Program-made: the position numbers and the translations under genes
The notes under the pieces: generated by a model
Databases searched by the model: none
The model's input: only the letters and a program-made list of their open reading frames with translations
What the model was told of the DNA's origin: nothing
Virus record (IMG/VR): IMGVR_UViG_3300046692_000091
Location: 62,001-126,000 of that record
Direction: 5' to 3' (one strand)
Source of the DNA: a virus
Length of the DNA stretch: 64,000 bases
Part shown: positions 1-64,000 of the stretch, in pieces
Position numbering within the stretch: the first letter of the stretch is position 1
Layout: each line of letters opens with the position of its first letter

Positions 1-1580
1 AAGCTGCCCTGAAGGCTGCCCATCCTACTGGTGTGAATGGTGAAGGTTATCTGGTCGGTAGCGATCTATACCTCTACGGCGTAAACCCGGTTGGTGGTGC
101 TACTGAATGGTACAACGCTGGTCCTGTCCGTGGTCCGAAAGGTGATCAGGGTATCCAAGGTGTCACGGGTCTCCGTGGTATCCAAGGTCTGACTGGCGAA
201 CGTGGTGCACTGTGGCTGACTCTGCCGAATGGCGTTGAAGAACCTACCTCCGGCTACGGTCGTGAAGGTGACTGGGCTGTTAGCGCTGACTTCAATACCT
301 TCTACAAAGCTCCGGGTACTGGCTGGGTTCAGATCGGTCGTCTGGTAGCTGGTGACGTTAACTCGCCACTGGGTAGCTTGGGTAAAGTAGTTCGTCTGGG
401 TACCTCGTGGGTTGCTCTGCCGGTTGATGAAGTTCCAAGTCTTGCCTCCGGTAAGATCTACGCTCGTCAATCTAAAGCTGGGTCTACCACTGAAGGTGAG
501 TGGGTTGAAGTTGTCTTCCCGGATTCGTTCGATGAAGCTCCTGATGATGCTAAGCTCTACGTCCGTACTCGTTCCGTTGGTGTTGAAGATGGTAGCTGGT
601 TCGAATTGCCGAAGACCATCGGTGATCTGGTTACTAAAGATACCAAACAATACGCTCGTACTTTCGAAGCAGCTGACTCTGCCCCTAAGTGGAAAGAGAT
701 TGTTATCCCATCAGTTGTCGTTGGTGAAGCTCCTACCACCGCAGGCAAAGTTTACCTGCGTAGCGGTCAGAATGCCAACTGGGTCGAATATGTAGCTCCG
801 GCTGCAGGCGTACCAGAAGCTCCTACCACTGCTGGTCTTGCATTTGCACGTCGTGGTGACAACACTAGTTGGGTCGAAGCTACACCAGAAGTAACTGGTG
901 CTGCCGGTACTGTCTTCGGTCGTAAGGGCGATAAGACTTGGGTACCTGCTGCTCCAGAAGCTCCAACTACAGCTGGTAAGTTCTACATGCGTCGTGGTGA
1001 TACTGCCGCGTGGGTAGAATACGTTGCTCCATCGGGTGGTGTGGCTGAGGCACCAACTACTGCAGGTAAAACATTCCTGCGTAGTGGCCAGAATACTAAC
1101 TGGGTAGAGTTCACCGATACTCCAACTGATACCAAGTCGTATCTGCGGAAAGGTGATAAGACCTGGGTTGAGTATGTGGCTCCTGCTGCTGGTATTACTG
1201 AGGCTCCTAACGACGGTAAACAATACGTCCGTAAGAACCAAGCATGGGCTTCCTTCGATCGTTATGATACCCCTATCACTGCGATCGTAGCCACCGCTAC
1301 ACTTGATCCACTAGTCAACCAGTTCTTCACCGTAGCTAACGCCTCGGGTGCTAAGACTCTGACCATCAACGCAGGCCCTGCTTCGCGTGCGATGACTATC
1401 GTTCTGGTAGTAAGTGGTTCTGGTGGTACTCTGACCTTCACCCCTGGTTCTGGCGCAGGTACTGCTGTCAAGTGGAACACTGGTACAGCTCCAGTCTTCA
1501 CCGGTACTAAAACTGTTCTTACTCTCCTTTGGGATGGGACAGAATGGATCGGTGCACAAGGTGCAGTAACAACTAGCTAA
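1..1580 (+). CDS. Tail fibre protein, 5'-truncated by the window edge
   Basis: The reading frame is open from the first complete codon at position 3, so the true start lies upstream and the GTG at 33 is not the start. Near the N-terminus of the visible part is a collagen-like run of about nine Gly-X-Y triplets (GPKGDQGIQGVTG...). It is followed by 10-12 imperfect repeats of about 20-35 residues built on EAPTTAGK-x-Y-x-R-x-GD-x-x-x-WVE. The C-terminal 100 residues are Gly/Thr-rich and beta-like (TLTFTPGSGAG, LLWDGTEWIGAQ), as in many phage fibre tips. Fibres of this build are trimeric receptor-binding parts of the tail; the receptor cannot be told. A hairpin terminator follows at 1589. Fibre role is confident; exact attachment site in the virion is unknown. 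Confidence 0.8.
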   Translation, partial: AALKAAHPTGVNGEGYLVGSDLYLYGVNPVGGATEWYNAGPVRGPKGDQGIQGVTGLRGIQGLTGERGALWLTLPNGVEEPTSGYGREGDWAVSADFNTFYKAPGTGWVQIGRLVAGDVNSPLGSLGKVVRLGTSWVALPVDEVPSLASGKIYARQSKAGSTTEGEWVEVVFPDSFDEAPDDAKLYVRTRSVGVEDGSWFELPKTIGDLVTKDTKQYARTFEAADSAPKWKEIVIPSVVVGEAPTTAGKVYLRSGQNANWVEYVAPAAGVPEAPTTAGLAFARRGDNTSWVEATPEVTGAAGTVFGRKGDKTWVPAAPEAPTTAGKFYMRRGDTAAWVEYVAPSGGVAEAPTTAGKTFLRSGQNTNWVEFTDTPTDTKSYLRKGDKTWVEYVAPAAGITEAPNDGKQYVRKNQAWASFDRYDTPITAIVATATLDPLVNQFFTVANASGAKTLTINAGPASRAMTIVLVVSGSGGTLTFTPGSGAGTAVKWNTGTAPVFTGTKTVLTLLWDGTEWIGAQGAVTTS

Positions 1581-1588
1581 TGGCATAA

Positions 1589-1608
1589 AGCCTCCCTACG
1601 GGGAGGCT
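1589..1608. terminator. Hairpin terminator with UACG tetraloop and adjacent TATG
   Basis: Stem AGCCTCCC/GGGAGGCT with loop TACG. CATA lies one base before the stem (1584-1587) and TATG two bases after it (1611-1614). There is no long T tract. It ends the fibre gene; TATG may start transcription of the next gene. Confidence 0.8.
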
Positions 1609-1654
1609 CTTATGTTATTTTATGATCCAATAAACAAGTCCTTAAGGAATCAAC

Positions 1655-2305
1655 ATGACCACAGTTAATCGTACTACCCGTCTGATTGAATCGGACAGCG
1701 GTGACTATCCTCTTTACTTAGCCGATCTTGCTTCACGTGTAAACAATACTTCCTTCCCACAAGTTGTCGACTCCGAAATCCTTTTCGAGTTTGGCTACGA
1801 AGTTGTACTAGACACAACAATTCCAGTTAATGACGTTGTTACAGAAGGTGCACCAGAACTACGCGATGGTAGCTGGTACCGGGTATGGAATGCTCGTCCT
1901 TTCAATGAGAACGAACTGACTGCTAATTTGGCGGCAGCGAAAGCGGCTCTGAAAGCACAAGCTGAAGCCAAACGCGTTACTGACTTCGAAAAGGGTTTCC
2001 CACACCAGTTTGGTGAAACGATCTATCACGTGCAGATTCGCCCTATCGATTGTCAGAACATTACTGCTCTGCGGATTATCGCAAAAGAAGCAGTGGACCT
2101 CGGTGCACCATTCCCAATTAACTTCCGTGTCTATGAGAACGTAAGCGTTGCTTTGACTGCTCCAGAAATGGTAGCCTTAGCTAATGCTGCTCTCTACAAG
2201 GTAAGTGAAGGGTATGAAGTTATTTGGACTTTCAAAGACCAAGTAGATGCTGCAACAACTATTGCTGAGCTGCCTCTACTCCCAGTTGAGTTGTTTACGT
2301 TGTAA
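1655..2305 (+). CDS. DUF4376-like tail-fibre-associated protein
   Basis: This 216-residue protein follows the fibre gene and has a good ribosome-binding site (AAGGAATCAAC before ATG). The central part reads YRVWNARPFNENELTANLAAAKA followed by Ala/Lys/Arg-rich helix, which resembles the DUF4376 or tail-fibre-assembly type found beside phage fibre genes. The C-terminal half is predicted mixed alpha/beta. Position directly after a fibre suggests a fibre chaperone or an accessory fibre piece. This family placement is by eye from pattern only, and a structural role is equally possible. The gene stands between two hairpins and may be a single transcription unit. Confidence 0.5.
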   Translation: MTTVNRTTRLIESDSGDYPLYLADLASRVNNTSFPQVVDSEILFEFGYEVVLDTTIPVNDVVTEGAPELRDGSWYRVWNARPFNENELTANLAAAKAALKAQAEAKRVTDFEKGFPHQFGETIYHVQIRPIDCQNITALRIIAKEAVDLGAPFPINFRVYENVSVALTAPEMVALANAALYKVSEGYEVIWTFKDQVDAATTIAELPLLPVELFTL

Positions 2306-2310
2306 ACATA

Positions 2311-2334
2311 GGCCTCTCCCCAAAGGGAGAGGCC
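2311..2334. terminator. Hairpin terminator with adjacent TATG
   Basis: Ten-base-pair perfect stem GGCCTCTCCC/GGGAGAGGCC with loop CAAA. CATA abuts it on the left (2307-2310) and TATG follows after one base (2336-2339). It separates the DUF4376-like gene from fibre cassette 1. Confidence 0.85.
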
Positions 2335-2387
2335 TTATGCCCAGTTAATACTATGTAATCATATTTTTTATAAACAGGAGTAACAGC

Positions 2388-3449
2388 ATGTATGAATTGC
2401 TGCTGTCTTCCGGAATGGCAAGTGGTGCGAACTATTTACCTAATTCCGGACCAGGTACTAAAACTCTTAAAGCGGGCAACAGTACGTTAGGGTATTTCGG
2501 TGAAGTTACTACTACCGAACTATTTAACGGCTGGGAAGTTGCAGCAGCAGCTGGCCTAGAGACAGGGAACGAAGTTTCTACACCGTCAACTACGTGGTTT
2601 AAGTTTATCCAGAATGGTAAAACACTATATATTCCACGTACGCAGTTGCGACTACTGGTTAGTTGGGAAGAACTGTACCAGAAAGGTTTAGTTTACGGGA
2701 CGCGTGAGTACGGACCTTATCCAGCTGGTGCAGGTGTATCACAGTTGGTCACTATGGCCAAGATGGAGAATGGCAGACAATGGTTACTGAAGCCTAGACT
2801 TGCACGAGGTTCGATTGTAGATCCACAAGCATACCCAATCCCACAAGCATCTCTGGATCTAAGTGAATTCTCTTTATTGGGTCACCTTACGCCTAGTGGC
2901 GCCGGAAACGTTACTGATAAATGGGAAAACTTTTCACTGGGATATTTGGGTTATACAAGTAACCTCCAAAGCTGGGTACAGGAAACACTTTCGGTTAACG
3001 TGACCAGTGCCTTCTATCGTGGTGATGTGTCTGGACCTAACGCCCACGCCTACGTGGCTAAGTCCACAAAGACATTACCTGGTGCAGCTTGGCGCCCTGT
3101 ATTGGAATTGATCCCCGACAATGAATTGAAAGATCCATTCCGACTATATGGCTTGGTGGTTGGTACTACCCAACCATCGATTAAAGAAACAGCCCCTACT
3201 TCAGACGCTATCATTAACCTGAGTAATATTCGACAGGCTGAATGGGTTTCGAAGCAACCGGTAATCACAACTCAGACAACTTCTGATTCGATCTTCCAGA
3301 CAGTGAATATTACTGGTACAACAACACCTACATTAACGCCAGTTGCATTATCTGCACAAGGTGTAGATCTGGTATCCAATCCGGTTAATCCAGTTTGGTC
3401 TGTAACCACATTGAACCCAGTCGCACTCAGTGCCATTAACATTGCATAA
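2388..3449 (+). CDS. Virion/fibre paralogue A1 (first gene of cassette 1)
   Basis: This 353-residue protein starts after an AGGAG site and heads the first of two four-gene cassettes. Unlike the B, C and D members it has no N-terminal fibronectin-like domain. It begins almost directly with the shared module: GPGTKTLKAGN, GYFG, FIQNGKTLYIP, YQKGLVYG, and ends that module with WRPVLELI near residue 245. About 100 Thr/Ser/Pro/Val-rich residues follow, with a repeated SNPV/LNPVALS pattern, looking like a beta-rich stalk. It is clearly homologous to A2 at 6322. A role as a tail fibre or virion decoration is inferred from position beside the fibre gene; no enzyme motif is visible. Confidence 0.65.
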   Translation: MYELLLSSGMASGANYLPNSGPGTKTLKAGNSTLGYFGEVTTTELFNGWEVAAAAGLETGNEVSTPSTTWFKFIQNGKTLYIPRTQLRLLVSWEELYQKGLVYGTREYGPYPAGAGVSQLVTMAKMENGRQWLLKPRLARGSIVDPQAYPIPQASLDLSEFSLLGHLTPSGAGNVTDKWENFSLGYLGYTSNLQSWVQETLSVNVTSAFYRGDVSGPNAHAYVAKSTKTLPGAAWRPVLELIPDNELKDPFRLYGLVVGTTQPSIKETAPTSDAIINLSNIRQAEWVSKQPVITTQTTSDSIFQTVNITGTTTPTLTPVALSAQGVDLVSNPVNPVWSVTTLNPVALSAINIA

Positions 3450-3460
3450 AGGAACTTCAT

Positions 3461-4390
3461 ATGTACCTCAAACTTAAATGGGAAAATACCAACGTCGGTC
3501 CCATTACCGTAAAAATCTATCGTGGCGACACGGCAGTTGATCGTGCTAACCTAACTGGTTTGATCGCTACTTTATCCGCTGGTGAAACGGAATATAGTGA
3601 CACTACTGTTGTTGCAGGTAATTTGTATTACTATGTTTTTGAAACGACCAGTGCTACAGACCGGGTAGTCTCACAGAATATCATTCTCCGGGCAGTTCCT
3701 CGTCGGGGTCCCGGTGGTACCACGTTGCTCAATGGGGATTATAACTACGGTTACTATGGGTCAATCCCATCGTCTAGCTTTATCAACACTAACGAACTTC
3801 GTGCAGCTGTTGGATTTGTTGGTGGTACGACTTTCCAGGTTACTCCAGCATGGCATAAGTATGCACGTAACGGGAAGATCCTATTCATTCCTGAAGGTCA
3901 GTTGGCAACTGGTTGTACTTTCGATATGTTGTACACAGCTGGTCTTGTCTATGGTGCCGATAACAATGGACCATACACTTTTACTGTTCCAGTCAACCAA
4001 AAGAAACAAGTGAAGATCGGTGCAGATTGGTATTGGGTTAGATTGATGCGTGGCTTCAATGATGACTATGGTGTATTCCCTACTGCCGCTGTCGTTTCAG
4101 AACCACTGGAGACATTCACTTGTGAATGGGATGATTTTACTTATCCATTAATGACCTGGGTACCGGATCGTCAACGTATGGTTAACGTCGCCAATATCAC
4201 GCCAACTACCATGTTGACTATTGGTAACTGGGTTCAAGAGAAAGTTGCGGCAGCAGCTGGATCACAAGCGCTCTTTCGAGGCACTAGTGCAAACACTCGG
4301 GTGGGCCTTGCTTACCGTACCGGTTCAGCTACAAACGTGGCCGCCGGCTGGTGGCCAGTGCTAGAACTCATTGAAACCGCTGGCTCGTAA
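3461..4390 (+). CDS. Virion/fibre paralogue B1, FN3-like N-terminus
   Basis: The gene follows A1 by 11 bases with AAGGAA as ribosome-binding site. Residues 1-90 look like a fibronectin type III or Ig-like domain (LKLKW, KIYRGDTAVD, TLSAGETEYSDTTV, YYYVFETTS). After a Pro-rich linker (RRGPGG) comes the module shared by all eight cassette proteins: GDYNYGYYGSIP, WHKYARNGKILFIP, YTAGLVYGADNNGP, VKIGADWYWVRLMRG, CEWDDF, and the C-terminal WWPVLELI. It pairs best with B2 at 7322, which shares the GDYNYGY start and the YPL...VPxxQRxVN region. Probably a component of tail fibres or head/tail decoration; function not established. Confidence 0.65.
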   Translation: MYLKLKWENTNVGPITVKIYRGDTAVDRANLTGLIATLSAGETEYSDTTVVAGNLYYYVFETTSATDRVVSQNIILRAVPRRGPGGTTLLNGDYNYGYYGSIPSSSFINTNELRAAVGFVGGTTFQVTPAWHKYARNGKILFIPEGQLATGCTFDMLYTAGLVYGADNNGPYTFTVPVNQKKQVKIGADWYWVRLMRGFNDDYGVFPTAAVVSEPLETFTCEWDDFTYPLMTWVPDRQRMVNVANITPTTMLTIGNWVQEKVAAAAGSQALFRGTSANTRVGLAYRTGSATNVAAGWWPVLELIETAGS

Positions 4391-4401
4391 GGAACACTAT
4401 A

Positions 4402-5313
4402 ATGACAGTTCGCATTAGTTGGGCTAATGCGAATGCTACTGCTGATTCGGTTATTCTCTACCGGTCAGCAACACCATTCGCACAAACTGCTCTACCCGCC
4501 CCATTAGTTACCTTGGCTGGTAACGCCACGACCTACGATGATACCACAGTTACACGTAATACGGTTGCATATTACAGAGCTAAGATTGTAAAGGGTACTG
4601 AGGAACTCATCACACCACTGATGACGATGGGTCACTTTCCTGATTCTGGGCCTGGGCCACAGACACTGCTTCGTGGTAACTGGGCATTGGGTTACTTCGG
4701 TAAAGTACCGGTCGCTAACATGTGGACACTCGCACAGTTCCGTACAGCAACTGGAGCTACCGGTCTACCTGCAGCTGCAGCCGAATCGAACTTGACCGTT
4801 TGGCATAAGTTCATCCGTAATGGAAAGATTATCTTTGTGCCAGGTTGCCCCATGACCAACGCCACCACCACTTGGTCGCAAATCTATGCACTGGGTTTGG
4901 TTTATGGCACCAATGATAATGGTGCAGTGCCATCAACTCTAACGGTACCACCAACGCCAGTGAACCAATTCAAGACGGTTACCTTAGGAGCATATACTTT
5001 TCTGGTAAGATTGCCTTTGGGTTGTACTATGCCAGTCAATGCTATTATTGGTACTGGTTTCACCACCACACTAGAGGGTAGTGAATGGGACGAAACAATT
5101 TCGCGGTGCTATACGAGTTGGGCTGCGGCTTACAACAGTGCACGGTTCGATGACGTCGCTATAACGGCCACCTCTCCAGTTTCTGCAATTACCCAACACG
5201 TGACAACCAATGGTAAGCAATGTCTCCGTCGAGGAACACCCGCGGCATCGCCGGAAGATCCATATGACGTTACCGGTGCATTTTGGGTGCCTTTCGTTGA
5301 ACTTATCCCTTGA
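4402..5313 (+). CDS. Virion/fibre paralogue C1, FN3-like N-terminus
   Basis: This 303-residue protein follows B1 by 11 bases. The N-terminal 90 residues have the FN3-like pattern (VRISWANANATADSVILYR, TLAGNATTYDDTTV, YYRAKIV). The shared module follows: SGPGPQTLLRGNWALGYFG, WHKFIRNGKIIFVP, YALGLVYGTNDNG, VTLGAYTFLVRLPLG, EWDE, and the terminal FWVPFVELIP. It corresponds to C2 at 8274 by order and by the ALPAP/TLAG pattern. No catalytic or metal-binding motif is seen. Likely one of several alternative or co-assembled fibre subunits. Confidence 0.65.
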   Translation: MTVRISWANANATADSVILYRSATPFAQTALPAPLVTLAGNATTYDDTTVTRNTVAYYRAKIVKGTEELITPLMTMGHFPDSGPGPQTLLRGNWALGYFGKVPVANMWTLAQFRTATGATGLPAAAAESNLTVWHKFIRNGKIIFVPGCPMTNATTTWSQIYALGLVYGTNDNGAVPSTLTVPPTPVNQFKTVTLGAYTFLVRLPLGCTMPVNAIIGTGFTTTLEGSEWDETISRCYTSWAAAYNSARFDDVAITATSPVSAITQHVTTNGKQCLRRGTPAASPEDPYDVTGAFWVPFVELIP

Positions 5314-5322
5314 GGTTAAAAC

Positions 5323-6237
5323 ATGTCTATTCAAGTTGACTGGATTGACCGTAATGCCGCGGTGGATTCGTTTAAGATCTATCGTGCTACTACGCCAATC
5401 CTTGACGGGGCATTACCTGCCCCATTGACAACAGTTGCAGGTAACGTGTTTACTTATCTGGACACAACTGCTCCACGTAATACCGTTTATCACTACCGGA
5501 TTGCTACTGTTATTGGGGGAGTGGAAACACTCTCTACTAATAAGCCATTGGCTAATATTCCGTACAGTGGTCCTGGACCACAGAAGTTAATTCGTGGGGA
5601 TTATGCATTTGGTGTTTACGGTAGACTAAACATTGGTGATCTATTTGGTCCTGACGAAATGGTTAAGTTTATGGGCTGGCCTGCTAGCGTCGCCCTGGCT
5701 ACCGCTAAGTACTGGATCAAGTATGTTGTGAATGCAAAGATTTATTTCATTCCAGATAATGCTCTTGCTTCTTCTATTCCAAATGGACTGCGTGGTATTT
5801 ATGCGGCTGGTGCCATGTATGGAACAGATGCATCCAATACGTTCATGCCGACCCTAACGGCGCAACAGGGTATCATCCCACAAGCTAAGATGATTAATCG
5901 TGGCGAACATCAGTTCATGGTGCGGCTCCCCGGCAGCCGATTAGGCGCTGCACCAGCTACGCTAGATCCGGCTAACCAAGTTGGCGGAGAATGGGACTTA
6001 TACATTGCACCTATGTTCGTATCACGAACTACACCAGGTACAATTCCACAATACGGGGATGAAGTTTTCATCACTTCTCAGTATTACTACACCAAAGATG
6101 CGCAGACCGCCACTTCAATTTATGTTGTGTGTCGAAGCGGCGGTAGCATTGATGGTGTATTCTCAACAGGGTTAGGTGCCGATCAAGGGGCACAAGCTTC
6201 CCATTTCTGGAAACCAGTATTGGAACTAACAATGTAA
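5323..6237 (+). CDS. Virion/fibre paralogue D1, FN3-like N-terminus (last gene of cassette 1)
   Basis: This 304-residue protein follows C1 by 9 bases (GAGGTTAAAAC then ATG). The FN3-like start reads VDWIDRNAAVDSFKIYRAT, TVAGNVFTYLDTTA, YHYRIATV. The shared module continues with SGPGPQKLIRGDYAFGVYG, YWIKYVVNAKIYFIP, YAAGAMYGTD, HQFMVRLPGSR, GEWD and terminal WKPVLELTM. D2 at 9178 is its counterpart (same VDWID/LDWID start and GEW/GEI-D region). A strong hairpin directly after the stop closes cassette 1. Confidence 0.65.
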   Translation: MSIQVDWIDRNAAVDSFKIYRATTPILDGALPAPLTTVAGNVFTYLDTTAPRNTVYHYRIATVIGGVETLSTNKPLANIPYSGPGPQKLIRGDYAFGVYGRLNIGDLFGPDEMVKFMGWPASVALATAKYWIKYVVNAKIYFIPDNALASSIPNGLRGIYAAGAMYGTDASNTFMPTLTAQQGIIPQAKMINRGEHQFMVRLPGSRLGAAPATLDPANQVGGEWDLYIAPMFVSRTTPGTIPQYGDEVFITSQYYYTKDAQTATSIYVVCRSGGSIDGVFSTGLGADQGAQASHFWKPVLELTM

Positions 6238-6248
6238 TACAACATATT

Positions 6249-6272
6249 CGTCTCTCCCTTACAGGAGAGACG
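6249..6272. terminator. Hairpin terminator closing cassette 1, with adjacent TATG
   Basis: Nine-pair stem CGTCTCTCC/GGAGAGACG, loop CTTACA. CATA lies two bases before (6243-6246), TATG one base after (6274-6277), with a second TATG at 6290-6293. It separates the two fibre cassettes. Confidence 0.85.
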
Positions 6273-6321
6273 TTATGCCCAAGTAATGTTATGAGTTGTT
6301 AATATAAAGCAGGAGACTCAA

Positions 6322-7311
6322 ATGAATGAATTACTCCTATCTACTGGAGCAATGGGGCAACAATATTTCCCTAATTCCGGCCCTGGCCGCAAAACTCTAA
6401 AAGCGGGTAATGAACAAATAGGTTATTTTGGGACTTTGTCTTCTGTCGAATTATTCCAGGGATGGGAAGTCAGTAGTGCTCTGGGCTTTACTGCTGGGTT
6501 AGTTAACAAAGAAGCAGATAACATCTGGATGAAATTTATTTACCACGGGAAGTTCCTTTTCGTGTGTAAAGAATATACCCGCTATAACTTGGCATGGGAT
6601 GACATCTATAAAGCTGGCGCGATGTATGGTCTTAAAGGCAATGGGCCTTATCCCGTTGCTGGTTTTGCAAAAGACCAATGGACCGTAATGGTTAAAGAGG
6701 AATCAGGTGTAGCCATTCCTTGGAAACTAGTGCCACGCACTATTCATGGTACCAGTGTTGATCCTTATGTTGGCGTTGACTATACTGCATTTGGATTTGC
6801 AGAAGGAAACGAGCACAACGATTTGATTTTTCGTTTGTTAACAGATGGCGCAAACGGTCGCCCAAATACAGGTATCTTTGAAAAATGGACAGGGGCGGAG
6901 TTAGGTATTAATGGCAATACTAACTACGGTTTCATCCAAGAGACATCTGTGGCTAACGTAGCTAACTCAATGGTACGTGGACCAACAGGTTCAACACTCA
7001 ACTCGCCAAAAGCTACTATTCGGGCAATGTCTGATGGTTGGCGACCAGTATTAGAATTGGTTGGTGACGATAATGCCTTCAACCCATATCGACTGTATCA
7101 AGAATATACGGGTAACCAAGGCCCTCTTAGCGTTGCTGGCCAATTCATAGATGTGGTATATAGTCCAACTCAATTCAAAGTTACTGATGGGGCTGCTATT
7201 TTGGCACCTGCAGTTCAGTCGGTAGCATTTGTAGACTATGCACGCAGACCACAGAACCTAACCGTGGTTAATCCAATCTATCCTGTAGCCATGTCTTTTA
7301 CACGCACCTAA
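6322..7311 (+). CDS. Virion/fibre paralogue A2 (first gene of cassette 2)
   Basis: This 329-residue protein is the counterpart of A1. Both begin M-x-ELLLS, carry PNSGPG-x-KTLKAGN and GYFG, then ELFxGWEV, and lack the FN3-like domain of the B, C and D members. The module includes WMKFIYHGKFLFV, YKAGAMYGLKGNGPYP and WRPVLELVGDD, followed by a shorter Pro/Val-rich tail than in A1, also ending in an NP-x-x-PVAMS motif. AGGAGACTCAA precedes the ATG. Its own TATG elements after the upstream hairpin suggest that cassette 2 has a separate promoter. Confidence 0.65.
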   Translation: MNELLLSTGAMGQQYFPNSGPGRKTLKAGNEQIGYFGTLSSVELFQGWEVSSALGFTAGLVNKEADNIWMKFIYHGKFLFVCKEYTRYNLAWDDIYKAGAMYGLKGNGPYPVAGFAKDQWTVMVKEESGVAIPWKLVPRTIHGTSVDPYVGVDYTAFGFAEGNEHNDLIFRLLTDGANGRPNTGIFEKWTGAELGINGNTNYGFIQETSVANVANSMVRGPTGSTLNSPKATIRAMSDGWRPVLELVGDDNAFNPYRLYQEYTGNQGPLSVAGQFIDVVYSPTQFKVTDGAAILAPAVQSVAFVDYARRPQNLTVVNPIYPVAMSFTRT

Positions 7312-7321
7312 GGGGTGAAAT

Positions 7322-8263
7322 ATGAACTTGAAACTTATCTGGACTGACATCAATACTGTCGATGTCACGATCAATATCTATCGTAGTGAAACTGTGATAG
7401 ATACAGCTAACCTTCCAGCGCCAGTAGCTACATTAACTGCTGGTGAAGAAACATGGACAGACCCAGATGCTGTCCGTGGTCGGTATTACTACTACGTCTT
7501 CAAAACTACAAGTGCTGTTGATACTGTCACATCCGCTAACTATCGCATCCAAGCAGTTCCTCGATTGGGCCCAGGGCCATCCGAACTGAAATATGGCGAT
7601 TATAATTACGGTTATTTTGGATCTATCCCAGCAAACGAATTCATCAACACTGCTAATTTGCGGAGTGCTGTGAACTTCCAAGCGGGTGCAGGTTCTAACG
7701 CTGCTCCAACGTGGCATAAATACGTACGAAATGGCATTGTGTACTTCGTACCTAATACATGCTTGGGACAATCTGTTCAATGGACAGCCATCTATTTGGC
7801 TGGTATCATGTTTGGTGTAACTGGTCCAGGTCCTCATCGTAACGGTGCAGCCATTACAGATCAACGCAAAACAGTAACGATTGGCTCAGATACATTTATC
7901 GTGCGATGCATGAAAGGTTATAGCGATGATGTTACACGCATTGTGCCATTAGCTACGGTCAACGAACCCTCTGAATATTCTAACGAATGGAATGATTTTA
8001 TTTACCCCCTCGTTAAATACGTTCCGGCAGCACAACGCTTAGTTAATATCACGACGCAGACTGTTCAGGAGACTCTACCTGGTCCATGGAACGGTTATAC
8101 AGGTGCAGCTATCCAAGAACTTAGTGATAGTGGCGGAAACCCAGTAGTTCGTCGTGGGGGTGCTTTTGAGAACCGCTCAGGACTTGCTCAACGTTCTTGC
8201 AATACTGATACCTACCTAACTTCATGGTATCCAATTCTGGAACTAGTAGCACCAGCTATCTAA
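7322..8263 (+). CDS. Virion/fibre paralogue B2, FN3-like N-terminus
   Basis: This 313-residue protein lies 10 bases after A2 (GGGGTGAAAT then ATG). The FN3-like part (LKLIWTDINTVDVTINIYR, YYYVFKTTSAVDTV) is very close to B1, as are GDYNYGYFGSIP, FINTANLRSAVNF and the YPLVKYVPAAQRLVN region. The shared module includes WHKYVRNGIVYFVP, YLAGIMFGVTGPGP, VTIGSDTFIVRCMKG and terminal WYPILELV. One small insertion before the C-terminus distinguishes it from B1. Confidence 0.65.
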   Translation: MNLKLIWTDINTVDVTINIYRSETVIDTANLPAPVATLTAGEETWTDPDAVRGRYYYYVFKTTSAVDTVTSANYRIQAVPRLGPGPSELKYGDYNYGYFGSIPANEFINTANLRSAVNFQAGAGSNAAPTWHKYVRNGIVYFVPNTCLGQSVQWTAIYLAGIMFGVTGPGPHRNGAAITDQRKTVTIGSDTFIVRCMKGYSDDVTRIVPLATVNEPSEYSNEWNDFIYPLVKYVPAAQRLVNITTQTVQETLPGPWNGYTGAAIQELSDSGGNPVVRRGGAFENRSGLAQRSCNTDTYLTSWYPILELVAPAI

Positions 8264-8273
8264 GTGAGGTAAC

Positions 8274-9167
8274 ATGTCAATTACAATTAACTGGCCTGCC
8301 ACTAACGTAGGGGTAGCCACTGCGGTTCGCATCTACGTAGATACATCCAAGATTCCGGATGATACATTACCAGCACCAATCGTTACATTGGCCGGAACCG
8401 AGACATCATTTATTTGGGCATCCCCACCAACTGATAATACCGTATATTACTTCCGAATTGCAATTGATCGCGAAGCAGATACGTGGTTGAGTGATAATCA
8501 GCAATATGGTTATTTCGTTTCAACTGGACCAGGCCCACAGCAAGTTGTTCGTGGGGACTGGGAGTATGGTTACTTTGGATTTGTGCCGAAAGCAACGATG
8601 GTGACAATGGCACAGCTGTCGGTTATACTGGCAACTGATGCAATGACACCAGCACCAGAAGTTAACTTCACTGGGTTCCATAAACTGGCATGGCAAGGCA
8701 AAATCTATTTCTATCCAGATGCATACGTTGCCTCTAACCAAACATGGCAGACATACTACGGGAAAGGGTACATGTATGGAATTGATGGGAATGGTAATCC
8801 ACCAATTTCAGTTACGCCAACAAACCAATTAAAAATTGTTACTATTGGGAGTAATCAATTTAAAGTACGTTCATTTAAAACACATCAAGCCTCAACTGAT
8901 GTCGCCGTATCCAGTATTCCTAATGATGGAACATCCGAGTGGGACAAATTAGTTTGTCGCCTACATCTCGTTACTGCCTTGCCAGGAAACGCTATTCATT
9001 TGTCGGACGTAGCCTATGATCCTTATCGGAATAGTGTTGGTCAACACATATGGAACATCAGTCTTGGTCACGCACTACAACGCGGTCGGTCTGATATCGA
9101 AGGATCAACAAACGTAATCTTTGGTGCTGGTTATGGCTGGATTCCTTTATTAGAGTTACAATTTTGA
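8274..9167 (+). CDS. Virion/fibre paralogue C2, FN3-like N-terminus
   Basis: This 297-residue protein follows B2 by 10 bases with GTGAGGTAAC before ATG. Its FN3-like segment (ITINWPATNVGVATAVRIY, TLAGTETSFIW, YYFRIAID) is followed by the shared module: TGPGPQQVVRGDWEYGYFG, FHKLAWQGKIYFYP, YGKGYMYGIDGNG, VTIGSNQFKVRSFK, EWDK and terminal WIPLLELQF. It matches C1 by position and by the LPAPIVTLAG stretch, but is more diverged than the A and B pairs. Confidence 0.65.
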   Translation: MSITINWPATNVGVATAVRIYVDTSKIPDDTLPAPIVTLAGTETSFIWASPPTDNTVYYFRIAIDREADTWLSDNQQYGYFVSTGPGPQQVVRGDWEYGYFGFVPKATMVTMAQLSVILATDAMTPAPEVNFTGFHKLAWQGKIYFYPDAYVASNQTWQTYYGKGYMYGIDGNGNPPISVTPTNQLKIVTIGSNQFKVRSFKTHQASTDVAVSSIPNDGTSEWDKLVCRLHLVTALPGNAIHLSDVAYDPYRNSVGQHIWNISLGHALQRGRSDIEGSTNVIFGAGYGWIPLLELQF

Positions 9168-9177
9168 GGTTTGAACA

Positions 9178-10110
9178 ATGCCAATTAAACTAGATTGGAT
9201 TGATCACAACGTCTCGGCAGATAGTCGTAAAGTCTATCGGTCGTTGACGAAGATTGATCAAGGCAACCTGGGTGTACCTCTCGCTACACTTGCAGGTAAT
9301 GCCTTAACTTACACGGATAACACAGTACAACGTGGGGTAACTTATCATTACGTGGTCACTAGTGTGCAAGGTGCGGATGAAGCACCTTCAGCTGAATATA
9401 TCATCGCTTACATTCCCTATACTGGTCCAGGCCCGCAGACATTGGTTCGGGGTACATGGGAATACGGTTATTTCGGACGAGTTCCATTAGAAGATATTTT
9501 CTCTTCAACCGAATTGATTAAGGGTTGTAATATCGCTTCAGGTATTACAGCCAACTTAACTGCTGGTAACTACTGGCACAAAGTGGTGTATGCTGGAAAG
9601 ATCTTGTTCTTCCCTAACAACTCAATTGGTACAGCGATCTCATATCAAACTCTGTACAACGCCGGATTAGTTTTCGGTACTAGACCGAGTACGGAATGGC
9701 CAGCTGCAGTCAAAACACAACTGGGTACAGTAGCACAAAATTTTGTGATTAGTTCTGGTACTCACCGATTTGTAGTAAGATTACCTACTTCACGTTCCAA
9801 CATGACTAGTACTAGTGTGGTGGCTACGGATCTGCGTGGAGGTGAGATCGATGCTATCTTTGCTGGTCTCTATATCGGTCGAGATTTTAATGACGCCAAG
9901 CTGGCCCAGTATGATGATTGCACCAGCCCATTGGCTGCCGGTAACTATTATCCCACTGCGGATTATTATGATGGTGCTAACCCTAGTGTTAATGCTATCT
10001 TCCGGATGTCGAACACTACTTCTGTAATTGATAGTTTACCAACTAAGTTCTTATTGACTAACGCATCAACTGCTTTCTATTGGAAACCAGTACTGGAATT
10101 AGTTTACTAA
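9178..10110 (+). CDS. Virion/fibre paralogue D2, FN3-like N-terminus (last gene of cassette 2)
   Basis: This 310-residue protein follows C2 by 10 bases. The start IKLDWIDHNVSADSRKVYR and YHYVVTSVQG match D1, as do TGPGPQTLVRG, YGYFGRVPLEDIF, YWHKVVYAGKILFFP, YNAGLVFGTR, HRFVVRLPTSRS and terminal WKPVLELVY. It ends at a hairpin shared with the convergent minus-strand operon. As with the other seven paralogues, the fibre or virion role rests on location and beta-rich composition. Confidence 0.65.
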   Translation: MPIKLDWIDHNVSADSRKVYRSLTKIDQGNLGVPLATLAGNALTYTDNTVQRGVTYHYVVTSVQGADEAPSAEYIIAYIPYTGPGPQTLVRGTWEYGYFGRVPLEDIFSSTELIKGCNIASGITANLTAGNYWHKVVYAGKILFFPNNSIGTAISYQTLYNAGLVFGTRPSTEWPAAVKTQLGTVAQNFVISSGTHRFVVRLPTSRSNMTSTSVVATDLRGGEIDAIFAGLYIGRDFNDAKLAQYDDCTSPLAAGNYYPTADYYDGANPSVNAIFRMSNTTSVIDSLPTKFLLTNASTAFYWKPVLELVY

Positions 10111-10119
10111 GCGGCATAA

Positions 10120-10141
10120 AGCCTTCCCCAACGGGAAGGCT
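10120..10141. terminator. Bidirectional hairpin between convergent operons
   Basis: Nine-pair stem AGCCTTCCC/GGGAAGGCT, loop CAAC. CATA lies one base before (10115-10118) and TATG two bases after (10144-10147). Because the genes on both sides converge here, it can end transcription from both strands. Confidence 0.85.
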
Positions 10142-10155
10142 AATATGTCGTCTCG

Positions 10156-10953
10156 TCATTGAAAGATAACATCATCCAATGGAATTTCGCCATGCGTGGG
10201 TTGTAGTTCAGAATCCACCTCTTGTGGCTTACTGGTACCTTTAACATCGATCAGACTAAAGTAACGAGAATCGATATAGTTGATATCCATATTGTGTTGT
10301 GTAACCAAACGGAAACGGAATAGATCTTGTTTACGTTCTTCCAGGGTAAGTTCTGCTGGATCACGATCAAACAACTTCGGATGGACTACGTTGAAGTCAG
10401 ACATCAGCGCACCAACAATAGCTACGTGATGGTACTTAAACCATTCTGCAAATTCATAGATCAACATTCCCCCGAACTCATCTGCCAGCCGTTCAACAGT
10501 TAGTTCATGGAGATGATAGTCCACAAGCTTGACATTAAGCTCAGAGCCATACTTCTCTTGAATGATCCGCACTAGTTCCGCACGTTCATTAGGAGCCAGT
10601 ACGTAAGGGGCTACGTTGATAGCTAAGCCTATTTCATCCGTATGCTTAGTCATGCCATCCATCATGTTGATGTCGGCCTCAGCGAGTAACCGGTAAAGAA
10701 ATGGAGCCATTCCCGTTTCAAAGCTTTCATTCAGTGTCTTAGCTGTATTGGCCCCACCACGTAATTCATAAGCTTCGCGGAATTGGTCATTCGTTACTAG
10801 GCCACCAGTTAAAGCAAACCAGTCATCGTAATCTCTTTCCCAGTAATTAGGATTCATTACTAAAGCTTCGGCAGCTTTCTTATTGAGGTTAGACATGACA
10901 CCCAAACGAGTATCAAGCAAGACATCAAGACTAAGCATAAATCGTCTGATCAT
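10156..10953 (-). CDS. Unknown phiKZ-type protein, 265 residues
   Basis: I recognise no domain. The protein is mostly helical and acidic, with no signal peptide or membrane segment. Its start overlaps the stop of the upstream gene as ATGA, so the two are translationally coupled. It is the last gene of a minus-strand operon that contains the polymerase beta C-terminal piece and UvsX; by synteny it would correspond to a gene near 147 of phiKZ. A structural or accessory replication role cannot be decided. Confidence 0.6.
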   Translation of the reverse strand: MIRRFMLSLDVLLDTRLGVMSNLNKKAAEALVMNPNYWERDYDDWFALTGGLVTNDQFREAYELRGGANTAKTLNESFETGMAPFLYRLLAEADINMMDGMTKHTDEIGLAINVAPYVLAPNERAELVRIIQEKYGSELNVKLVDYHLHELTVERLADEFGGMLIYEFAEWFKYHHVAIVGALMSDFNVVHPKLFDRDPAELTLEERKQDLFRFRLVTQHNMDINYIDSRYFSLIDVKGTSKPQEVDSELQPTHGEIPLDDVIFQ

Positions 10954-11432
10954 CGGGGTGCCTTATTCAAGCCGTGTTTGACCAACATGGTCACTGTGTC
11001 GCGTTCTAACGTCGATGCAACACAAAGCATAAAGAGCCATGGGTTCTCGCTTAGAATGGTCGCCAGAGCGCCTACAGGAGCTTGACGGGACAATGTAGTG
11101 GCGTCAACAACATTAGACTTCCCATTGTACAGATCCGTACGGAAACAGAAGTGTGTAATGGACGCACCGACGTCATCTAGTTCCTGCATAAAGGAAGTAG
11201 TAGCGGACATCAGCAGAATATAGAACTCAGGGATGTTGCGGATGTCATCGTACACCCGACGGATAAAAGATTCATTCTTACCTTCACGTAGTAAGTTGTG
11301 AATCCGAATATTGGTAATGACTTGTATTAGGTTAGCGAGCATCGACTTTTCCCCGACAGGGTTCAAAGTGATAAACTCCTCTAACCCTTCCATCCAAGCA
11401 TGTCGGATGGAATCAGTTAGACGTGTGGTCAT
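10950..11432 (-). CDS. Unknown helical protein, 160 residues
   Basis: The gene overlaps its neighbours on both sides by four bases (ATGA), placing it tightly between the beta C-terminal fragment and the 265-residue protein. The sequence is alpha-helical, with a Cys in THFCFRTD and a hydrophobic stretch PWLFMLCVASTL near the C-terminus that is too short for a confident membrane anchor. No motif is recognised. Tight coupling suggests stoichiometric production with the polymerase fragment, but that is inference. Confidence 0.6.
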   Translation of the reverse strand: MTTRLTDSIRHAWMEGLEEFITLNPVGEKSMLANLIQVITNIRIHNLLREGKNESFIRRVYDDIRNIPEFYILLMSATTSFMQELDDVGASITHFCFRTDLYNGKSNVVDATTLSRQAPVGALATILSENPWLFMLCVASTLERDTVTMLVKHGLNKAPR

Positions 11433-12097
11433 ACGAGGTTATTCCTCAGCATCATTGCCGATAGGTATACCGACAGCGTTTTGTTGGATTTAACAATGCT
11501 CGGAGTCTCAGCCATAATAGAAGCTAACGACGCTTCACCAGTTTCCATGATCTGACGGTTCATCTGGTTATAAGCTTCGGCGTCACCACCACGGAACTTA
11601 ACGAGTTCGAGTACAGCAGTATTAAGACCTTTAGAAACGTTTACCTGAATCTCAGGACCAGACAACCGAGAACCTTTAGAGTCACCGGAAGCTTGACCAG
11701 ACCGTTCATCCACTACGTGGTTAGAACCAGGAATGGAACGTTTCTTTGCGAGCATCTGAACTTGACGGCGGAGTGGTAGCATGCCGATCAAATGTTTGTT
11801 TGGTGTTAAGTAAACTTGCCCTGTGGCCTGGTCTGTCAACTTGAGTTGTTGGAACAGTTCAAAACCTAGAGCTTCAGCTACTTTGTAGTTACGTTCGATA
11901 CTCAGCGTAACATCTGCCAAGTTAGGGGCGAATAATGTAACATACTCTTTGCCGCTCTCTAGATTATCAATCCAGGTGGCAAACTCAGCATCTGCCATTC
12001 GCTTGAACATATCTGCCAGGAGTTGCTTGTTAGGGCTTCCCGGCAGGAACATGTCAATGAAATGCAGTGCATCCTTTTCTGTTGCTTTGCGTGACAT
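11429..12097 (-). CDS. RNA polymerase beta subunit, C-terminal fragment (virion RNAP)
   Basis: This 222-residue protein aligns by eye with the C-terminal part of bacterial RpoB. LTDQATGQVYLTP matches the LYDGRTGE-x-F region. HLIGMLPLRRQVQMLAKKR matches the LKLNHLVDDKMHARS region. GQASGDSKGSRLSGPEIQV matches the GGKAQFGGQRFGEMEV region, and LELVKFRGGDAEAYNQM matches the LQEMLTVKSDD...KMY region (residues about 88-183). The long beta protein at 39327-43811 stops just before this part, so the two together make one beta. Its place a few genes from UvsX agrees with phiKZ gp149, a known virion polymerase component. The start has GGAGAG upstream on the minus strand. Confidence 0.72.
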   Translation of the reverse strand: MSRKATEKDALHFIDMFLPGSPNKQLLADMFKRMADAEFATWIDNLESGKEYVTLFAPNLADVTLSIERNYKVAEALGFELFQQLKLTDQATGQVYLTPNKHLIGMLPLRRQVQMLAKKRSIPGSNHVVDERSGQASGDSKGSRLSGPEIQVNVSKGLNTAVLELVKFRGGDAEAYNQMNRQIMETGEASLASIMAETPSIVKSNKTLSVYLSAMMLRNNLV

Positions 12098-12127
12098 CGT
12101 ATCTCTCCATTAATGAATACTATACGA

Positions 12128-12424
12128 TTAGAGAGGATAGATTGGTCTGGCGTCTGCCATAGCCGGGGGCAATCGGTTTGCACTGAAGAATGGTAAGATC
12201 TGTGTACGATACGTGGTGCACCATTGCTCTAGTGTGTAAGGGCAATCTGTGATAAACCAGAATCGTGCCCAGTCAGCAGGATACTGACGGAGAATGCCAT
12301 TCATGAATTCTGACATTTCTAGTGTAGTGGTAAGCGGTGTAACCATGCGTCGATTGAGATCTTCAGCTAGTTCAGGGTCAACAGCACGGGTCATCTCGAA
12401 GATGAATTGGTTATAAGAGTTCAT
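12128..12424 (-). CDS. Unknown small protein, 98 residues
   Basis: No domain is recognised. The sequence is Trp/Pro/Arg-containing (YPADWARFWFITD, YTLEQWCTTYRTQILPFF) and looks globular and soluble. It lies 30 bases upstream of the beta C-terminal fragment on the same strand, with a TATAGT-like element between them at 12119-12124, so the downstream genes may also have their own start of transcription. Confidence 0.55.
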   Translation of the reverse strand: MNSYNQFIFEMTRAVDPELAEDLNRRMVTPLTTTLEMSEFMNGILRQYPADWARFWFITDCPYTLEQWCTTYRTQILPFFSANRLPPAMADARPIYPL

Positions 12425-12440
12425 GTATTGGTCCAGTTAT

Positions 12441-12785
12441 CTAAAGCTCGCCGCAATAGTTAACTTCTGTTATGTTAGAAAGGAATTTGGTGATAAGGTG
12501 TCGGTGGCAGAATTCGCCTTCCCGACAGTAGCAACCGAATGCAATGTTTTCATGGCTTATCAACCAGTCGAAGAATTCTGGATAATTGTCGTAACGCCAT
12601 TCCAGCATCGCCATGTATTGAGCTTCATATTGCTCAGGAGTAATGCGTTTACTTTTAACATCCATCACGATCTGCCAAGTGGGGGCTAACTGCCACATAC
12701 CTGACTTGACAGTTGTATCGTAATAAGGGACATTATTAAAGAGTAGGTTCTCCAACTTACCCAACTGGAATGTGTATACGTTCAT
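12441..12785 (-). CDS. DUF488-like protein
   Basis: This 114-residue protein ends in FGCYCREGEFCHRHLITKFL, which is the signature of the DUF488 type (a Cys-rich turn followed by CHR). Key residues are C85, C87, C93, H94 and H96. The N-terminal WQIVMDVK and the middle MLEWRYDNYPEFFDWL also fit. The biochemical role of DUF488 is not established; members occur in bacteria and phages and are often annotated as hypothetical. The ATG directly follows the stop of the upstream gene (TAAATG) without a clear ribosome-binding site, indicating translational coupling. Confidence 0.65.
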   Translation of the reverse strand: MNVYTFQLGKLENLLFNNVPYYDTTVKSGMWQLAPTWQIVMDVKSKRITPEQYEAQYMAMLEWRYDNYPEFFDWLISHENIAFGCYCREGEFCHRHLITKFLSNITEVNYCGEL

Positions 12786-13088
12786 TTATTTACGTGTCGT
12801 GATGTTGATTGTGTTGTTGACTACATGCACTGAAACATCCATTGGTGCATTAATGATGACCTCACTATTTCTGTCAACAGAGATAGCGATCTTTTGACTC
12901 TCGAAGTAGTAACGTCCGAACCCAGCAATTTTAGGTGGGGCTGGAGGAACAACTTTAGGTAGCCGGTTGCGTGCAGCTATACGTGCTGGTTCATGTGGGC
13001 AATTGGGTATTAGACAACCAAGAACGTTAACAGAGAACTCACACCGATGTTTCCACCACCACTGCTTGAACAACGTAAATATATTCAT
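12786..13088 (-). CDS. Unknown small protein, 100 residues
   Basis: No family is recognised. The N-terminus is Trp/Cys-rich (FKQWWWKHRCEFSVNVLGCLIPNCPHEPAR) and is followed by a Pro-rich linker (PKVVPPAPPK) and a beta-rich end with alternating Val/Ile/Asn (VSVHVVNNTINITT). A good AAGGAAA site precedes the start on the minus strand. It is the first gene after UvsX and may share its transcript. Confidence 0.5.
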   Translation of the reverse strand: MNIFTLFKQWWWKHRCEFSVNVLGCLIPNCPHEPARIAARNRLPKVVPPAPPKIAGFGRYYFESQKIAISVDRNSEVIINAPMDVSVHVVNNTINITTRK

Positions 13089-13117
13089 TGGATTTCCTTA
13101 ATGGGGGTGGCCCGCTA

Positions 13118-13137
13118 GGGGCTTTAGGTCTAGCCCC
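13118..13137 (-). terminator. Weak hairpin after the UvsX gene
   Basis: A stem of six pairs (GGGGCT/AGCCCC) with an eight-base loop lies between UvsX and the next minus-strand gene. A second small hairpin, TAGCCG/CGGCTA at 13161-13177, overlaps the UvsX stop codon. Neither has a T tract, so partial termination or mRNA protection are both possible. Confidence 0.35.
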
Positions 13138-13166
13138 CTTTGGCATGGGTTGAGGAGCCTTAGCCG

Positions 13167-14585
13167 TCATGCGGCTACAATCTCCAGCGGTTTGATCTTG
13201 GCTTGGTCTTCTTTAGACATCCAGTACGGTTTGTATTCGAATCGTAGCATGCGGATCAAGTCCATAGTCGACAGGAACTTCTTCTCGCACAGATGCTCTT
13301 CTTCTTTAACCATCCAGTAGCCGCGGGTGGTCAACAGGATCTCCCAATCGTAACCCATCTTCACCAGGCCTTCGTAGAGGGCCGCTGGAGACGGTACATC
13401 GAGTTTACGTTGGAACTGAATCAGTTGTAGCATCTCAGATTGAATCTCTACCGCACGACGCAGGAGAGGATCACCATTAAGCTTCTGACGTACTTTGGTA
13501 CGGGACAGGGCGACGTTAGGACGCAGTTCAACGAAGTAGTTCTGTACGTTACCACCGATACCGAAACCATTCTCTTTGCAGTAGTGGAATTCAGTCAGTG
13601 CTGGCAGTACGCCTTCGGATTGCGCAACGATGATCGGGAACAACAAATCGGAGATGCCGCCTTTCGAACGCAGGTTCTTAACTTCCAGGATACGGAGGTC
13701 AGAGTCACCTTGCATTGCAGTAGCGTTGTCAAGTGGATAGACAGGCATCTTATCGTTGTTCAACAGAGGCTTGTTCGATACCACGTCCCACACGTTGTTA
13801 GGCAACGAATAGAAACCAGACGATACGCCTTTCAATACGGTATCTTTCTTCATACCGGTCAAGTTACGTTTATCGGTAGGGTACATGTCCATGTTGATGA
13901 TATCACCAACGTGAGCTGTCAAGATGAAGTGTGTACCAGTTTTAGCAGCTACCTGTGGCAGTTGGTTAAACAGCTGGTTCTTCGCCTTACCGTTAGTCAT
14001 GGCATCAGTGTTGTTCTTGCCATCACCGATTTTGTTCTTCGCATACATCTCATCAACAGCAGATACGATGAACTTCGAGAATGAGTCAATGAACGCAGTG
14101 GTAGGTTGCAGACAAACCTTGTGCTTCTTATCCTTATCAACGAATGGAGTAGTTCGGATATGTTTCTTAGGATCTTTGGCTTTCTCATCCAGAGACTTAC
14201 GCAGTTGATAGAAGAACTCATCACCGGTGTATTGAGACAGGTCAGTGAACATGAACTGTGGATCATCGTTGAAATCGATAGCTGCGATTTCGTCGAAGTG
14301 TTTAGCAACAGCAGAGAAGCGAGCAACTGGGTTCAGTGTACCCTCTGTATCGTAGACCATCGAGTGACTACCAGGCATAGCCCGACGTACCATCGACAGC
14401 ATGTAAACACCGATCGCAGTCTTGAAGTTGTTTGGACGAGACACGATCCCGTTCAATGCGCCTAGACCGCCGTTGAGGATCATCTCCCCATATTCACCCT
14501 CTTCATAATGACCGGATGAAATGTCCATCAAACAGCCGACGTTTACTGCTGGCCGAAATGACGGTTTCTTAAACTCTTGGAACAT
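13167..14585 (-). CDS. uvsX: UvsX/RecA-like recombinase ATPase
   Basis: This 472-residue protein has the layout of phage UvsX recombinases. The P-loop is unusual, GIVSRPNNFKT at residues 47-57, keeping Lys-Thr but not the Gly-rich canonical form; T4 UvsX has a similarly degenerate loop. It is followed by MVYDTEGTLNP (77-86), comparable to the YDSE region of UvsX. Later come TTAFIDSFSKF and THFILTAHVGD, fitting the Walker B and following strand. UvsX forms filaments on single-stranded DNA for recombination-dependent replication and repair. It sits with the beta C-terminal fragment and near RNase H, as in phiKZ. GAGGAAATACC precedes ATG on the minus strand. Confidence 0.8.
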   Translation of the reverse strand: MFQEFKKPSFRPAVNVGCLMDISSGHYEEGEYGEMILNGGLGALNGIVSRPNNFKTAIGVYMLSMVRRAMPGSHSMVYDTEGTLNPVARFSAVAKHFDEIAAIDFNDDPQFMFTDLSQYTGDEFFYQLRKSLDEKAKDPKKHIRTTPFVDKDKKHKVCLQPTTAFIDSFSKFIVSAVDEMYAKNKIGDGKNNTDAMTNGKAKNQLFNQLPQVAAKTGTHFILTAHVGDIINMDMYPTDKRNLTGMKKDTVLKGVSSGFYSLPNNVWDVVSNKPLLNNDKMPVYPLDNATAMQGDSDLRILEVKNLRSKGGISDLLFPIIVAQSEGVLPALTEFHYCKENGFGIGGNVQNYFVELRPNVALSRTKVRQKLNGDPLLRRAVEIQSEMLQLIQFQRKLDVPSPAALYEGLVKMGYDWEILLTTRGYWMVKEEEHLCEKKFLSTMDLIRMLRFEYKPYWMSKEDQAKIKPLEIVAA

Positions 14586-14641
14586 GGTATTTCCTCTTTG
14601 ATGTTATAGAGCAATCAATTAATTGAGTTCAAGCGTAATTT

Positions 14642-14645
14642 TATG
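14642..14645 (+). promoter_or_regulatory. Candidate TATG late promoter core
   Basis: TATG in an AT-rich divergent intergenic region between UvsX (-) and the 288-residue virion-like gene (+), 41 bases before its ATG. TATG is the reported core of phiKZ late promoters. The match is only four bases, so it is weak evidence alone. Confidence 0.3.
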
Positions 14646-14686
14646 TCTAGACTCCAAGAATCATTAACACAACAAGGTAGCTATCC

Positions 14687-15553
14687 ATGTCTCTCTTTAC
14701 TCGTTATGGCGACAATGAAGTCGTATCAAACGAATCTGTCGGTCAAACAACCGTAGATCCTATCCGTCAGTTTTATTTCGCTTGTGAAAGCATTTCCATG
14801 GAAGCTGCCGAGATGGGTTCCATCGCTGGTTGGTTTGCTCGCATGGGTTCCAACGTATCAATGTCTATCCAACGTGGTTTCGAACTGATGACCACTTACA
14901 ACTGGGCACCTCTGACCACCCTGTATCCTTCTCAGATGGGTACAGTAATGCGCTCGCTAGATTACATGGAGATCCAATCGAAGTCCGTATCACAACCACG
15001 TGGCTTCTCAGGTAATCTGCATGACTACGTGATGGGTATGGCTCCGCGTATTCAACTGGCTTGTGCTATTAAAGCTAACGTTCTCGATCCAGCCATCCAA
15101 CGGTTGGGCCACTACTTAACCAATCCTGGTGAACGTGGTGATCGTCGTGACTTCCCTGGTGGCGCAGCAGACATCGGTCAGATCGCTAAACTACTGGCTG
15201 ATGAAGCTAAGTTCTTTAAAGGTGGGGCTGATGCGACTGCTTCGTTCGGTCAACTGTTCTCTAACAACACAGAATTCACTAAAGCTGAGTTCCAGATGGT
15301 GGAGTACGGTAAACTGTTAGCTCAGACGCCTCCAGCGGCGGTTAAGGCAGCAGTAGAACAATTAACAGCTGTAGCTAGCGGTTTGTTTAAATCGTTGTCC
15401 TCAGAGCGTGACCCGGCTTCTAAGCAATTGATTCAGGCTGTAGGTGCTGAGTTGACTACTGTTGCCAAATGGATTGAATGGTACGCTGTTCAGATTACAC
15501 ACTTGACTGAAACCAACGCTGTGTTCGCACAGCTTGAGAAAGAACTCCGCTGA
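14687..15553 (+). CDS. Probable virion or inner-body protein, 288 residues
   Basis: The gene stands alone between a divergent region and a hairpin, as expected of a separately expressed late gene. The protein is helical and Ala/Gln-rich without a membrane segment. Near the N-terminus it has ISMEAAE with Glu39 in an S-x-E context, the kind of site cut by phiKZ-type prohead proteases, and the segment before it could be a propeptide. The C-terminal half is predicted coiled helix (AAVKAAVEQLTAVASGLFKSL). It is not an obvious paralogue of the inner-body family at 20443-25747. Virion location is inferred, not shown. Confidence 0.5.
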   Translation: MSLFTRYGDNEVVSNESVGQTTVDPIRQFYFACESISMEAAEMGSIAGWFARMGSNVSMSIQRGFELMTTYNWAPLTTLYPSQMGTVMRSLDYMEIQSKSVSQPRGFSGNLHDYVMGMAPRIQLACAIKANVLDPAIQRLGHYLTNPGERGDRRDFPGGAADIGQIAKLLADEAKFFKGGADATASFGQLFSNNTEFTKAEFQMVEYGKLLAQTPPAAVKAAVEQLTAVASGLFKSLSSERDPASKQLIQAVGAELTTVAKWIEWYAVQITHLTETNAVFAQLEKELR

Positions 15554-15562
15554 TGGCATAAA

Positions 15563-15582
15563 GGCTTCCCCTAGGGGAAGCC
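15563..15582. terminator. Bidirectional hairpin between convergent genes
   Basis: Nine-pair near-palindrome GGCTTCCCC/GGGGAAGCC with two-base TA centre. CATA lies two bases before (15557-15560), TATG two bases after (15585-15588). It lies between convergent genes at 14687-15553 and 15592-16005. Confidence 0.85.
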
Positions 15583-15591
15583 AATATGTCG

Positions 15592-16005
15592 TTATGCGAT
15601 AATCACAGGGGATGCGCAAATAGCGAACACCCTTTGAATATCATTACGGAACGTATCTTCGTCAGAGTAACGCAGCCAGCAAGGGATTGCCTTACGGATG
15701 CTATTCCATCCACAGTCAGGTGAGCTTTTGGCTTCATTAAGACTTGGGATGTCTCTTAAGCAATGATCCGCAATGCAAGTAGGAAACTTCAATGCATTGC
15801 CATCTCGCACTAGACACATCTGGTCATTCAGTGCCATAGCTTTGCCGTATCGTTCACGAACGACATCGCCGCCCACCCACTTAGAGTGGATGATGGCTAA
15901 CACACACATCCGTTTAAAATCATTGTCAAGCTTAGCGCAGAAGCGCAACCCGATTCGTGTAAAGAACCGGGCAATGACTTTCTGGAGATAGGTTAGTAGT
16001 TTCAT
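15592..16005 (-). CDS. Unknown Cys-containing protein, 137 residues
   Basis: No family is recognised. The N-terminus is basic and hydrophobic (MKLLTYLQKVIARFFTRIGLRF), possibly an amphipathic helix. Six Cys and a His lie scattered later (RMCVLAIIHSKW, TCIADHCLRD, DCGW, PCWLRY, ICAS). The pattern IADHCLRDIPSLNEAKSSPDCGWNSI does not match a metal-binding family I know. It follows RNase H by 10 bases on the minus strand and shares its operon. Confidence 0.55.
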   Translation of the reverse strand: MKLLTYLQKVIARFFTRIGLRFCAKLDNDFKRMCVLAIIHSKWVGGDVVRERYGKAMALNDQMCLVRDGNALKFPTCIADHCLRDIPSLNEAKSSPDCGWNSIRKAIPCWLRYSDEDTFRNDIQRVFAICASPVIIA

Positions 16006-16015
16006 GGAATACCCG

Positions 16016-17464
16016 CTATTTAGGTAGAATGAACTGCGTATACGGACTCTGGTAAATTGCAGAACCTTCGTCCGTCATGAACACAGTCGCGTATGTGTAG
16101 GCACGAGGCCCAACAGCAATGACCAACACTTCTACCTTCGTAAACCCAGCACCAATTCGATTAAGCTGGTTGCGAGTTGGAATGTCCAACCCTAAGCACA
16201 GCTTGAGTTCCACGTCTTGCCCGCGAAACTTAATCTTCGGATTAATCGACTCAGTGTTCTGAGTAATCGATTTCAGAAGTTGTCGGATCTCTTTTTTCCC
16301 AGACGAGACCTGTTCGAAGAATGCGGATGTAATTTCATATGTTTCAACCCCGTCACCTAAGTTTCCTGTTAGGTAATCGTCCAGTTGTCGCTGGAGCTGC
16401 TGGAATGTCGCTACGGCATCGTTTGCACGTCGCGGTGGGTTGAGAGTACGGCTGACCAATTTATAATCGGCAGTCGACAATACCATGATGTCTGTATGCT
16501 TCGACAACAGATCCGAGTTAGCCGATTCAATTCGGTTACGGATCTGTGCGTTGAACACGTTCGACAAGTTAAGAATACCGAGTTCCGGATTATCACTTGG
16601 GAAACATGCTGCATGCATATTGATTACAGATTCCAGATAAACATCTGGTTCGTAAGCTTTATAGACACCAAAGGTTGCTTCGCTGATAGGTCGTCCAATC
16701 AATAGATCAGCTTTCGCCAATTTATCTTTCGGTGTGTCCTGCGGTTTGAAACCGTAGTTATGCATACGACCGAGTGAATACATGTAATAGTAACCATCTG
16801 GTTCCTCACCTGTATTGAACCCGAACAACAAACGCGATTCCAATACTAACGGATTCACGGGTTGCTTCTTCAGCTTGTTGACTTTCTCGCCTTCTTGTTT
16901 GATCTCTACCGGTGCAGCTTTGACTTCATGTCCCGCACCCAACAAAGCGTTCGCATCTGCCTTGTCGTTACCCATGTCGTTGGAATGACCTTTAACCCAA
17001 AAGAGTTCAAGCTTACGCTTCGGTTCTTCCCACGACGTCTTCAGTTCAACCAGACGTTTCCAATAGTCAACGTTTGCAACTGGGTTCCCGTCAGACTTAA
17101 TCCAATCATTCTTCGCCCACTTCGGAACGTACTGTGTTAGACCCTTACGAACATACTCGCTGTCCATTAACATGACCATCGATTTCGCAGGGGTCTTCAA
17201 TGCATATTCAAATGCACCGATCACAGCTCCTAGTTCACCCGTGTTATTTGTAGGGTTCTTCTCGATTGCACCATAAGCATCGATATACTCGATAACCGAA
17301 ACGGTTTCCGCAGCTGGTACATCTTTATACCCTTTCGCTGTCGGTTGTTGTTTCGTCGCTGCTTTAGACGTCATGGCAACGTTGCTATAAGTGTAACCGT
17401 GAATACCCCAACCTGCTTTATTCTGGCGGAATGAACCGTCAGTATAAAGAACAATACCATCCAT
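16016..17464 (-). CDS. rnh: Ribonuclease H1-type protein with long C-terminal extension
   Basis: Residues 1-175 form an RNase H1 domain that would hydrolyse RNA in RNA-DNA hybrids, for example primers. The active-site residues are all present: D9 in LYTDGS, E77 in NNTGELGAV, D101 in LMDSEYV, H160 in VKGHSND and D170 in GNDKADANAL. An insertion of about 35 residues (roughly 28-65) separates the first strands compared with bacterial RNase HI. About 300 further residues have no recognised domain; normal RNase HI is about 155 residues. phiKZ also has a long RNase H gene near UvsX. A TATAGT-like element lies upstream at 17488-17495 on the minus strand, and GAGGAC precedes ATG. Confidence 0.88.
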   Translation of the reverse strand: MDGIVLYTDGSFRQNKAGWGIHGYTYSNVAMTSKAATKQQPTAKGYKDVPAAETVSVIEYIDAYGAIEKNPTNNTGELGAVIGAFEYALKTPAKSMVMLMDSEYVRKGLTQYVPKWAKNDWIKSDGNPVANVDYWKRLVELKTSWEEPKRKLELFWVKGHSNDMGNDKADANALLGAGHEVKAAPVEIKQEGEKVNKLKKQPVNPLVLESRLLFGFNTGEEPDGYYYMYSLGRMHNYGFKPQDTPKDKLAKADLLIGRPISEATFGVYKAYEPDVYLESVINMHAACFPSDNPELGILNLSNVFNAQIRNRIESANSDLLSKHTDIMVLSTADYKLVSRTLNPPRRANDAVATFQQLQRQLDDYLTGNLGDGVETYEITSAFFEQVSSGKKEIRQLLKSITQNTESINPKIKFRGQDVELKLCLGLDIPTRNQLNRIGAGFTKVEVLVIAVGPRAYTYATVFMTDEGSAIYQSPYTQFILPK

Positions 17465-17487
17465 TATGACGTCCTCTGAAGTAATAA

Positions 17488-17495
17488 ACTATACT
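17488..17495 (-). promoter_or_regulatory. Candidate -10-like element for the RNase H gene
   Basis: AGTATAGT on the minus strand, 24 bases before the RNase H ATG. Similar elements stand before the minus-strand genes starting at 12097 (GTATAGT) and 26922 (AGTATAAT). These could be bacterial-type or middle promoters. Evidence is only the shared pattern. Confidence 0.3.
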
Positions 17496-17519
17496 AGATA
17501 ATTAACCTGGTCAGTCTTT

Positions 17520-17924
17520 TTACTTACAGGACTTTTTCCATTGACGATAAGCTTCGGACACAACTTCACGTTCCCGATTAGCATAGTCCTCTAAAGCTTT
17601 GATATGTGCTACCAAAACTAAATCCTCATCGACTTCAACCTGCGCATTAAGTTCAGGACTACTGAATACTGGACGCGATGGCATCTCACCAGCGGGTGGT
17701 AGAACGAAAGCCGCACATGTTGTATTTGTGGGTTGTACTGGCTTTTTAGTTACTACGCGAGCTGGTCTTTTAGCAGGGGTCTCTTTTATTGTTTTAGTGG
17801 GCACTTTGGGTGTGCTGGAGACTTTGCTGTTGTGAGTCTCAGTGATATACACGAAACTCTTTGGCTGATTTAAAACACAGCCGCTACTCATCACAAGTAG
17901 CAAGAATAATAGAACATAACGCAT
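17520..17924 (-). CDS. Candidate outer-membrane spanin (lipoprotein)
   Basis: This 134-residue protein has a clear lipoprotein signal, MRYVLLFLLLVMSSGC, with a lipobox ending at Cys16. The mature part starts with a Pro/Lys/Thr-rich linker (KVPTKTIKETPAKRPAR...KKPVQP) and ends in a helical region (LVAHIKALEDYANREREVVSEAYRQW) with a terminal Cys. Pro-rich lipoproteins with a short helical end are typical of o-spanins, which join the outer membrane to an inner-membrane partner and fuse the two membranes at lysis. The gene directly upstream encodes a membrane-anchored coiled-coil protein, as expected for a spanin pair. The lipoprotein call is strong; the spanin role is inferred. Confidence 0.6.
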   Translation of the reverse strand: MRYVLLFLLLVMSSGCVLNQPKSFVYITETHNSKVSSTPKVPTKTIKETPAKRPARVVTKKPVQPTNTTCAAFVLPPAGEMPSRPVFSSPELNAQVEVDEDLVLVAHIKALEDYANREREVVSEAYRQWKKSCK

Positions 17925-17944
17925 GGTGTACTCCCATTGGTATT

Positions 17945-18232
17945 TTACTTGAGAAGTTCATCTAATCGCCGACGCCGGGCGTCGACATCAGGAGTGCTGT
18001 GAGTAGCCTTGAGGTCCTCCAGTTCCCGAACGATTGCATGATTCTCAGCTTTAACAGCATCCAACTCGGAACCTACCCAGAAGATCGTAGCAAGCATAAG
18101 CATGATACAAAACAACATGAAAGTAATGTGCCGGTTTTCCAACAGTACCTCTTTTACTACGCGTTCACCGAAGATCGCGCGCTTGAGGAACGGCCACAAG
18201 GAGAGCAAGGCTTGAGTAGTTAAGGCGACCAT
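17945..18232 (-). CDS. Candidate inner-membrane spanin (membrane anchor plus coiled coil)
   Basis: This 95-residue protein has one strong transmembrane segment (about residues 36-54, ITFMLFCIMLMLATIFWVG). It is followed by a charged coiled-coil region (SELDAVKAENHAIVRELEDLK). The N-terminal 35 residues are amphipathic. The topology agrees with an i-spanin, with the coiled coil in the periplasm. It lies 20 bases upstream of the lipoprotein gene in the same direction, in the usual i-spanin then o-spanin order. The coiled coil is shorter than in lambda Rz. Another membrane role is possible. Confidence 0.55.
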   Translation of the reverse strand: MVALTTQALLSLWPFLKRAIFGERVVKEVLLENRHITFMLFCIMLMLATIFWVGSELDAVKAENHAIVRELEDLKATHSTPDVDARRRRLDELLK

Positions 18233-18310
18233 GATAACCTCTAGTCTGTGATCAAAACTACGCCTACCCGTTAACGCACTATTGGCGTTTCTATCGCAAG
18301 ACAGCTTTTA

Positions 18311-18423
18311 AAACGGTAGACAATATTCCCGTGGGGCACCCCCACTCTACCATGACGTTTATCGTTAACACAAGCGGGACTATCAATTTTATAGATGGCT
18401 TTACCATCGCCCGCTCATGAGGA
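18311..18423 (+). promoter_or_regulatory. Structured 5' leader with two folded elements before an RBS
   Basis: Two folds can be drawn in the 198-base region before the gene at 18431. The first pairs GGTAGA (18315-18320) with TCTACC (18346-18351) and GTGGGG (18331-18336) with CCCCAC (18340-18345). The second has an outer stem AGCGGG (18373-18378) with CCCGCT (18410-18415), enclosing CTAT/ATAG and ATGG/CCAT hairpins, like a three-way junction. It ends four bases before the GAGGA ribosome-binding site. This may control translation or mark a start or end of transcription; no known riboswitch class is recognised. Confidence 0.4.
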
Positions 18424-18430
18424 CCGTTAA

Positions 18431-19744
18431 ATGTATAACTTGAAAGGTTTCATTGGATACCCTTCCATGGTCAGTAACGTACCTGACCAAGTCGCTAAGT
18501 TTGGAGAACTATCCAAGAACAGCTCCACTTACGCAAAAGATGTAACGACCCACACCAGCACGCCAGTACCGAATACGGTGTTCTTTTCCTTTCATAGCGT
18601 AAGGGATGAAACACCTGTAGATGTTGATTCAGCAACTAAGGACCTGGTCCTCAAGCTGTCTAAGTATCTATTGGATCAGGCAATCGTTGGTGCGATCACC
18701 CAAGACCCACAAGTCGTAAGACAAATGGTGCTGGCTGAATTTGGTCCACTACTGAAAAGCTTCTCTACTGGTAAGATGCTTACCAACAACACAATCTGGT
18801 TACCAGAGTATGTTGTCTTTGAGATGTCTGCGCCAACTGAATCGAACCGTGTACAACTGTGGTATGCTGACGATAGTTTTTCTGGTCAGTATGATGAATA
18901 CTTCATTGAGATCATCCACCCACTGATTCCTTACGATGACTTCTTCAAAGATCCATTGACCGTGGTCAGTGCATTGAAAGATTACAACTTCGATGAGAAG
19001 CTGGAAGAAGCTCATGTCAAGCGTGCACAATACCCGTACACTAACTTGCGTTCGATGACTTACGATTATGTCCACCCGACTAATTCGGCAATTCGTCAAC
19101 CAGCTCGTTGGCTTGCATTGCTTTACGGTATTGCGGCAGACAACCAAGACTTTATTAATGACAAGATCATTGAAGAACTCTTGGCGAACTCAACCCATAC
19201 TCGTGAAGAATGGGAAAAGATCTTACCGGATCTGTTCAAGAAGACTGAGTTCATTATCACCCCATTCTGGGAGAACTATTCTGTTCCTACCGGTATCTTA
19301 GGTGCAGGCTTCTATAGTCCTACCATTGATCCACGGAAAGAACTGCCTCTGCTCCGTCGTACTGCTCGTGGTCCAGCTTATAATGATGCATGGGTCAATG
19401 CACAATATGAACTGTCGTCCCATACGTACAAGTCGTTGGCATTCGGTGTGTTGGGTAACCCGCAGAACCGTGAAGGCATCGTGCGCTTCTCTAAGAAGTT
19501 CCCTGACTATCTGTTAGTAACTAACGGCACAGCTGATTTTGACCGGGTCGATCCTTTGACTACCGGTGAATGGATGATGGTGTTCGCTAAGTTGCTGAAA
19601 GAAGCAGAGACGATGGATCGCTACACATCTGTGCCACTCGGTGTTTCCCGTATGATTCGTGATGGTGTCGTTTACGCCACCGCCATGTTCCAGCGCGTGA
19701 ACTATCTGGTTGTAACGAAATCGTCTGTAGAAGAGTTCACATAA
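18431..19744 (+). CDS. Probable virion structural protein, 437 residues
   Basis: The protein is a mixed, mostly soluble sequence without signal peptide, membrane helix or enzyme motif (MYNLKGFIGYPSMVSNVPDQ...). It has Trp/Tyr-rich stretches such as TNNTIWLPEYVVFEM and ITPFWENYSVPTGILGAGFY. It opens the plus-strand block of virion and inner-body genes and has the structured leader described above. It ends at a hairpin with TATG. Structural role is inferred from neighbours and size; it could be a tail or baseplate component. Confidence 0.5.
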   Translation: MYNLKGFIGYPSMVSNVPDQVAKFGELSKNSSTYAKDVTTHTSTPVPNTVFFSFHSVRDETPVDVDSATKDLVLKLSKYLLDQAIVGAITQDPQVVRQMVLAEFGPLLKSFSTGKMLTNNTIWLPEYVVFEMSAPTESNRVQLWYADDSFSGQYDEYFIEIIHPLIPYDDFFKDPLTVVSALKDYNFDEKLEEAHVKRAQYPYTNLRSMTYDYVHPTNSAIRQPARWLALLYGIAADNQDFINDKIIEELLANSTHTREEWEKILPDLFKKTEFIITPFWENYSVPTGILGAGFYSPTIDPRKELPLLRRTARGPAYNDAWVNAQYELSSHTYKSLAFGVLGNPQNREGIVRFSKKFPDYLLVTNGTADFDRVDPLTTGEWMMVFAKLLKEAETMDRYTSVPLGVSRMIRDGVVYATAMFQRVNYLVVTKSSVEEFT

Positions 19745-19748
19745 CAGT

Positions 19749-19764
19749 GGAGCCTTCGGGCTCC
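19749..19764 (+). terminator. UUCG-tetraloop hairpin with adjacent TATG
   Basis: Six-pair stem GGAGCC/GGCTCC with loop TTCG. CATA overlaps the preceding stop (19740-19743). TATG follows after three bases (19768-19771), 39 bases before the next gene. Confidence 0.8.
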
Positions 19765-19810
19765 TCTTATGCCCAATCAGATGATTCCTTAATTCACAAA
19801 AGGCTCCGTC

Positions 19811-20434
19811 ATGGCTAGCGTAATCCCGCAAATCGGAATTAAAGGTCGCTGGGAAGTTAAGGCTCCTTTCTCAGTTAAACCAGGCCTTCTATATACTCTC
19901 GGTGCGATTCGTTCTTTTATCGATATCGAGAACAACGGCGTAAACGTATTTGAAACGTATTACGGCTCAATAGCTCTTACTCAAGCACAGTACAATGATG
20001 ATCGTCGTCAAGGCATCATGTTGTTGACTCTGCTTTCTGATACAGATGCTCCGCTATATATCCCGTCGTCATTCGTAACTGCTTTCCCTTCATTGGATTC
20101 TGTTGCTTATCACCACTTGGTATTGTCTGCTTCATGTGGCGCATTACCCGTAACAATGTCATTGGATTTCTTGGTTACACAAGTAGCTAAGGTTATCTCT
20201 GATACCATCGGTGTTACCCCGACCATTAATATCGGTGTGGTACCTTTGTTAAGTGTTGTCACTCCTGAACAACATGAAACGAACGAAGCTAGACGAGAGG
20301 CGGCAATTTCTAACCGTACGACCGACTACGCTCGTCTCGCTGAAGAACAGCGGAAAAACACTTTGCTCTCTCAACGCTTGGCTGTCGCCGAGAGTATCAT
20401 CAAAAAACTTAAAGACGATGGTCTTATCCCTTAG
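19811..20434 (+). CDS. Probable virion protein, 207 residues
   Basis: The N-terminal 150 residues look like a beta-rich fold (IGIKGRWEVKAPFSVKPGLLYTLGAIRSF). The last 50 residues form a charged coiled coil (ARREAAISNRTTDYARLAEEQRKNTLLSQRL). AAAGG precedes the ATG. It is followed by the first inner-body-like gene after 8 bases, suggesting co-expression late in infection. No specific family is recognised. Confidence 0.5.
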   Translation: MASVIPQIGIKGRWEVKAPFSVKPGLLYTLGAIRSFIDIENNGVNVFETYYGSIALTQAQYNDDRRQGIMLLTLLSDTDAPLYIPSSFVTAFPSLDSVAYHHLVLSASCGALPVTMSLDFLVTQVAKVISDTIGVTPTINIGVVPLLSVVTPEQHETNEARREAAISNRTTDYARLAEEQRKNTLLSQRLAVAESIIKKLKDDGLIP

Positions 20435-20442
20435 GAATTTAT

Positions 20443-21000
20443 ATGTCTTATCTCGATTCGAAGAAACTCAAAGCCATGATGGCTAGCTTGGAAGACAGTG
20501 ATGGTGTTGCACGTCAAGTAGACGTTACCAATGCTTCCGCTTCTGCAACTAAAGATCATCCGGAATCACCTACTGCTGAAGCCGATTCTAAAGGCGAAGC
20601 TGCTACTGCTGCTGACACTGTAAAGGTTGGTGATGGCGACGGTGTTACTCCAACTATCCAAGACGCTATCAATGCTGGCGTTCAGGTTGGTGAAGACATC
20701 ACTAAGATGGAAGAAGCTAAAGCCGCTGTTGAGCACCACATGGGTGAAGTAGCTAACTACATCGACCGCAATGAATCGGTACCACCTTCGTTGGCTGAAG
20801 TGATCAAGGTTAGTCTGCAACGCCATGATCGTAAGTTCTTTGCACAAACTGTTCCTGCTCTGGAAAGCTTTTCGGCTGTTACTGGTCGGATGACTACTTC
20901 CATCGATCTGTTGAACCGTCTGAAGAACAGTGTTGGTACAATTGATACCGGTCTTACCGCTGCCCGTGCACAACTGGCACAGCTTAAAGGAACTAAGTAA
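20443..21000 (+). CDS. Inner-body-like protein 1 (short paralogue)
   Basis: This 185-residue protein shares a module with the next inner-body genes: a helix with EEAKAAVEHHM, then LAEVIKVSLQRHDRKFFAQTVPALESF. It has two S/A-x-E type sites, MMASLE17 near the N-terminus and VPALE141 after the module, where a phiKZ-type prohead protease could cut. The segment between them is acidic and Ala/Thr-rich, as expected of a removable propeptide. Only about 45 residues would remain after the second site, so it may act mainly as a scaffold. In phiKZ, gp93, gp95 and gp97 are related, cleaved inner-body proteins; I infer the same family. Its stop overlaps the next start (TAATG). Confidence 0.6.
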   Translation: MSYLDSKKLKAMMASLEDSDGVARQVDVTNASASATKDHPESPTAEADSKGEAATAADTVKVGDGDGVTPTIQDAINAGVQVGEDITKMEEAKAAVEHHMGEVANYIDRNESVPPSLAEVIKVSLQRHDRKFFAQTVPALESFSAVTGRMTTSIDLLNRLKNSVGTIDTGLTAARAQLAQLKGTK

Positions 21001-22415
21001 TGGCCAAGATCAAACTCTCTAAGTTACTGCCATCTCTCGAATCTGAAGATGGTGTAGCAAAACCTGTTGACGTAAAAGAAGAATCTGCTGAACTCGGTAA
21101 AGCCGAAGTTCAACAAGTTGCTGATGACGGCTCAGGTAAGGGCGATGTTGCTGAAGCCGCATTTGAAGTAGAGGTTGATGGTAAGGACTTTACTGCTATC
21201 GATGAAGCTTCTAAACGTCAAGGCGAAGTTATCCATAAACAATTCGAACGTCTACAGGAAACTGAATGTTCGTTGGAAGCTTATATCGGTGTACTCCGTG
21301 GTGCAAAAGCTACCCGTAGTTCAATCGGTTCTGGCGCAGCTGCAGTTATTAAGTTTGACCTGGAAGCACGCTATCCAAAGTTCTTCACTGGGTTGATCCC
21401 CTCTGTTGAAGCCTATGATGGTGATAAGAGTCTGGTCGTTTCTGAACAACTGGAAAGCAACTTGGGTTCTAAACTTAAGGGCGTAGGTAAAGCTATCGGC
21501 GCAGCTCTGAAGAAATTCTGGGAATGGGTTAAAGGCATTTATGCTAAGGCTAAAGTATTCATTAAGAAACTTATTGATGCTGTGATGGGCGAGAAACAAA
21601 AGACGATCTACCTGTTAAAAGTAGAGAAGTCGATCACTACACCTGGCGGTAAACCTAAAGCACTACCTGCTCCTCCGGCTGGCGTCAAGTCCCGTGCGGC
21701 TAACGCGGTGCAACTACTGTTAGCAGATCACAGTAAAAGCGACAAGCCTCCAGCGAAGAAACGCACATTACCCGAGACCGTTAAGGTTACAGGTGTAAGT
21801 ATCTTGGAATCCGTTGAGAACGATCCATGGGGCATCGGTCGTTACGAAAGCACTATCCTGAATCACATCTACGAGATGTGGATTCCTGTTGCTGAGCGAG
21901 CGATTACTAAACTGGAATCCACAGCCGACATCTACAAGTCAGGCAGTGGTCTGGATAAGCAGATCGAAGAAATTGCCTCTGCACAGAAGGCATGGCCGGC
22001 TACATCCGTGATGGGTGGTAACTATGTAGTTACTCGTGAAGGGGATAGCTACAAGATCGTTATGTCGCAGAAAGACGGTTCAGGTAAATCCCTAGAAGAA
22101 CTCCGGCTGGAATCGCAAGCTGACATTCGTGATCACCTTGATCGGAACGAAGTTCTGTTGAGCAACATCGAACGTACCAGTGCTAAATGGGAAAAGATCC
22201 AAGAGAAGATTAACAAGCTTGAATCTAAGTTTGATAATGAACTCAAGGTCACCCCAGAAGCTAAGAATGCATTGACCAAGTATGTTACTCAGATCCTGAG
22301 TTCCGATATTGATCGCATCCTGAAGCACGCTGGTGCAGTTGCTGCTAAGCGTAACGACGTTCTCGATTACATGCTCATGATTCACGCCCAAGGTGGCGTT
22401 GAAGATTCAAAGTAA
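21000..22415 (+). CDS. Inner-body-like protein 2
   Basis: This 471-residue protein begins PSLESEDGVAKPVDV, nearly the same as the first paralogue (ASLEDSDGVARQVDV). The shared module follows: LEAYIGVLRG, AVIKFDLEARYPKFFTGLIPSVEAY (candidate cut after Glu137), then LGSKLKGVGKAIGAALKKFWEW. The mature part would be about 334 residues, basic and helical, with coiled-coil stretches near the end. Such proteins form the protein core around which DNA is wound in phiKZ heads and enter the host with the DNA. Assignment rests on paralogy, cleavage-like sites and the protease gene at 35658. Confidence 0.65.
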   Translation: MAKIKLSKLLPSLESEDGVAKPVDVKEESAELGKAEVQQVADDGSGKGDVAEAAFEVEVDGKDFTAIDEASKRQGEVIHKQFERLQETECSLEAYIGVLRGAKATRSSIGSGAAAVIKFDLEARYPKFFTGLIPSVEAYDGDKSLVVSEQLESNLGSKLKGVGKAIGAALKKFWEWVKGIYAKAKVFIKKLIDAVMGEKQKTIYLLKVEKSITTPGGKPKALPAPPAGVKSRAANAVQLLLADHSKSDKPPAKKRTLPETVKVTGVSILESVENDPWGIGRYESTILNHIYEMWIPVAERAITKLESTADIYKSGSGLDKQIEEIASAQKAWPATSVMGGNYVVTREGDSYKIVMSQKDGSGKSLEELRLESQADIRDHLDRNEVLLSNIERTSAKWEKIQEKINKLESKFDNELKVTPEAKNALTKYVTQILSSDIDRILKHAGAVAAKRNDVLDYMLMIHAQGGVEDSK

Positions 22416-22465
22416 GCCCATCTACAGAAGCTTATAGTGAAGGTCCGGATAGCACATTTACGCAC

Positions 22466-22747
22466 ATGGGTAAAACCTACAGTGTGGATCGTTTACTAGA
22501 GGTAACACGGAATACACCGGTAGTTGATTTTCCATTAGACCGTGTCACATGGATGATTGACGACGACTACGATGTTAAGCGCATGCGTCAAGCCGACACA
22601 TCAGTTCCAATTTGTGTTGCCCAGCTTCCTACAGGTGAATGGGTTACGATGGATGGTTATCATAGAGTCATCAAAGCGTTCTATGTGGAAAAGCGTAAAA
22701 CCATCCCCGCTAAGATCGTTACGAAACAACTGTTTAAACAGCTTTAA
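22466..22747 (+). CDS. Small ParB/sulfiredoxin-fold-like protein
   Basis: This 93-residue protein resembles a minimal ParB N-terminal domain. PTGEWVTMDGYHRVIKAFY contains the DG-x-HR motif (residues 63-67), preceded by a strand IDDDYDVKRMRQAD and by PICVAQL, which fit the ParB/Srx layout. In ParB-type proteins this motif binds nucleotide; here there is no DNA-binding or dimer domain. It lies between two inner-body genes. The ribosome-binding site is weak. Function unknown; it may be a nuclease-like or nucleotide-binding accessory protein. Confidence 0.5.
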   Translation: MGKTYSVDRLLEVTRNTPVVDFPLDRVTWMIDDDYDVKRMRQADTSVPICVAQLPTGEWVTMDGYHRVIKAFYVEKRKTIPAKIVTKQLFKQL

Positions 22748-22758
22748 CTAAATCATTC

Positions 22759-22780
22759 GGTTGGTACTCAGGTACCAACC
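22759..22780 (+). terminator. Hairpin terminator with adjacent TATG
   Basis: Nine-pair stem GGTTGGTAC/GTACCAACC, loop TCAG. TATG follows after one base (22782-22785), 28 bases before the next gene. No CATA on the left side. Confidence 0.75.
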
Positions 22781-22813
22781 TTATGTAACTTTAATCCGCG
22801 GAGTAGAACAAAC

Positions 22814-24577
22814 ATGGCTAAGCCAGTAACTAAGAAACCAGCAGTCAAGAAGCCTGCTGTCAAAAAACGTTTTCAAGATGCAATGGGCTTCCTGGCCTCA
22901 ATGGAATCTGTAGCTATTGCTGAAGACAAGAATGTATCCGTTGACGCCCCTGTTCAAAAGGACGTCAAGATCGAAATCACCGACACCGTTAAACCTAACG
23001 AAGAAGTTGGTGTTACCGTATCGAACACTCCGACCAAAGAACTGAAGGATACTACTCAGTCTGGTCAAGCACAAACTCAAGACGTTGGTAAAGTCTCTGT
23101 TAAAGAAACTACCGATGCAGGCAATGCTGGTGAAGAAGATGCTGTTACTAATAAGACTCCTGACGCTGTTAAAGTTGGCGAGAAAGATCTTACCACTGGT
23201 GTTGTTTCTAAAGAAGACGCTATCGAAGCGAATGAAACAGAACACCTTGAACCAAAAGAAGCTGACGACGCAGTAATGAACGTTGAGTCTGCAGTGGAAG
23301 AACTTGAATCGAGTGGCATCACTATTGGTTCCGATAGCGCACTGCAGAAAGCTGAATCGGTTGGTAATGACCTGGAAAACATCTCCAAGGTAGAAGCTGC
23401 TCTGGAACAATACCAGACCCTGTTGGTTGGTATGCGTAAGAAAGGTGTTAAGCCCACACCTGAGCTGGCTCGTGCTATCAAGATTTCTCTGGAATCGCAT
23501 GACCGCAATTTCTTCCGCCCTATCGTTAGCTCGTTAGAAGACTTCGCTCGTCCTGACACTCGTCTGGTTGCTAGCCGTGGTTTGGAAGCAGCTATCGGTG
23601 ACAAGCTGAAAGATCTGGGCGCTGCAGCTGGTAATGCTCTGCAACGTCTGATCGAAATGCTGATCGATGCTTGGAACCACTTCACTCGTGATACCCCTAA
23701 GCTGATCGAAGAACTCGACAAAACCATCAAAGCCGTACAGTCCGCTGAGCTTTCTGCCGGTGAAAACCTGGCTGTTAAGTCTGCTGGTCGTCTGATGATC
23801 AACGGCAACTTTGCTGGTGATTCGGTTGAGGTTGTTACTAACGTCGAGAAGACTGCACAACAGCTGTTGGTTGAATGGCCTAACGCTCTGATTAAACTCG
23901 TACAGACTATCGAAGCTTCCAGCAAACAAGTAGCTGTGTCTAATGAAGACTCCGCTGGTTCTAGTCATGGTATCGAAGAAGCAGCACAGAAAGCTCTCGA
24001 AGCTACCTTCTCTCAGTTCAAGCAAGTTGATTCTGGTGAGGCTCCATCCTCGATGGGTTCTTATGAAATCGTAACTCGTTCGCCAATCATGCCTGGTAAC
24101 AAAGCCATGTTCATTGGTATCGGTTCCGGTACTAGCGCTGCAGAGAACGTTGCCGATAAGAACTTCATGAAGTTTGAATTCGCTTCTACTGGTGATGCTG
24201 AGTCTGGTGATAGCGAAGTTAAGATCCCTTCGAAAGAACGTGCTATCGCTGCACTGAATGCTATTAAAGGTATCGTTGCTAACCTGATCGGTAAAGATAC
24301 TTCGATGGGTGCTCTGAAGAACCTAAGTAAGACTATCACATCTGGTAGCCCTACCGCTAAGGGTGCTGTTCAAGCTGCTCTGATGCAACATCGCATGTTC
24401 ATGGGTTATCTGACCACTCTGGTTAAATCCTACATTGCTTTCTATAGCCATGTTGCTGCCGAAAGCTCTGGTAAAGGTGTTGCTGTTCGTGAGAATAGTG
24501 CTGCAGCCCATACCGATGGCAAAACCACAGATCGCACCAAAGAAGCAGATGACGAATCTGTAGTCTCCGTCCAGTAA
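22814..24577 (+). CDS. Inner-body-like protein 3 (largest paralogue)
   Basis: This 587-residue protein starts with a Lys/Pro/Ala-rich tail (KPAVKKPAVKK) and has LASME31. A long acidic, Thr/Val/Glu-rich stretch to about residue 185 looks like a propeptide. The shared module is KVEAALEQYQTLLVG, ARAIKISLESHDRNFFRPIVSSLEDF (candidate cut after Glu242), then GDKLKDLGAAAGNALQRLIEML. The mature part would be about 345 residues, helical, without enzyme motifs. Own promoter is suggested by TATG after the upstream hairpin. High-copy inner-body role is inferred by analogy with phiKZ gp93/95/97. Confidence 0.65.
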   Translation: MAKPVTKKPAVKKPAVKKRFQDAMGFLASMESVAIAEDKNVSVDAPVQKDVKIEITDTVKPNEEVGVTVSNTPTKELKDTTQSGQAQTQDVGKVSVKETTDAGNAGEEDAVTNKTPDAVKVGEKDLTTGVVSKEDAIEANETEHLEPKEADDAVMNVESAVEELESSGITIGSDSALQKAESVGNDLENISKVEAALEQYQTLLVGMRKKGVKPTPELARAIKISLESHDRNFFRPIVSSLEDFARPDTRLVASRGLEAAIGDKLKDLGAAAGNALQRLIEMLIDAWNHFTRDTPKLIEELDKTIKAVQSAELSAGENLAVKSAGRLMINGNFAGDSVEVVTNVEKTAQQLLVEWPNALIKLVQTIEASSKQVAVSNEDSAGSSHGIEEAAQKALEATFSQFKQVDSGEAPSSMGSYEIVTRSPIMPGNKAMFIGIGSGTSAAENVADKNFMKFEFASTGDAESGDSEVKIPSKERAIAALNAIKGIVANLIGKDTSMGALKNLSKTITSGSPTAKGAVQAALMQHRMFMGYLTTLVKSYIAFYSHVAAESSGKGVAVRENSAAAHTDGKTTDRTKEADDESVVSVQ

Positions 24578-24586
24578 GGTATTCCC

Positions 24587-25747
24587 ATGGCCGATATCAC
24601 TCTAACACAGGTTGACGCTGACCTGGCCCGACTGAACCAGTACAATCTGGCTCTCGAAGGTTTTCGGCGTGTGATGGAAGGTCGGGAAGTTATTACTGGT
24701 CCAACGGCGGTCGCAATGCGGATCGCCTTGGAAGATGCTACTGTCGATCAAGATGACGACAAAGGCGTTACCGGTAAGGACATCGCGACTGGCTTCAAGA
24801 AAGTAATGATCACTGTGAAGAACATTATCCAGTGGCTGTTACGTACCATCGGTAAGTTGGTTGAGAAACTAGGCTTAGGTATGCAGAAGCTTGGTGCCAA
24901 AGGCAAGAAAGTTAAACAAGCTCTTGCCGAGATGCCAGAAGAAGCTCGTGCTGCTGTTGGCAAAGGCGAAGCTGCTGAACTACCGAAAGAAGTACTGCAA
25001 CCAGAGATGCTTGCAATTGACGGGCAGTTTGTTGGTAATGATGTTGAAGCAGTAAACAACGTTATTAAGATGGGTGCCTGGATCAACAACGATTTCCCTA
25101 AGATGTTTGATAAGCTTATGGGTGAAACGGAACGATTGGCTCGTGCTCACATGAAAGATGATACGTCAGAAGCTTTCTTTAAAGGTCTTGCTGGTGTTAT
25201 CAAAAGTGGTGCTTCTAAACCACCAGTTCCATTCAGTTCCGAAAACTTTGCACCTAGTGTGATGGTTGATGGCGAACACACCAATACCATGCCGCTCATG
25301 GGTGACCAAGGTTTAGTATTGCTCAATCCGAATGGCGGTAATGTACTGAACGAAAACAACCCAGTCGAAATGCTACGTGGTTGGTTCGTTATCCACTTCG
25401 GTGAGTTCAATACCAAACAAACTGGTGTTGAAGATATTCCTGTTGCTGACTTCAATACAATCACAAAGCTCTCCGATATGGTGAATGGTTCTATCGATGC
25501 ACACATCGATGCTGCAGGTGACGTAAGTTCTTTGATCAACAAGCGTATTGGCTCGATCAACTCACTGCTAGACGAAATGTCGAAAGGTGGTGGCCCAGGT
25601 GCTCAGGGTGAAATCGCTATGGCTCTAGGCGTCATGCTGCAACGATTAACCGAATGTCTTACCGCAGTTCAAAGTTGGTACGGTCGCACTCTTAACCAAG
25701 AGCTCGGCTATCTCGGTCTTAGTATCGAACACGCTACCAAGCATTAA
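24587..25747 (+). CDS. Inner-body-like protein 4
   Basis: This 386-residue protein follows the previous paralogue by 9 bases (AAGGTATTCCC then ATG). It has a shortened N-terminus with NLALEGF (Glu24) and MRIALEDA (Glu49), followed by FKKVMITVKNIIQWLLRTIGKLVEKLGLGMQKLG, which matches the amphipathic KLK...G helices after the cut site in the paralogues. It lacks the long acidic propeptide. The C-terminal half is helical and Met-rich. Same family as the three preceding members by order and pattern. Confidence 0.6.
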   Translation: MADITLTQVDADLARLNQYNLALEGFRRVMEGREVITGPTAVAMRIALEDATVDQDDDKGVTGKDIATGFKKVMITVKNIIQWLLRTIGKLVEKLGLGMQKLGAKGKKVKQALAEMPEEARAAVGKGEAAELPKEVLQPEMLAIDGQFVGNDVEAVNNVIKMGAWINNDFPKMFDKLMGETERLARAHMKDDTSEAFFKGLAGVIKSGASKPPVPFSSENFAPSVMVDGEHTNTMPLMGDQGLVLLNPNGGNVLNENNPVEMLRGWFVIHFGEFNTKQTGVEDIPVADFNTITKLSDMVNGSIDAHIDAAGDVSSLINKRIGSINSLLDEMSKGGGPGAQGEIAMALGVMLQRLTECLTAVQSWYGRTLNQELGYLGLSIEHATKH

Positions 25748-25756
25748 CGACATATT

Positions 25757-25778
25757 AGCCTTCCCGTTGGGGAAGGCT
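25757..25778. terminator. Bidirectional hairpin between convergent operons
   Basis: Nine-pair stem AGCCTTCCC/GGGAAGGCT, loop GTTG. CATA lies two bases before (25751-25754) and TATG one base after (25780-25783). It lies between the inner-body operon (+) and the spike operon (-). Confidence 0.85.
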
Positions 25779-25788
25779 TTATGCTGTC

Positions 25789-26052
25789 TTATGCAAAGCA
25801 CGTATGTTTGGGGTCACCAGTGGCCTGGTCGTTACATGTAGCACGCATTCCTGCCAATACCACGGGAATGCCATTGATTGTAAAGATTGCACTCCCTGTA
25901 GGCATTACAGCGCTTGCATGTGAACCACTACCATGTCCTGTTACGGATGCACCCACTGTAGCAATAGGAATACCATTGATTGTTGCGATGGATTGAGTAG
26001 GTTGGATAATACCACCAGCCGTATCAACACCCGCTCTTGAAATACCTGCCAT
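25789..26052 (-). CDS. PAAR-repeat spike tip protein
   Basis: This 87-residue protein is a compact PAAR domain: GISRAGVDTAGG, IATVGASVTGHGSG, ASAVMPTGSAIFTINGIPVVLAGMRATC. PAAR proteins form a sharp, metal-bound cone that caps the central spike of contractile tails and type VI secretion systems. The gene lies three bases after the spike gene on the same strand, exactly the expected partner. The His and Cys that usually hold the metal can be seen (H in TGHGSG, C in MRATCN, HTC near the end), although assignment of ligands is by pattern. Confidence 0.82.
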   Translation of the reverse strand: MAGISRAGVDTAGGIIQPTQSIATINGIPIATVGASVTGHGSGSHASAVMPTGSAIFTINGIPVVLAGMRATCNDQATGDPKHTCFA

Positions 26053-26055
26053 ATG

Positions 26056-26922
26056 TCACCCCACGATAGCAAAACCACCAGATGCTTTGATTAGTACCTT
26101 ACCACCACCGATAGTGATGTCAGGAGCCGCTATGTTGACCGTTGAAGACTTACTGGTAACATTGGTGGTCTGCGTGCTTACCGTGTCAGGAGTGAGCTTG
26201 TAGACGGTTCCACCTACGGTTAACGTAATAGATTCCGATGCAAACAATTCGATCGTGTTTCTTTCGATCTTAATGAACGAGCCATCGGCATTCTTCAGCT
26301 GGATTCTATTCTCACGAGATACGATTTCAATCTCATTACCAATATCGTCAGTGATAGTAAACTCGCCTTCACCGGTATTGAACTGTTGTGTCCAAGCGTA
26401 AGGTTCACTATTGGCTTTGGATGTGCCAATGGTAAAGTGTTTGTCATGTGCTGATACAGCTAAGTAATAACACGTAGTAAAGTCAATACCACCACCCGCA
26501 GGGTTAGGGGAAGCGTTCCAGGTATAGACAACTGATTCTAATGCCCGTAGTTCGTTCTTTAAGGCCAGTGAGCGCCAATAGTATTTGTCCGAGTCTCCTA
26601 GTCGCCACACTTCCACGAGTTCGTTACGACGTATGTCAGGAGGTGTGGCACGGTTGTCCTCGGAAGGTAACCATTCACATGGAACGGATCGTTCTGCTGT
26701 TGTTTTGACTTGATGGGTTGCTCCATCAGTGTCTTGCCATTCTCTCGTGGTTTCTTTAGGGTCGAATTTAATCTCTCCGTCAGTAGCCATCGCCTTCTCG
26801 TTCATAAGAACGTTCAGTGTTTTAGAGTTACGGGGCTTGTTTTCTTTAGATGTGCCGACCGAAACTAATCGGAACATCGATGCAGCTTGTCCGCTAATTG
26901 GTTTATCTTTTGCTTGTTCCAT
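26056..26922 (-). CDS. Central tail spike (gp5/gpV-like)
   Basis: The start is taken at 26922 (MEQAKDK...), which has AAGGA seven bases upstream; a TTG at 26949 in the same frame has no site. The 288-residue protein ends in a repetitive beta region (TLTVGGTVYKLTPDTVSTQTTNVTSK..., ITIGGGKVLIKASGG) typical of the triple-stranded beta-helix of phage spikes. Before it is TGEGEFTITDDIGNEIEIVSRENRIQLKN, matching the start of such helices. With the PAAR protein it would form the membrane-piercing tip of the tail tube. AGTATAAT on the minus strand at 26939-26946 could be its promoter. Confidence 0.75.
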   Translation of the reverse strand: MEQAKDKPISGQAASMFRLVSVGTSKENKPRNSKTLNVLMNEKAMATDGEIKFDPKETTREWQDTDGATHQVKTTAERSVPCEWLPSEDNRATPPDIRRNELVEVWRLGDSDKYYWRSLALKNELRALESVVYTWNASPNPAGGGIDFTTCYYLAVSAHDKHFTIGTSKANSEPYAWTQQFNTGEGEFTITDDIGNEIEIVSRENRIQLKNADGSFIKIERNTIELFASESITLTVGGTVYKLTPDTVSTQTTNVTSKSSTVNIAAPDITIGGGKVLIKASGGFAIVG

Positions 26923-26955
26923 TTTGGTATCCTTGAAGATTATACTCAAGTGCCA

Positions 26956-26970
26956 GATCTAATGTAGACA
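26956..26970 (+). repeat. 15-bp shared upstream element, copy 1
   Basis: GATCTAATGTAGACA occurs exactly twice as a 15-base match, here 34 bases before the SbcC-like gene and at 54575-54589 before the gene at 54628. Both lie in short intergenic gaps on the plus strand. Candidate promoter or operator, perhaps for middle genes. Confidence 0.5.
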
Positions 26971-27004
26971 ACGGCGCTAAGAATAAGGAAGGGGGCTTTT
27001 TACT

Positions 27005-29497
27005 GTGTATTTACAACTAGTGAAACTAGTGCGCTACAAACGATTGATGCTAAAGAACATCCAAAGTTTAGAGTGGACACCAACAAAGAACCTGATGGTG
27101 ATCATTGGATCGAACGGTAGCGGGAAATCGTCATTGTTAGATGAGCTATCTCCACTTCCATCTCATCACACTCAATTTGACAAACCTGGATCTAAAACAG
27201 TCCACTGCTTACATCGTGGTTCACGCTATGTATTGCATTCGGATTATGACCATGGTACAGGTCGTCATTCATTCATCCGTGATGACGTAGAACTAAATGA
27301 AGGTGGTACTTATCAAATCCAACTCGATCTCTGCAAACAAGAGTTCGGGATTCAACAAGACATCCAGGATCTGATTACAGGGCGCACCAAGTTCTCCCAG
27401 CTACCGGTTAACAAACGTCGTGATTGGTTGACACGGGCATCACCAGTAGACCTAGGCTTTGCTTTTGCCCTGCTATCGAAAGTTAACGAACAAGCTAAAG
27501 CACAGAAGAACGTTATCGATCACATGACGAAACGTCTAGCTAACGAAAACATCGATATGTTGGATGACTCGGAGATCGCACGTCTGCGTCAAGAACGCCA
27601 ACGTTTGACTGATCGTGTCAATACATTGTTCTTGCATCGTAATCCTGGAGCTAAGCCTTACTTTGAAAACGTAGATCAAGCACAAAACATCCTGAAAGAC
27701 ATTTTGTTCCAAGCGCATGTATTGGTTCATGAACATCCACGATTGAATGATAGTGTTCGTGTTGCTAACAAAGGCGAATATAACCAACTGGTAAACCAAC
27801 GACTGGCTAACATCCAAGCATCACAAGCAGTTATTGATCGGTTGATTGAAGAACTCGAAAGCATTCGTCAAACTACCCCATCACAAATGGAAAAGATTTC
27901 TCCTGAAGAGATCCAAGAACTAAAAGACCGTTATGCTGAGCACATGAACATTGTTACTGAACGTAATGCTGTAGTTCAAGCATACCTCGGTGAGATCCCT
28001 TTATGTAAGACTGGCCTGTTCGGTGATCAACAAGCTAAACTCGAAGATGCCTTCGATCGAGCTTATACTTCGGTTATGTCTATTCCGAATAACGAAGATG
28101 GCGAACTGGCTACTAATATTGCACGAGACAAAAAAGAAAAGTTAACTGAGTACAAAACAAAACTACGTAGCGTTGAAGAGTTCATCTCCGAGACTATGCG
28201 CCGAATTGCTACACTGAAAGGTTGTGACCATGTTCAATGCCCTAACTGCCAACATACGTTCGCACCTGGTGTCGACCCTAAAGATATTCCGCAACTCGAA
28301 GAACGTTTGCAAAGAGCGTCTATCGCTGAGACACAATTCCAAAATGAGATTAAGTCCATTGAGGAATACCTCGAACGTTTTACTGATTACGCTGGATATG
28401 TTCAGCAATTTCAGCAGATCGCACGGGACCATAGAGACTTCGCAGATGTTTGGGCGTGGATGGTTGCCGATGGAAGACTCTACCGTTCGCCGAGAACTAT
28501 TGCACAAGCAGTGATTGCCTGGCACTCGGCACAACAAGCAATGATTGAAGCCGAAGTTCAGATAGAACATGCTAAGCAAATCGAAGCACGTTTGAAGATG
28601 ATCGAAGCAATTGACTTTGATGCTGCTGGTTATATGTTGAAACGAGCTGCAGATTTGGAAGCAGAAGTTAACCAAAAATTGTTGTCGCAACAATCAACCC
28701 GTAGCGCTATCGAAGAGTATGTTCACTCTGGCAATAATGTGGACATGTATATCGAACGCGTAAACAAGCTGTTGACTCAATATGAACAATGGCGCGATAA
28801 AGCAGAGAAGCATTCCGAGTGGTTGTTAGATCGTGCATTCGAATCTGAGATCGATGCTACCCATCAACAACTGGCTACCATGGGTAATCGGTTGCGTGAA
28901 GCAGAACGTCGTGATACCGAGATTCGTTTGCTGGAAGATACAGTAGCTGATGCTGCTGACGCTCATGGCGATTTGCAGCTATTGGCCAAAGCATTATCTC
29001 CTAAGGGTGGTTTGATTGGTCAGTACCTGTTAGGTTTCTTGCAGGGTGTAACGCAGTTGGTTAATGCGGTGATCAGTGAAGTATGGACTTATCCAATGGA
29101 AGTCTTGCCTTCGAAGATGGATCGTGATGATCTGGACTATAAGTTCCCGATGTCTATTTCTAATGGAGCAGTTGAGCCAGCCGATATTGATATGGGTTCT
29201 GACTCCCAACGTGAGATCGTTAACTTCGCATTCCGTATTGCTCTGTTGAAGTTCCTAGGATTTGATGACTTCCCTCTAATGCTGGATGAGTTCGGTCGTA
29301 CCTTCGATGAACAGCATCGCGCTAACTTGATTCCGTTCATTGCGCGCATGATTGAACTGGGTCAATACCAGCAGATTTTTTATATCAGCCACTATGAGAA
29401 TACTCATGGTGCTTTTAACCAAGCGGAGATTGTTGTACTCGATCCAACCAACGTAACCGTCCCTGAGCAATTCAATAAAAATTTGGTGATGACTTGA
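27005..29497 (+). CDS. SbcC/Rad50/gp46-like recombination ATPase
   Basis: This 830-residue protein has the SMC-like layout. The N-terminal Walker A is GSNGSGKSS (residues 35-43). Long coiled-coil arms flank a central zinc hook, CPNC at residues 412-415. The C-terminal part carries a signature region (MGSDSQREIVNFAFRIALLKF) and Walker B (FPLMLDEFGRTFDE). Such proteins work with an SbcD/Mre11/gp47 nuclease to process DNA ends and hairpins and support recombination. No nuclease partner is in this window. Start is GTG at 27005 with a purine-rich AAGGAAGGGGG about 10 bases upstream. Confidence 0.85.
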   Translation: MYLQLVKLVRYKRLMLKNIQSLEWTPTKNLMVIIGSNGSGKSSLLDELSPLPSHHTQFDKPGSKTVHCLHRGSRYVLHSDYDHGTGRHSFIRDDVELNEGGTYQIQLDLCKQEFGIQQDIQDLITGRTKFSQLPVNKRRDWLTRASPVDLGFAFALLSKVNEQAKAQKNVIDHMTKRLANENIDMLDDSEIARLRQERQRLTDRVNTLFLHRNPGAKPYFENVDQAQNILKDILFQAHVLVHEHPRLNDSVRVANKGEYNQLVNQRLANIQASQAVIDRLIEELESIRQTTPSQMEKISPEEIQELKDRYAEHMNIVTERNAVVQAYLGEIPLCKTGLFGDQQAKLEDAFDRAYTSVMSIPNNEDGELATNIARDKKEKLTEYKTKLRSVEEFISETMRRIATLKGCDHVQCPNCQHTFAPGVDPKDIPQLEERLQRASIAETQFQNEIKSIEEYLERFTDYAGYVQQFQQIARDHRDFADVWAWMVADGRLYRSPRTIAQAVIAWHSAQQAMIEAEVQIEHAKQIEARLKMIEAIDFDAAGYMLKRAADLEAEVNQKLLSQQSTRSAIEEYVHSGNNVDMYIERVNKLLTQYEQWRDKAEKHSEWLLDRAFESEIDATHQQLATMGNRLREAERRDTEIRLLEDTVADAADAHGDLQLLAKALSPKGGLIGQYLLGFLQGVTQLVNAVISEVWTYPMEVLPSKMDRDDLDYKFPMSISNGAVEPADIDMGSDSQREIVNFAFRIALLKFLGFDDFPLMLDEFGRTFDEQHRANLIPFIARMIELGQYQQIFYISHYENTHGAFNQAEIVVLDPTNVTVPEQFNKNLVMT

Positions 29498-29555
29498 TAG
29501 TGACAGCTTGTGTAATTGTCGGGGGTGGCCTTTGGGTCGCCTACCGGCGGTTGCA

Positions 29556-29569
29556 AAGACTTATGTCTT
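29556..29569 (+). other. Hairpin after the SbcC-like gene, TATG in its loop region
   Basis: AAGAC/GTCTT pair around a TTAT loop, with flanking TGCA pairing further out (29552-29575). It contains TATG at 29562-29565. GC-rich bases just upstream (29524-29545) can form a second weak stem. It may be a terminator unlike the others or a processing site. Confidence 0.35.
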
Positions 29570-29588
29570 AATGCATTAATTCTCAGAT

Positions 29589-29604
29589 CTATATTACAAC
29601 TGTG
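29589..29604 (+). promoter_or_regulatory. Early promoter CTATATTAC-N5-TG
   Basis: Exact TATATTAC (29590-29597), the reported phiKZ early promoter core, with preceding C and TG five bases later. It lies 24 bases before the ATG at 29629 and would be read by the virion RNA polymerase. Upstream DNA is AT-rich. Confidence 0.75.
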
Positions 29605-29628
29605 AATCTAAACCCCTAAAGGACTTTT

Positions 29629-30138
29629 ATGTCTACCACATATTCACTGAAAGCATTTGCTTCGAGATATTCCTTGACGGTTGAACAATTGTTCGATCGC
29701 ACCTGGATGCTTTATGACATCACCAAACTGAATATCCGCCATCTCAGTCATCCGATTACGTTTATCCATGACGGCAATCCAATCCCTGAGTTCTTCGAAT
29801 ATCGTAAGCCGGGCGTTAACGGACATATGGTTCGTGGTTCATTCATGAATCAGGTTCATGATTTGACTGTTAATGAACGCGACATTCAAGCTTGGTTCGA
29901 TGCAGCTCAATCCACCCGTGATCAACGAGCAACGAATACATACAACGCCAGCCATTTGTGCTGCCATGGACATACTTGGTTCCAGTCTTTCTGGGCTACG
30001 AACAAGTCACCGAAAGCTTTGTTGTGCTGGCACATCGTCAACCGTAACCAACAGATCGAAGACATCAAGAATCCTCCTCCTGTAAAAGAAGCTGAACCTA
30101 GTTTCTTCGACAACATCAAGAAAAAGCTTTTCGCTTAA
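29629..30138 (+). CDS. Unknown early-type protein, 169 residues
   Basis: First gene after an early promoter, with AAAGGA seven bases before ATG. No family is recognised. The central part has a Cys/His/Trp-rich stretch (ASHLCCHGHTWFQSFW, LLCWHIVN) that might bind metal. The C-terminus is basic (FFDNIKKKLF). Its place as first early gene suggests a host-takeover function, but nothing in the sequence identifies it. Confidence 0.6.
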   Translation: MSTTYSLKAFASRYSLTVEQLFDRTWMLYDITKLNIRHLSHPITFIHDGNPIPEFFEYRKPGVNGHMVRGSFMNQVHDLTVNERDIQAWFDAAQSTRDQRATNTYNASHLCCHGHTWFQSFWATNKSPKALLCWHIVNRNQQIEDIKNPPPVKEAEPSFFDNIKKKLFA

Positions 30139-30146
30139 GGTATCAA

Positions 30147-30551
30147 ATGGAACGCGATTACTTCACCGAAACACTTCCTGAATTCCGTACTCCTCGTGCC
30201 AATGCTGGTATTCGGCAGAAGGATGATGTTATCCGTAATGTTACTACCTGGGTCTGTACACTCGTTGACTCGATGGATCAGGATAATTGGTTTTTCGCTG
30301 TTAAGGTTAAACATACTGGTGGTGAACTGGATGGGAAAGAAGAAGTTCATTTCTTTCTAGATGAACGTGATGCATGGTTGTTCCGTGCAAACCGACTGGG
30401 CTCTAAGGAAGTGCACTGGGTTTCCTATGAGCGCTATCTGAACATGCAACGCAAAGTAGTAGAGGAAGGAGAGATCAAAGTAATGGACTTCTCCGAACGT
30501 ACCCTGTGGGATGGCTACACCCTCCAGGAAATCCGTAATCTAAAAGCGTGA
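30147..30551 (+). CDS. Unknown early-type protein, 134 residues
   Basis: Follows the previous gene by 8 bases with AAGGT upstream, thus in the same transcript. The sequence is soluble and mixed alpha/beta (TTWVCTLVDSMDQDNWFFAVKVKHTGG, VHFFLDERDAWLF). No motif is recognised. Confidence 0.6.
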   Translation: MERDYFTETLPEFRTPRANAGIRQKDDVIRNVTTWVCTLVDSMDQDNWFFAVKVKHTGGELDGKEEVHFFLDERDAWLFRANRLGSKEVHWVSYERYLNMQRKVVEEGEIKVMDFSERTLWDGYTLQEIRNLKA

Positions 30552-30558
30552 GGTGGTT

Positions 30559-30774
30559 ATGTTGACAGGTTATAAAATCGCAGTACTTATGCTGCTTTAC
30601 TTTGCAGTGTTCTATTTGTTCTTGGTAGACCCATGGCGCCATCTGTTGGTACAGGTTGCACGTAAGTACCGCAATCAAGTAGCGTACTGGACGAACATCG
30701 TGATGGGTAGTATTCACATCTTGTTCAGCATCTACATCATCGGTTGTGTCATTCACTTTGTCTGGAACCTGTAA
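30559..30774 (+). CDS. Small membrane protein, 71 residues, two helices
   Basis: The start is taken at the ATG 30559 after GAGGTGG; a GTG two codons earlier overlaps that site. Two hydrophobic segments are visible, YKIAVLMLLYFAVFYLFLV and IVMGSIHILFSIYIIGCVIHFVW, joined by a basic loop (ARKYRNQ). It would sit in the inner membrane. Stop is directly followed by the next ATG. Role unknown; small early membrane proteins of phages often block superinfection or modify the host envelope. Confidence 0.6.
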   Translation: MLTGYKIAVLMLLYFAVFYLFLVDPWRHLLVQVARKYRNQVAYWTNIVMGSIHILFSIYIIGCVIHFVWNL

Positions 30775-31026
30775 ATGTCGGAACTTGCAAACATCCTAAA
30801 GAGCCTTGCAGTGCAAGGGCGTAGTCGGTCTTCGGATAAACTCGCCTTGCTCTGCATTGCTGCTACTTCTGTTTCTGTAGATAACCCAGAACTGATGAAG
30901 AAGCTCAAAACGTTTACAATGGAATGGCGTTCGGTAGAAGGCGAGATCGTGCCATTCATCCGTACAGAATTCCATGAAGAACTACCGAAGCCAGATGACC
31001 GCTCACGCGGTGGTTTCATGGGTTGA
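30775..31026 (+). CDS. Unknown small soluble protein, 83 residues
   Basis: ATG comes directly after the stop of the membrane protein, so translation is coupled. The sequence is helical with a charged C-terminus rich in Arg/Asp/Pro (HEELPKPDDRSRGG). No domain recognised. An early promoter follows 19 bases after its stop. Confidence 0.6.
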   Translation: MSELANILKSLAVQGRSRSSDKLALLCIAATSVSVDNPELMKKLKTFTMEWRSVEGEIVPFIRTEFHEELPKPDDRSRGGFMG

Positions 31027-31044
31027 TTGAAAACTTTTAAAGAG

Positions 31045-31060
31045 CTATATTACTACTGTG
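31045..31060 (+). promoter_or_regulatory. Early promoter CTATATTAC-N5-TG
   Basis: TATATTAC at 31046-31053 with C before and TG at 31059-31060, preceded by an AT-rich stretch. It lies 22 bases before the GTG start at 31083 and would serve three tiny membrane-protein genes. Confidence 0.75.
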
Positions 31061-31082
31061 CATATACCAAAAGGATTCACCA

Positions 31083-31307
31083 GTGCTTGAGTTTTATCAA
31101 TCGCTAGACTGGGTCTTCCAGACCACAATCATCCTGTTCCTGATCTACTTGTTGATCAAGTGGTTCGGAAAAGTGGTAACTGCATTGTTAGTCGTTATCC
31201 ATCCACTACTCGGTGGCGTGGTCGGCATAGCAATGATTCTCGAAGCAATAGTCACAGGACTCTTTGTCGTGTGGTCTGTAGTTAAACTGCTCATCCTACT
31301 TTTGTAA
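31083..31307 (+). CDS. Small membrane protein, 74 residues
   Basis: GTG start with AAAGGA seven bases upstream. Almost the whole protein is hydrophobic: VFQTTIILFLIYLLIKWF and a long VVTALLVVIHPLLGGVVGIAMILEAI segment, then a final helix ending in LLILLL; two or three membrane spans are likely. First of three consecutive tiny membrane-type genes under the promoter at 31045. Function unknown. Confidence 0.6.
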   Translation: MLEFYQSLDWVFQTTIILFLIYLLIKWFGKVVTALLVVIHPLLGGVVGIAMILEAIVTGLFVVWSVVKLLILLL

Positions 31308-31319
31308 AGGAATTCAATC

Positions 31320-31487
31320 ATGTCGACGATCAAAATTGGTAAAGTCTCGTTTAACCTAAAAACTGGCAAAGTCAATATCGATCGTCGCACGATCAAGAAA
31401 GCCGCCCCATCCTGGCATCACGTTGCATATGTGGCAGCTGGTCTGCTGGCTACAGCTGTAGTCGCAGATTACATCCGAAACAAATAA
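31320..31487 (+). CDS. Tiny tail-anchored-type membrane protein, 55 residues
   Basis: A short open frame with AAAGGAATTCAATC before ATG. A basic N-terminal half (IKIGKVSFNLKTGKVNIDRRTIKK) with an internal GKV repeat precedes one membrane segment (VAYVAAGLLATAVVADYI) and a short RNK end. Spacing of 12 bases from the preceding gene and a good ribosome-binding site support it as real. Confidence 0.55.
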   Translation: MSTIKIGKVSFNLKTGKVNIDRRTIKKAAPSWHHVAYVAAGLLATAVVADYIRNK

Positions 31488-31520
31488 ACTGAATCTCAAT
31501 AACCCAAATGGAGTAACACC

Positions 31521-31694
31521 ATGAAATTTTCCACCTTCGCTGTTGTAGCTGGTATCGCTGCAGTTGGTTTCGTAGCGCACCGCTTCCTGACTGGCAGCGA
31601 ATCGCTTGAAGTTGCAACCCCGGATGAAGCTCTTCCGGAATCCCCAGTGCTGCTTCTGCCAGCACCGACCACGGTTGAAACTCAGGCAGAGTGA
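31521..31694 (+). CDS. Tiny membrane or secreted protein, 57 residues
   Basis: ATG after GGAGTAACACC. An N-terminal hydrophobic segment (FSTFAVVAGIAAVGFVAHRFL) may be a signal anchor, and the rest is acidic and Pro/Leu-rich (DEALPESPVLLLPAPT). It ends the group of tiny membrane proteins; a strong hairpin follows seven bases after its stop. Confidence 0.55.
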   Translation: MKFSTFAVVAGIAAVGFVAHRFLTGSESLEVATPDEALPESPVLLLPAPTTVETQAE

Positions 31695-31700
31695 CATACC

Positions 31701-31724
31701 GCCCCCTCCTTTACGGGAGGGGGC
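31701..31724. terminator. Strong bidirectional hairpin, T-rich on the plus side
   Basis: Nine to ten pairs, GCCCCCTCC/GGGAGGGGGC, loop about TTTAC. On the plus side it is followed by a T-rich stretch (CAATTTTCTTTTT) and no TATG. On the minus strand TATG follows after two bases (CATA at 31695-31698). It serves convergent genes. Confidence 0.85.
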
Positions 31725-31740
31725 AGGTTCAATTTTCTTT

Positions 31741-32196
31741 TTATTCGTCCTGCTCTTGAGCATCCCGAATCAGCTTCATCCGATCCTGGAATTGGTCAGA
31801 AGTTTCGTTAACCAAACCGATGTGTTCTTCACCATCAGCGTGTTCGAAGTTACCCAAGTCTTCCAGCTTAAGATCTGGTACTCGTCCCGATGGGATAGTG
31901 TGAACTTCACCTGGTAGAATAGCAAACGGGTTCTGGTTCTTAGCTTGACGGATGATCTCTGCCATAGTGCTAAGAAGATCGTTGTTAGACTTGTTACCTT
32001 CCTGCTCGATCTGGTTACGTTTAGCCGAGATAGCAGTTTGTGTATGGTCCTTAGTAGCTTTAAGGATAATATCGATATCGTCTTTATCACATTGAGCGAG
32101 ACCTTTCGACATCTTCTCGATAACGATTGTTTCCCGGATCTCTTGACCCCAGGCTAATTGTTCGTCATATGTCATAGCTTGAGCGGCGTGACTCAT
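31741..32196 (-). CDS. Unknown helical protein, 151 residues
   Basis: A lone minus-strand gene in a plus-strand early region. The protein is highly charged and helical ([44 protein letters not shown]) with an acidic Gln/Asp-rich C-terminus (DAQEQDE). Such composition fits a DNA-packaging small subunit, scaffold or regulator, but no family is recognised and I do not assign one. It diverges from the gene at 32280 across an 83-base gap. Confidence 0.55.
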
Positions 32197-32279
32197 GATG
32201 TGCTTCCTTATTATTTGCGAGTAACCGATTACTCAACTGATTAACAATATACCGTAAACGGCATTCTGGAGTTCATAAG

Positions 32280-32831
32280 ATGTTCTCGAAGATCATCAAT
32301 AAATACAGGGCTTGGCGATTAAATTCTAAGCTCGAACAATATGCGGAGATCCTCGAAGACATCGACGGGGCAAACTGCAAACCTGAAGAGTACCCCGTAA
32401 AGCTCAAAGAGTTCTGGCGGTTGTTTGACATGTCACTGTTGGATGACCTGGTCATTCGTGATGTGATGGGGCATACTGGACAGTTAAGGCATCGTACATT
32501 CGCTCAGCTACACCAACTGATGTTGGATGCGAATGATGCTATCGCTAACGAGCAAGACTCCCGGATTGAATACGTAACTCGAACTGGCATGCTGCATCAA
32601 GCAGAAGTCGAGCTAGACAATTACTTCTACGATCCGATCCATGGTCATCTGGGTATTAAAGATTGCCTGGAGCAACTGCGTCAACTGTTACAAGCCCATT
32701 GCGGTATCCTGGAGAACATCGAAGATACGTACGGGCAACGCAAGATGCTACATGTGTACTATGACATTTATACGCTGTCAGATCTGATCATTGATATCAT
32801 TCACGATAAAGGGGAATCCGTATACAACTAG
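32280..32831 (+). CDS. Unknown helical protein, 183 residues
   Basis: The protein is alpha-helical and acidic with repeated Leu (KLEQYAEILEDID, WRLFDMSLLDDLVIRDVM, CLEQLRQLLQAHCGILENIED), suggesting a helical bundle. GGAG lies eight bases before ATG. No domain recognised. First plus-strand gene after a short divergent region. Confidence 0.55.
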   Translation: MFSKIINKYRAWRLNSKLEQYAEILEDIDGANCKPEEYPVKLKEFWRLFDMSLLDDLVIRDVMGHTGQLRHRTFAQLHQLMLDANDAIANEQDSRIEYVTRTGMLHQAEVELDNYFYDPIHGHLGIKDCLEQLRQLLQAHCGILENIEDTYGQRKMLHVYYDIYTLSDLIIDIIHDKGESVYN

Positions 32832-32885
32832 ACAGGTTTTAGCAATACCAAACCCTCTTAACATCCACCGTAGGTGAATAGCAAC

Positions 32886-33632
32886 ATGGAATCCGTAAAA
32901 GATCTACTGACCGACCCCCTCAAAGGTAAGAATCGTGCCCAAGGCGTATTGTGCTATCTCTTTCGAGAAGTGCTGCTTTGGCGACGTGTGAATCAGATCG
33001 TTTGGAACAAGCGACTGAACGCGTACTTTGAAAAACCACATAACCAAGAAAAGCCAGATAAAGGGAACTTGAATAAAGCTCTCCTTAATGATGACTTGCC
33101 CTGGGCTGGTTTTAAGAAGGCGATGGACTTCCTCTCACCACTTGAAGCTAAGTTGGTGATGGATTATACTTGGCGGGATGGCAGTAGCACTTCGTACGAG
33201 ATCGTGATCGATCCAGCTGGTGATGAGAAGCATCAGTATAAAGACATCTTCACGTATGAAGGTTGTGACGTATTCAACAAAGCCAAAAAACCGGTATCGA
33301 CGTTGGCATACCTGTTCCGGCATATCATCGCCCAAGAAGGAATAGATGAAGCCCAATGGGAACAGTTGTTCACGGACTATGCTGAAAATCCTGTTAATCA
33401 AGTTGGGGTTAAGAAATCCGAACTGAATGGCACCATCAGCATGATGAAGCGAGCACTCCTAGATGGGAAACTCTCGTGGAACGTGTTTAGACGTGGTGTG
33501 TTGTTACTGAAGCCACAAAAAGAAGTGTACACCTTGAAGTTGAAGTGGACTACCGACCCACACTTGATCAATAGCATGCCCGATCAAGAATGGTCAGCCA
33601 CTATCGAAGATCCGTACAGCGAGAAAGCGTAA
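32886..33632 (+). CDS. Unknown protein, 248 residues
   Basis: The start is chosen at ATG 32886 with AGGTG nine bases upstream; a GTG four codons earlier overlaps that site. Two similar halves can be seen: KGKNRAQGVLCYLFREVLLWRRVNQIVWNK...LNKALLNDDLPWAGFKKAMDFL and PVSTLAYLFRHIIAQEGIDEAQWEQLF...MMKRALLDGKLSWNVFRRGVLLL. So the protein is an internal duplication of a helix-rich unit of about 110 residues. Function unknown. Its stop overlaps the next start (TAATG). Confidence 0.6.
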   Translation: MESVKDLLTDPLKGKNRAQGVLCYLFREVLLWRRVNQIVWNKRLNAYFEKPHNQEKPDKGNLNKALLNDDLPWAGFKKAMDFLSPLEAKLVMDYTWRDGSSTSYEIVIDPAGDEKHQYKDIFTYEGCDVFNKAKKPVSTLAYLFRHIIAQEGIDEAQWEQLFTDYAENPVNQVGVKKSELNGTISMMKRALLDGKLSWNVFRRGVLLLKPQKEVYTLKLKWTTDPHLINSMPDQEWSATIEDPYSEKA

Positions 33633-34015
33633 TGCAGAAAGTTCTGAATCTTAGCACCATCTCCCGTGATAACCCATTCTCGGTGGATAACCAAACGCCA
33701 AAGCAAACTGCGACAGGTTTGAACTTCCGTACATACCGCGGACTCCGTATGTATCTCATCACGGGCTCTCTGGAGCCTGGGTGGCTTCGTGCTGTTTATC
33801 CGCATGACTTTGCTGTACTACATCAGAAGCAAGCGGCATACGTGTTCGTACGCGATCTGAAAGAAATCATGCGTGAAGCACTACAACGAGATATTGCCAC
33901 TCGCCCAATGGTTGGATTGATTGCTCACCGTAAAACCGAGGTAGTAACGGCAGGTAATACATCCGCTGAATTCGAATGGCGTGATATTGTGACAGAGGTT
34001 GTAAAAGGTCTTTAA
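33632..34015 (+). CDS. Unknown protein, 127 residues
   Basis: Start at 33632, overlapping the preceding stop (TAATG); an earlier in-frame start at 33590 is less likely. The sequence is mixed alpha/beta and basic (NFRTYRGLRMYLITGSLEPGWLRAVYPHDFAVLHQ). No motif recognised. Coupled with the gene upstream; ended by a hairpin. Confidence 0.55.
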   Translation: MQKVLNLSTISRDNPFSVDNQTPKQTATGLNFRTYRGLRMYLITGSLEPGWLRAVYPHDFAVLHQKQAAYVFVRDLKEIMREALQRDIATRPMVGLIAHRKTEVVTAGNTSAEFEWRDIVTEVVKGL

Positions 34016-34027
34016 CCCAAACAAGTG

Positions 34028-34045
34028 GCTTCCCTTCGGGGAAGC
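34028..34045 (+). terminator. UUCG-tetraloop hairpin with adjacent TATG
   Basis: Seven-pair stem GCTTCCC/GGGAAGC, loop TTCG. TATG starts three bases later (34049-34052), with another at 34061-34064 and a run of ten T at 34074-34083 before the next gene. Confidence 0.8.
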
Positions 34046-34100
34046 TGCTATGCCAGATCTTATGATCCTCATATTTTTTTTTTACTTCAAGGTGAGCAAA

Positions 34101-35213
34101 ATGGCCGCAATTGCACTTCCGTCTTTTCTGGGTACCCCCGAAGACGCAACAAAAGTAGTAGACGCTTATGGAGAAACAAGCTCTGAGCTTCGTACTCAAC
34201 TCTCCTCAAAGATTACGTCGTTTAGTTCCGGTCTAGGTGGAGTATTCGATAAGACAGTCGGTATTGCCAAAGGTATCGGCGATAAGCTCCGTACTAATGC
34301 CATCGACTTACCTTCCGCTGTACGCCGTGTACAAGGTGCACTGAAGGGTTCTCGATCAGACATCCTTAAGATTGCTGGGTCAACTGAAAAGATGATCATG
34401 GGCGAGCTTACAGGCTCTGACAAGAACACCAACTATGTTAAGACAGTTACCGACGTTGCCCGTGGCCTGGAAGTAATGGTGGGCGATGGTAAGCAAGTTA
34501 TTGATTCATTTAAGAATGGAGGCTATAACCAAGTTAGTGCGATGGTGGGATTTATCTCTGACCTAACTAACACACCTAGCCTGAAGCTATTCGATTTAGG
34601 TGCAGAAGCAGCTATCTTACGTGGCGTAGTAGAAGAAGTATCAGCATGGGGTATTCCTAGTCTAGTCGATAAGATCATGAAAGATCAACCTGACCAGACC
34701 AAGTATGCGGTAATCAAACGTTCTGCTGATCGTATCTCTTACTCCAGTTCACTGGACGTATTGCTGTCGTATGCTAATGTGAGTTCTTCTAAAACAAAGA
34801 ACGATCCTACATGGGCACCACCTGCGAATTGGGATGGAATTAATCCACCATGGCCACAAGTATCGGCTTACAATATCGGGGCAGGTGCGCTTAATGCGAA
34901 TACTCCCGACTTCGCTAATAAGGTATTATCCAACTTTGCTTTCGTTCAAGGTGTAACTGTTGGGGATTATCCAGCTCAATTGACAAAGCTTGTAGACCTG
35001 ATGAACAAATTGAAACCAGATTGGTTCTGGACTCATCGTAATGGGCAACCAGTATGGAACTTAGGTACACTGGCAACTGCTTCCGAGAATGCGGTAACGT
35101 TGTTCCTTACGGCAGATCCTTACCGCGATGCTATTCTGACTGCTCCATTCTATTCACCGATGCGTGTAGATGAATTAGTCAATACAATGTACCCCCTGAC
35201 AACAACCCCATAA
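34101..35213 (+). CDS. Probable virion protein, 370 residues
   Basis: Start at ATG 34101 with AAGGTGAG upstream; earlier in-frame starts lie in the T-rich leader. The protein has an N-terminal helical part rich in Ser/Lys/Gly and a C-terminal part with Trp/Pro-rich stretches (DPTWAPPANWDGINPPWPQVS, KPDWFWTHRNGQPVWNLG). It has no signal peptide. It is expressed on its own between two hairpins, with TATG elements upstream, as other late virion genes here. Structural role is inferred. Confidence 0.45.
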   Translation: MAAIALPSFLGTPEDATKVVDAYGETSSELRTQLSSKITSFSSGLGGVFDKTVGIAKGIGDKLRTNAIDLPSAVRRVQGALKGSRSDILKIAGSTEKMIMGELTGSDKNTNYVKTVTDVARGLEVMVGDGKQVIDSFKNGGYNQVSAMVGFISDLTNTPSLKLFDLGAEAAILRGVVEEVSAWGIPSLVDKIMKDQPDQTKYAVIKRSADRISYSSSLDVLLSYANVSSSKTKNDPTWAPPANWDGINPPWPQVSAYNIGAGALNANTPDFANKVLSNFAFVQGVTVGDYPAQLTKLVDLMNKLKPDWFWTHRNGQPVWNLGTLATASENAVTLFLTADPYRDAILTAPFYSPMRVDELVNTMYPLTTTP

Positions 35214-35216
35214 ACT

Positions 35217-35234
35217 GCTTCCCTTCGGGGAGGC
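35217..35234 (+). terminator. UUCG-tetraloop hairpin with adjacent TATG
   Basis: Stem GCTTCCC/GGGAGGC with one G-T pair, loop TTCG. CATA overlaps the preceding stop (35209-35212). TATG follows after three bases (35238-35241). Confidence 0.8.
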
Positions 35235-35264
35235 TTTTATGTCGTATTTAAATCTTTTAAACAC

Positions 35265-35280
35265 CTATATTACAATCGTG
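35265..35280 (+). promoter_or_regulatory. Early promoter CTATATTAC-N5-TG
   Basis: TATATTAC at 35266-35273 with preceding C and TG at 35279-35280; AT-rich upstream (ATCTTTTAAACA). It lies 61 bases before the ATG at 35342, the longest leader among the six early promoters. Confidence 0.75.
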
Positions 35281-35341
35281 AATCCAAGCTTCATTTAACT
35301 ACTATTACTAATTGATTAATCACCGATACAAGGAGCAACAA

Positions 35342-35608
35342 ATGGCTACGCTGTCTCAAGTTTCGACCCTGATCCACTCGTTGGTTTCCAAGGAACGTGC
35401 GGAAAAAGATTTCTCGTTTGTTGTAGGGTTGAATGAAGTCATATTCAATGCGGCTACTAAAGTTTTGACCATCATTGACAAAGGTCGTAAAGTACTTATC
35501 TACAATCTTAAAACTCGTAAGGGTTCTACCACCCTGAATAGTTACGGTTATGATAGTGTAGTTACTGTGATCAACGGCATCATGCTGGAACATAAGTTCG
35601 TTGCATGA
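35342..35608 (+). CDS. Unknown early-type small protein, 88 residues
   Basis: Start at 35342 with AAGGAG eight bases upstream. Compact and beta-rich after an N-terminal helix (FVVGLNEVIFNAATKVLTIIDKGRKVLIYNLKTRKG), with an SYGYDSVVTVINGIM end. It is transcribed alone from its own early promoter and closed by a hairpin, so it should be strongly expressed at the start of infection. No family recognised. Confidence 0.6.
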   Translation: MATLSQVSTLIHSLVSKERAEKDFSFVVGLNEVIFNAATKVLTIIDKGRKVLIYNLKTRKGSTTLNSYGYDSVVTVINGIMLEHKFVA

Positions 35609-35617
35609 CGACATAAT

Positions 35618-35637
35618 GGCTACCCTTCGGGGTAGCC
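35618..35637. terminator. Bidirectional UUCG hairpin between convergent genes
   Basis: Eight-pair stem GGCTACCC/GGGTAGCC, loop TTCG. CATA lies two bases before (35612-35615), TATG one base after (35639-35642), then nine T at 35648-35656. It ends the early gene (+) and the protease operon (-). Confidence 0.85.
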
Positions 35638-35657
35638 GTATGCTGTATTTTTTTTTG

Positions 35658-36488
35658 TTACGACATGTAACGAGGACGACGAGTAGCAGGACGACGTTCC
35701 CAACCTAGGTTACGAATCAGGTCAGATACATCGAGATGTGAAGCATTCTCTAAACCGAGACGCTTACGTTTCTCAGCTTCATCTTGCAATGCCCACAGTG
35801 TAGTGGGATTGATAGTCATCTCTGTTCCAGTAAACGATTCTAGTGCAGGAGAGTTGTGCTTGCCTGCTACGTAGATACCGCCTTCACCAACGAAGTCCCA
35901 AGTAGAGATTTCACGGGTGTACTTAATACCACGCATTACGTCGTCTTGTGTAATCGAACGTACCGAACAGTAAGTATTGATGTGCGGGTTAGTAATCGAG
36001 TCTTCGAATACTTTAGCAAAAGGACCATGAGGTTTAACTTCTGCAATAACGAGTTTGCAAGGACGACCATTCTCATCTTTGCCATCAACAATAGTCAACG
36101 CACGGATGTGAGCACAAACACGATCATCATCGATCTTACGGATACGACCTAGGTATTCCCGATCGTCCATATAACGTTTGCATTTCTCGCCACCTTTCAG
36201 AACCCATTCCCAAGGCTCAGGGTGTTTGAATTCCATGTACAGTACTTGCTTAAGCAAGCGACGCATCAATGGGGAGTCAGGTGCAAACATTGATACACCT
36301 GATGCGGCATCATAAAACATACCGGCAGAGTTTTGAGTGCCATAAGCACCAACGCAGAGAGTGTAATACCCATCTGCGTCAGGAGTCAGGATTCCTTTCT
36401 TACCACCGGCAGTCAGAAGACTACCGCTAATACGTACTTGGTTACCGGCTTGCTTCTGGACACCAAAGTAATCTTGAGCTGTGCTCAT
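35658..36488 (-). CDS. Prohead (morphogenetic) protease
   Basis: This 276-residue protein has the layout of phage prohead serine proteases of the T4 gp21/phiKZ gp175 type. MEFKHPEPWEW contains the HP pair with likely catalytic His89. VCAHIRALTIVDGKDENGRP...LVIAEVKPHGP matches the central strand region, and NPHINTYCSVRSI carries the likely nucleophile Ser175. It would cut head and inner-body proteins after Glu in S/A-x-E motifs during capsid maturation. In phiKZ the protease gene 175 stands just after the polymerase genes 178-180, as here. AAGGAA precedes the start. Confidence 0.78.
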   Translation of the reverse strand: MSTAQDYFGVQKQAGNQVRISGSLLTAGGKKGILTPDADGYYTLCVGAYGTQNSAGMFYDAASGVSMFAPDSPLMRRLLKQVLYMEFKHPEPWEWVLKGGEKCKRYMDDREYLGRIRKIDDDRVCAHIRALTIVDGKDENGRPCKLVIAEVKPHGPFAKVFEDSITNPHINTYCSVRSITQDDVMRGIKYTREISTWDFVGEGGIYVAGKHNSPALESFTGTEMTINPTTLWALQDEAEKRKRLGLENASHLDVSDLIRNLGWERRPATRRPRYMS

Positions 36489-36499
36489 AATGGTGTTCC

Positions 36500-37213
36500 T
36501 TATGTACGGAGAATTTCTTCAATCAGTTCTACGGATTCGCTAGGGTTAACTACCGCTGTGTTGATAGCGTCAGCAAAATAAGCACCGTTCAGTCGGCTAG
36601 TAGTATCAGAGGTGTTCCAAACTACAGAGCGGAAAGGAATAACTTTAGGTGGATTGGTGACAACATCTTCGTGACGATTAAGGATGTGTCGGTACAGTCG
36701 AGTCAGGTCATCTTTATCCCGAGCAGTAGTCGAGATAATAAGTTCCAAGATAGCACGTGAGCCAAGGTTAACACCAGCGTGTAGATTAGCAGTGTCAAAC
36801 ATCTTAGCCATGTCGTAGTAGTTCATGAACCATGGAATGTTTCCTTTAGCAACTAGTTCGTCGTAAAGGTAATAAGTCAAGGTATCGTTCACTACAAGCT
36901 GGTTGTTCACAAACACCACATCACCTGGTTCGAAAGAGAACTCAAAGTAATCGGTACCACGAACTGTAACTTTCTTGGTAGAGCTCGGACGAATCTGCAT
37001 CATGGCGATCGTGTTATCTACACCATAAAAAGCATCATTCACGATGATCGCATAGAACCCAACGATAAAGACTTCAGAACCTAGGATCGCTAGGTCCTTA
37101 TTCTGAAATCGTACGGGTACATGGATCTTGCAAGGAGCATCTGTAACAGTGCTCCCATTATCCTGAAGATGTAGGTGTTTGAATACACGCTTTGCATCGC
37201 GTGTTAATTCCAT
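36500..37213 (-). CDS. Probable virion protein of the protease-RNAP block, 237 residues
   Basis: Lies 11 bases upstream of the protease gene on the same strand, with AAGGGG before its start. The N-terminal part is beta-rich (CKIHVPVRFQNKDLAILGSEVFIVGFYAIIV, DYFEFSFEPGDVVFVNNQLVVND) and the C-terminal part helical. By synteny it matches the phiKZ gp176 position. No motif is recognised; a structural or assembly role is inferred. Confidence 0.5.
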   Translation of the reverse strand: MELTRDAKRVFKHLHLQDNGSTVTDAPCKIHVPVRFQNKDLAILGSEVFIVGFYAIIVNDAFYGVDNTIAMMQIRPSSTKKVTVRGTDYFEFSFEPGDVVFVNNQLVVNDTLTYYLYDELVAKGNIPWFMNYYDMAKMFDTANLHAGVNLGSRAILELIISTTARDKDDLTRLYRHILNRHEDVVTNPPKVIPFRSVVWNTSDTTSRLNGAYFADAINTAVVNPSESVELIEEILRT

Positions 37214-37228
37214 TTGCTGCCCCTTGAT

Positions 37229-37411
37229 CTACTTCTTAATATTAGCTACATCTTTCTCAACTTTAGCAAGATCAGTTTTGAATTTCTTCAAAGCTTTAGC
37301 ATCATCGTCTTCATCGCCGAGATACCATGATTCGCAAATAGTGTCGTAGATCTTTTCTTTAGCGCCGTTGCCATCAGTAGCCGCTTTCAATACTTCCATG
37401 CGGGTAATCAT
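37229..37411 (-). CDS. Possible small charged protein, 60 residues
   Basis: A short frame of charged, helical sequence (ESWYLGDEDDDAKALKKFKTDLAKVEKDVANIKK) lying between two solid genes of the same strand, 15 bases before the next start. The ribosome-binding site is weak. Composition looks protein-like rather than random, and a second in-frame Met at residue 5 is an alternative start. Moderately supported. Confidence 0.45.
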   Translation of the reverse strand: MITRMEVLKAATDGNGAKEKIYDTICESWYLGDEDDDAKALKKFKTDLAKVEKDVANIKK

Positions 37412-37454
37412 TGGCTCAACTTCTTTTGGAAAAGCAGTAGCTAAATTACGTACA

Positions 37455-37473
37455 CGGGTTGACTGGCAACCCG
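37455..37473. terminator. Hairpin inside the minus-strand morphogenesis operon
   Basis: Seven-pair stem CGGGTTG/CAACCCG, loop ACTGG. TATG follows three bases later on the plus strand (37477-37480). It lies between the 545-residue protein and the small gene downstream, so it could reduce read-through toward the protease. Confidence 0.6.
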
Positions 37474-37497
37474 CTTTATGAATACGTTGATCAAGGG

Positions 37498-39135
37498 TTA
37501 GCGCTTTCCCGAATGGGCTTCTGTACTAACATCACCTTCGTCTTCCGATTCTTCATCAGCAGCATCCAGATCGTCAGCTTCATCAGTCTCTTCGACCAAA
37601 GGACCTTCACCAGTAGCGGCATCAGCGATAGCGCCTTCTGCTTCACCACCTGTAGGCTCCTCTAAGGCTGCTGGAGCTTGTTCAACAACTTCAGGCTTGA
37701 ACCGTTCGACTTGGATCTGACTGGCTGCCCAGACAGCGTACAGAGAGAACAGTGCGTTAGTGGACAGCTCACGACGAGAAGCTTCAGGAGCGTCTTGACC
37801 AGCTTTATCCATCAGTTGCATGTATTCCCAGTAAGTGGATTCAGGGAAGTAGATACGGCAGATCAGTTGACCGAATGCAACAAACTCATTGCACAGTTGT
37901 TCAGGACGAACAGCACGGATAGCATCAACAACTTTATCACGCAGACCATCTACTTGCATTTCAGCAAGAGTACCTTGACCAGCTTGTGTAACGAATGCTT
38001 CGATCATGTCTTGGCGCCGGGAACGTTCGGCGTTGTCAGTAGCAGCTTGTTGGATCAGTGGATAGATAGCTTGGAACTTCTGAATGAAGTAAACCTTACG
38101 CTCTTCCAGACGGTCCATAGTTTGGCTACCGCTGTTCTCCAGAGCAGAACCCAGGACAGCGCTCAGGTCACCATTAGCAGCCCGCCATTGTGGTTCAACG
38201 TCACCGTTCAGCCATACGACTAGCCGGCGGTTCTCGATAGCGTTAGCAGCTTCAGCACGGAGTACGAGTACGCCATTACGTTGATCTTCAGCACGACGCT
38301 GATAAGCACGCAACAGATAAGCACCCAGCATCTCGTGAAGCATACGCATCACATGGACCCATTCTTCGTAGCCTACATTCGTCTCGCCGACTGGTTCACA
38401 TGGGTTCTCACCCAAATGACCGACCAGGAAGTATGCCAGCAATAGACCATCGATGTTGAATGGTGCATTAGTACCAACAACGAAAGAGAGTTCACCAACA
38501 GTCAGAGCTTTGTTACGGTTAAACAGATCAGCATAAGTACGGCTGATGATCTCAGGATCTACCGACAGCAACCACTCAGTGACTTGTTCACGTTCAGCAT
38601 GTGGGTTATTGATAGAGACCATTTCGATGATCTGTTCAACACCTTGAGCTGGAAGAATAAACGTACGGTATTGTGGCTGTGGGTTTACACTTGCATAGTT
38701 CTGCAGATGAGACGTCAGGCGTGGTTCACCATGGAGAGCATTGTAACGGAACACATCAGCACGGATGTCAGCAGAAGTAGAAGCTTGTTGACGCTCATTG
38801 AAATCCCGTACCATCGAATCGATACCTGGGATAACAACGTTAGCTACGTTGTACTGGATCTTACCCAGAGCAGCAGCCACCAGACCAACCATGTCTTTGT
38901 TATCTTCTTCGACAGTGATAGGTTGTTCTTCGTTCATTTCTTCAAAGTGATCTTCAACAGCTACCATAAGCTCTTCAGATACTTCTGGACCGGCGGTAGG
39001 TTCATCTACAGCGTAGCCGCTAGCGAACTGAGCAATAGGAAACTCAGGATTCGGAACGACCAGCACTTGACTGCCTTCAGTCAGTTGTTGTGCAATCAGC
39101 TTTACAGACTGCACGGTGTTGGCGATATCAGACAT
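37498..39135 (-). CDS. Probable virion structural protein, 545 residues
   Basis: The start is chosen at 39135 (MSDIANTVQSV) with AAAGGAAAC upstream. The protein is acidic overall, with a helical main part and a C-terminal tail rich in Glu/Asp/Ala (EEPTGGEAEGAIADAATGE, EADDLDAADEESEDEGD). Such an acidic tail could bind basic partners. It lies just downstream of the beta gene in the block that in phiKZ holds virion proteins 175-180. No enzyme motif seen. Confidence 0.55.
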   Translation of the reverse strand: MSDIANTVQSVKLIAQQLTEGSQVLVVPNPEFPIAQFASGYAVDEPTAGPEVSEELMVAVEDHFEEMNEEQPITVEEDNKDMVGLVAAALGKIQYNVANVVIPGIDSMVRDFNERQQASTSADIRADVFRYNALHGEPRLTSHLQNYASVNPQPQYRTFILPAQGVEQIIEMVSINNPHAEREQVTEWLLSVDPEIISRTYADLFNRNKALTVGELSFVVGTNAPFNIDGLLLAYFLVGHLGENPCEPVGETNVGYEEWVHVMRMLHEMLGAYLLRAYQRRAEDQRNGVLVLRAEAANAIENRRLVVWLNGDVEPQWRAANGDLSAVLGSALENSGSQTMDRLEERKVYFIQKFQAIYPLIQQAATDNAERSRRQDMIEAFVTQAGQGTLAEMQVDGLRDKVVDAIRAVRPEQLCNEFVAFGQLICRIYFPESTYWEYMQLMDKAGQDAPEASRRELSTNALFSLYAVWAASQIQVERFKPEVVEQAPAALEEPTGGEAEGAIADAATGEGPLVEETDEADDLDAADEESEDEGDVSTEAHSGKR

Positions 39136-39145
39136 GATGTTTCCT

Positions 39146-39343
39146 TTAGATTGCGAGTTGTTTAGCAATACGGGCAGCCAGGGCTTCCTGGATGTCTTGC
39201 TTAGTTAGGAATACCCCGTTCAATGTGGACGAAGTATGTTCGGTGCCGAGGATGCGCTGAATTGCTTCAGCGCCCAGTTCGACAGCGGCAGACAGAATCG
39301 AAAGATTCTGCCCGTGTGCGACGTTGTTACTTAGATTTTGCAT
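39146..39343 (-). CDS. Small protein overlapping the beta gene end, 65 residues
   Basis: The start at 39343 has AGAGGA at the right distance and lies inside the last codons of the beta gene, a 17-base overlap in another frame. The sequence is helical (SILSAAVELGAEAIQRIL, KQDIQEALAARIAKQL). Tight packing between beta and the next gene supports it as real. Its translation is probably coupled to that of beta. Confidence 0.55.
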   Translation of the reverse strand: MQNLSNNVAHGQNLSILSAAVELGAEAIQRILGTEHTSSTLNGVFLTKQDIQEALAARIAKQLAI

Positions 39344-42300
39344 TTGCAGTTCCTCTGTAGACACCTACCAGGTGCTTTGACAATTCAGCAAGAAGGATAG
39401 TGGTTGTTCCGATCAGTTTAGGGCTCAGTACCATCCGTTCTTCAACGGAGGTGTTACCGAAGATCAGGTCGATATCCAAGCCAGATTTAGTCTGGTTAGT
39501 CCCACGCATTACACGAGAGAATACAGTTTTCATTTGGTTAGCAACTACACCTTTGTCACCGACACCACAAGGGATATCATGATCGATGTAAACGTTGATT
39601 ACCAACGACTGTGGTTCTAGTCCATTACCACGAATGCGATATTCGTGATCGACTTCACCAGAGAAGTATTCGTGACCGCGAGATTTAGCTTCTGCTTCAC
39701 GGACTAGGTCCGATGCATAGGCCACCTTGCGAAGACTATCGGTCATCTCATCACGATCACCGTGATAGAAACATTCGATCTTAGTTACGTAACCAACGAC
39801 CTTAGCACGAGGTGCGTAGTTCTGGAGTTTCGCGAGAGTTTCACGCGATACCTCATCAAACACTGAGCCGCCACCCGAGTCGGAATCGATAATCGTACAT
39901 AGAATTGAATCCAAGTCGACGTGTTCCCCAATCTTAACGAGGTTTTCGATCTTCTGGTCAAACCGTACAGAGATCGATTTGATCTTAGAGGTTTGGGTAT
40001 TCAACTTAAGTGCACAACTCTCAGAGATAACCGAGCCGTCTTCTAGGGTATCCAAGTTATCACTAAATGCAACAACTGTGTTGACACCAGCTTTCCAGAT
40101 TACTTGTCCTGGAGACATGCGATCAGATTGGAAATACTTTTCGTTGTATGCCAACGTTTGCCCACGTTTAAATGAATCACCCGCTTTTAGGTCGGAGATG
40201 ATTGAGTGCGGGTAATGTGTACCTGCAGCAGATCCGTGGATCTTACCCATTTGGTACGATGTAGTTTCACCATTAGCATACTCGACAGTAATCCCGTAGT
40301 CATCAACGGAAACAACCTTACCGTCGTCTTCCGCCGCAGAAGCAAAGATACTGCTAGTACGCTGCGCGACAATTTGTTCATAACCGGTGCGAAGAGGAGT
40401 CGGCTCATATCCATCAGCATAAATCCCTTGTTGTTGTTGAATCGAGATGAAGTTAATACGTTTAGTATCGTCGTTCGTAGTCGCCACACCCAACAGTGCA
40501 CAAGTAGACAGTTGTCGAGCTGGACCATCGGTAGTAGGATCAAATGGACGAGTGGTACCACGCATCGAGTTGAAGTTAGCATCTGGAGTCAAGTAAGCAA
40601 TAACACCTACGTCGCCAGAGTCAACTGTAGATTCCGAAACTACACCAACGTCAGCTTGACCATACACACGGGTACGTGCAACCATCGACGTAGTAGAACG
40701 ACCACCATCACCACGATAGGTCATGGATTCTTGTTCACGGATGTTAGCCAGCGGGTTGGAATCCTCGACTACCATTACGGTTGGATCTTGGGAGATCTTC
40801 TTCCATACAGCAGCAGGGTCCATCTGTACTTGAACAGCAGCAGAACCAGTAGCGCTATTGAAACGCTTCACAGCTTTGTTGAGCTCGTTATAAACAGTAC
40901 CCGCCATACGTTCGTAACCACGATAACGCATGTAAGCACCATCTACCTCAGAAGGAGACCAGTCAATCAGCAACATGTCCACAGCACGATACAGCAAGCC
41001 GTCAAACGTAGTTGGTTCACCCATCTGTTTCAACAGACCTTCAGTAATCGGGTCCATCCAAGCAGCGAACAAAGCATCGATCTCTTTAGTGAAGCGAGCA
41101 GTCATCCCTGTTTCTAGCAGGAGGCGCTGATACACGTCAGGCTTATCAAAGTCGTAGATCGAGAAGTTAGGCAACAGCTTAGCATACTTACGCATCCCAC
41201 CGAGAATCAGCTGAGTGCGATAATCACCACGATCGAATACCAATACTTCATCTTGGAAAGCCAACACGTAATTGTCGGAAGTCAGAGGAATACGCTCACC
41301 ACGACGGTGACGGGTAAACTTAGCATTCAGTCGTTTCAGTGTAGCAGTCAAGCCGTACTTGTAACCCAATACGAAAGCCAGTGGAAGATCTTTCGAACCC
41401 ACGTTCATGAATGCGCCTTCGAGTGGAGCCTTAGCCTGATCTAAACCTAACAGTTCAACGATCGAACCCAGTGGCTCTAGATTGTCGCCTTCTTTAATGA
41501 AGAACTGACCAGTCTTGTTAACTAGGATCGGAGTCTTGCCATTGTGTACGCCTACCAGAGTGTACTGCTTGGTTTCATGCTTAGTAGCATCTACCTTGTA
41601 CTTGGTCTGGAAGTATTCCACACGGTCATCGTACTTGAAGTACAGGAACATAGGGCCTGAAGTGAAACCACGGAACGCAGAACCCAGTTGAGTATAGACT
41701 CGTGGGAGAGCGTAAGCGGATTGATCTAGCTCAGCGTAGAGTACATGTGTAACACGATCGTCTTCTGGATCTAGAGCACGTTCACGGATCTGACGGGTAA
41801 TCCAAGCATCGTAGTTGTGTGCAGCCAAGTGAGAACGGGTAACGAATGTCTTGTTGTAATACGAAGTCATTGCTACTGTATCAGGCTTAACTTTACGGAT
41901 AGGCAAGTCAGCACGCTGCATGCGCATCCGGTAAGTAACACCGTTAGACATGAATCGACCATCGCGGTCAACAACCGGGATACGGAAGTAAACAGTACCA
42001 GGTTTACCACGAACAGGCTTCAAAGTAACTTTGTGGATTTCGTAGTGGTTCATTGCATTACGCACTTCTTCCACTTCGTAGTTCGTTACCGAAGTACCTT
42101 GTTTCTGTACCGATAGTACTGCGTTGATCATGTCCTTATTGCGGAGACCTGACTGATACTTACGTTGCATTGCTTTTAGCTTAGAACCCAACATGGATTT
42201 GTCGAGTACCGTAGGCGAATCAGCAAGCTGTGTATCGGTAGGTAGTTCAAAGTCTTCAGGAACATATTCCATCGCTTCTTCAAGCGACTTGTTAGAACCG

Positions 42301-43811
42301 AATGGATCTTTGATGGTGCGATACGACTGAGCGTCAGTCATTGCTTGTTCGAATGTACGTGGGGCAATAATACCCAACTTGTACAGATCGTAAGCAGGTT
42401 GAGCAACACCGGCTACTATTGGGGCTGCTTCAGCCACCTCAGCAGGGATGGCATCGACTCGCTGAGTCTCGACCTTAAGCTCCCGTGGCCGATGAGCCAA
42501 GTCAGCATCACTTTCAATGTGGAGCTTCGTCGTGAAGAGTTCGGCATCCGGCGGATTATAAGTTGCTCCATCTTCGGAGAAGTCGAGACTAGGGAGACTA
42601 AAGGCCGGGATATCGAGGGCGTCGTCGACGTGTGCACTGTCGACTTGACCATTCTCAGCTTCTGCTTCACTATCGTCCGATTCTTGTTCCTCGTCCAACT
42701 CATCTTTGTGCTTCCCGTTCTCGTCTTCCTCAACATCGATTAATGCCGAGTGATCAATAACTGCATTCATGACTTCAGCTTGGTGACTATATTCAGTCAT
42801 CGCTGTCAACAGCGATAGTACCCGACGTTGCATTACGGCAGGTGGGAAGAAAGCTTCCATACCCAAAGCATCAACAAACGATTCGGTAGCTACTTGGTTA
42901 GTCAAACCGTATTCTTGCATGACACGGTGGATATGGTTGAAAGCTGGTTGCTCTGTTTCCTTAATATCCTCGTAACCTAAGTTGAATACTTCTTTACCGA
43001 ACATGTCGATGAATTGTTCAACAGAGACTTCTTTCTCCGCATCTTTAGAACCATCACGCCATTCGTCCAGCGCACCCATGTTCAAAACAACGAACCGATC
43101 ACGAGCACGGATCAGGAACCAGATCTTGTTGTACATATCCGGTTGAACAACATCCATCAAGGACTGTTGACGGAATGGACCTAACCAACGATACAGATCC
43201 CAGATAGAGAACTGTTGCGGTGTGGTAAAAGTCTCCAGCATGGTTTGGTTCTGATTATCTGCCATCCGTTTAAAGGAAGCGAGGTCAGGCATGTTCTCTG
43301 GGAGATGGATCTCTACAAACTGTTCCCAACCGAAACGACGGTGTGAAGCTGCAACGTTCTGCCAGAAAGTACGCTGGTTGTTAGACCAACGCAAGTACTG
43401 TGCTTTGAAGTTGTTCTGATAGATCCACTGAGGGTCTAGCAGATTGTAGTTGAACGTCATGACATTGAGAGGGTTGATTGACAACGCCTCATCTTTAGTC
43501 AAAGGTTTGAAGAATGCATTCTGTTGACGGAACTCTGCCATCAGCTTAGTGGAAGTCAGTGCACTCTTACGAGGGTTACCTTCAGTAGATACCAGATGAG
43601 CCACGTGTTCAATGTAGACCTTGCCCGTCACGTTGTTAAACAACGGATCAGATTGGCTAGGTCCACGAACAGCAGTGTTAGGATCAGAGAAGTGAACTAC
43701 GGAACGATGAGGCAGAAACAGTTTGTTCAGTAGATGTAGCTTGGGGCTTTGAAGTTTACCTTGTTCGAAAACAGTATACTGCTTCCGAAACTGTTCAATT
43801 GCTAAGCGCAT
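39327..43811 (-). CDS. RNA polymerase beta subunit, main part (phage virion RNAP)
   Basis: This 1,494-residue protein is a divergent beta subunit. At about residue 1110, NDDTKRINFISIQQQQG...PTPLRTGYE parallels the bacterial HDDANRALMGSNMQRQAVP...VGTGME region. Near the end, GDKGVV (1418-1423) and DIDLIFGNTSVEERM match GDKHGNKGVVS and DIVLNPLGVPSRM. It stops soon after, where bacterial beta continues; the missing end is encoded at 11429-12097. A very acidic insert lies near residues 355-405 (EEDENGKHKDELDEEQESDDSE). It follows the beta-prime gene by two bases. It corresponds to phiKZ gp178, part of the polymerase carried in the virion that transcribes early genes. Confidence 0.85.
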   Translation of the reverse strand: MRLAIEQFRKQYTVFEQGKLQSPKLHLLNKLFLPHRSVVHFSDPNTAVRGPSQSDPLFNNVTGKVYIEHVAHLVSTEGNPRKSALTSTKLMAEFRQQNAFFKPLTKDEALSINPLNVMTFNYNLLDPQWIYQNNFKAQYLRWSNNQRTFWQNVAASHRRFGWEQFVEIHLPENMPDLASFKRMADNQNQTMLETFTTPQQFSIWDLYRWLGPFRQQSLMDVVQPDMYNKIWFLIRARDRFVVLNMGALDEWRDGSKDAEKEVSVEQFIDMFGKEVFNLGYEDIKETEQPAFNHIHRVMQEYGLTNQVATESFVDALGMEAFFPPAVMQRRVLSLLTAMTEYSHQAEVMNAVIDHSALIDVEEDENGKHKDELDEEQESDDSEAEAENGQVDSAHVDDALDIPAFSLPSLDFSEDGATYNPPDAELFTTKLHIESDADLAHRPRELKVETQRVDAIPAEVAEAAPIVAGVAQPAYDLYKLGIIAPRTFEQAMTDAQSYRTIKDPFGSNKSLEEAMEYVPEDFELPTDTQLADSPTVLDKSMLGSKLKAMQRKYQSGLRNKDMINAVLSVQKQGTSVTNYEVEEVRNAMNHYEIHKVTLKPVRGKPGTVYFRIPVVDRDGRFMSNGVTYRMRMQRADLPIRKVKPDTVAMTSYYNKTFVTRSHLAAHNYDAWITRQIRERALDPEDDRVTHVLYAELDQSAYALPRVYTQLGSAFRGFTSGPMFLYFKYDDRVEYFQTKYKVDATKHETKQYTLVGVHNGKTPILVNKTGQFFIKEGDNLEPLGSIVELLGLDQAKAPLEGAFMNVGSKDLPLAFVLGYKYGLTATLKRLNAKFTRHRRGERIPLTSDNYVLAFQDEVLVFDRGDYRTQLILGGMRKYAKLLPNFSIYDFDKPDVYQRLLLETGMTARFTKEIDALFAAWMDPITEGLLKQMGEPTTFDGLLYRAVDMLLIDWSPSEVDGAYMRYRGYERMAGTVYNELNKAVKRFNSATGSAAVQVQMDPAAVWKKISQDPTVMVVEDSNPLANIREQESMTYRGDGGRSTTSMVARTRVYGQADVGVVSESTVDSGDVGVIAYLTPDANFNSMRGTTRPFDPTTDGPARQLSTCALLGVATTNDDTKRINFISIQQQQGIYADGYEPTPLRTGYEQIVAQRTSSIFASAAEDDGKVVSVDDYGITVEYANGETTSYQMGKIHGSAAGTHYPHSIISDLKAGDSFKRGQTLAYNEKYFQSDRMSPGQVIWKAGVNTVVAFSDNLDTLEDGSVISESCALKLNTQTSKIKSISVRFDQKIENLVKIGEHVDLDSILCTIIDSDSGGGSVFDEVSRETLAKLQNYAPRAKVVGYVTKIECFYHGDRDEMTDSLRKVAYASDLVREAEAKSRGHEYFSGEVDHEYRIRGNGLEPQSLVINVYIDHDIPCGVGDKGVVANQMKTVFSRVMRGTNQTKSGLDIDLIFGNTSVEERMVLSPKLIGTTTILLAELSKHLVGVYRGTANAKSK

Positions 43812-43813
43812 GT

Positions 43814-45466
43814 TTAAGTCCTTGGTTTTGGATCGCCAGTCATATACCGGAGTACCAGGTTAACGGTGTGAATGGTTGAACTAAAGGCTAGACCACCGGT
43901 AGCATTCATATAAGCAATGCGTGAACGGAAGAAGTTATCCATTTCGATAATAGACTCTTTACCATAAACAATGTTCACAGATACAGTGTCACCGTCGAAG
44001 TCAGCGCCAAGTGGTGCCAGGATCGAAGGAGATACGGAAGTAGAGTCGTGCCATTGTGCTACCTTACCCACTTCCAACATCGGGTATTCGAGAGCAGTAG
44101 GCCCATTAGGATCTCGTTGGAAATCTTGACCGAGTGGATAGCGAAGTTCACCAGTCACCGTAGTCTTCACGTAGATAGACACCGGGATGGAACTGTTGTA
44201 GTTCTCTACGGGATATCGAGTTACGAATCCACGCAGTTTGTACCACATATTTAATCCGCTCAGGTAGATAAGCTCAGCGTATGTAATAGGCCGCGCCCAC
44301 TTCTGATCGAAACCAGCAGGGATATCGTTGATGTCTCGAATGATCCGATAGTTCTTCTTATCATCCAAATATACCAAAGCGAGATAGTGATCAGCAATTT
44401 CAATAGCACGGGAACGCTTCTCGATAACTTCAAGTTCGTTCATCACACGTTCTAAGCCCTGAGGGGTAGACCATGTATCCATGTCATCAACTGTGACGTC
44501 AACCCACTCACGTACGAGTGTCTTCTTGTTAACCAGTTCTACCCGGTTAGACATCGTATCAAAGATATCCCCGATTACCGACATCCGCATGCCGTAGATT
44601 GTCTTAGGAGCAGCACCACGACTAGCTTGGTGTAGACCAATCACACAGTCTTTAAACTTAGGACGGTTAGGTTCACCCAAGTCAGCTGCGTTAGTATCCA
44701 TCGACGAGATAACGTTACGAGTACCGTTGAACACACGACGGGATGCCCACTTGGCTTGTACATAACCAGACTTACCAGAGATCAGTTTCTCATAGTGGTC
44801 GTAGATCTCTTGTACCTTAAGTTGCATTGCCACACGCCGCCGATCATACATCGACAGATCGGCATTAGGGCCGAAGAACTCTGGGATACCGGTAGACTGT
44901 TGCAGCAGTACACGATAGATATCATTGATCTCATCGTATTCGATTCGACCATCTGGGTTAGGCTCTGCATCACGGTAGCCAGCAGGGATAACCAACATGG
45001 CATCCATAGTAGACCGGTCACGGTTCTCATTAACCAATTTCAAACGAACCCGACGAATGTCAGAATCCGTTTCCTTAAACTGTACACGCTTCCAATTGTC
45101 GAAGAAGAATGTATAACCTGTTTGCCCATCCAGTTCTGATGCCTTAACAAAGTCTTTAGTTTCTTCATCGAATACGGCATAAGCACGACCGAGCAAGATT
45201 TCTTCATAGAAGCCTTTCAGCTTCAGGATATTGCGATACACAAGAGGATGGATTACAGGGAGACCCAATTTGATGTAACCGAAGTTACTCTCCCGTTCGT
45301 GACTGCCTGGCCGTCCGAAGATAGAAACGGAGAACAAGCCTTCTTCATGGAAGTTGCCCCCACTGCCCACGAAGATCTCGTGTGAGGTTACTCGGCCTAG
45401 TTTGCCGAGCATATTTCTGTCTGGGATTAGCAGAGCAATATTGAAAGGTAATAACGCCTTTTTCAT
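43814..45466 (-). CDS. RNA polymerase beta-prime subunit, N-terminal part (phage virion RNAP)
   Basis: Start chosen at 45466 (MKKALLPFNIALL) with AAAAGGA upstream; the frame continues 24 codons into the promoter of the opposite gene. The 550-residue protein has EEGLFSVSIFGRPG...GYIKLGLPVIHP (residues 41-74), matching the N-terminal part of bacterial RpoC, but without its Cys-rich zinc finger. The catalytic metal site ADFDGDTVSVN lies at residues 488-498. The protein ends soon after, so the C-terminal half of beta-prime must be another gene outside this window (phiKZ gp80 plays this role). Equivalent to phiKZ gp180. First gene of the minus-strand block. Confidence 0.87.
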   Translation of the reverse strand: MKKALLPFNIALLIPDRNMLGKLGRVTSHEIFVGSGGNFHEEGLFSVSIFGRPGSHERESNFGYIKLGLPVIHPLVYRNILKLKGFYEEILLGRAYAVFDEETKDFVKASELDGQTGYTFFFDNWKRVQFKETDSDIRRVRLKLVNENRDRSTMDAMLVIPAGYRDAEPNPDGRIEYDEINDIYRVLLQQSTGIPEFFGPNADLSMYDRRRVAMQLKVQEIYDHYEKLISGKSGYVQAKWASRRVFNGTRNVISSMDTNAADLGEPNRPKFKDCVIGLHQASRGAAPKTIYGMRMSVIGDIFDTMSNRVELVNKKTLVREWVDVTVDDMDTWSTPQGLERVMNELEVIEKRSRAIEIADHYLALVYLDDKKNYRIIRDINDIPAGFDQKWARPITYAELIYLSGLNMWYKLRGFVTRYPVENYNSSIPVSIYVKTTVTGELRYPLGQDFQRDPNGPTALEYPMLEVGKVAQWHDSTSVSPSILAPLGADFDGDTVSVNIVYGKESIIEMDNFFRSRIAYMNATGGLAFSSTIHTVNLVLRYMTGDPKPRT

Positions 45467-45492
45467 CTTTCGGGTCCTTTTGGGGTTAACGA

Positions 45493-45496
45493 TATG
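45493..45496 (+). promoter_or_regulatory. Candidate TATG late promoter core
   Basis: TATG in the 53-base divergent gap between beta-prime (-) and the giant transglycosylase gene (+), 23 bases before its ATG. Position fits a late promoter; four bases alone are weak. Confidence 0.3.
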
Positions 45497-45519
45497 AAGT
45501 TCATGTCTGGAGTTTGACC

Positions 45520-48500
45520 ATGGCAAGCAATAAAACAAAATTAGCAGAAGCTAGTAATAAGTCAGCATTTGATTTTGATGATGACTTTGGTAGCTTTGAT
45601 GATGATCCGATTACGGGTAGCAAGAAGTCACCCGTCCAGCAATTCATGGCTGGTTTTAAAGATGGCATCATCGATCCAAGTAAAAATAAAAGTCTGTTAA
45701 AAGCATTTTTAACAAACGGCGCCCCTAAAGGTTATGATCGCTTATTCGGCATGTATGACCAAGCGAAGCAATCCGCAGGTTCTTTGAAAGATCACTTGGA
45801 GAAAACTAACCCAGGTGATTTGCAGTATCTTTTCAAACGAGCAGAATCTTTCTTGCCGTCAATGAAAGGGAAGATGTCCGAGACGACGTATGATCGTATC
45901 AACACGGCACTATCCAATAAGGCTGAACAGTACAAATATCAAATCGAAGCCAACCAAGACCAAGGTCGTTTAGCTATTCGGAAACAGAAGACCGAAGACG
46001 AAGCAACGATCAAGCAAGGCTTAGGTGATGACTTACGTAGCGCAGTTGACCAAGGTACGGTAGTACAACGTAGTTTGTTCAACATGGGTCAAGAAGCCGA
46101 CCAACGTCGCTGGGACCTCGAACGTATTGAACGTGGCCTACGTGACCAAGTTGATAACAAATATCAACAGAACGTAGCACGAGGGCTTGCACAGCTAGTT
46201 GACGCCGGTACACGCACTGCGTCGTACATGGAACAAGTTGATTACGACTTTAAACGTAAAGGCTTGGAATTACAGTTCCGGTCTTATCAAGCGTTGCGTG
46301 ATATTTCCAAGATGACTGAAGCTTCTCTGCAAATGCAGAACAAAGCTTTCCAAGCATTAGTACGTAACACCGGTTTGCCTGATCACCTCAAGTCTTCTAT
46401 GAAAGATCTCGTTGGGATGAACATGCGTCAAGGCATGGCCTCAGCTGGTAGCTCGATGGTGGGTAAAACCCTATCTGGCTTCTTAGGTAACTATGGCAGC
46501 AACGTACAGAACCGCGTTAACCAAAAAGCATCAGGTGCACTGTCGGGTATTGTCCAAGGTCTACAAGCTGGCGACTCGATGAGCGGTATGTGGGACCAAC
46601 GTTACAACCTAGCTGGTAACTTAGCAGCCGATGGTGTTCACAGCTTAGCCCGTAATACAGTTGCTCCAATCTTGGGTCGTATGGCCCGCCCTGCTATGAC
46701 CCGGTTGTCTAATAAACACGGTAAAGGCAAGCATAACCAAGTCGGCTATATGGCTGACAACATGCCTGCTATGATGCAGGAGTTTGTGAACAACTATCAG
46801 AATGGACATGGTGCTAAAGGCGTGTTGCAAGACATGTTGCGTCCATTTACTCCGCAGTTTGGTTTAGATACAGCAACCAAGTCGGGCAGCTATCAAACAA
46901 TTGGCCAGCACACAGCCTTCAACCAATTGTCTCAGCGTTCCCTGACCGAGATCCTCCCAGGATTCCAGGCCCGTATCTTACGTGAACTGCGTATGATCCG
47001 TAGTGGTAAAGATGATGTCCCTCTGGAAGTCTTTGATATTACCAAAGGTATCTTCACTACATCAAAGAATGCCAAAGAAGCTATCAAGGATCGTATCGTA
47101 TCGAAAGGTACCACGAAGATGGTATCGGGTCAGATCTCTGAAACCCTGGACCATATCGACAAAGATGGTAAGCTGTCTACCGGCGCCCGTAAAGCACTGA
47201 GTGAACGTCTGTTGCGCGATGCTTCTTCTAACAAACGTTTCGACCCAATGAAGTACGGTACGAAATACGGTTATAAAGAAGGGACCTCTAAGGATACTCT
47301 GAAAGAACTGGAAGAATTCTTCAAAGGTCAGTTCGAGCGCGATGAGAAAGGTAAGTTTGCAGATACTGCAGCTAACCATGAGAAACGTAAAGGTATGTCG
47401 GATAAGTTCCTAGACATCCGTAACGTATCCCGTGATCCTGCTCAAGAGATTCACCGGTTAATCGAAGCAGGTGATACTGGCCAACTTCGTGAATTGGGTA
47501 TCGTGACTACCGAGCAAGGCGTTGATCGAATCAACTATCCGATGCTTTGGCAGATGATGTCTTCCGATGTCAGTATGAAACACGCTGGCGCTGGTGCGAA
47601 CTATCATGATGCTGCTGGTGATTCAGGCGATAAGAACTTTGTCGGTCCACAGTTCCCAGGTGCTTTCTCTGCTCGTGCCCAGAATGGTGCGATTAAGTTC
47701 ATGGAAGGTGGTGGTGCTAAACGCCTTAAAGATGGGGCTAAACGTGCTGGTGCAGGCGCTAGAGATCTCATGGACCAGTTCAAAGCTGATCCAGGCCAGT
47801 TCATGCGTGACCAGTACAACCAGGGTACTACAGCAGTTAAAGGACGTGTAGAAAATCTCCGTTCGTCAGCTACTGCTGCCATGGATGCCGGGAAGGCAGG
47901 TGGTCTACCGGCTATCATGGAACACTTCTCTGCTCAAGAGAAACTGGACTTTGCTAAAGCCTTGCTGAACAACGTGATTGATAAAGAGCCTCCAGCAATG
48001 AAGGAAGCTCGGTTGCAAATGGCTCAGGCTATTATCAACTCGATCTCATCCGGTAAAGAAGCTGGTCAAAAGATGCTTGCATCTGAGACAGGACAGAAAG
48101 CTATTGCCGCTGGTAATAATGTCTTAGCTATCGGCAACGATAAGATGACCCAGATCAAGCAGTCTGAGGCCATGGGTGTTGTCGATCTTAAACTTGAGGG
48201 TGCTAACGATACGCTTATTAAAGCTATCGACATCATGCAAGGCAAGTTGATCGACGTTAACACTGGTAAGATTATTCAGAAAGCTTCTGACATTACCGGC
48301 GAAGTTCGTAACCACCTGAACCAACAAGTAGCATCAGCTGAAGAAGTAGCTCGTGGATTGTTTGATAACCGCGGCCAACTGATGGCGCAAGCTAAGTCTA
48401 AACTCGATGCAGTGCAGAAGGTTATTGCTGCCCATGCACAGAAAGGCGTAGACACAGCTAAAGCTAAGATGGATGACATGAAAGACTGGTGCTTGGAAGG

Positions 48501-51500
48501 ATCAGATAAAGTCATCATCAAAGCACGTGATCTAATTGAAGGTAATATCATCGACGAAGAAACTGGGCAACCTATCTACTCGTTGGATGATATTAAAGGT
48601 AATATTACTGACCAATACGGTTTGTTGATCGCTACTGCTCAAGAACTGGGTCGTGGTCTGCGCTCTACCGATAATGCCAAATTCGATATGGCTAGCGTTA
48701 AGTCGAAAGCTTCTAAGATGGCCTCTCAGCTCTGGCGTGGGAATACCACACAGAACATCTTTGCTGGTATGAAGATGGCGGGCAAGATTGCATTCATGTT
48801 GGCGCGTAATACAGCTGCTCGAATCATGGGTGACCGTGATGCTTATCTTCCAGGTAAGACTAAGCCGGTCCTTACAGTTGAGAAACTGAAAGAAGGCCAG
48901 TACCTAGACAAAGACCAAAAGGTTATCAAGTCCTTTAGCGATATCAATGGTCCTGTGTTTGATGCGGAAACTGGTGAACCTATCCTAGATAAAGACGAAT
49001 TGAAAGATCTCGTTGAGTCGACAGGTAAGAAGCACAAGATCGCTAAGAACCGTGGATTGATGCGACGTGCTTTTAAAGCTACGGTCGGTAAAGCGGCTAA
49101 GGGTTACTGGAACCTTACGAAGAAGTACTACGGTGCTTTGGGTCGTGAGATTGGTAACGATGCACATGCCTTGGCTAAGACTGTCCTCGCCCCAATTGGT
49201 TCTTTCTCTAAACGCCAACTTGCTAATCTCTCTACTACTGACCAAGTGTTGGTACAGATTCGTGATGCTATCCGTGAAACCGTACCGAAGAAAAATCGGA
49301 AGGGTAGCTGGATGGATAAGAACGAACAGAAGACAGCTGACGAGAAGAAGAGTGATGCTAAGGAAGAAGGCGAACGTAAGGAATCCAAAAGCCTCTTCAG
49401 CAAAATGTCTACGGCCTTAGGTGGCCTATGGGACAAGATGCGCGGTAAGAAGGAAGAGCCAGAGGAAGAAGAAAGCAGTTTGCTGGATGACGCATCTAGT
49501 GCAGTAAGCACAGCTACTGATGCTAAAGACTTAGCCAAAGGTGCAGGTGGCAGACTGAAGCGTTGGGGTAAGAAAATCGGTGGTGGCCGTATCGGTAAGA
49601 TGGGCGCACGTATTGCTGGATCTCGTGCTGGGCAGATCGGTGGGCAAATGTTGGGTCGTGTCGCTGCGACAGCTGGTGGCCAATTGGTACGTAGTGGTTT
49701 GATGATGGCGGGTTCTGCATTAGCTACCTTGGTATCTGCCCCCGTATTGATCGGTGTTGCTGCCGTAGCTGCTGTTGGTATTGCGGGTTACTTTACTTAC
49801 AAGTATTTCGCTGGTGTTAAAGGCGAGTTCATGTCAGTTCGTATGCTGCAGTACGGTATCACTTCTACTCGTCAACGTCACAAGATCCTAGAGCTTGAGA
49901 AACTCTTCGAGAAGTCTGCTGTACGTGGTGCTGAACCTAAACTCAACGTTCGCGGTGATGATGGTAAAGAGATCATGAACATCATGGGCTTTGGAGCGGA
50001 GGATGAAGCTGCTATCCATCGGTTTGCACGCTGGGTTGACCTGCGTATGAAACCAGTATTCATTACCTGGATGAAGGCGATGAACACCATCGGTAAGATG
50101 GAAGTTCCATTGAGCGACATCGAAGACAAAGTTGACGATAAACTTAAAGGTACTCTGGTTAAAGAGATTACCCTACCTTACGGTGAAGGTTCTCCATTCG
50201 CAATGCGTGATAACCCATTTGGGGATGATGAAGCTCTGGATGATACTACGGCTGAAACTCAGGAGCGGATTAAAACACTTTCCGAGAAGTACAAAGTCGA
50301 TGGTACTAAAGACGCCGAAAAAGACAAGCTCCCAGGTGAGAAACCTAAAGCCACTGCAGAAGCCTCTAACAATAAAGAAGGTGCAGCTCTAGTTGGCGCT
50401 ACAGCAGCCGCTGCCGCTAAGACAGCAGTTGATGAGGCTAAGGCTATCGGTAAAGCTTCTAATGAAGGTAAAGCCGAAGCTGCTAAATCTGTGTCTCAAC
50501 GTGTCAATGAGATGGCTAAAGTAGCTGGTGTTGGTGCAGCTGCTGGTGGCGCAATGTTGTTGGTTGGCCCTGTACCTATCGCTGGTTCTGAACTTGCAGC
50601 CTTGGATTCTATTCGTGCCCGTGCCTACGGTATGGAAACATTGAACAAGAATCAGATGGAGGCCTTGATCGCAATGGAAACCCGTGTAGACCTTCAGTCT
50701 AAAACGGACCAATCTGGTCAAGTCAAATTCAATGGAGACATGGAGAAGTTCGTTACTGGTGCTGGTGGCCTGTTCGGTATGAACACCGCCGACCATGGTC
50801 CTGATCGAGTTAAGTTTGTTCACTGGTTCATGGATCGTTTCTTACCAGTCTGCGAAACCTTCTTGACCCGTGCTCGTACTGTCTATAAAGGCAAGCCTGC
50901 TAATGCGGCCACTGGTATTAAACTAGGTGATCAAGTTAGTGTAGCTAATGCGATCATGGGTGCAGTAAGTCCTAATGGTACCGGTGTTTGGTCTAGCCCT
51001 TCTATCTTCGAGGTGAAAGGTAAACTAGAAGACCTGAAAGGGTTGGCTGATATCGACATGGCTTATCTCCAGAAGCAAGCTGATGCAGTGATGGCATCTC
51101 CGACTCAATCGGCGGGTGCACAAGCTCAAGGTGCACAAGAGGCAGCTGGCGGTAAATCTTTCCTTGGTAGTATCGGTGATAAGATCGGGAGCGCTTTCCA
51201 AGGTGCTAAGGATGCTGTAAGTGGCGCTGTTGTTGGTGCAGGTAAAGCTTTGGGTGGTGCAGTCTCCACGCTCCGCGATTGGAAACAATCTGCTGCTCGT
51301 GAAATCTCAGCTGTAGCAGTTAATGCTTACGGTGCGGCATCTGAAGCTGTGACTGGTCAGTCGTATGGCTACGTGTCTGGTGGTAATGGTGGCTCATGGG
51401 AACAAGTTCCAATGCCTACATCGAAAGATGCTAAGGGTGCTCGGAAATCCATGGAAGTTGTTGCTGCAATGACAGGTGTGCCGGTTGAGTACCTGATGAT

Positions 51501-52524
51501 CTTCTGTGCAATGGAGTCTAACTTCGATTGGACAGCTAAAGCTGGTGCTGGTGGTTCTGCTACCGGTTGGTTCCAGTTCATCAACTCGACTTGGGATTGG
51601 ATGGTTTCACTGAACGGTGCCAAGTATGGCTTCCCTCCAGATATGGGTCGTCGTCTACGCCTCGATCCACGGATGAACGCACTGATGGGTGCCGAGTACA
51701 TGAAGTACTCGATGGGTGTGATTAAGAAGGGTACAGGTAAAGATCCTTCCGATATCGATTTGTATATCGCACACTTCATGGGTCCTGGTACCGCTGTTAA
51801 GTGGATCAACATGGATAAGACCACGATTGGTTCTTCAGCTTTCCCTAAAGAAGCTGCGGCCAACCCATCCGTCTTTAAAGACAGTGGTGGTCGTCCACGT
51901 ACATTGGCTCAGATCGAGAAATCGTTTGATGACCGAATGGCTAAGTTCCGTGCTATTGCAACTGCCGGTACTGCCGGTGGGGCAGCTGTTCCTCTGAAGG
52001 TAGAGGATGTTGAGAAACAAGCAGCTGAGGCAAAAGCTAAGGAAGTAGAAGCAGCCGCTAAGAAGGATGAGAAGTTCATTCCTGGTGTATCTGCAATGCC
52101 TGGTGGTCCTTCAGCTACTGGTTCTACTCCAACCAATACTGGAACGGGTGGTCCAACCGCTCCTGCTGCTGCCAGCGCTGCAACTCAAGCTCCGGCTGGT
52201 GCATCTACTGTACCAGTTGGTGTGATGGCACCTGCGGCAGCTCCGACCACTGAGGCGGCTCCTGCCGAAGTCAATCCTGGTGCCCAAGCCGCGCAAGCTG
52301 CTTCACTAGCGAAAGACCAACAGCGTGCGCAACAAGTTCAACAGTCGACTCAAAACGACACAGCTATCATGAGTGTTCAACAACAACAACTTACCACTCA
52401 GAAAGAAATGTTGGAGGTTCTAAAGCAACTCGCTTCGAACCAAGGTGCTGGTGCCCAGGGCAATAATATGCCCAAGCAACAGACCCGTGCCGCTAATAAA
52501 GCTCCATGGCCTGTGAATGTCTAA
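45520..52524 (+). CDS. Giant virion protein with lytic transglycosylase domain
   Basis: Start chosen at ATG 45520 with GGAG seven bases upstream; a TTG two codons earlier is in frame. The 2,334-residue protein is mostly helical and Ala/Lys/Gln-rich. Two hydrophobic segments lie near residues 1392-1430 ([20 protein letters not shown]...) and about 1667-1695, possible membrane-spanning parts. Residues about 1970-2160 form a lytic transglycosylase of lysozyme-like fold with catalytic Glu1999 in [15 protein letters not shown], then [15 protein letters not shown] and [10 protein letters not shown]. An Ala/Pro/Thr linker and Gln-rich coiled coil end the protein. It matches phiKZ gp181 and would cut peptidoglycan during DNA entry. 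Confidence 0.85.
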
Positions 52525-52530
52525 AACTAG

Positions 52531-52550
52531 GGCTCACCTTCGGGTGGGCT
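52531..52550 (+). terminator. UUCG-tetraloop hairpin after the giant virion gene
   Basis: About eight pairs, GGCTCACC with GGTGGGCT (G-T pairs included), loop TTCG, followed by TTATTTTG. No TATG directly after it. Confidence 0.75.
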
Positions 52551-52573
52551 TTATTTTGTCTAAAGGTCCCAAT

Positions 52574-54553
52574 ATGGCAACTCCAACAGTTGATACACCA
52601 GTATGGCTACGTCAAGCATTTCTATTACCCACGTCACAAAACCAAGTGTCGTATGGTTCTGAAACACGTCGTCGTTTTGCGAACTCCGCAGCCTTCAAAT
52701 TTACAAACACGACACCCGGTGGTAACTTCACCATCAACAACTTACCACAGTATACCCGTCATGCCGATATTCGTCAGCCTGGCCGCGGTCGCCAAGCTAA
52801 GAATAAACGTCTTGGTATGGGCCGCTACTATTCAGAAGCACATGATGACTTGGCACAGAAATTGCACATGTCGTTTGGTGTTCCACGATTCTCTAGTTGG
52901 GCATCGTTCTTTACAAACTTCTACGATCGATCTGCTGCTAGTTTTGCCAACTCAGGTAAGACTACAGACATGTGGTATCAACTCGGTAACACATTAGCAT
53001 TCGTTGTATCGTTACCAGTTCAGCCATTCATCATCGGGATTACAGCTGTATCTAAAGTTCTATCGTTCTTGTCGAAGTCGTCCCCATCTAAATGGTTCTA
53101 CTTCAAACCAACCATGCACGCTTATTGGTCTGCTGTTAACACATTAGCAAACGAATTTGCTATTAACATGGGCTTGCAACCTCGCCTATATACTGACCCT
53201 GATACACAGGGCCAAATGGCTGATCCGGGTCAGACCATCACTGTTAAGGACATGGAACATTTCTCTACAATGATGCCTGGGTTGTTCTCCCCGAAAGGCG
53301 GAGTGGATGTAATGTCATTAGCTGGTCGGGCTCAACGTAAGGCAGATGAATCCAAGAAAGCCTGGGAAGCAATGGCTGAGAAAGCCAGGAACATTGAAGA
53401 TCTTAAAGCTGGTCTAGCTGCACAGATGGGTAAGTACCAACGTGACCCAAATAAAGATGTCTCCACTCGCGAATACTTCATGGAATATCTGAAGAACGAT
53501 CCAGTGGGTGACTCGGCTATTATTGACGCTGAGAAATTTACAGAGTGGGGGGATCTGTCTAAAGTAATGTCCTTTATTACGGGGGCACAACGAGACGGTA
53601 TGCAGTTCGTAACTCTGCGTGCAGACTTTAATGGTGAACAATCTGAATCCTTTACATCGTCTACTGCATCGGTTGGTATTGCACAGACAATGAACACTAA
53701 GGTAACAGAAGGTCGTACTGCACAATTCAACTTCATGGATGGTAACATTACTGAATTGACTGGTGCTGCATTCGGTGCTATTAAGCAAGTTGTTAACGGT
53801 GCACTAGACATGGTTAACTTGTCTGGTCTAGCAACCCTAGCCGGTTCTGCTTTCGTTGACGTACCAGAGTACTGGGAATCTTCAGTAGCATCTCTACCAA
53901 CAGCCTCTTACACGATTCCTTTGGTATGTGCACACGGTAACAAGATGTCTCGATTCTTGAACATCTATCTACCATTAGCTATGATCCTACCAATGGCCTT
54001 ACCACGTTCTGCTGGTCGTGCTGCTTATACCTCACCATTCATTTGTCAGTTATTCCACCAAGGTCGTAACCAGAAGCAACTAGCGATTGTCGATTCGTTG
54101 ACTATTCGCCGTGGTACTGGCCACGTAGGTTGGAACGCTGATAACGAGATGTTGAACTGTGAAGTACAGATCTCTGTGAAAGACTTATCTAAGATCATGC
54201 ACATTCCACTGAAGGCAGGTTTTGCTTCTGCTAGTTGGTTGGGTACAGCTGCACGTGGTGCTGCTGCAACAGCTGCTGAGTTAGTGGGTGAGAAAACTCT
54301 GGATACAACAATTGCATTGACTAACGGTGCTGTGTGGGATGAACAGTCATTGTTCAACGACTATACTGCTACGCTGACATCGCAGGCTTGGTCTGACTTC
54401 TATTACGCTGGGAAACGTTTGAACCTGAACATTGCTAAACAAGTCCAAGCATTCCAATCATGGCGTAGTCTGTCTAACTTCCAGGCATGGGTATTAGACG
54501 GTGACATCGCTCGTACAGCTGCTGCCTTCGCACAATCGACTTCCAGATTCTAG
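52574..54553 (+). CDS. Probable large virion structural protein, 659 residues
   Basis: Start chosen at ATG 52574 ([12 protein letters not shown]); in-frame codons upstream include the terminator hairpin. The protein has a hydrophobic stretch near residues 155-180 ([27 protein letters not shown]) and a second near residue 470 ([23 protein letters not shown]). The rest is soluble, helical and beta mixed, with several Phe/Tyr/Trp. It directly follows the transglycosylase virion gene. Likely a tail or baseplate protein; no domain recognised. Confidence 0.5.
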
Positions 54554-54574
54554 TGAAGAAATACTCCAGGGTGT

Positions 54575-54589
54575 GATCTAATGTAGACA
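54575..54589 (+). repeat. 15-bp shared upstream element, copy 2
   Basis: GATCTAATGTAGACA, identical to 26956-26970, lying 38 bases before the ATG at 54628. Candidate promoter or operator shared with the SbcC-like gene. Confidence 0.5.
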
Positions 54590-54627
54590 CTTCCGTGTCA
54601 TTTCGAAAATACAACTGGAGATTCACC

Positions 54628-55029
54628 ATGAGCATCATTCAAAAAATCGGCTTTGCACTGATCGGCGCTACCACCCTGGCAGAAATCAAGAAAGATGTAG
54701 TTGAACTGACTACCCGTACTGTCCTTGTTACCGAAGGCCTGAAATCTTTCTGGGAGCGCACTACCAGTTCCCAACGTGAAGACTTCATTGCTACTGAACT
54801 GTTCAATGCTGGTCGTATCCGTCAAGTCCAAGCTGCTCTCTTGGTGCAGCTAGTCGGCGGCGAAGGTCCAGCTTTTACCATCACCGATGCTGCACGCAAA
54901 GCTGAAGAAACCGGTGAAGGCTTCATGAAGAAGAAAGCAGCTGTTCTGAAAGTCGTCAAAGAACTCGGTCTGAGCAAGTCGGCTAGCCAGCTGGCAATCG
55001 AATTGGCTGTCCAGTTGAGCAAAGACTAA
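54628..55029 (+). CDS. Unknown helical protein, 133 residues
   Basis: Start at 54628 with GGAG seven bases upstream; an earlier GTG at 54595 is less likely. The sequence is entirely helical and Ala/Leu/Lys-rich (AEIKKDVVELTTRTVLVTEGLKSFW, KKKAAVLKVVKELGLSKSASQL) with a hydrophobic N-terminus IIQKIGFALIGATTLA. No family recognised. It has its own 15-bp upstream element and a closing hairpin, so it is an independent unit. Confidence 0.6.
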   Translation: MSIIQKIGFALIGATTLAEIKKDVVELTTRTVLVTEGLKSFWERTTSSQREDFIATELFNAGRIRQVQAALLVQLVGGEGPAFTITDAARKAEETGEGFMKKKAAVLKVVKELGLSKSASQLAIELAVQLSKD

Positions 55030-55036
55030 ACATAGT

Positions 55037-55056
55037 GGCTATCCTTCGGGATAGCC
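55037..55056 (+). terminator. UUCG-tetraloop hairpin with adjacent TATG
   Basis: Eight-pair perfect stem GGCTATCC/GGATAGCC, loop TTCG. CATA two bases before (55031-55034), TATG two bases after (55059-55062), 19 bases before the next ATG. Confidence 0.85.
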
Positions 55057-55081
55057 TTTATGATGTGATAAGGAGAATTAC

Positions 55082-55360
55082 ATGAAACGATCAATGTCAC
55101 GATGGCTTAGTTCTAATGAGCAAGTTCATTATGTAGAAGAAGAAATACAGGAACTGGTAGATAAGCCACTAGATCCTCAAGCAGCCCGGATTCATATAGA
55201 CGATGCACCAATAGCTAAAGGTGGAATGCGTACATTAATCTCTACCGCTGATCTCCCTAAGAATCCTAAAGAGGGCGAAGGATATCAAGTACGGGATGCT
55301 TACTGGACATGGACGAATGGCCGGTGGATGACACTGCAGGGATTGTATGGACATCAATGA
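55082..55360 (+). CDS. Unknown small protein with fibre-like Trp motif, 92 residues
   Basis: Good AAGGAG site before ATG. The C-terminal half, LPKNPKEGEGYQVRD followed by AYWTWTNGRWMTL, resembles a short beta motif common in phage fibre proteins (P-x-GD-Y-V...W-NG-W). The N-terminal half is acidic (YVEEEIQELVDKP). It may be a small virion or fibre-associated protein. The stop lies inside the following hairpin. Confidence 0.55.
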   Translation: MKRSMSRWLSSNEQVHYVEEEIQELVDKPLDPQAARIHIDDAPIAKGGMRTLISTADLPKNPKEGEGYQVRDAYWTWTNGRWMTLQGLYGHQ

Positions 55361-55376
55361 TTCCCTTCGGGGAATC
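55359..55376 (+). terminator. UUCG-tetraloop hairpin overlapping a stop codon, adjacent TATG
   Basis: Seven-pair stem GATTCCC/GGGAATC, loop TTCG; the stem begins inside the TGA stop. TATG follows after three bases (55380-55383). An early promoter starts 32 bases after the stem. Confidence 0.8.
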
Positions 55377-55407
55377 TTTTATGCCGTCACTCCAAAATAT
55401 TTCAAAT

Positions 55408-55423
55408 CTATATTACTACATTG
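55408..55423 (+). promoter_or_regulatory. Early promoter CTATATTAC-N5-TG
   Basis: TATATTAC at 55409-55416, C before it and TG at 55422-55423, AT-rich upstream. It lies 27 bases before the ATG at 55451. Confidence 0.75.
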
Positions 55424-55450
55424 AATCTATCCAGCCAAAAAGAGTTTGTT

Positions 55451-56281
55451 ATGCAAATTGATACCCATACCCTGAAACGCATGTTCACTTCGGTTATGCA
55501 AGGTCGCCCTATTGGCCATGTCAATGGTTCCGTCATCCAACACGAGACTTATTACAATGGACATGAGACACGTTACTCGCTCCGCTGTGTAGAACCGGCA
55601 CTGGGTAATAAACTACAATGGCAAGTGTGGATGATTGGTGATCGTAAACCGACTGCCGATGACATCAAACTCACTTGTAAGAACCGTTCGTTCGATACGT
55701 CTCAACTACGTGAACATGATGGCATGTGGTTCTTCGATCCAAATGCTGTAATTGTGTCATCCCCAGCGGAGCAACTGAATAACAATGTTGTCCGGGGTGC
55801 TTTCGGTGGCGTACAGCTCGGCGGCTTTTATCAACAACCGATGTTTAACCAACCTGGCCCTAATTTCTATGGCCCGAGTGACTATGGTACCTACCCACGT
55901 CAACCACAAATGCCTTGGTTCAATCCTGCACAACAACCAGGTATGGATCAAGTCGGTAGTGCTTCCCGTAGTGCGATGTTCGTTGGCAATGCAATAGATC
56001 GTGCTAAGGTGATGCGTACCACTTTGCTGACTCGTTTCGGTGCAGTGGAAACTAGTCGTCTCACCAGTGCCATGCTTCAAGAAATCACGAATACCGATAA
56101 GTGGATGCTTAACGAAGAAGACAATGAAGTGTACTTCACCTTCTATGGTGACCCTCAGTTCGATTCGGCCCGTGACCGAGTTATTGCAATGAAACTACTT
56201 TGCAATGTCCTGGAATCACATGGGTACATTATCCATAGAAAAGATGTTGAAGTGTTTAACATTACTGTTCGTCTGCCTTAA
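55451..56281 (+). CDS. Unknown early-type protein with disordered PQ-rich middle, 276 residues
   Basis: Start at 55451 after the early promoter; an in-frame start at 55421 would overlap the promoter. The N-terminal 110 residues are folded-looking (RYSLRCVEPALGNKLQWQVWMIGD). A Pro/Gln/Tyr/Phe/Gly-rich segment follows (FYQQPMFNQPGPNFYGPSDY and onward), probably disordered. The last 100 residues are folded again (EVYFTFYGDPQFDSARDRVIAMKLL). No family recognised. It is followed by an unrelated gene after 9 bases. Confidence 0.6.
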   Translation: MQIDTHTLKRMFTSVMQGRPIGHVNGSVIQHETYYNGHETRYSLRCVEPALGNKLQWQVWMIGDRKPTADDIKLTCKNRSFDTSQLREHDGMWFFDPNAVIVSSPAEQLNNNVVRGAFGGVQLGGFYQQPMFNQPGPNFYGPSDYGTYPRQPQMPWFNPAQQPGMDQVGSASRSAMFVGNAIDRAKVMRTTLLTRFGAVETSRLTSAMLQEITNTDKWMLNEEDNEVYFTFYGDPQFDSARDRVIAMKLLCNVLESHGYIIHRKDVEVFNITVRLP

Positions 56282-56290
56282 GGAATCAAC

Positions 56291-56794
56291 ATGCGTATCT
56301 CTGCACCCATGCAAATGAAACCACATAAAGAATACGACCTGGAAGTTCAGGCTGTACTCGATGCGAACATCGGTGATTGCCAAGAACGTTATCGGCGCGC
56401 AGTGTGGTTGACCCAGCTTCTGACCATCTGCCATCTGGGCGATGTAGTAATTAGCAAAGAGCGTCAGTTCAAACAACTTGTGTGTCGTGAATTTGGTTCT
56501 GCTCCTGTGATTCAAACTCACGGTATTCGTTCAACCGGGCAGCTGTGGACATCTGTCGAGTTTGACGAAGTAGTTGTTGGTATCAATCGGGGTTTTACTG
56601 TCGGTATCGATGAGCTCGGTTCAATCTACGGGATGCATGGCTATCGAGTTGGTATTGACGTGATCACTACTCCATTTGGCGTGATGATGCAAAACACCAA
56701 TCAACTTACTACTCCAAAGTGGTTCGACAATGTAACCAAGATCGGTGAAGAATTAGGGTTGCCTTACACTCCCCGTCCAGCAAAAGCAGTGTAA
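56291..56794 (+). CDS. Unknown early-type protein, 167 residues
   Basis: Follows the previous gene by 9 bases with AAGGAATC upstream, so part of the same early operon. The sequence is mixed alpha/beta with a Gly/Ile-rich central part (EVVVGINRGFTVGIDELGSIYGMHGYRVGID). No motif recognised. Confidence 0.6.
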   Translation: MRISAPMQMKPHKEYDLEVQAVLDANIGDCQERYRRAVWLTQLLTICHLGDVVISKERQFKQLVCREFGSAPVIQTHGIRSTGQLWTSVEFDEVVVGINRGFTVGIDELGSIYGMHGYRVGIDVITTPFGVMMQNTNQLTTPKWFDNVTKIGEELGLPYTPRPAKAV

Positions 56795-56806
56795 TAAAAC
56801 TCAGAT

Positions 56807-56822
56807 CTATATTACTGTATTG
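56807..56822 (+). promoter_or_regulatory. Early promoter CTATATTAC-N5-TG
   Basis: TATATTAC at 56808-56815 with C before and TG at 56821-56822. It lies 35 bases before the ATG at 56858 and heads a long chain of overlapping small genes. Confidence 0.75.
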
Positions 56823-56857
56823 CAATACCATCAATAACTGAAAAGGAAATACCTGTA

Positions 56858-57280
56858 ATGACCGACGTATCCAAAATCAATGCTGCTACTTACTCCGAAA
56901 AGAATGGCCTGGGCGAGAAGATTACTCTGGCTGATAATGGGATCTATTCCATCCCATTGGATCTGGCGCAAGTATTGGTTCTCGACCCACTGAATGTATC
57001 TGCGGAAACATTCAAGAAGATCGAAACTGGTTTCCGTGATCTGGCTGGTGGCGTTCTGTATACCACTGGTAACCTGGCTGTAGATCATTTCAAAAAGAAT
57101 GCTGATGCTCAAGAGATCGGCTTCAACTATCAGCAAGGCTCGATGACCACCGTTAGCGGTATCTTCAACCGTGATGCAAAAGACCACACCGTCCTGGCTG
57201 TCGAAACCAAATACAAGAGCGCTGACATGAAGCGCGTCCTGTCTTATCTCGGCGATGAATTCGGCAACATCAACTCGTAA
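56858..57280 (+). CDS. Unknown early-type protein, 140 residues
   Basis: AAAAGGAAAT upstream of ATG. Mixed sequence with a C-terminal beta/alpha part (GSMTTVSGIFNRDAKDHTVLAVETKYKSADMKRVLSYLGDEFG). No family recognised. First gene of a tightly packed group to 59519. Confidence 0.6.
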   Translation: MTDVSKINAATYSEKNGLGEKITLADNGIYSIPLDLAQVLVLDPLNVSAETFKKIETGFRDLAGGVLYTTGNLAVDHFKKNADAQEIGFNYQQGSMTTVSGIFNRDAKDHTVLAVETKYKSADMKRVLSYLGDEFGNINS

Positions 57281-57288
57281 GGTTTAAA

Positions 57289-57714
57289 ATGAAATTACCA
57301 GATATCGGTGGTATGGAACGGGCTAGGGCATGGGCGTGGATTCAACACACTCTTAAACAAGAACAAAACCAATTGCCTCCAGGTCACGGTATCTGGTTCA
57401 ACTGGTATCATTATACCGAAGAGAAGCGCCATTACATTTGCTGTCCTGTTAACTACAAGATCAAAGGCTTTGGTGGCGGCACTGATGACGAACTTCGCAA
57501 GAAGCAACTCGATGCATCTCGCCGATTCCACCAACGTGGATTTATTGCAGTTCGTGTAAGTGGGCCGGTCGTTAATAGTCCACAAGCTCGGGCAGCAAAG
57601 AAACGAGAAGCTGAGTTTTGGGAACAAAACCAACGCAATCTAGATGCAGAGTGGAAAGCTAACTGTAAACGTGAAGGCTTTCGTATCCTAACACCGGAAG
57701 AAATCGATTTTTGA
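57289..57714 (+). CDS. Unknown early-type protein, 141 residues
   Basis: Eight bases after the previous gene with AAGGT upstream. Aromatic-rich first half (HGIWFNWYHYTEEKRHYICCPVNYK) and a charged helical second half (AAKKREAEFWEQNQRNLDAEWKANCKREG). No family recognised. Confidence 0.6.
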   Translation: MKLPDIGGMERARAWAWIQHTLKQEQNQLPPGHGIWFNWYHYTEEKRHYICCPVNYKIKGFGGGTDDELRKKQLDASRRFHQRGFIAVRVSGPVVNSPQARAAKKREAEFWEQNQRNLDAEWKANCKREGFRILTPEEIDF

Positions 57715-57727
57715 TTAAGAGGCAGTA

Positions 57728-57892
57728 ATGGGTGGTGATGGAAAGCTGTTTGAAGTAAACGAATACTCGATGATCTGCTCGTGTCAATATGACACACCTG
57801 CCTATACCAAGGCTCGTGAGCTGTGGGATCGTGTCCGTAAGTCGACTACCCTTGAATCTATTCTCGTGATGAAAAAGGAAGAACAAAAATGA
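57728..57892 (+). CDS. Tiny early-type protein, 54 residues
   Basis: Short frame with AGAGG before ATG, lying in a gap between two accepted genes and overlapping the next start by ATGA. The sequence is MGGDGKLFEVNEYSMICS at the start, with Cys17 and Cys19 close together, then a helical, basic end (TKARELWDRVRKS). Coupling and codon phase support it. Confidence 0.55.
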   Translation: MGGDGKLFEVNEYSMICSCQYDTPAYTKARELWDRVRKSTTLESILVMKKEEQK

Positions 57893-58056
57893 GCTACCGC
57901 ACACCGTACCTGATGACAGACAAATTCGGTAGCATCCTCTGCAATGACCTGGGTGCACCAATCCATATGCGCGAAGCTGCGGCTCAGCGTTTGGAAAACC
58001 GCATGGCTCGTGGTACTGTTCAAGCCGTTACTGTCATGAAACGGAAGGTTATCTAA
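57889..58056 (+). CDS. Tiny early-type protein, 55 residues
   Basis: Overlaps the preceding gene by ATGA and the next by one base (TAATG), with AAGGAAG upstream. The sequence (YLMTDKFGSILCNDLGAPIH, then a basic helix AAQRLENRMARGT) is compact. It fills the gap exactly, so it is probably translated by coupling. Confidence 0.55.
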   Translation: MSYRTPYLMTDKFGSILCNDLGAPIHMREAAAQRLENRMARGTVQAVTVMKRKVI

Positions 58057-58292
58057 TGTCCGAGTACGCACCAATTCTCGAATCAGATATCCTGGAAAGT
58101 GTATTCATGGTCGACGGTGAATGGACCGTGCTGGGTGGGTTTACTCCTGGCGCAATGAAAGCAGCTGACCGTTTGTCTGATCGTATTGATCATGGCAATA
58201 TCGTAAAGGTTCAGGTGAAGCGCCGCACGGTTATTACAGCAAAGGAAGTATTCGATGCAATCCCTGAGCTTACAAGCCAAAGCGTACCGTGA
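58056..58292 (+). CDS. Unknown early-type protein, 78 residues
   Basis: Start overlaps the previous stop (TAATG), with AAGG upstream. Acidic N-terminus (MSEYAPILESDILESVFMVDGEW) and a basic strand KVQVKRRTVITAKEVF. Its last 38 bases overlap the next gene in another frame. Confidence 0.6.
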   Translation: MSEYAPILESDILESVFMVDGEWTVLGGFTPGAMKAADRLSDRIDHGNIVKVQVKRRTVITAKEVFDAIPELTSQSVP

Positions 58293-58680
58293 CAAACTGC
58301 TGCATGTGCCTGACATTATGGATAAGATCTATTATCGGGCACGACGGCAGCAAGCAATGCAACGGCGTCGCTCTGTAGGCATTAAGAAAGTTGTGGTCAG
58401 TCATAAGGCCCAACCTCTTTATGCTTGGTCAGTTTATATCCATGACAACAAAGGAGAACATGATGGCTTTCATGTAGAAGGTCGTCATCCCTTGAAGCGT
58501 CTGTATGGCAACATCTACACTGCTTCGTTTGAGGTTCCTCGCGGGGGACCAGTCGAACTCATCGTACATTGGAATGGCGGGCACGTGATGCTCGCTTGTC
58601 CTGGTCGTCCTTGGAAAGTCCATGCGCAAATCGGAAAGTACCATCCAGAAGAAATGGAAGGAGCTGGAGCAACCATCTGA
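58255..58680 (+). CDS. Unknown early-type basic protein, 141 residues
   Basis: AAAGGA before ATG; overlaps the previous gene by 38 bases. Strongly basic N-terminal half (RARRQQAMQRRRSVGIKKVVVSHK) and a beta-rich second half (ASFEVPRGGPVELIVHWNGGHVMLACPG). Nucleic-acid binding is possible from charge alone. Its end overlaps the next gene by 59 bases. Confidence 0.6.
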   Translation: MQSLSLQAKAYRDKLLHVPDIMDKIYYRARRQQAMQRRRSVGIKKVVVSHKAQPLYAWSVYIHDNKGEHDGFHVEGRHPLKRLYGNIYTASFEVPRGGPVELIVHWNGGHVMLACPGRPWKVHAQIGKYHPEEMEGAGATI

Positions 58681-59080
58681 CGAAGAGAAAGTAATCCGCC
58701 GCTCACTAGTTAAGCTGCGTGATTACCTACGCTCTCAGTCTCGTAGTCCCACTGGTGTGTTGTCTAAAACAACTACCGTTGATGGCAACCGTTTGTTGGC
58801 ACGTATTACAAAACTTGGTTGGATGTCTGTTGAATTCTACGCCAAGAAGACAGCGTACTTCGTAAAGTTAATCGATGGTAAAGTCGATAAGCTAGAGTTC
58901 AAGTTTCTGCCGGGTAATCGGGCACGTGAAGATCTGCATCAAATGGAGATCGTCACTGCTTTGAAAGAAGCTTTCAAACTACATCACCCGACATACAACG
59001 TGAAGTCAAAAACCACAGCTCCGTCCACAATGGCAAAACGTCTCTTGCCATCTGGTTACTCAGCAACAATCAATAGTTAA
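58622..59080 (+). CDS. Unknown early-type protein, 152 residues, paralogue of the next gene
   Basis: Overlaps the previous gene by 59 bases. The pattern LVKLRDYLRS...GVLSKTTTVDGNRLLARITKLGWMSVEFY recurs in the next gene as LLKLRHHLWR...GNVTRNLTIDGRVYKIKVTGAGSVNVEI, so the pair arose by duplication. Basic and beta-rich; function unknown. Confidence 0.6.
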   Translation: MRKSESTIQKKWKELEQPSDEEKVIRRSLVKLRDYLRSQSRSPTGVLSKTTTVDGNRLLARITKLGWMSVEFYAKKTAYFVKLIDGKVDKLEFKFLPGNRAREDLHQMEIVTALKEAFKLHHPTYNVKSKTTAPSTMAKRLLPSGYSATINS

Positions 59081-59090
59081 GGAAAGCTCC

Positions 59091-59519
59091 ATGAGTTCTC
59101 GTGAAAACCTGGCGGTAGAAAAGCTTCTGTTGAAACTGCGTCATCACTTGTGGCGTGTAAGTAAGAGCAAAAGTGGCAACGTTACCCGTAACCTGACTAT
59201 TGATGGTCGGGTATACAAAATCAAAGTAACTGGTGCGGGTTCTGTCAATGTCGAGATCACCCTCGGTAGCACTGTGATCTACGCCGTGTGGAATGGTCGC
59301 GACAGCCTGGTGTACGGTGGGAGCGAACGGATACGTGATCTCCGTGGTGAACGGTCGGCTGTTTCCAAACGTATCGATGACACGGTCGTACTGCTGTTGC
59401 TGCGTACCAACATCAAACGTGCTTTCCCCGACTACAACAAAGCTTCCGTCGCATACGTCAAACCCAATACCAAGAAAGGTCGTCACCGTATGTTGTTCGG
59501 TGAGGCTGTGTCTTACTGA
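59091..59519 (+). CDS. Unknown early-type protein, 142 residues, paralogue of the previous gene
   Basis: Ten bases after its paralogue with AAGGAAAG upstream. Shares the KLR-x-x-L...T-x-DGR core and a C-terminal helix (VVLLLLRTNIKRAFPDYNKA, compare VTALKEAFKLHHPTYN). Ends the chain of coupled genes. No known family recognised. Confidence 0.6.
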   Translation: MSSRENLAVEKLLLKLRHHLWRVSKSKSGNVTRNLTIDGRVYKIKVTGAGSVNVEITLGSTVIYAVWNGRDSLVYGGSERIRDLRGERSAVSKRIDDTVVLLLLRTNIKRAFPDYNKASVAYVKPNTKKGRHRMLFGEAVSY

Positions 59520-59569
59520 TAAAGAAATACCTGTTCTGATAATAGAATAGGAACACTGCTGTAAAGTAC

Positions 59570-59585
59570 GGGTCCTTCGGGACCC
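59570..59585 (+). terminator. UUCG-tetraloop hairpin before thymidylate kinase
   Basis: Six-pair stem GGGTCC/GGACCC, loop TTCG, extended by flanking GTAC pairs (59566-59590). Followed by a T-rich stretch (ATTCTTTTTTATT) rather than TATG. Confidence 0.75.
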
Positions 59586-59622
59586 AGTACCCAATTCTTT
59601 TTTATTCAAGAGGTTGTATCTA

Positions 59623-60660
59623 ATGTCTCAAGCTGTTCAGTTCGTAGCTCCATTCGCAGTTCTCGAAGGTGATGAAGGTACCGGTAAAGGTACCGTCGCT
59701 AAGCTGGTCTGCGGTAAGCTCGCTGCTAAAGGTATCCAACATATTCACACCCGTGAACCAGGTGGTACTCCGCTCGGTGAATTGATCCGTGAACAACTGT
59801 TGCTGAAGCGTGACGAACCACTCGAAAAAGTTACTCACATTCTGTTGCATCAAGCTTACCGTAAAGAGCATATCGAAAAGGTTATCATGCCTGCTCTGCA
59901 ATCCGGTGTAGTAGTTGTCTGTGAACGTTTCTTCATGTCTACCCTGGCACTCAACATCATGCCGTACATGGAAACGAACCAAGAACTGTACCAACTGTTC
60001 ATGGATACCATGCCGCACATCGCTGGTGGTATCATCGAACCTGTAACATTCCTGCTCGATATCGAAGATGACGAAGTTCGTAAACTGCGTCTGGTTGGTC
60101 GCCACCTCGATGCATACGAATCCCGTACTCCAGAAGAACTGGCTGCTACTTCCGCTGCATACAAAATGTTTCAGAAGCACCCAGCTACTGTAACCCTGGA
60201 TGCTACCAAATCACCAGAAGAACTGGCTGACCACATCGTTGCTCAGATCGAAGCTCAACTGGAGCTCTCCAAGAAACAGGCTATCGAGTTCGCTGAACAA
60301 GAAGCTCGTGTCGGTGAAGAACCTGTTGCTGAAGTTCCTGCTGAACTGGCTGTCCTGGAACCACAAGAAGAGGCTAAGCCTTTCGATCTGGTCCAAGCAG
60401 TAGAAGGCTTCCTGGCTGAGAACTTGGTTCCTGCTCTGTTCAACCATGACGCAGAACAAGTTGCTAAGCATCTGCCACTCGCTCGTAGCTACATCCTGTC
60501 GATCTACAACCAAGTACAAGACCCAGCTGTCTTCGAAGGTCATAGCCGTCAACAACTTCGTACCAACATGCACAGCATCTTCCACTACGGTCATCAAATG
60601 GACCTGCTCCGTGAGAAGCTGGAAAACCCTACCCCAGCCGCTGAAGCCGCTGCCGAATAA
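59623..60660 (+). CDS. tmk: Thymidylate kinase with C-terminal extension
   Basis: Start at ATG 59623 with AAGAGG upstream; a TTG three codons earlier is in frame. The enzyme would phosphorylate dTMP to dTDP for DNA synthesis. Residues 10-215 are a Tmk domain: P-loop EGDEGTGKGTVAKL (15-28), HTREPGGTPLGE (42-53), and CERFFMSTLAL (100-110), where the usual Asp-Arg is Glu-Arg. GRHLDAYESRT fits the lid region. About 130 further residues are Glu/Ala/Leu-rich helix without known domain; usual Tmk is about 210 residues. The P-loop has Gly before Thr (GKGT) as in adenylate kinases. Stands after a hairpin and is followed by small unknown genes. Confidence 0.87.
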   Translation: MSQAVQFVAPFAVLEGDEGTGKGTVAKLVCGKLAAKGIQHIHTREPGGTPLGELIREQLLLKRDEPLEKVTHILLHQAYRKEHIEKVIMPALQSGVVVVCERFFMSTLALNIMPYMETNQELYQLFMDTMPHIAGGIIEPVTFLLDIEDDEVRKLRLVGRHLDAYESRTPEELAATSAAYKMFQKHPATVTLDATKSPEELADHIVAQIEAQLELSKKQAIEFAEQEARVGEEPVAEVPAELAVLEPQEEAKPFDLVQAVEGFLAENLVPALFNHDAEQVAKHLPLARSYILSIYNQVQDPAVFEGHSRQQLRTNMHSIFHYGHQMDLLREKLENPTPAAEAAAE

Positions 60661-60673
60661 CTAAGGAACCTCA

Positions 60674-60925
60674 ATGCAAGTCAGTAAGAAAACGATTGCT
60701 GTACCGCTCACCGATAACGATGATCTGAACACATTGATCGGTCGTACGTTCAGCACTACAAAGAACGGCCAAGAAACTCGGGTCACTCTGGAAAAAGTTA
60801 AACGTCGTGATGTTTACCTGTCTTACACCAAGTCAGAACGTCAGGACAAGTTCACCGAGACCCAAGCTAAGTTCCGTAAGTACTACTGCTTGATAAAGAC
60901 CGATAAGGTTGTCAGCGAAGTGTAA
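60674..60925 (+). CDS. Unknown small protein, 83 residues
   Basis: Thirteen bases after thymidylate kinase with AAGGAAC upstream. Basic, beta-rich (VPLTDNDDLNTLIGRTFSTTKNGQETRVTLEKVKRRDVYLSY). No family recognised. Ended by a hairpin. Confidence 0.6.
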   Translation: MQVSKKTIAVPLTDNDDLNTLIGRTFSTTKNGQETRVTLEKVKRRDVYLSYTKSERQDKFTETQAKFRKYYCLIKTDKVVSEV

Positions 60926-60930
60926 ACATA

Positions 60931-60952
60931 AAGCCTCCCTTCGGGGAGGCTT
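60931..60952 (+). terminator. UUCG-tetraloop hairpin
   Basis: Nine-pair stem AAGCCTCCC/GGGAGGCTT, loop TTCG. CATA directly before it (60927-60930); followed by TATTCC instead of TATG. Confidence 0.85.
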
Positions 60953-60971
60953 TATTCCGTTAGGAGTTACA

Positions 60972-61229
60972 ATGGTAGTTCGTGAATTCAAAAAGGATGA
61001 ATGGATAGATGACAAGCCTCGCACATTGCAAGTCTTTTCCGTCACCAAAGATTTTGTTACCTTCCAGTCAAAGTATCCTATCTCAGCTGGGATGTTGCAA
61101 TGGTTTACGGATAGTGGTTGGGAACTCCATGTCCCACCGGTATCAACTTCCCCCTCTTATCGAGATTGGAATGTGATGTTCATTTTCACATTTAAAAGAA
61201 TTCCTCAGGATAAACCCCATGCCTCTTAA
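60972..61229 (+). CDS. Unknown small protein, 85 residues
   Basis: Start at ATG 60972 with TAGGAG upstream; the longer frame from 60909 would run through the hairpin. Beta-rich with several Trp/Phe (FVTFQSKYPISAGMLQWFTDSGWELHVPP). No family recognised. Overlaps the next gene by 11 bases. Confidence 0.6.
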   Translation: MVVREFKKDEWIDDKPRTLQVFSVTKDFVTFQSKYPISAGMLQWFTDSGWELHVPPVSTSPSYRDWNVMFIFTFKRIPQDKPHAS

Positions 61230-61620
61230 ATGTACACCTGTCCAACAGCTTTACATAAGTGTTCTAGATGCTTTCAATAAGCGTCTGCTAGACAACGAAA
61301 ACATCAGTTACTTCATTACTGATCGGGGCTATAAGTTTACCTCCGATTTAGATCGCCGCTTTATCTCCGTATCCCCTGCCACTAAGAGTGGCCATGTGGT
61401 ATTCGAATTTGGTGATAGTGAAGTCAGTTGGGTGCACAACGTACTTTGTGTTTGGGGTATCGACACAACAGCTGAATCGATTGCTAGCAGAATGCATAGT
61501 TGGTTCTTCCAGGATGATGGGTTCATGTTTAACGTTCCAGTAAACGGTGAGTTACCCGCACACTCGGTTAGTCGTCTAAAGGGGATGCATTCCCGTGGTC
61601 CAGTTAAGGGGTCAATGTGA
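61219..61620 (+). CDS. Unknown protein, 133 residues
   Basis: AGGATAAACCCC precedes the ATG. Mixed alpha/beta, His/Trp-containing (SGHVVFEFGDSEVSWVHNVLCVW). Overlaps both neighbours and is coupled to the secreted protein downstream by GTGA. No family recognised. Confidence 0.6.
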   Translation: MPLKCTPVQQLYISVLDAFNKRLLDNENISYFITDRGYKFTSDLDRRFISVSPATKSGHVVFEFGDSEVSWVHNVLCVWGIDTTAESIASRMHSWFFQDDGFMFNVPVNGELPAHSVSRLKGMHSRGPVKGSM

Positions 61621-62297
61621 ATCCTGTTCGTATTGTAATCGCTTTGTTCATGTTGATGTTTGCCTGGACAGTACAAGCAACTGAGCCGCTGCGTTATGTG
61701 GGGGTTCCAGTATTCTACTCGAAGTTTGTACCAAAGATTGCACCATGTACATTTAACCCAGGATCTAGTTATGGTTTCTGTGGTTGGATGTTATACCCGG
61801 AAGAGGGTGAGGTTGGTGTAGCTACTATAGACAACAAAGTAAAGGAAGCGTTCTTCATTCGCCTTTATGATGAAGTTGTTTGTGTGGATTCTGTCTGCGC
61901 AACTAACTATGGTGAACCCCGTGGTGAGATCGACAGTAAAGGAACATCGTATTGGTACGTACCAAAAGGTTTCTATTTAACTAAATTAGCAGGGGCAATC
62001 AATGCTGTCAAATATGGTAATGGTCCACTGGCTGACAAATACCCCATCAGGGCCGTTAAGATTCTCCCTGAGTATGATGACATGCCCGACGGTAAGTATG
62101 TACCGGAAGATGAAGATAGCCTCTCATACGACGTCTGGTGTAATGTCGCCAACGAATGTAGTTACATGGGTCGAGTGATGCCTTTCGCAGACCTTCGGAA
62201 ATATGTACCCCCTCGCATGACCCTATACTGCGATAACCGCTTCTGCTTTAATGAAGACCAGCGTGTTGCTGGCATCAATCCAAAATCGACTCTCTAG
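61617..62297 (+). CDS. Secreted Cys-rich protein with signal peptide, 226 residues
   Basis: GTG start overlapping the previous stop, with AAGGGG upstream. A clear signal peptide (PVRIVIALFMLMFAWTVQA) would be cut after residue 21. The mature part has eight Cys as four close pairs (C-x10-C, CVDSVC, CNVANEC, CDNRFC), which suggests disulfides formed in the periplasm. No catalytic motif recognised. A periplasmic phage product could alter the envelope, block other phages or take part in lysis. It is followed by a membrane protein gene after 9 bases. Confidence 0.65.
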   Translation: MNPVRIVIALFMLMFAWTVQATEPLRYVGVPVFYSKFVPKIAPCTFNPGSSYGFCGWMLYPEEGEVGVATIDNKVKEAFFIRLYDEVVCVDSVCATNYGEPRGEIDSKGTSYWYVPKGFYLTKLAGAINAVKYGNGPLADKYPIRAVKILPEYDDMPDGKYVPEDEDSLSYDVWCNVANECSYMGRVMPFADLRKYVPPRMTLYCDNRFCFNEDQRVAGINPKSTL

Positions 62298-62306
62298 AGA
62301 ACCAAC

Positions 62307-62654
62307 ATGGACGCCCTGCTCGCCATTGCCCCGTATTTCGAACTTTTCTTTCTGCTGTGTATTGGTCATGCTCTTACTGACTTTGCTTTAATGAGTCAGT
62401 GGATGCGTGAGGACACAGATAACCATCCCTACAGTTTTGCTTTACCTGCACACAGTTTGATCAGTGCATTGCCGGTGTACGTGGTAACAGGGTCCGTAGT
62501 TCTCGCGTTGGCAGAAACGATCAGTCACTTCGTAATCGATTGGATGGCTCTCAGTGGGCGTATCGATGGATGGCAGAATCAATTACTGTTGATCAGTACC
62601 AAGGTTATTTGGGTTGGACTGCTTGCTTTAGAACTTCCATTCCTAATGGAATAA
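62307..62654 (+). CDS. DUF3307-like membrane protein
   Basis: This 115-residue protein has about three hydrophobic segments and the two conserved parts of DUF3307: GHALTDFALMSQWM (His21, Asp25) and ISHFVIDWMA. DUF3307 occurs in bacteria and phages; its function is not known. AGAG lies before ATG. It is coupled with the secreted protein upstream, so both may act on the host envelope. Confidence 0.65.
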   Translation: MDALLAIAPYFELFFLLCIGHALTDFALMSQWMREDTDNHPYSFALPAHSLISALPVYVVTGSVVLALAETISHFVIDWMALSGRIDGWQNQLLLISTKVIWVGLLALELPFLME

Positions 62655-62660
62655 ACATAA

Positions 62661-62678
62661 GCCTCCCTTCGGGGAGGT
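62661..62678 (+). terminator. UUCG-tetraloop hairpin with adjacent TATG
   Basis: Seven-pair stem GCCTCCC/GGGAGGT (G-T at the base), loop TTCG. CATA one base before (62656-62659), TATG two bases after (62681-62684). An early promoter follows at 62715. Confidence 0.8.
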
Positions 62679-62714
62679 ATTATGCTATTTCTTTTATTCA
62701 AACCTTTTATAAGG

Positions 62715-62730
62715 CTATATTACTTTCCTG
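62715..62730 (+). promoter_or_regulatory. Early promoter CTATATTAC-N5-TG
   Basis: TATATTAC at 62716-62723, C before and TG at 62729-62730, with AT-rich upstream DNA. It lies 31 bases before the ATG at 62762. Confidence 0.75.
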
Positions 62731-62761
62731 ACAATCAGTCAAAAAAGCTAAGGAGCTTCAC

Positions 62762-63100
62762 ATGAGTTTTGTTAAAACCAGCGTTACCCTGGCAATCGGT
62801 GCCGTGCTCGGCGTAGCACTAAAATACGCCAAAGATTTCAATGATGGTCGTAAGACTGTCACCCATCATAGTGCGAGATATCGCGCTATGTTGGAAGCCT
62901 CCCTACCGGGCTTAAGGGTAGATGCAGATCTTGACGGCGGTGACGCTGCTAAGATCTGGGAGCAGGGCGTCTCCTCGATTGTCTTCGGACAATTTTTCGG
63001 GGAGGCGGATGCAACCCGTTATCCGATCTGGGTTAAAGATCGGATTGGTGAAGAGCTTGAGGCTCTTTATCACGAATTCAAAGTTTACAAGCCAGCATAA
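62762..63100 (+). CDS. Early-type protein with N-terminal membrane anchor, 112 residues
   Basis: AAGGAG before ATG. Residues 6-22 (TSVTLAIGAVLGVALKY) form a probable membrane anchor, followed by a charged soluble domain (ARYRAMLEASLPGLRVDADLDGGDAAKIWEQG...). Alone between an early promoter and a hairpin. No family recognised. Confidence 0.6.
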   Translation: MSFVKTSVTLAIGAVLGVALKYAKDFNDGRKTVTHHSARYRAMLEASLPGLRVDADLDGGDAAKIWEQGVSSIVFGQFFGEADATRYPIWVKDRIGEELEALYHEFKVYKPA

Positions 63101-63106
63101 ATAACT

Positions 63107-63126
63107 GCCTACCCTTCGGGGTAGGC
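63107..63126 (+). terminator. UUCG-tetraloop hairpin followed by T run
   Basis: Eight-pair stem GCCTACCC/GGGTAGGC, loop TTCG. A run of 11 T lies ten bases downstream (63137-63147). CATA overlaps the preceding stop (63096-63099). No TATG. Confidence 0.85.
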
Positions 63127-63207
63127 TTCATCCTTATTTTTTTTTTTGTTCGCTATTCATGTTCAATCCCATGTAGCATATAAGAAACCCCATTAAAGGA
63201 GGGGGTC

Positions 63208-63690
63208 ATGGTTATCACGCACAATACCGTTGCAGAGATCGATGAGCAAACGCTTACCGGTTTGCCAATTGGATATTACGGAAAAGCAGATGACTTAACT
63301 GCTATTCCGCGGATGCTGGGCGATTGGAACATTCGCACTATTGGGGATACACGTTGCCCAGGTACTGGGTACATTGTCTCTGTGCCATCAAATGCCAGAA
63401 CTCGTGTTATCTACATAGAGGGGCGGATAACGTGGCTTAAAGCGCTAGGGTTTACACAGGAGCTTGCTGTACGTTATATCCGTGCCAGTATGGTAGTGAG
63501 TCGAAAGTGGGATCACGAAGTAGCATTGTTTGTTTTGAACAACATCAAAATAGATGAGTTTGTGTTAGACCTAATGTTGTATAGCAACAACCCTAAAAAG
63601 GTTGGTGAGCAACATGACATCTATACACGAAGCCCTCGTGGGAAAGTGTTAGCGGGATGTCAGATCCTGAAAAACATTATATCACTATAA
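63208..63690 (+). CDS. Unknown protein, 160 residues
   Basis: Strong AAAGGAGGGGG site before ATG. Soluble, mixed alpha/beta (GYYGKADDLTAIPRMLGDWNIRTIGDTRCPGTGYIVSVP; YIEGRITWLKALGFTQELAVRYI). Transcribed as a single unit between hairpins. No family recognised. Confidence 0.6.
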   Translation: MVITHNTVAEIDEQTLTGLPIGYYGKADDLTAIPRMLGDWNIRTIGDTRCPGTGYIVSVPSNARTRVIYIEGRITWLKALGFTQELAVRYIRASMVVSRKWDHEVALFVLNNIKIDEFVLDLMLYSNNPKKVGEQHDIYTRSPRGKVLAGCQILKNIISL

Positions 63691-63694
63691 ATAG

Positions 63695-63712
63695 GTCTCC
63701 CTTCGGGGAGGC
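63695..63712 (+). terminator. UUCG-tetraloop hairpin
   Basis: Seven-pair stem GTCTCCC/GGGAGGC with one G-T pair, loop TTCG, followed by TTTATTTTG. No TATG directly after. Confidence 0.75.
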
Positions 63713-63763
63713 TTTATTTTGCCTCCTTATTAATATGATCAATATTTTATCAAGAGAATATAA

Positions 63764-64000
63764 ATGGCCAACCACTTCATAGATTGCGAATTTGAAGACT
63801 CCACTCGTACGCTATTGTCACTCGCTATTGTAAGCGAATGCGGACAACGCGAGTTTTACGAAGTTCTACCTTATTCGCAGACACAAGAACAATGGGTATG
63901 TGAAAACGTAATCCCTATCTTGCAGAAAGCACCAATCACATATGAACAGTTCCAGGCTAAACTGGAAACATACATGCACCAATTCCCTGGCATGACCATC
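63764..64000 (+). CDS. RNase AS/DnaQ-like DEDD exonuclease, 3'-truncated by window edge
   Basis: The 79 visible residues start HFIDCEFEDSTRTLLSLAI, with Asp7 and Glu9 of the first exonuclease motif, then GQREFYEV and WVCENVIPIL. This closely follows the pattern of RNase AS-type 3'-5' exoribonucleases (DTEF-x-ED...LISIG, GREYYAV, W...NVLP). The family removes 3' ends of RNA or DNA. The rest of the gene lies beyond the window, so the other catalytic Asp residues cannot be checked. AGAG precedes ATG. Confidence 0.65.
   Translation, partial: MANHFIDCEFEDSTRTLLSLAIVSECGQREFYEVLPYSQTQEQWVCENVIPILQKAPITYEQFQAKLETYMHQFPGMTI

Follow-up and report, generated by a model that had tools for sequence, protein, structure and literature searches.

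Tandem four-gene cassettes of predicted head proteins in a jumbo phage genome: evidence for inheritance, and probably exchange, as units

Paralog family B of the Salmonella jumbo phage SPN3US comprises gp83, gp138-154, gp161 and gp237, all of which were detected together in the virion, while the tail-fibre candidates of that phage, gp168-170, constitute a different family (PMC5694885). Mass spectrometry of a tailless mutant placed a run of 17 members, the last of which is gp154, in the head (PMC5105663), and a second tailless mutant confirmed the head location, with gp237 alone among the family being reassigned to the tail (PMC10052503). For the Erwinia phage RisingSun, a repeated motif was noticed in the corresponding genes, without a cassette reading, and mass spectrometry of the lysate detected gp200 and gp204, the fourth genes of its two sets (PMC6034870). 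Among openly licensed papers, we found none that describes the organisation of such genes into cassettes of three (ABC) or four (ABCD) members.

Here we analyzed a 64,000-base stretch of DNA (hereafter, the window), i.e., bases 62001-126000 of the 314,814-base virus record IMGVR_UViG_3300046692_000091, which carries two tandem sets of four related genes, denoted A1 to D1 (cassette 1) and A2 to D2 (cassette 2). The features of the locus, with positions counted from the first base of the window, are the following:

1..1580, + strand: 3' part of a tail-fibre gene whose 5' end lies before the window (phrog_3904, E 1.1e-66)
1655..2305, + strand: DUF4376 protein, 216 aa, directly upstream of cassette 1
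2310..2339, + strand: 11-pair hairpin followed by TATG (TTATGCCCAGTTAAT), between the DUF4376 gene and A1
2388..3449, + strand: A1, 353 aa, opens cassette 1; shared module without FN3-like domain, variable C-terminal extension
3461..4390, + strand: B1, 309 aa; N-terminal FN3-like domain and shared module
4402..5313, + strand: C1, 303 aa; FN3-like domain and shared module
5323..6237, + strand: D1, 304 aa, closes cassette 1; FN3-like domain and shared module
6249..6277, + strand: 9-pair hairpin followed by TTATG (TTATGCCCAAGTAAT), between D1 and A2, a boundary like that before A1
6322..7311, + strand: A2, 329 aa, opens cassette 2
7322..8263, + strand: B2, 313 aa, cassette 2
8274..9167, + strand: C2, 297 aa, cassette 2
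9178..10110, + strand: D2, 310 aa, closes cassette 2
10120..10147, + strand: hairpin followed by AATATG, 3' of D2, closing cassette 2

Open reading frames begin exactly at all eight positions given by the original prediction, and the spacing of 9-11 bases that it reported holds in both sets (11, 11 and 9 bases in cassette 1; 10, 10 and 10 in cassette 2), with a gap of 84 bases between the sets (6238-6321). The predicted one-to-one pairing was also recovered by a maximum-likelihood tree of the eight proteins, which groups A1 with A2 (100/99), B1 with B2 (100/99), D1 with D2 (99/98) and, as the weakest of the four pairs, C1 with C2 (73/76); that is, none of the pairs groups across classes. The alternative grouping of C1 with D1 was rejected (p-AU 0.0095). 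BLASTP among the eight agrees with the tree except for C1, whose best match is D1 (141 bits) rather than C2 (132 bits), because the FN3-like N-terminal domain of C1 is nearest to that of D1 (50% identical), while its main module is nearest to that of C2. The mosaic affinities of C1 suggest a possible domain exchange between neighbouring genes.

Similarity among the eight proteins is beyond chance (E-values down to 4e-83) and, as predicted, one module is common to all of them, with the conserved pattern GPG..L..G....GYFG...W.K....GK...W..Y..G..G...RPVLEL. B, C and D consist of an N-terminal FN3-like domain followed by this module of about 230 residues, and A of the module and a variable tail; the FN3-like assignment is by homology only for C and D, the structural match having been obtained on the B1 model. 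In that AlphaFold2 model (pLDDT 92.6, i.e., high confidence), the first ~80 residues resemble FN3 (Foldseek probability mostly 0.95-1.0, with E-values of only about 0.01-0.1), and the remainder has similarity to nothing but virion proteins of other jumbo phages, among them proteins of Noxifer, PhiPA3, EL and RSL2; no fold match for the shared module was found outside the FN3-like part. The A1 model was poor (pLDDT 52) and was left out. A Pfam search returned no match for any of the eight, a sequence search of the PDB returned nothing for B1 alone or for A and, for the B profile, no more than weak matches of FN3 type, and megablast against phages gave no nucleotide match. The B profile matched the N-terminal region of a pectate lyase (E 0.004). 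A C-type-lectin-like fold of the C-terminal half, suspected from the RPVLEL ending, was without a supporting fold match, and targeting by a diversity-generating retroelement was discarded as well, with reverse transcriptase (PF00078) being absent from genome G000 and the controls positive.

PHROG profiles 1062 and 3589 (virion structural, head and packaging) match all eight proteins (e.g., A1 against phrog_3589, head and packaging, E 8.7e-48; B1 against phrog_1062, E 3.6e-62), and tblastn and profile matches to SPN3US_0145-0153 link the array to Paralog family B. Like SPN3US, the genome carries several family members in tandem (eight in the array), and a two-module relative of 412 aa is encoded elsewhere in it. 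Judged by this homology, the eight proteins are members of a known family, that of SPN3US Paralog family B and phiKZ gp83.

The nearest named phage that we found is the Pseudomonas jumbo phage Noxifer, in which an orthologous ABCD set (NOXIFER_136-133) likewise follows genes for a tail fibre and a DUF4376 protein, but which has one cassette only; its identity to cassette 1 is 47% for B, 44% for C, 39% for D and about 31% for A. The same two genes lie upstream of the cassette in L008, L012 and L013 too, and in Noxifer-like phages this fibre neighbourhood seems to have been exchanged along with the cassette. SPN3US has homologous A, B and C in the same order in three tandem cassettes (gp145-gp153); its units, however, comprise three genes without a D of the Noxifer type, its A has an extra N-terminal domain, and its cassettes are not beside a tail-fibre gene. 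RisingSun gp197-gp204 form an ABCD-ABCD tandem like that of the window, but the two sets are mutual sisters (i.e., they arose by a duplication of their own) and their fourth genes are not orthologous to the D of the window. In Erwinia phage pEa_SNUABM_4 (genes 00167-00178), the same classes occur in tandem, but as four ABC cassettes. By contrast, phiKZ gp83, annotated as a structural head protein, has the shared module (A-like) but is a single gene of 504 aa with no adjoining B, C or D. The number of cassettes thus ranges from one (Noxifer, SA002, RVTF4) through two (PhiEaH1, EarlPhillipIV and, as ABCD, RisingSun) and three (SPN3US, Asesino, phiEaH2) to four (pEa_SNUABM_4), and phiKZ, Phabio and Deimos-Minion have only an A-like gene in the stretch examined. 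The records of the single-cassette phages contain no second ABCD set elsewhere, only scattered single relatives.

In a cross-genus tree, A, B and D each form a clade of their own (SH-aLRT 98, 97 and 98, respectively) and C a weaker one (82); the A, C and D genes of RisingSun are an exception, falling outside their respective classes in a further tree. Since the class clades span several genera, the trees place the origin of the four classes before that of the cassette copies in the window phage, in support of the predicted order in which one ancestral gene diversified into the four classes first and the cassette multiplied later. Between-class distances across 24 cassettes are correlated (A-B, r=0.68; B-C, r=0.59; A-C, r=0.60; none of 5000 permutations was as high), which argues that the cassettes are inherited as linked units. 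The remaining step of the prediction, a later duplication of the whole block in the lineage of the window phage, did not hold: a sister relationship of cassettes 1 and 2 was rejected in all classes (p-AU 6e-12 for A, 2e-43 for B, 3e-4 for C and 4e-90 for D), so the trees reject the idea that the block was simply duplicated in place in this lineage. Instead, cassette 2 of the window is sister to cassette 2 of L008, a metagenomic contig, in all four classes (support 100). A grouping of all window and L008 copies that leaves out Noxifer, L010, L012 and L013 was rejected for B, C and D, although not for A.

The identities between these two records are uneven. Cassette 2 of L008 is 61% (A), 74% (B), 46% (C) and 61% (D) identical to cassette 2 of the window, vs. 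40%, 55%, 39% and 42%, respectively, between the two cassettes 1, and the core genes are far apart (RNA polymerase 33%, RNase H 36% over a fragment, a 678-aa protein 26-30%, UvsX 31%); a 2336-aa tail protein gave no match in this comparison. For B, C and D, cassette 1 of L008 has its closest counterpart in L010, another metagenomic contig, rather than in the window (A 40%, B 68%, C 58%, D 60%), although the UvsX proteins of L008 and L010 share only 25% identity. Between the window and Noxifer, core genes are 43-59% identical and cassette genes 31-47%, i.e., the cassette genes are the less alike and therefore not slow-evolving. (The 'tail sheath' of Noxifer, considered as an extra core marker, had no match in any of five records and was not used.) The plainest reading of these identities is that cassettes moved as sets between distant jumbo phages, with L008 combining sets of two affinities. 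Fourfold-degenerate sites have come close to saturation (0.28-0.40 for the B genes), and the exchange events are accordingly not recent.

It is conceivable, but in our view unlikely, that a single in-place tandem duplication of ABCD in an ancestor, followed by loss of one copy in Noxifer, L010, L012 and L013 and by slow evolution of cassette 2, produced the same picture. The two sets are adjacent and identical in order and orientation, and duplication in place does occur, as the RisingSun copies, which pair with each other, attest. Such a history, however, requires several losses and, between the window and L008, a conservation of cassette 2 well above that of RNA polymerase or UvsX, even though between the window and Noxifer the cassette genes evolve at least as fast as core genes; nor does it accommodate the affinity of L008 cassette 1 in B, C and D to L010 rather than to the window. 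An assembly chimera in L008, which would render the exchange signal artefactual, appears very improbable: the contig is metagenomic and, among the genes compared, the likeness is confined to one region, but two donors would be needed (one window-like for cassette 2, one L010-like for cassette 1), the highest identities are 74% and 68% rather than near 100%, and the near-saturated fourfold sites indicate old divergence as opposed to a misjoin of those records. We favor exchange: the cassette is most likely a module of the head whose genes are inherited together, which increases in copy number and which passes horizontally between phages as a unit.

Each set was predicted to have a hairpin and TATG of its own upstream, and these elements are indeed present before A1 and A2, but they do not mark the cassettes alone: comparable elements lie 3' of the fibre gene (1589-1608) and of D2 (10120-10141), the gene after cassette 2 being convergent on the - strand, and at 22759 and 25757. 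Since hairpin and TATG are found at other unit ends too, the combination seems to delimit transcription units in general, and the hairpin at 2310..2339 presumably marks the end of the previous unit together with a late-promoter motif. TATG is the late-promoter motif of phiKZ and is required there (PMC4666361), which makes late expression of each cassette from its own promoter plausible. Host-type sigma-70 promoters were no more numerous than expected by chance.

What the proteins do is approached here through their relatives, and the head location of the array proteins that we infer is carried over from homologues only about 30-40% identical in these proteins. We consider it fairly probable that the eight are minor head proteins of family B, that A, B, C and D act together in one hetero-oligomeric complex, and that whole cassettes are gained, lost and exchanged. 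Under this model, each four-gene set would encode minor proteins of the phage head; the four products would most likely form one complex, given the linkage and correlated divergence of their genes; the products of both sets would be made late and assembled into one and the same particle; and cassettes would pass in and out of distantly related jumbo phages as wholes, with some lineages also duplicating them in place. The detection of both RisingSun gp200 and gp204, and of the SPN3US members together, indicates that cassettes coexist in the particle and are not either/or alternatives.

The original prediction had read the eight as virion or fibre proteins and added that such arrays can supply alternative receptor-binding proteins, in which case the second cassette would offer another host specificity. 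The position of the cassette behind tail-fibre and DUF4376 genes (here and in Noxifer, L008, L012 and L013) fits that interpretation, as does a region that evolves fast and is horizontally exchanged, like many host-range genes. Yet the homologues in SPN3US belong to the head, being found in particles that lack tails, and occur all together in one virion (PMC5105663, PMC5694885, PMC10052503), which makes alternative receptor-binding fibres less likely; phiKZ gp83 is likewise annotated as a head protein, the SPN3US tail-fibre candidates belong to another family, and the searches gave no Pfam match and, in the PDB, only weak FN3-like matches, none at E <= 0.001 and none to a characterised fibre or receptor-binding protein. 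We therefore disfavor it. Little weight is likewise given to internal head proteins that are ejected with the DNA: the abundant SPN3US gp141, gp143 and gp160 are listed as 'Head ejection?' (PMC5694885, Table 1), but the proteins that the prohead protease processes do not include family B (PMC5694885). Further, the cassette genes are not the abundant family members. FN3-like domains are also more typical of surface proteins, which counts against ejection as well.

The FN3-like domains, together with the absence of the family from the protease-processed head proteins, suggest that the minor head proteins perhaps lie on the outer surface and have a role there. It is tempting, if speculative, to envision each cassette as an exchangeable complex on the head surface whose four subunits are co-adapted, which distantly related jumbo phages swap and stack whole, and which would aid attachment to cells or surfaces; if true, this would be a head-borne counterpart of tail-fibre swapping.

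Family B of SPN3US has been described as potentially larger than any other paralogue family in a phage genome. While the family itself was already known, what is added here is evidence for the cassette as a unit of inheritance and, probably, also as a unit of horizontal exchange. Ordered, co-inherited units that occur in one to four copies and are apparently exchanged between distant phages turn a list of paralogues into a testable module, for which it can be asked whether A to D form one complex, where that complex is located, and what effect an extra cassette has.

Outside the window, a 412-aa protein encoded elsewhere in the 314.8-kb virus record (G000:288598-289836, equivalent to L051:599-1837) carries two copies of the shared module in tandem and has an N-terminus, MFELLLS, that resembles those of the A proteins; it is distantly related to the array and stands on its own. 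Among the records with a single ABCD cassette, L012 encodes a 666-aa relative with repeated modules after the ABCD set (L012:11859-13859), which looks as though a fifth gene had been fused. The cassette neighbourhood in L010 is reshuffled: a diverged, 490-aa relative (L010:6281-7753) separates A from the fibre gene, and the DUF4376 gene has shifted to a place behind D.

Upstream of the array, the ORF called at 33 (window 1-1580) is only the 3' end of its gene, which encodes a tail fibre and begins before the window. The ORF includes about eight diverged repeats of ~25 residues (EAPTTAGKxYLRxGxxxxWVEYVAP) as well as a collagen-like stretch, GPKGDQG. Another paralogue group is found at window 21000-25747, where three genes in succession match profiles of phiKZ-type internal head proteins (phrog_8282 and phrog_6807).

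A hairpin followed by TTATG, the same kind of element that precedes A1 and A2, also occurs between other genes (window 22759-22785 and 25757-25783). This element is probably a genome-wide unit boundary carrying the late-promoter motif (TATG of phiKZ).
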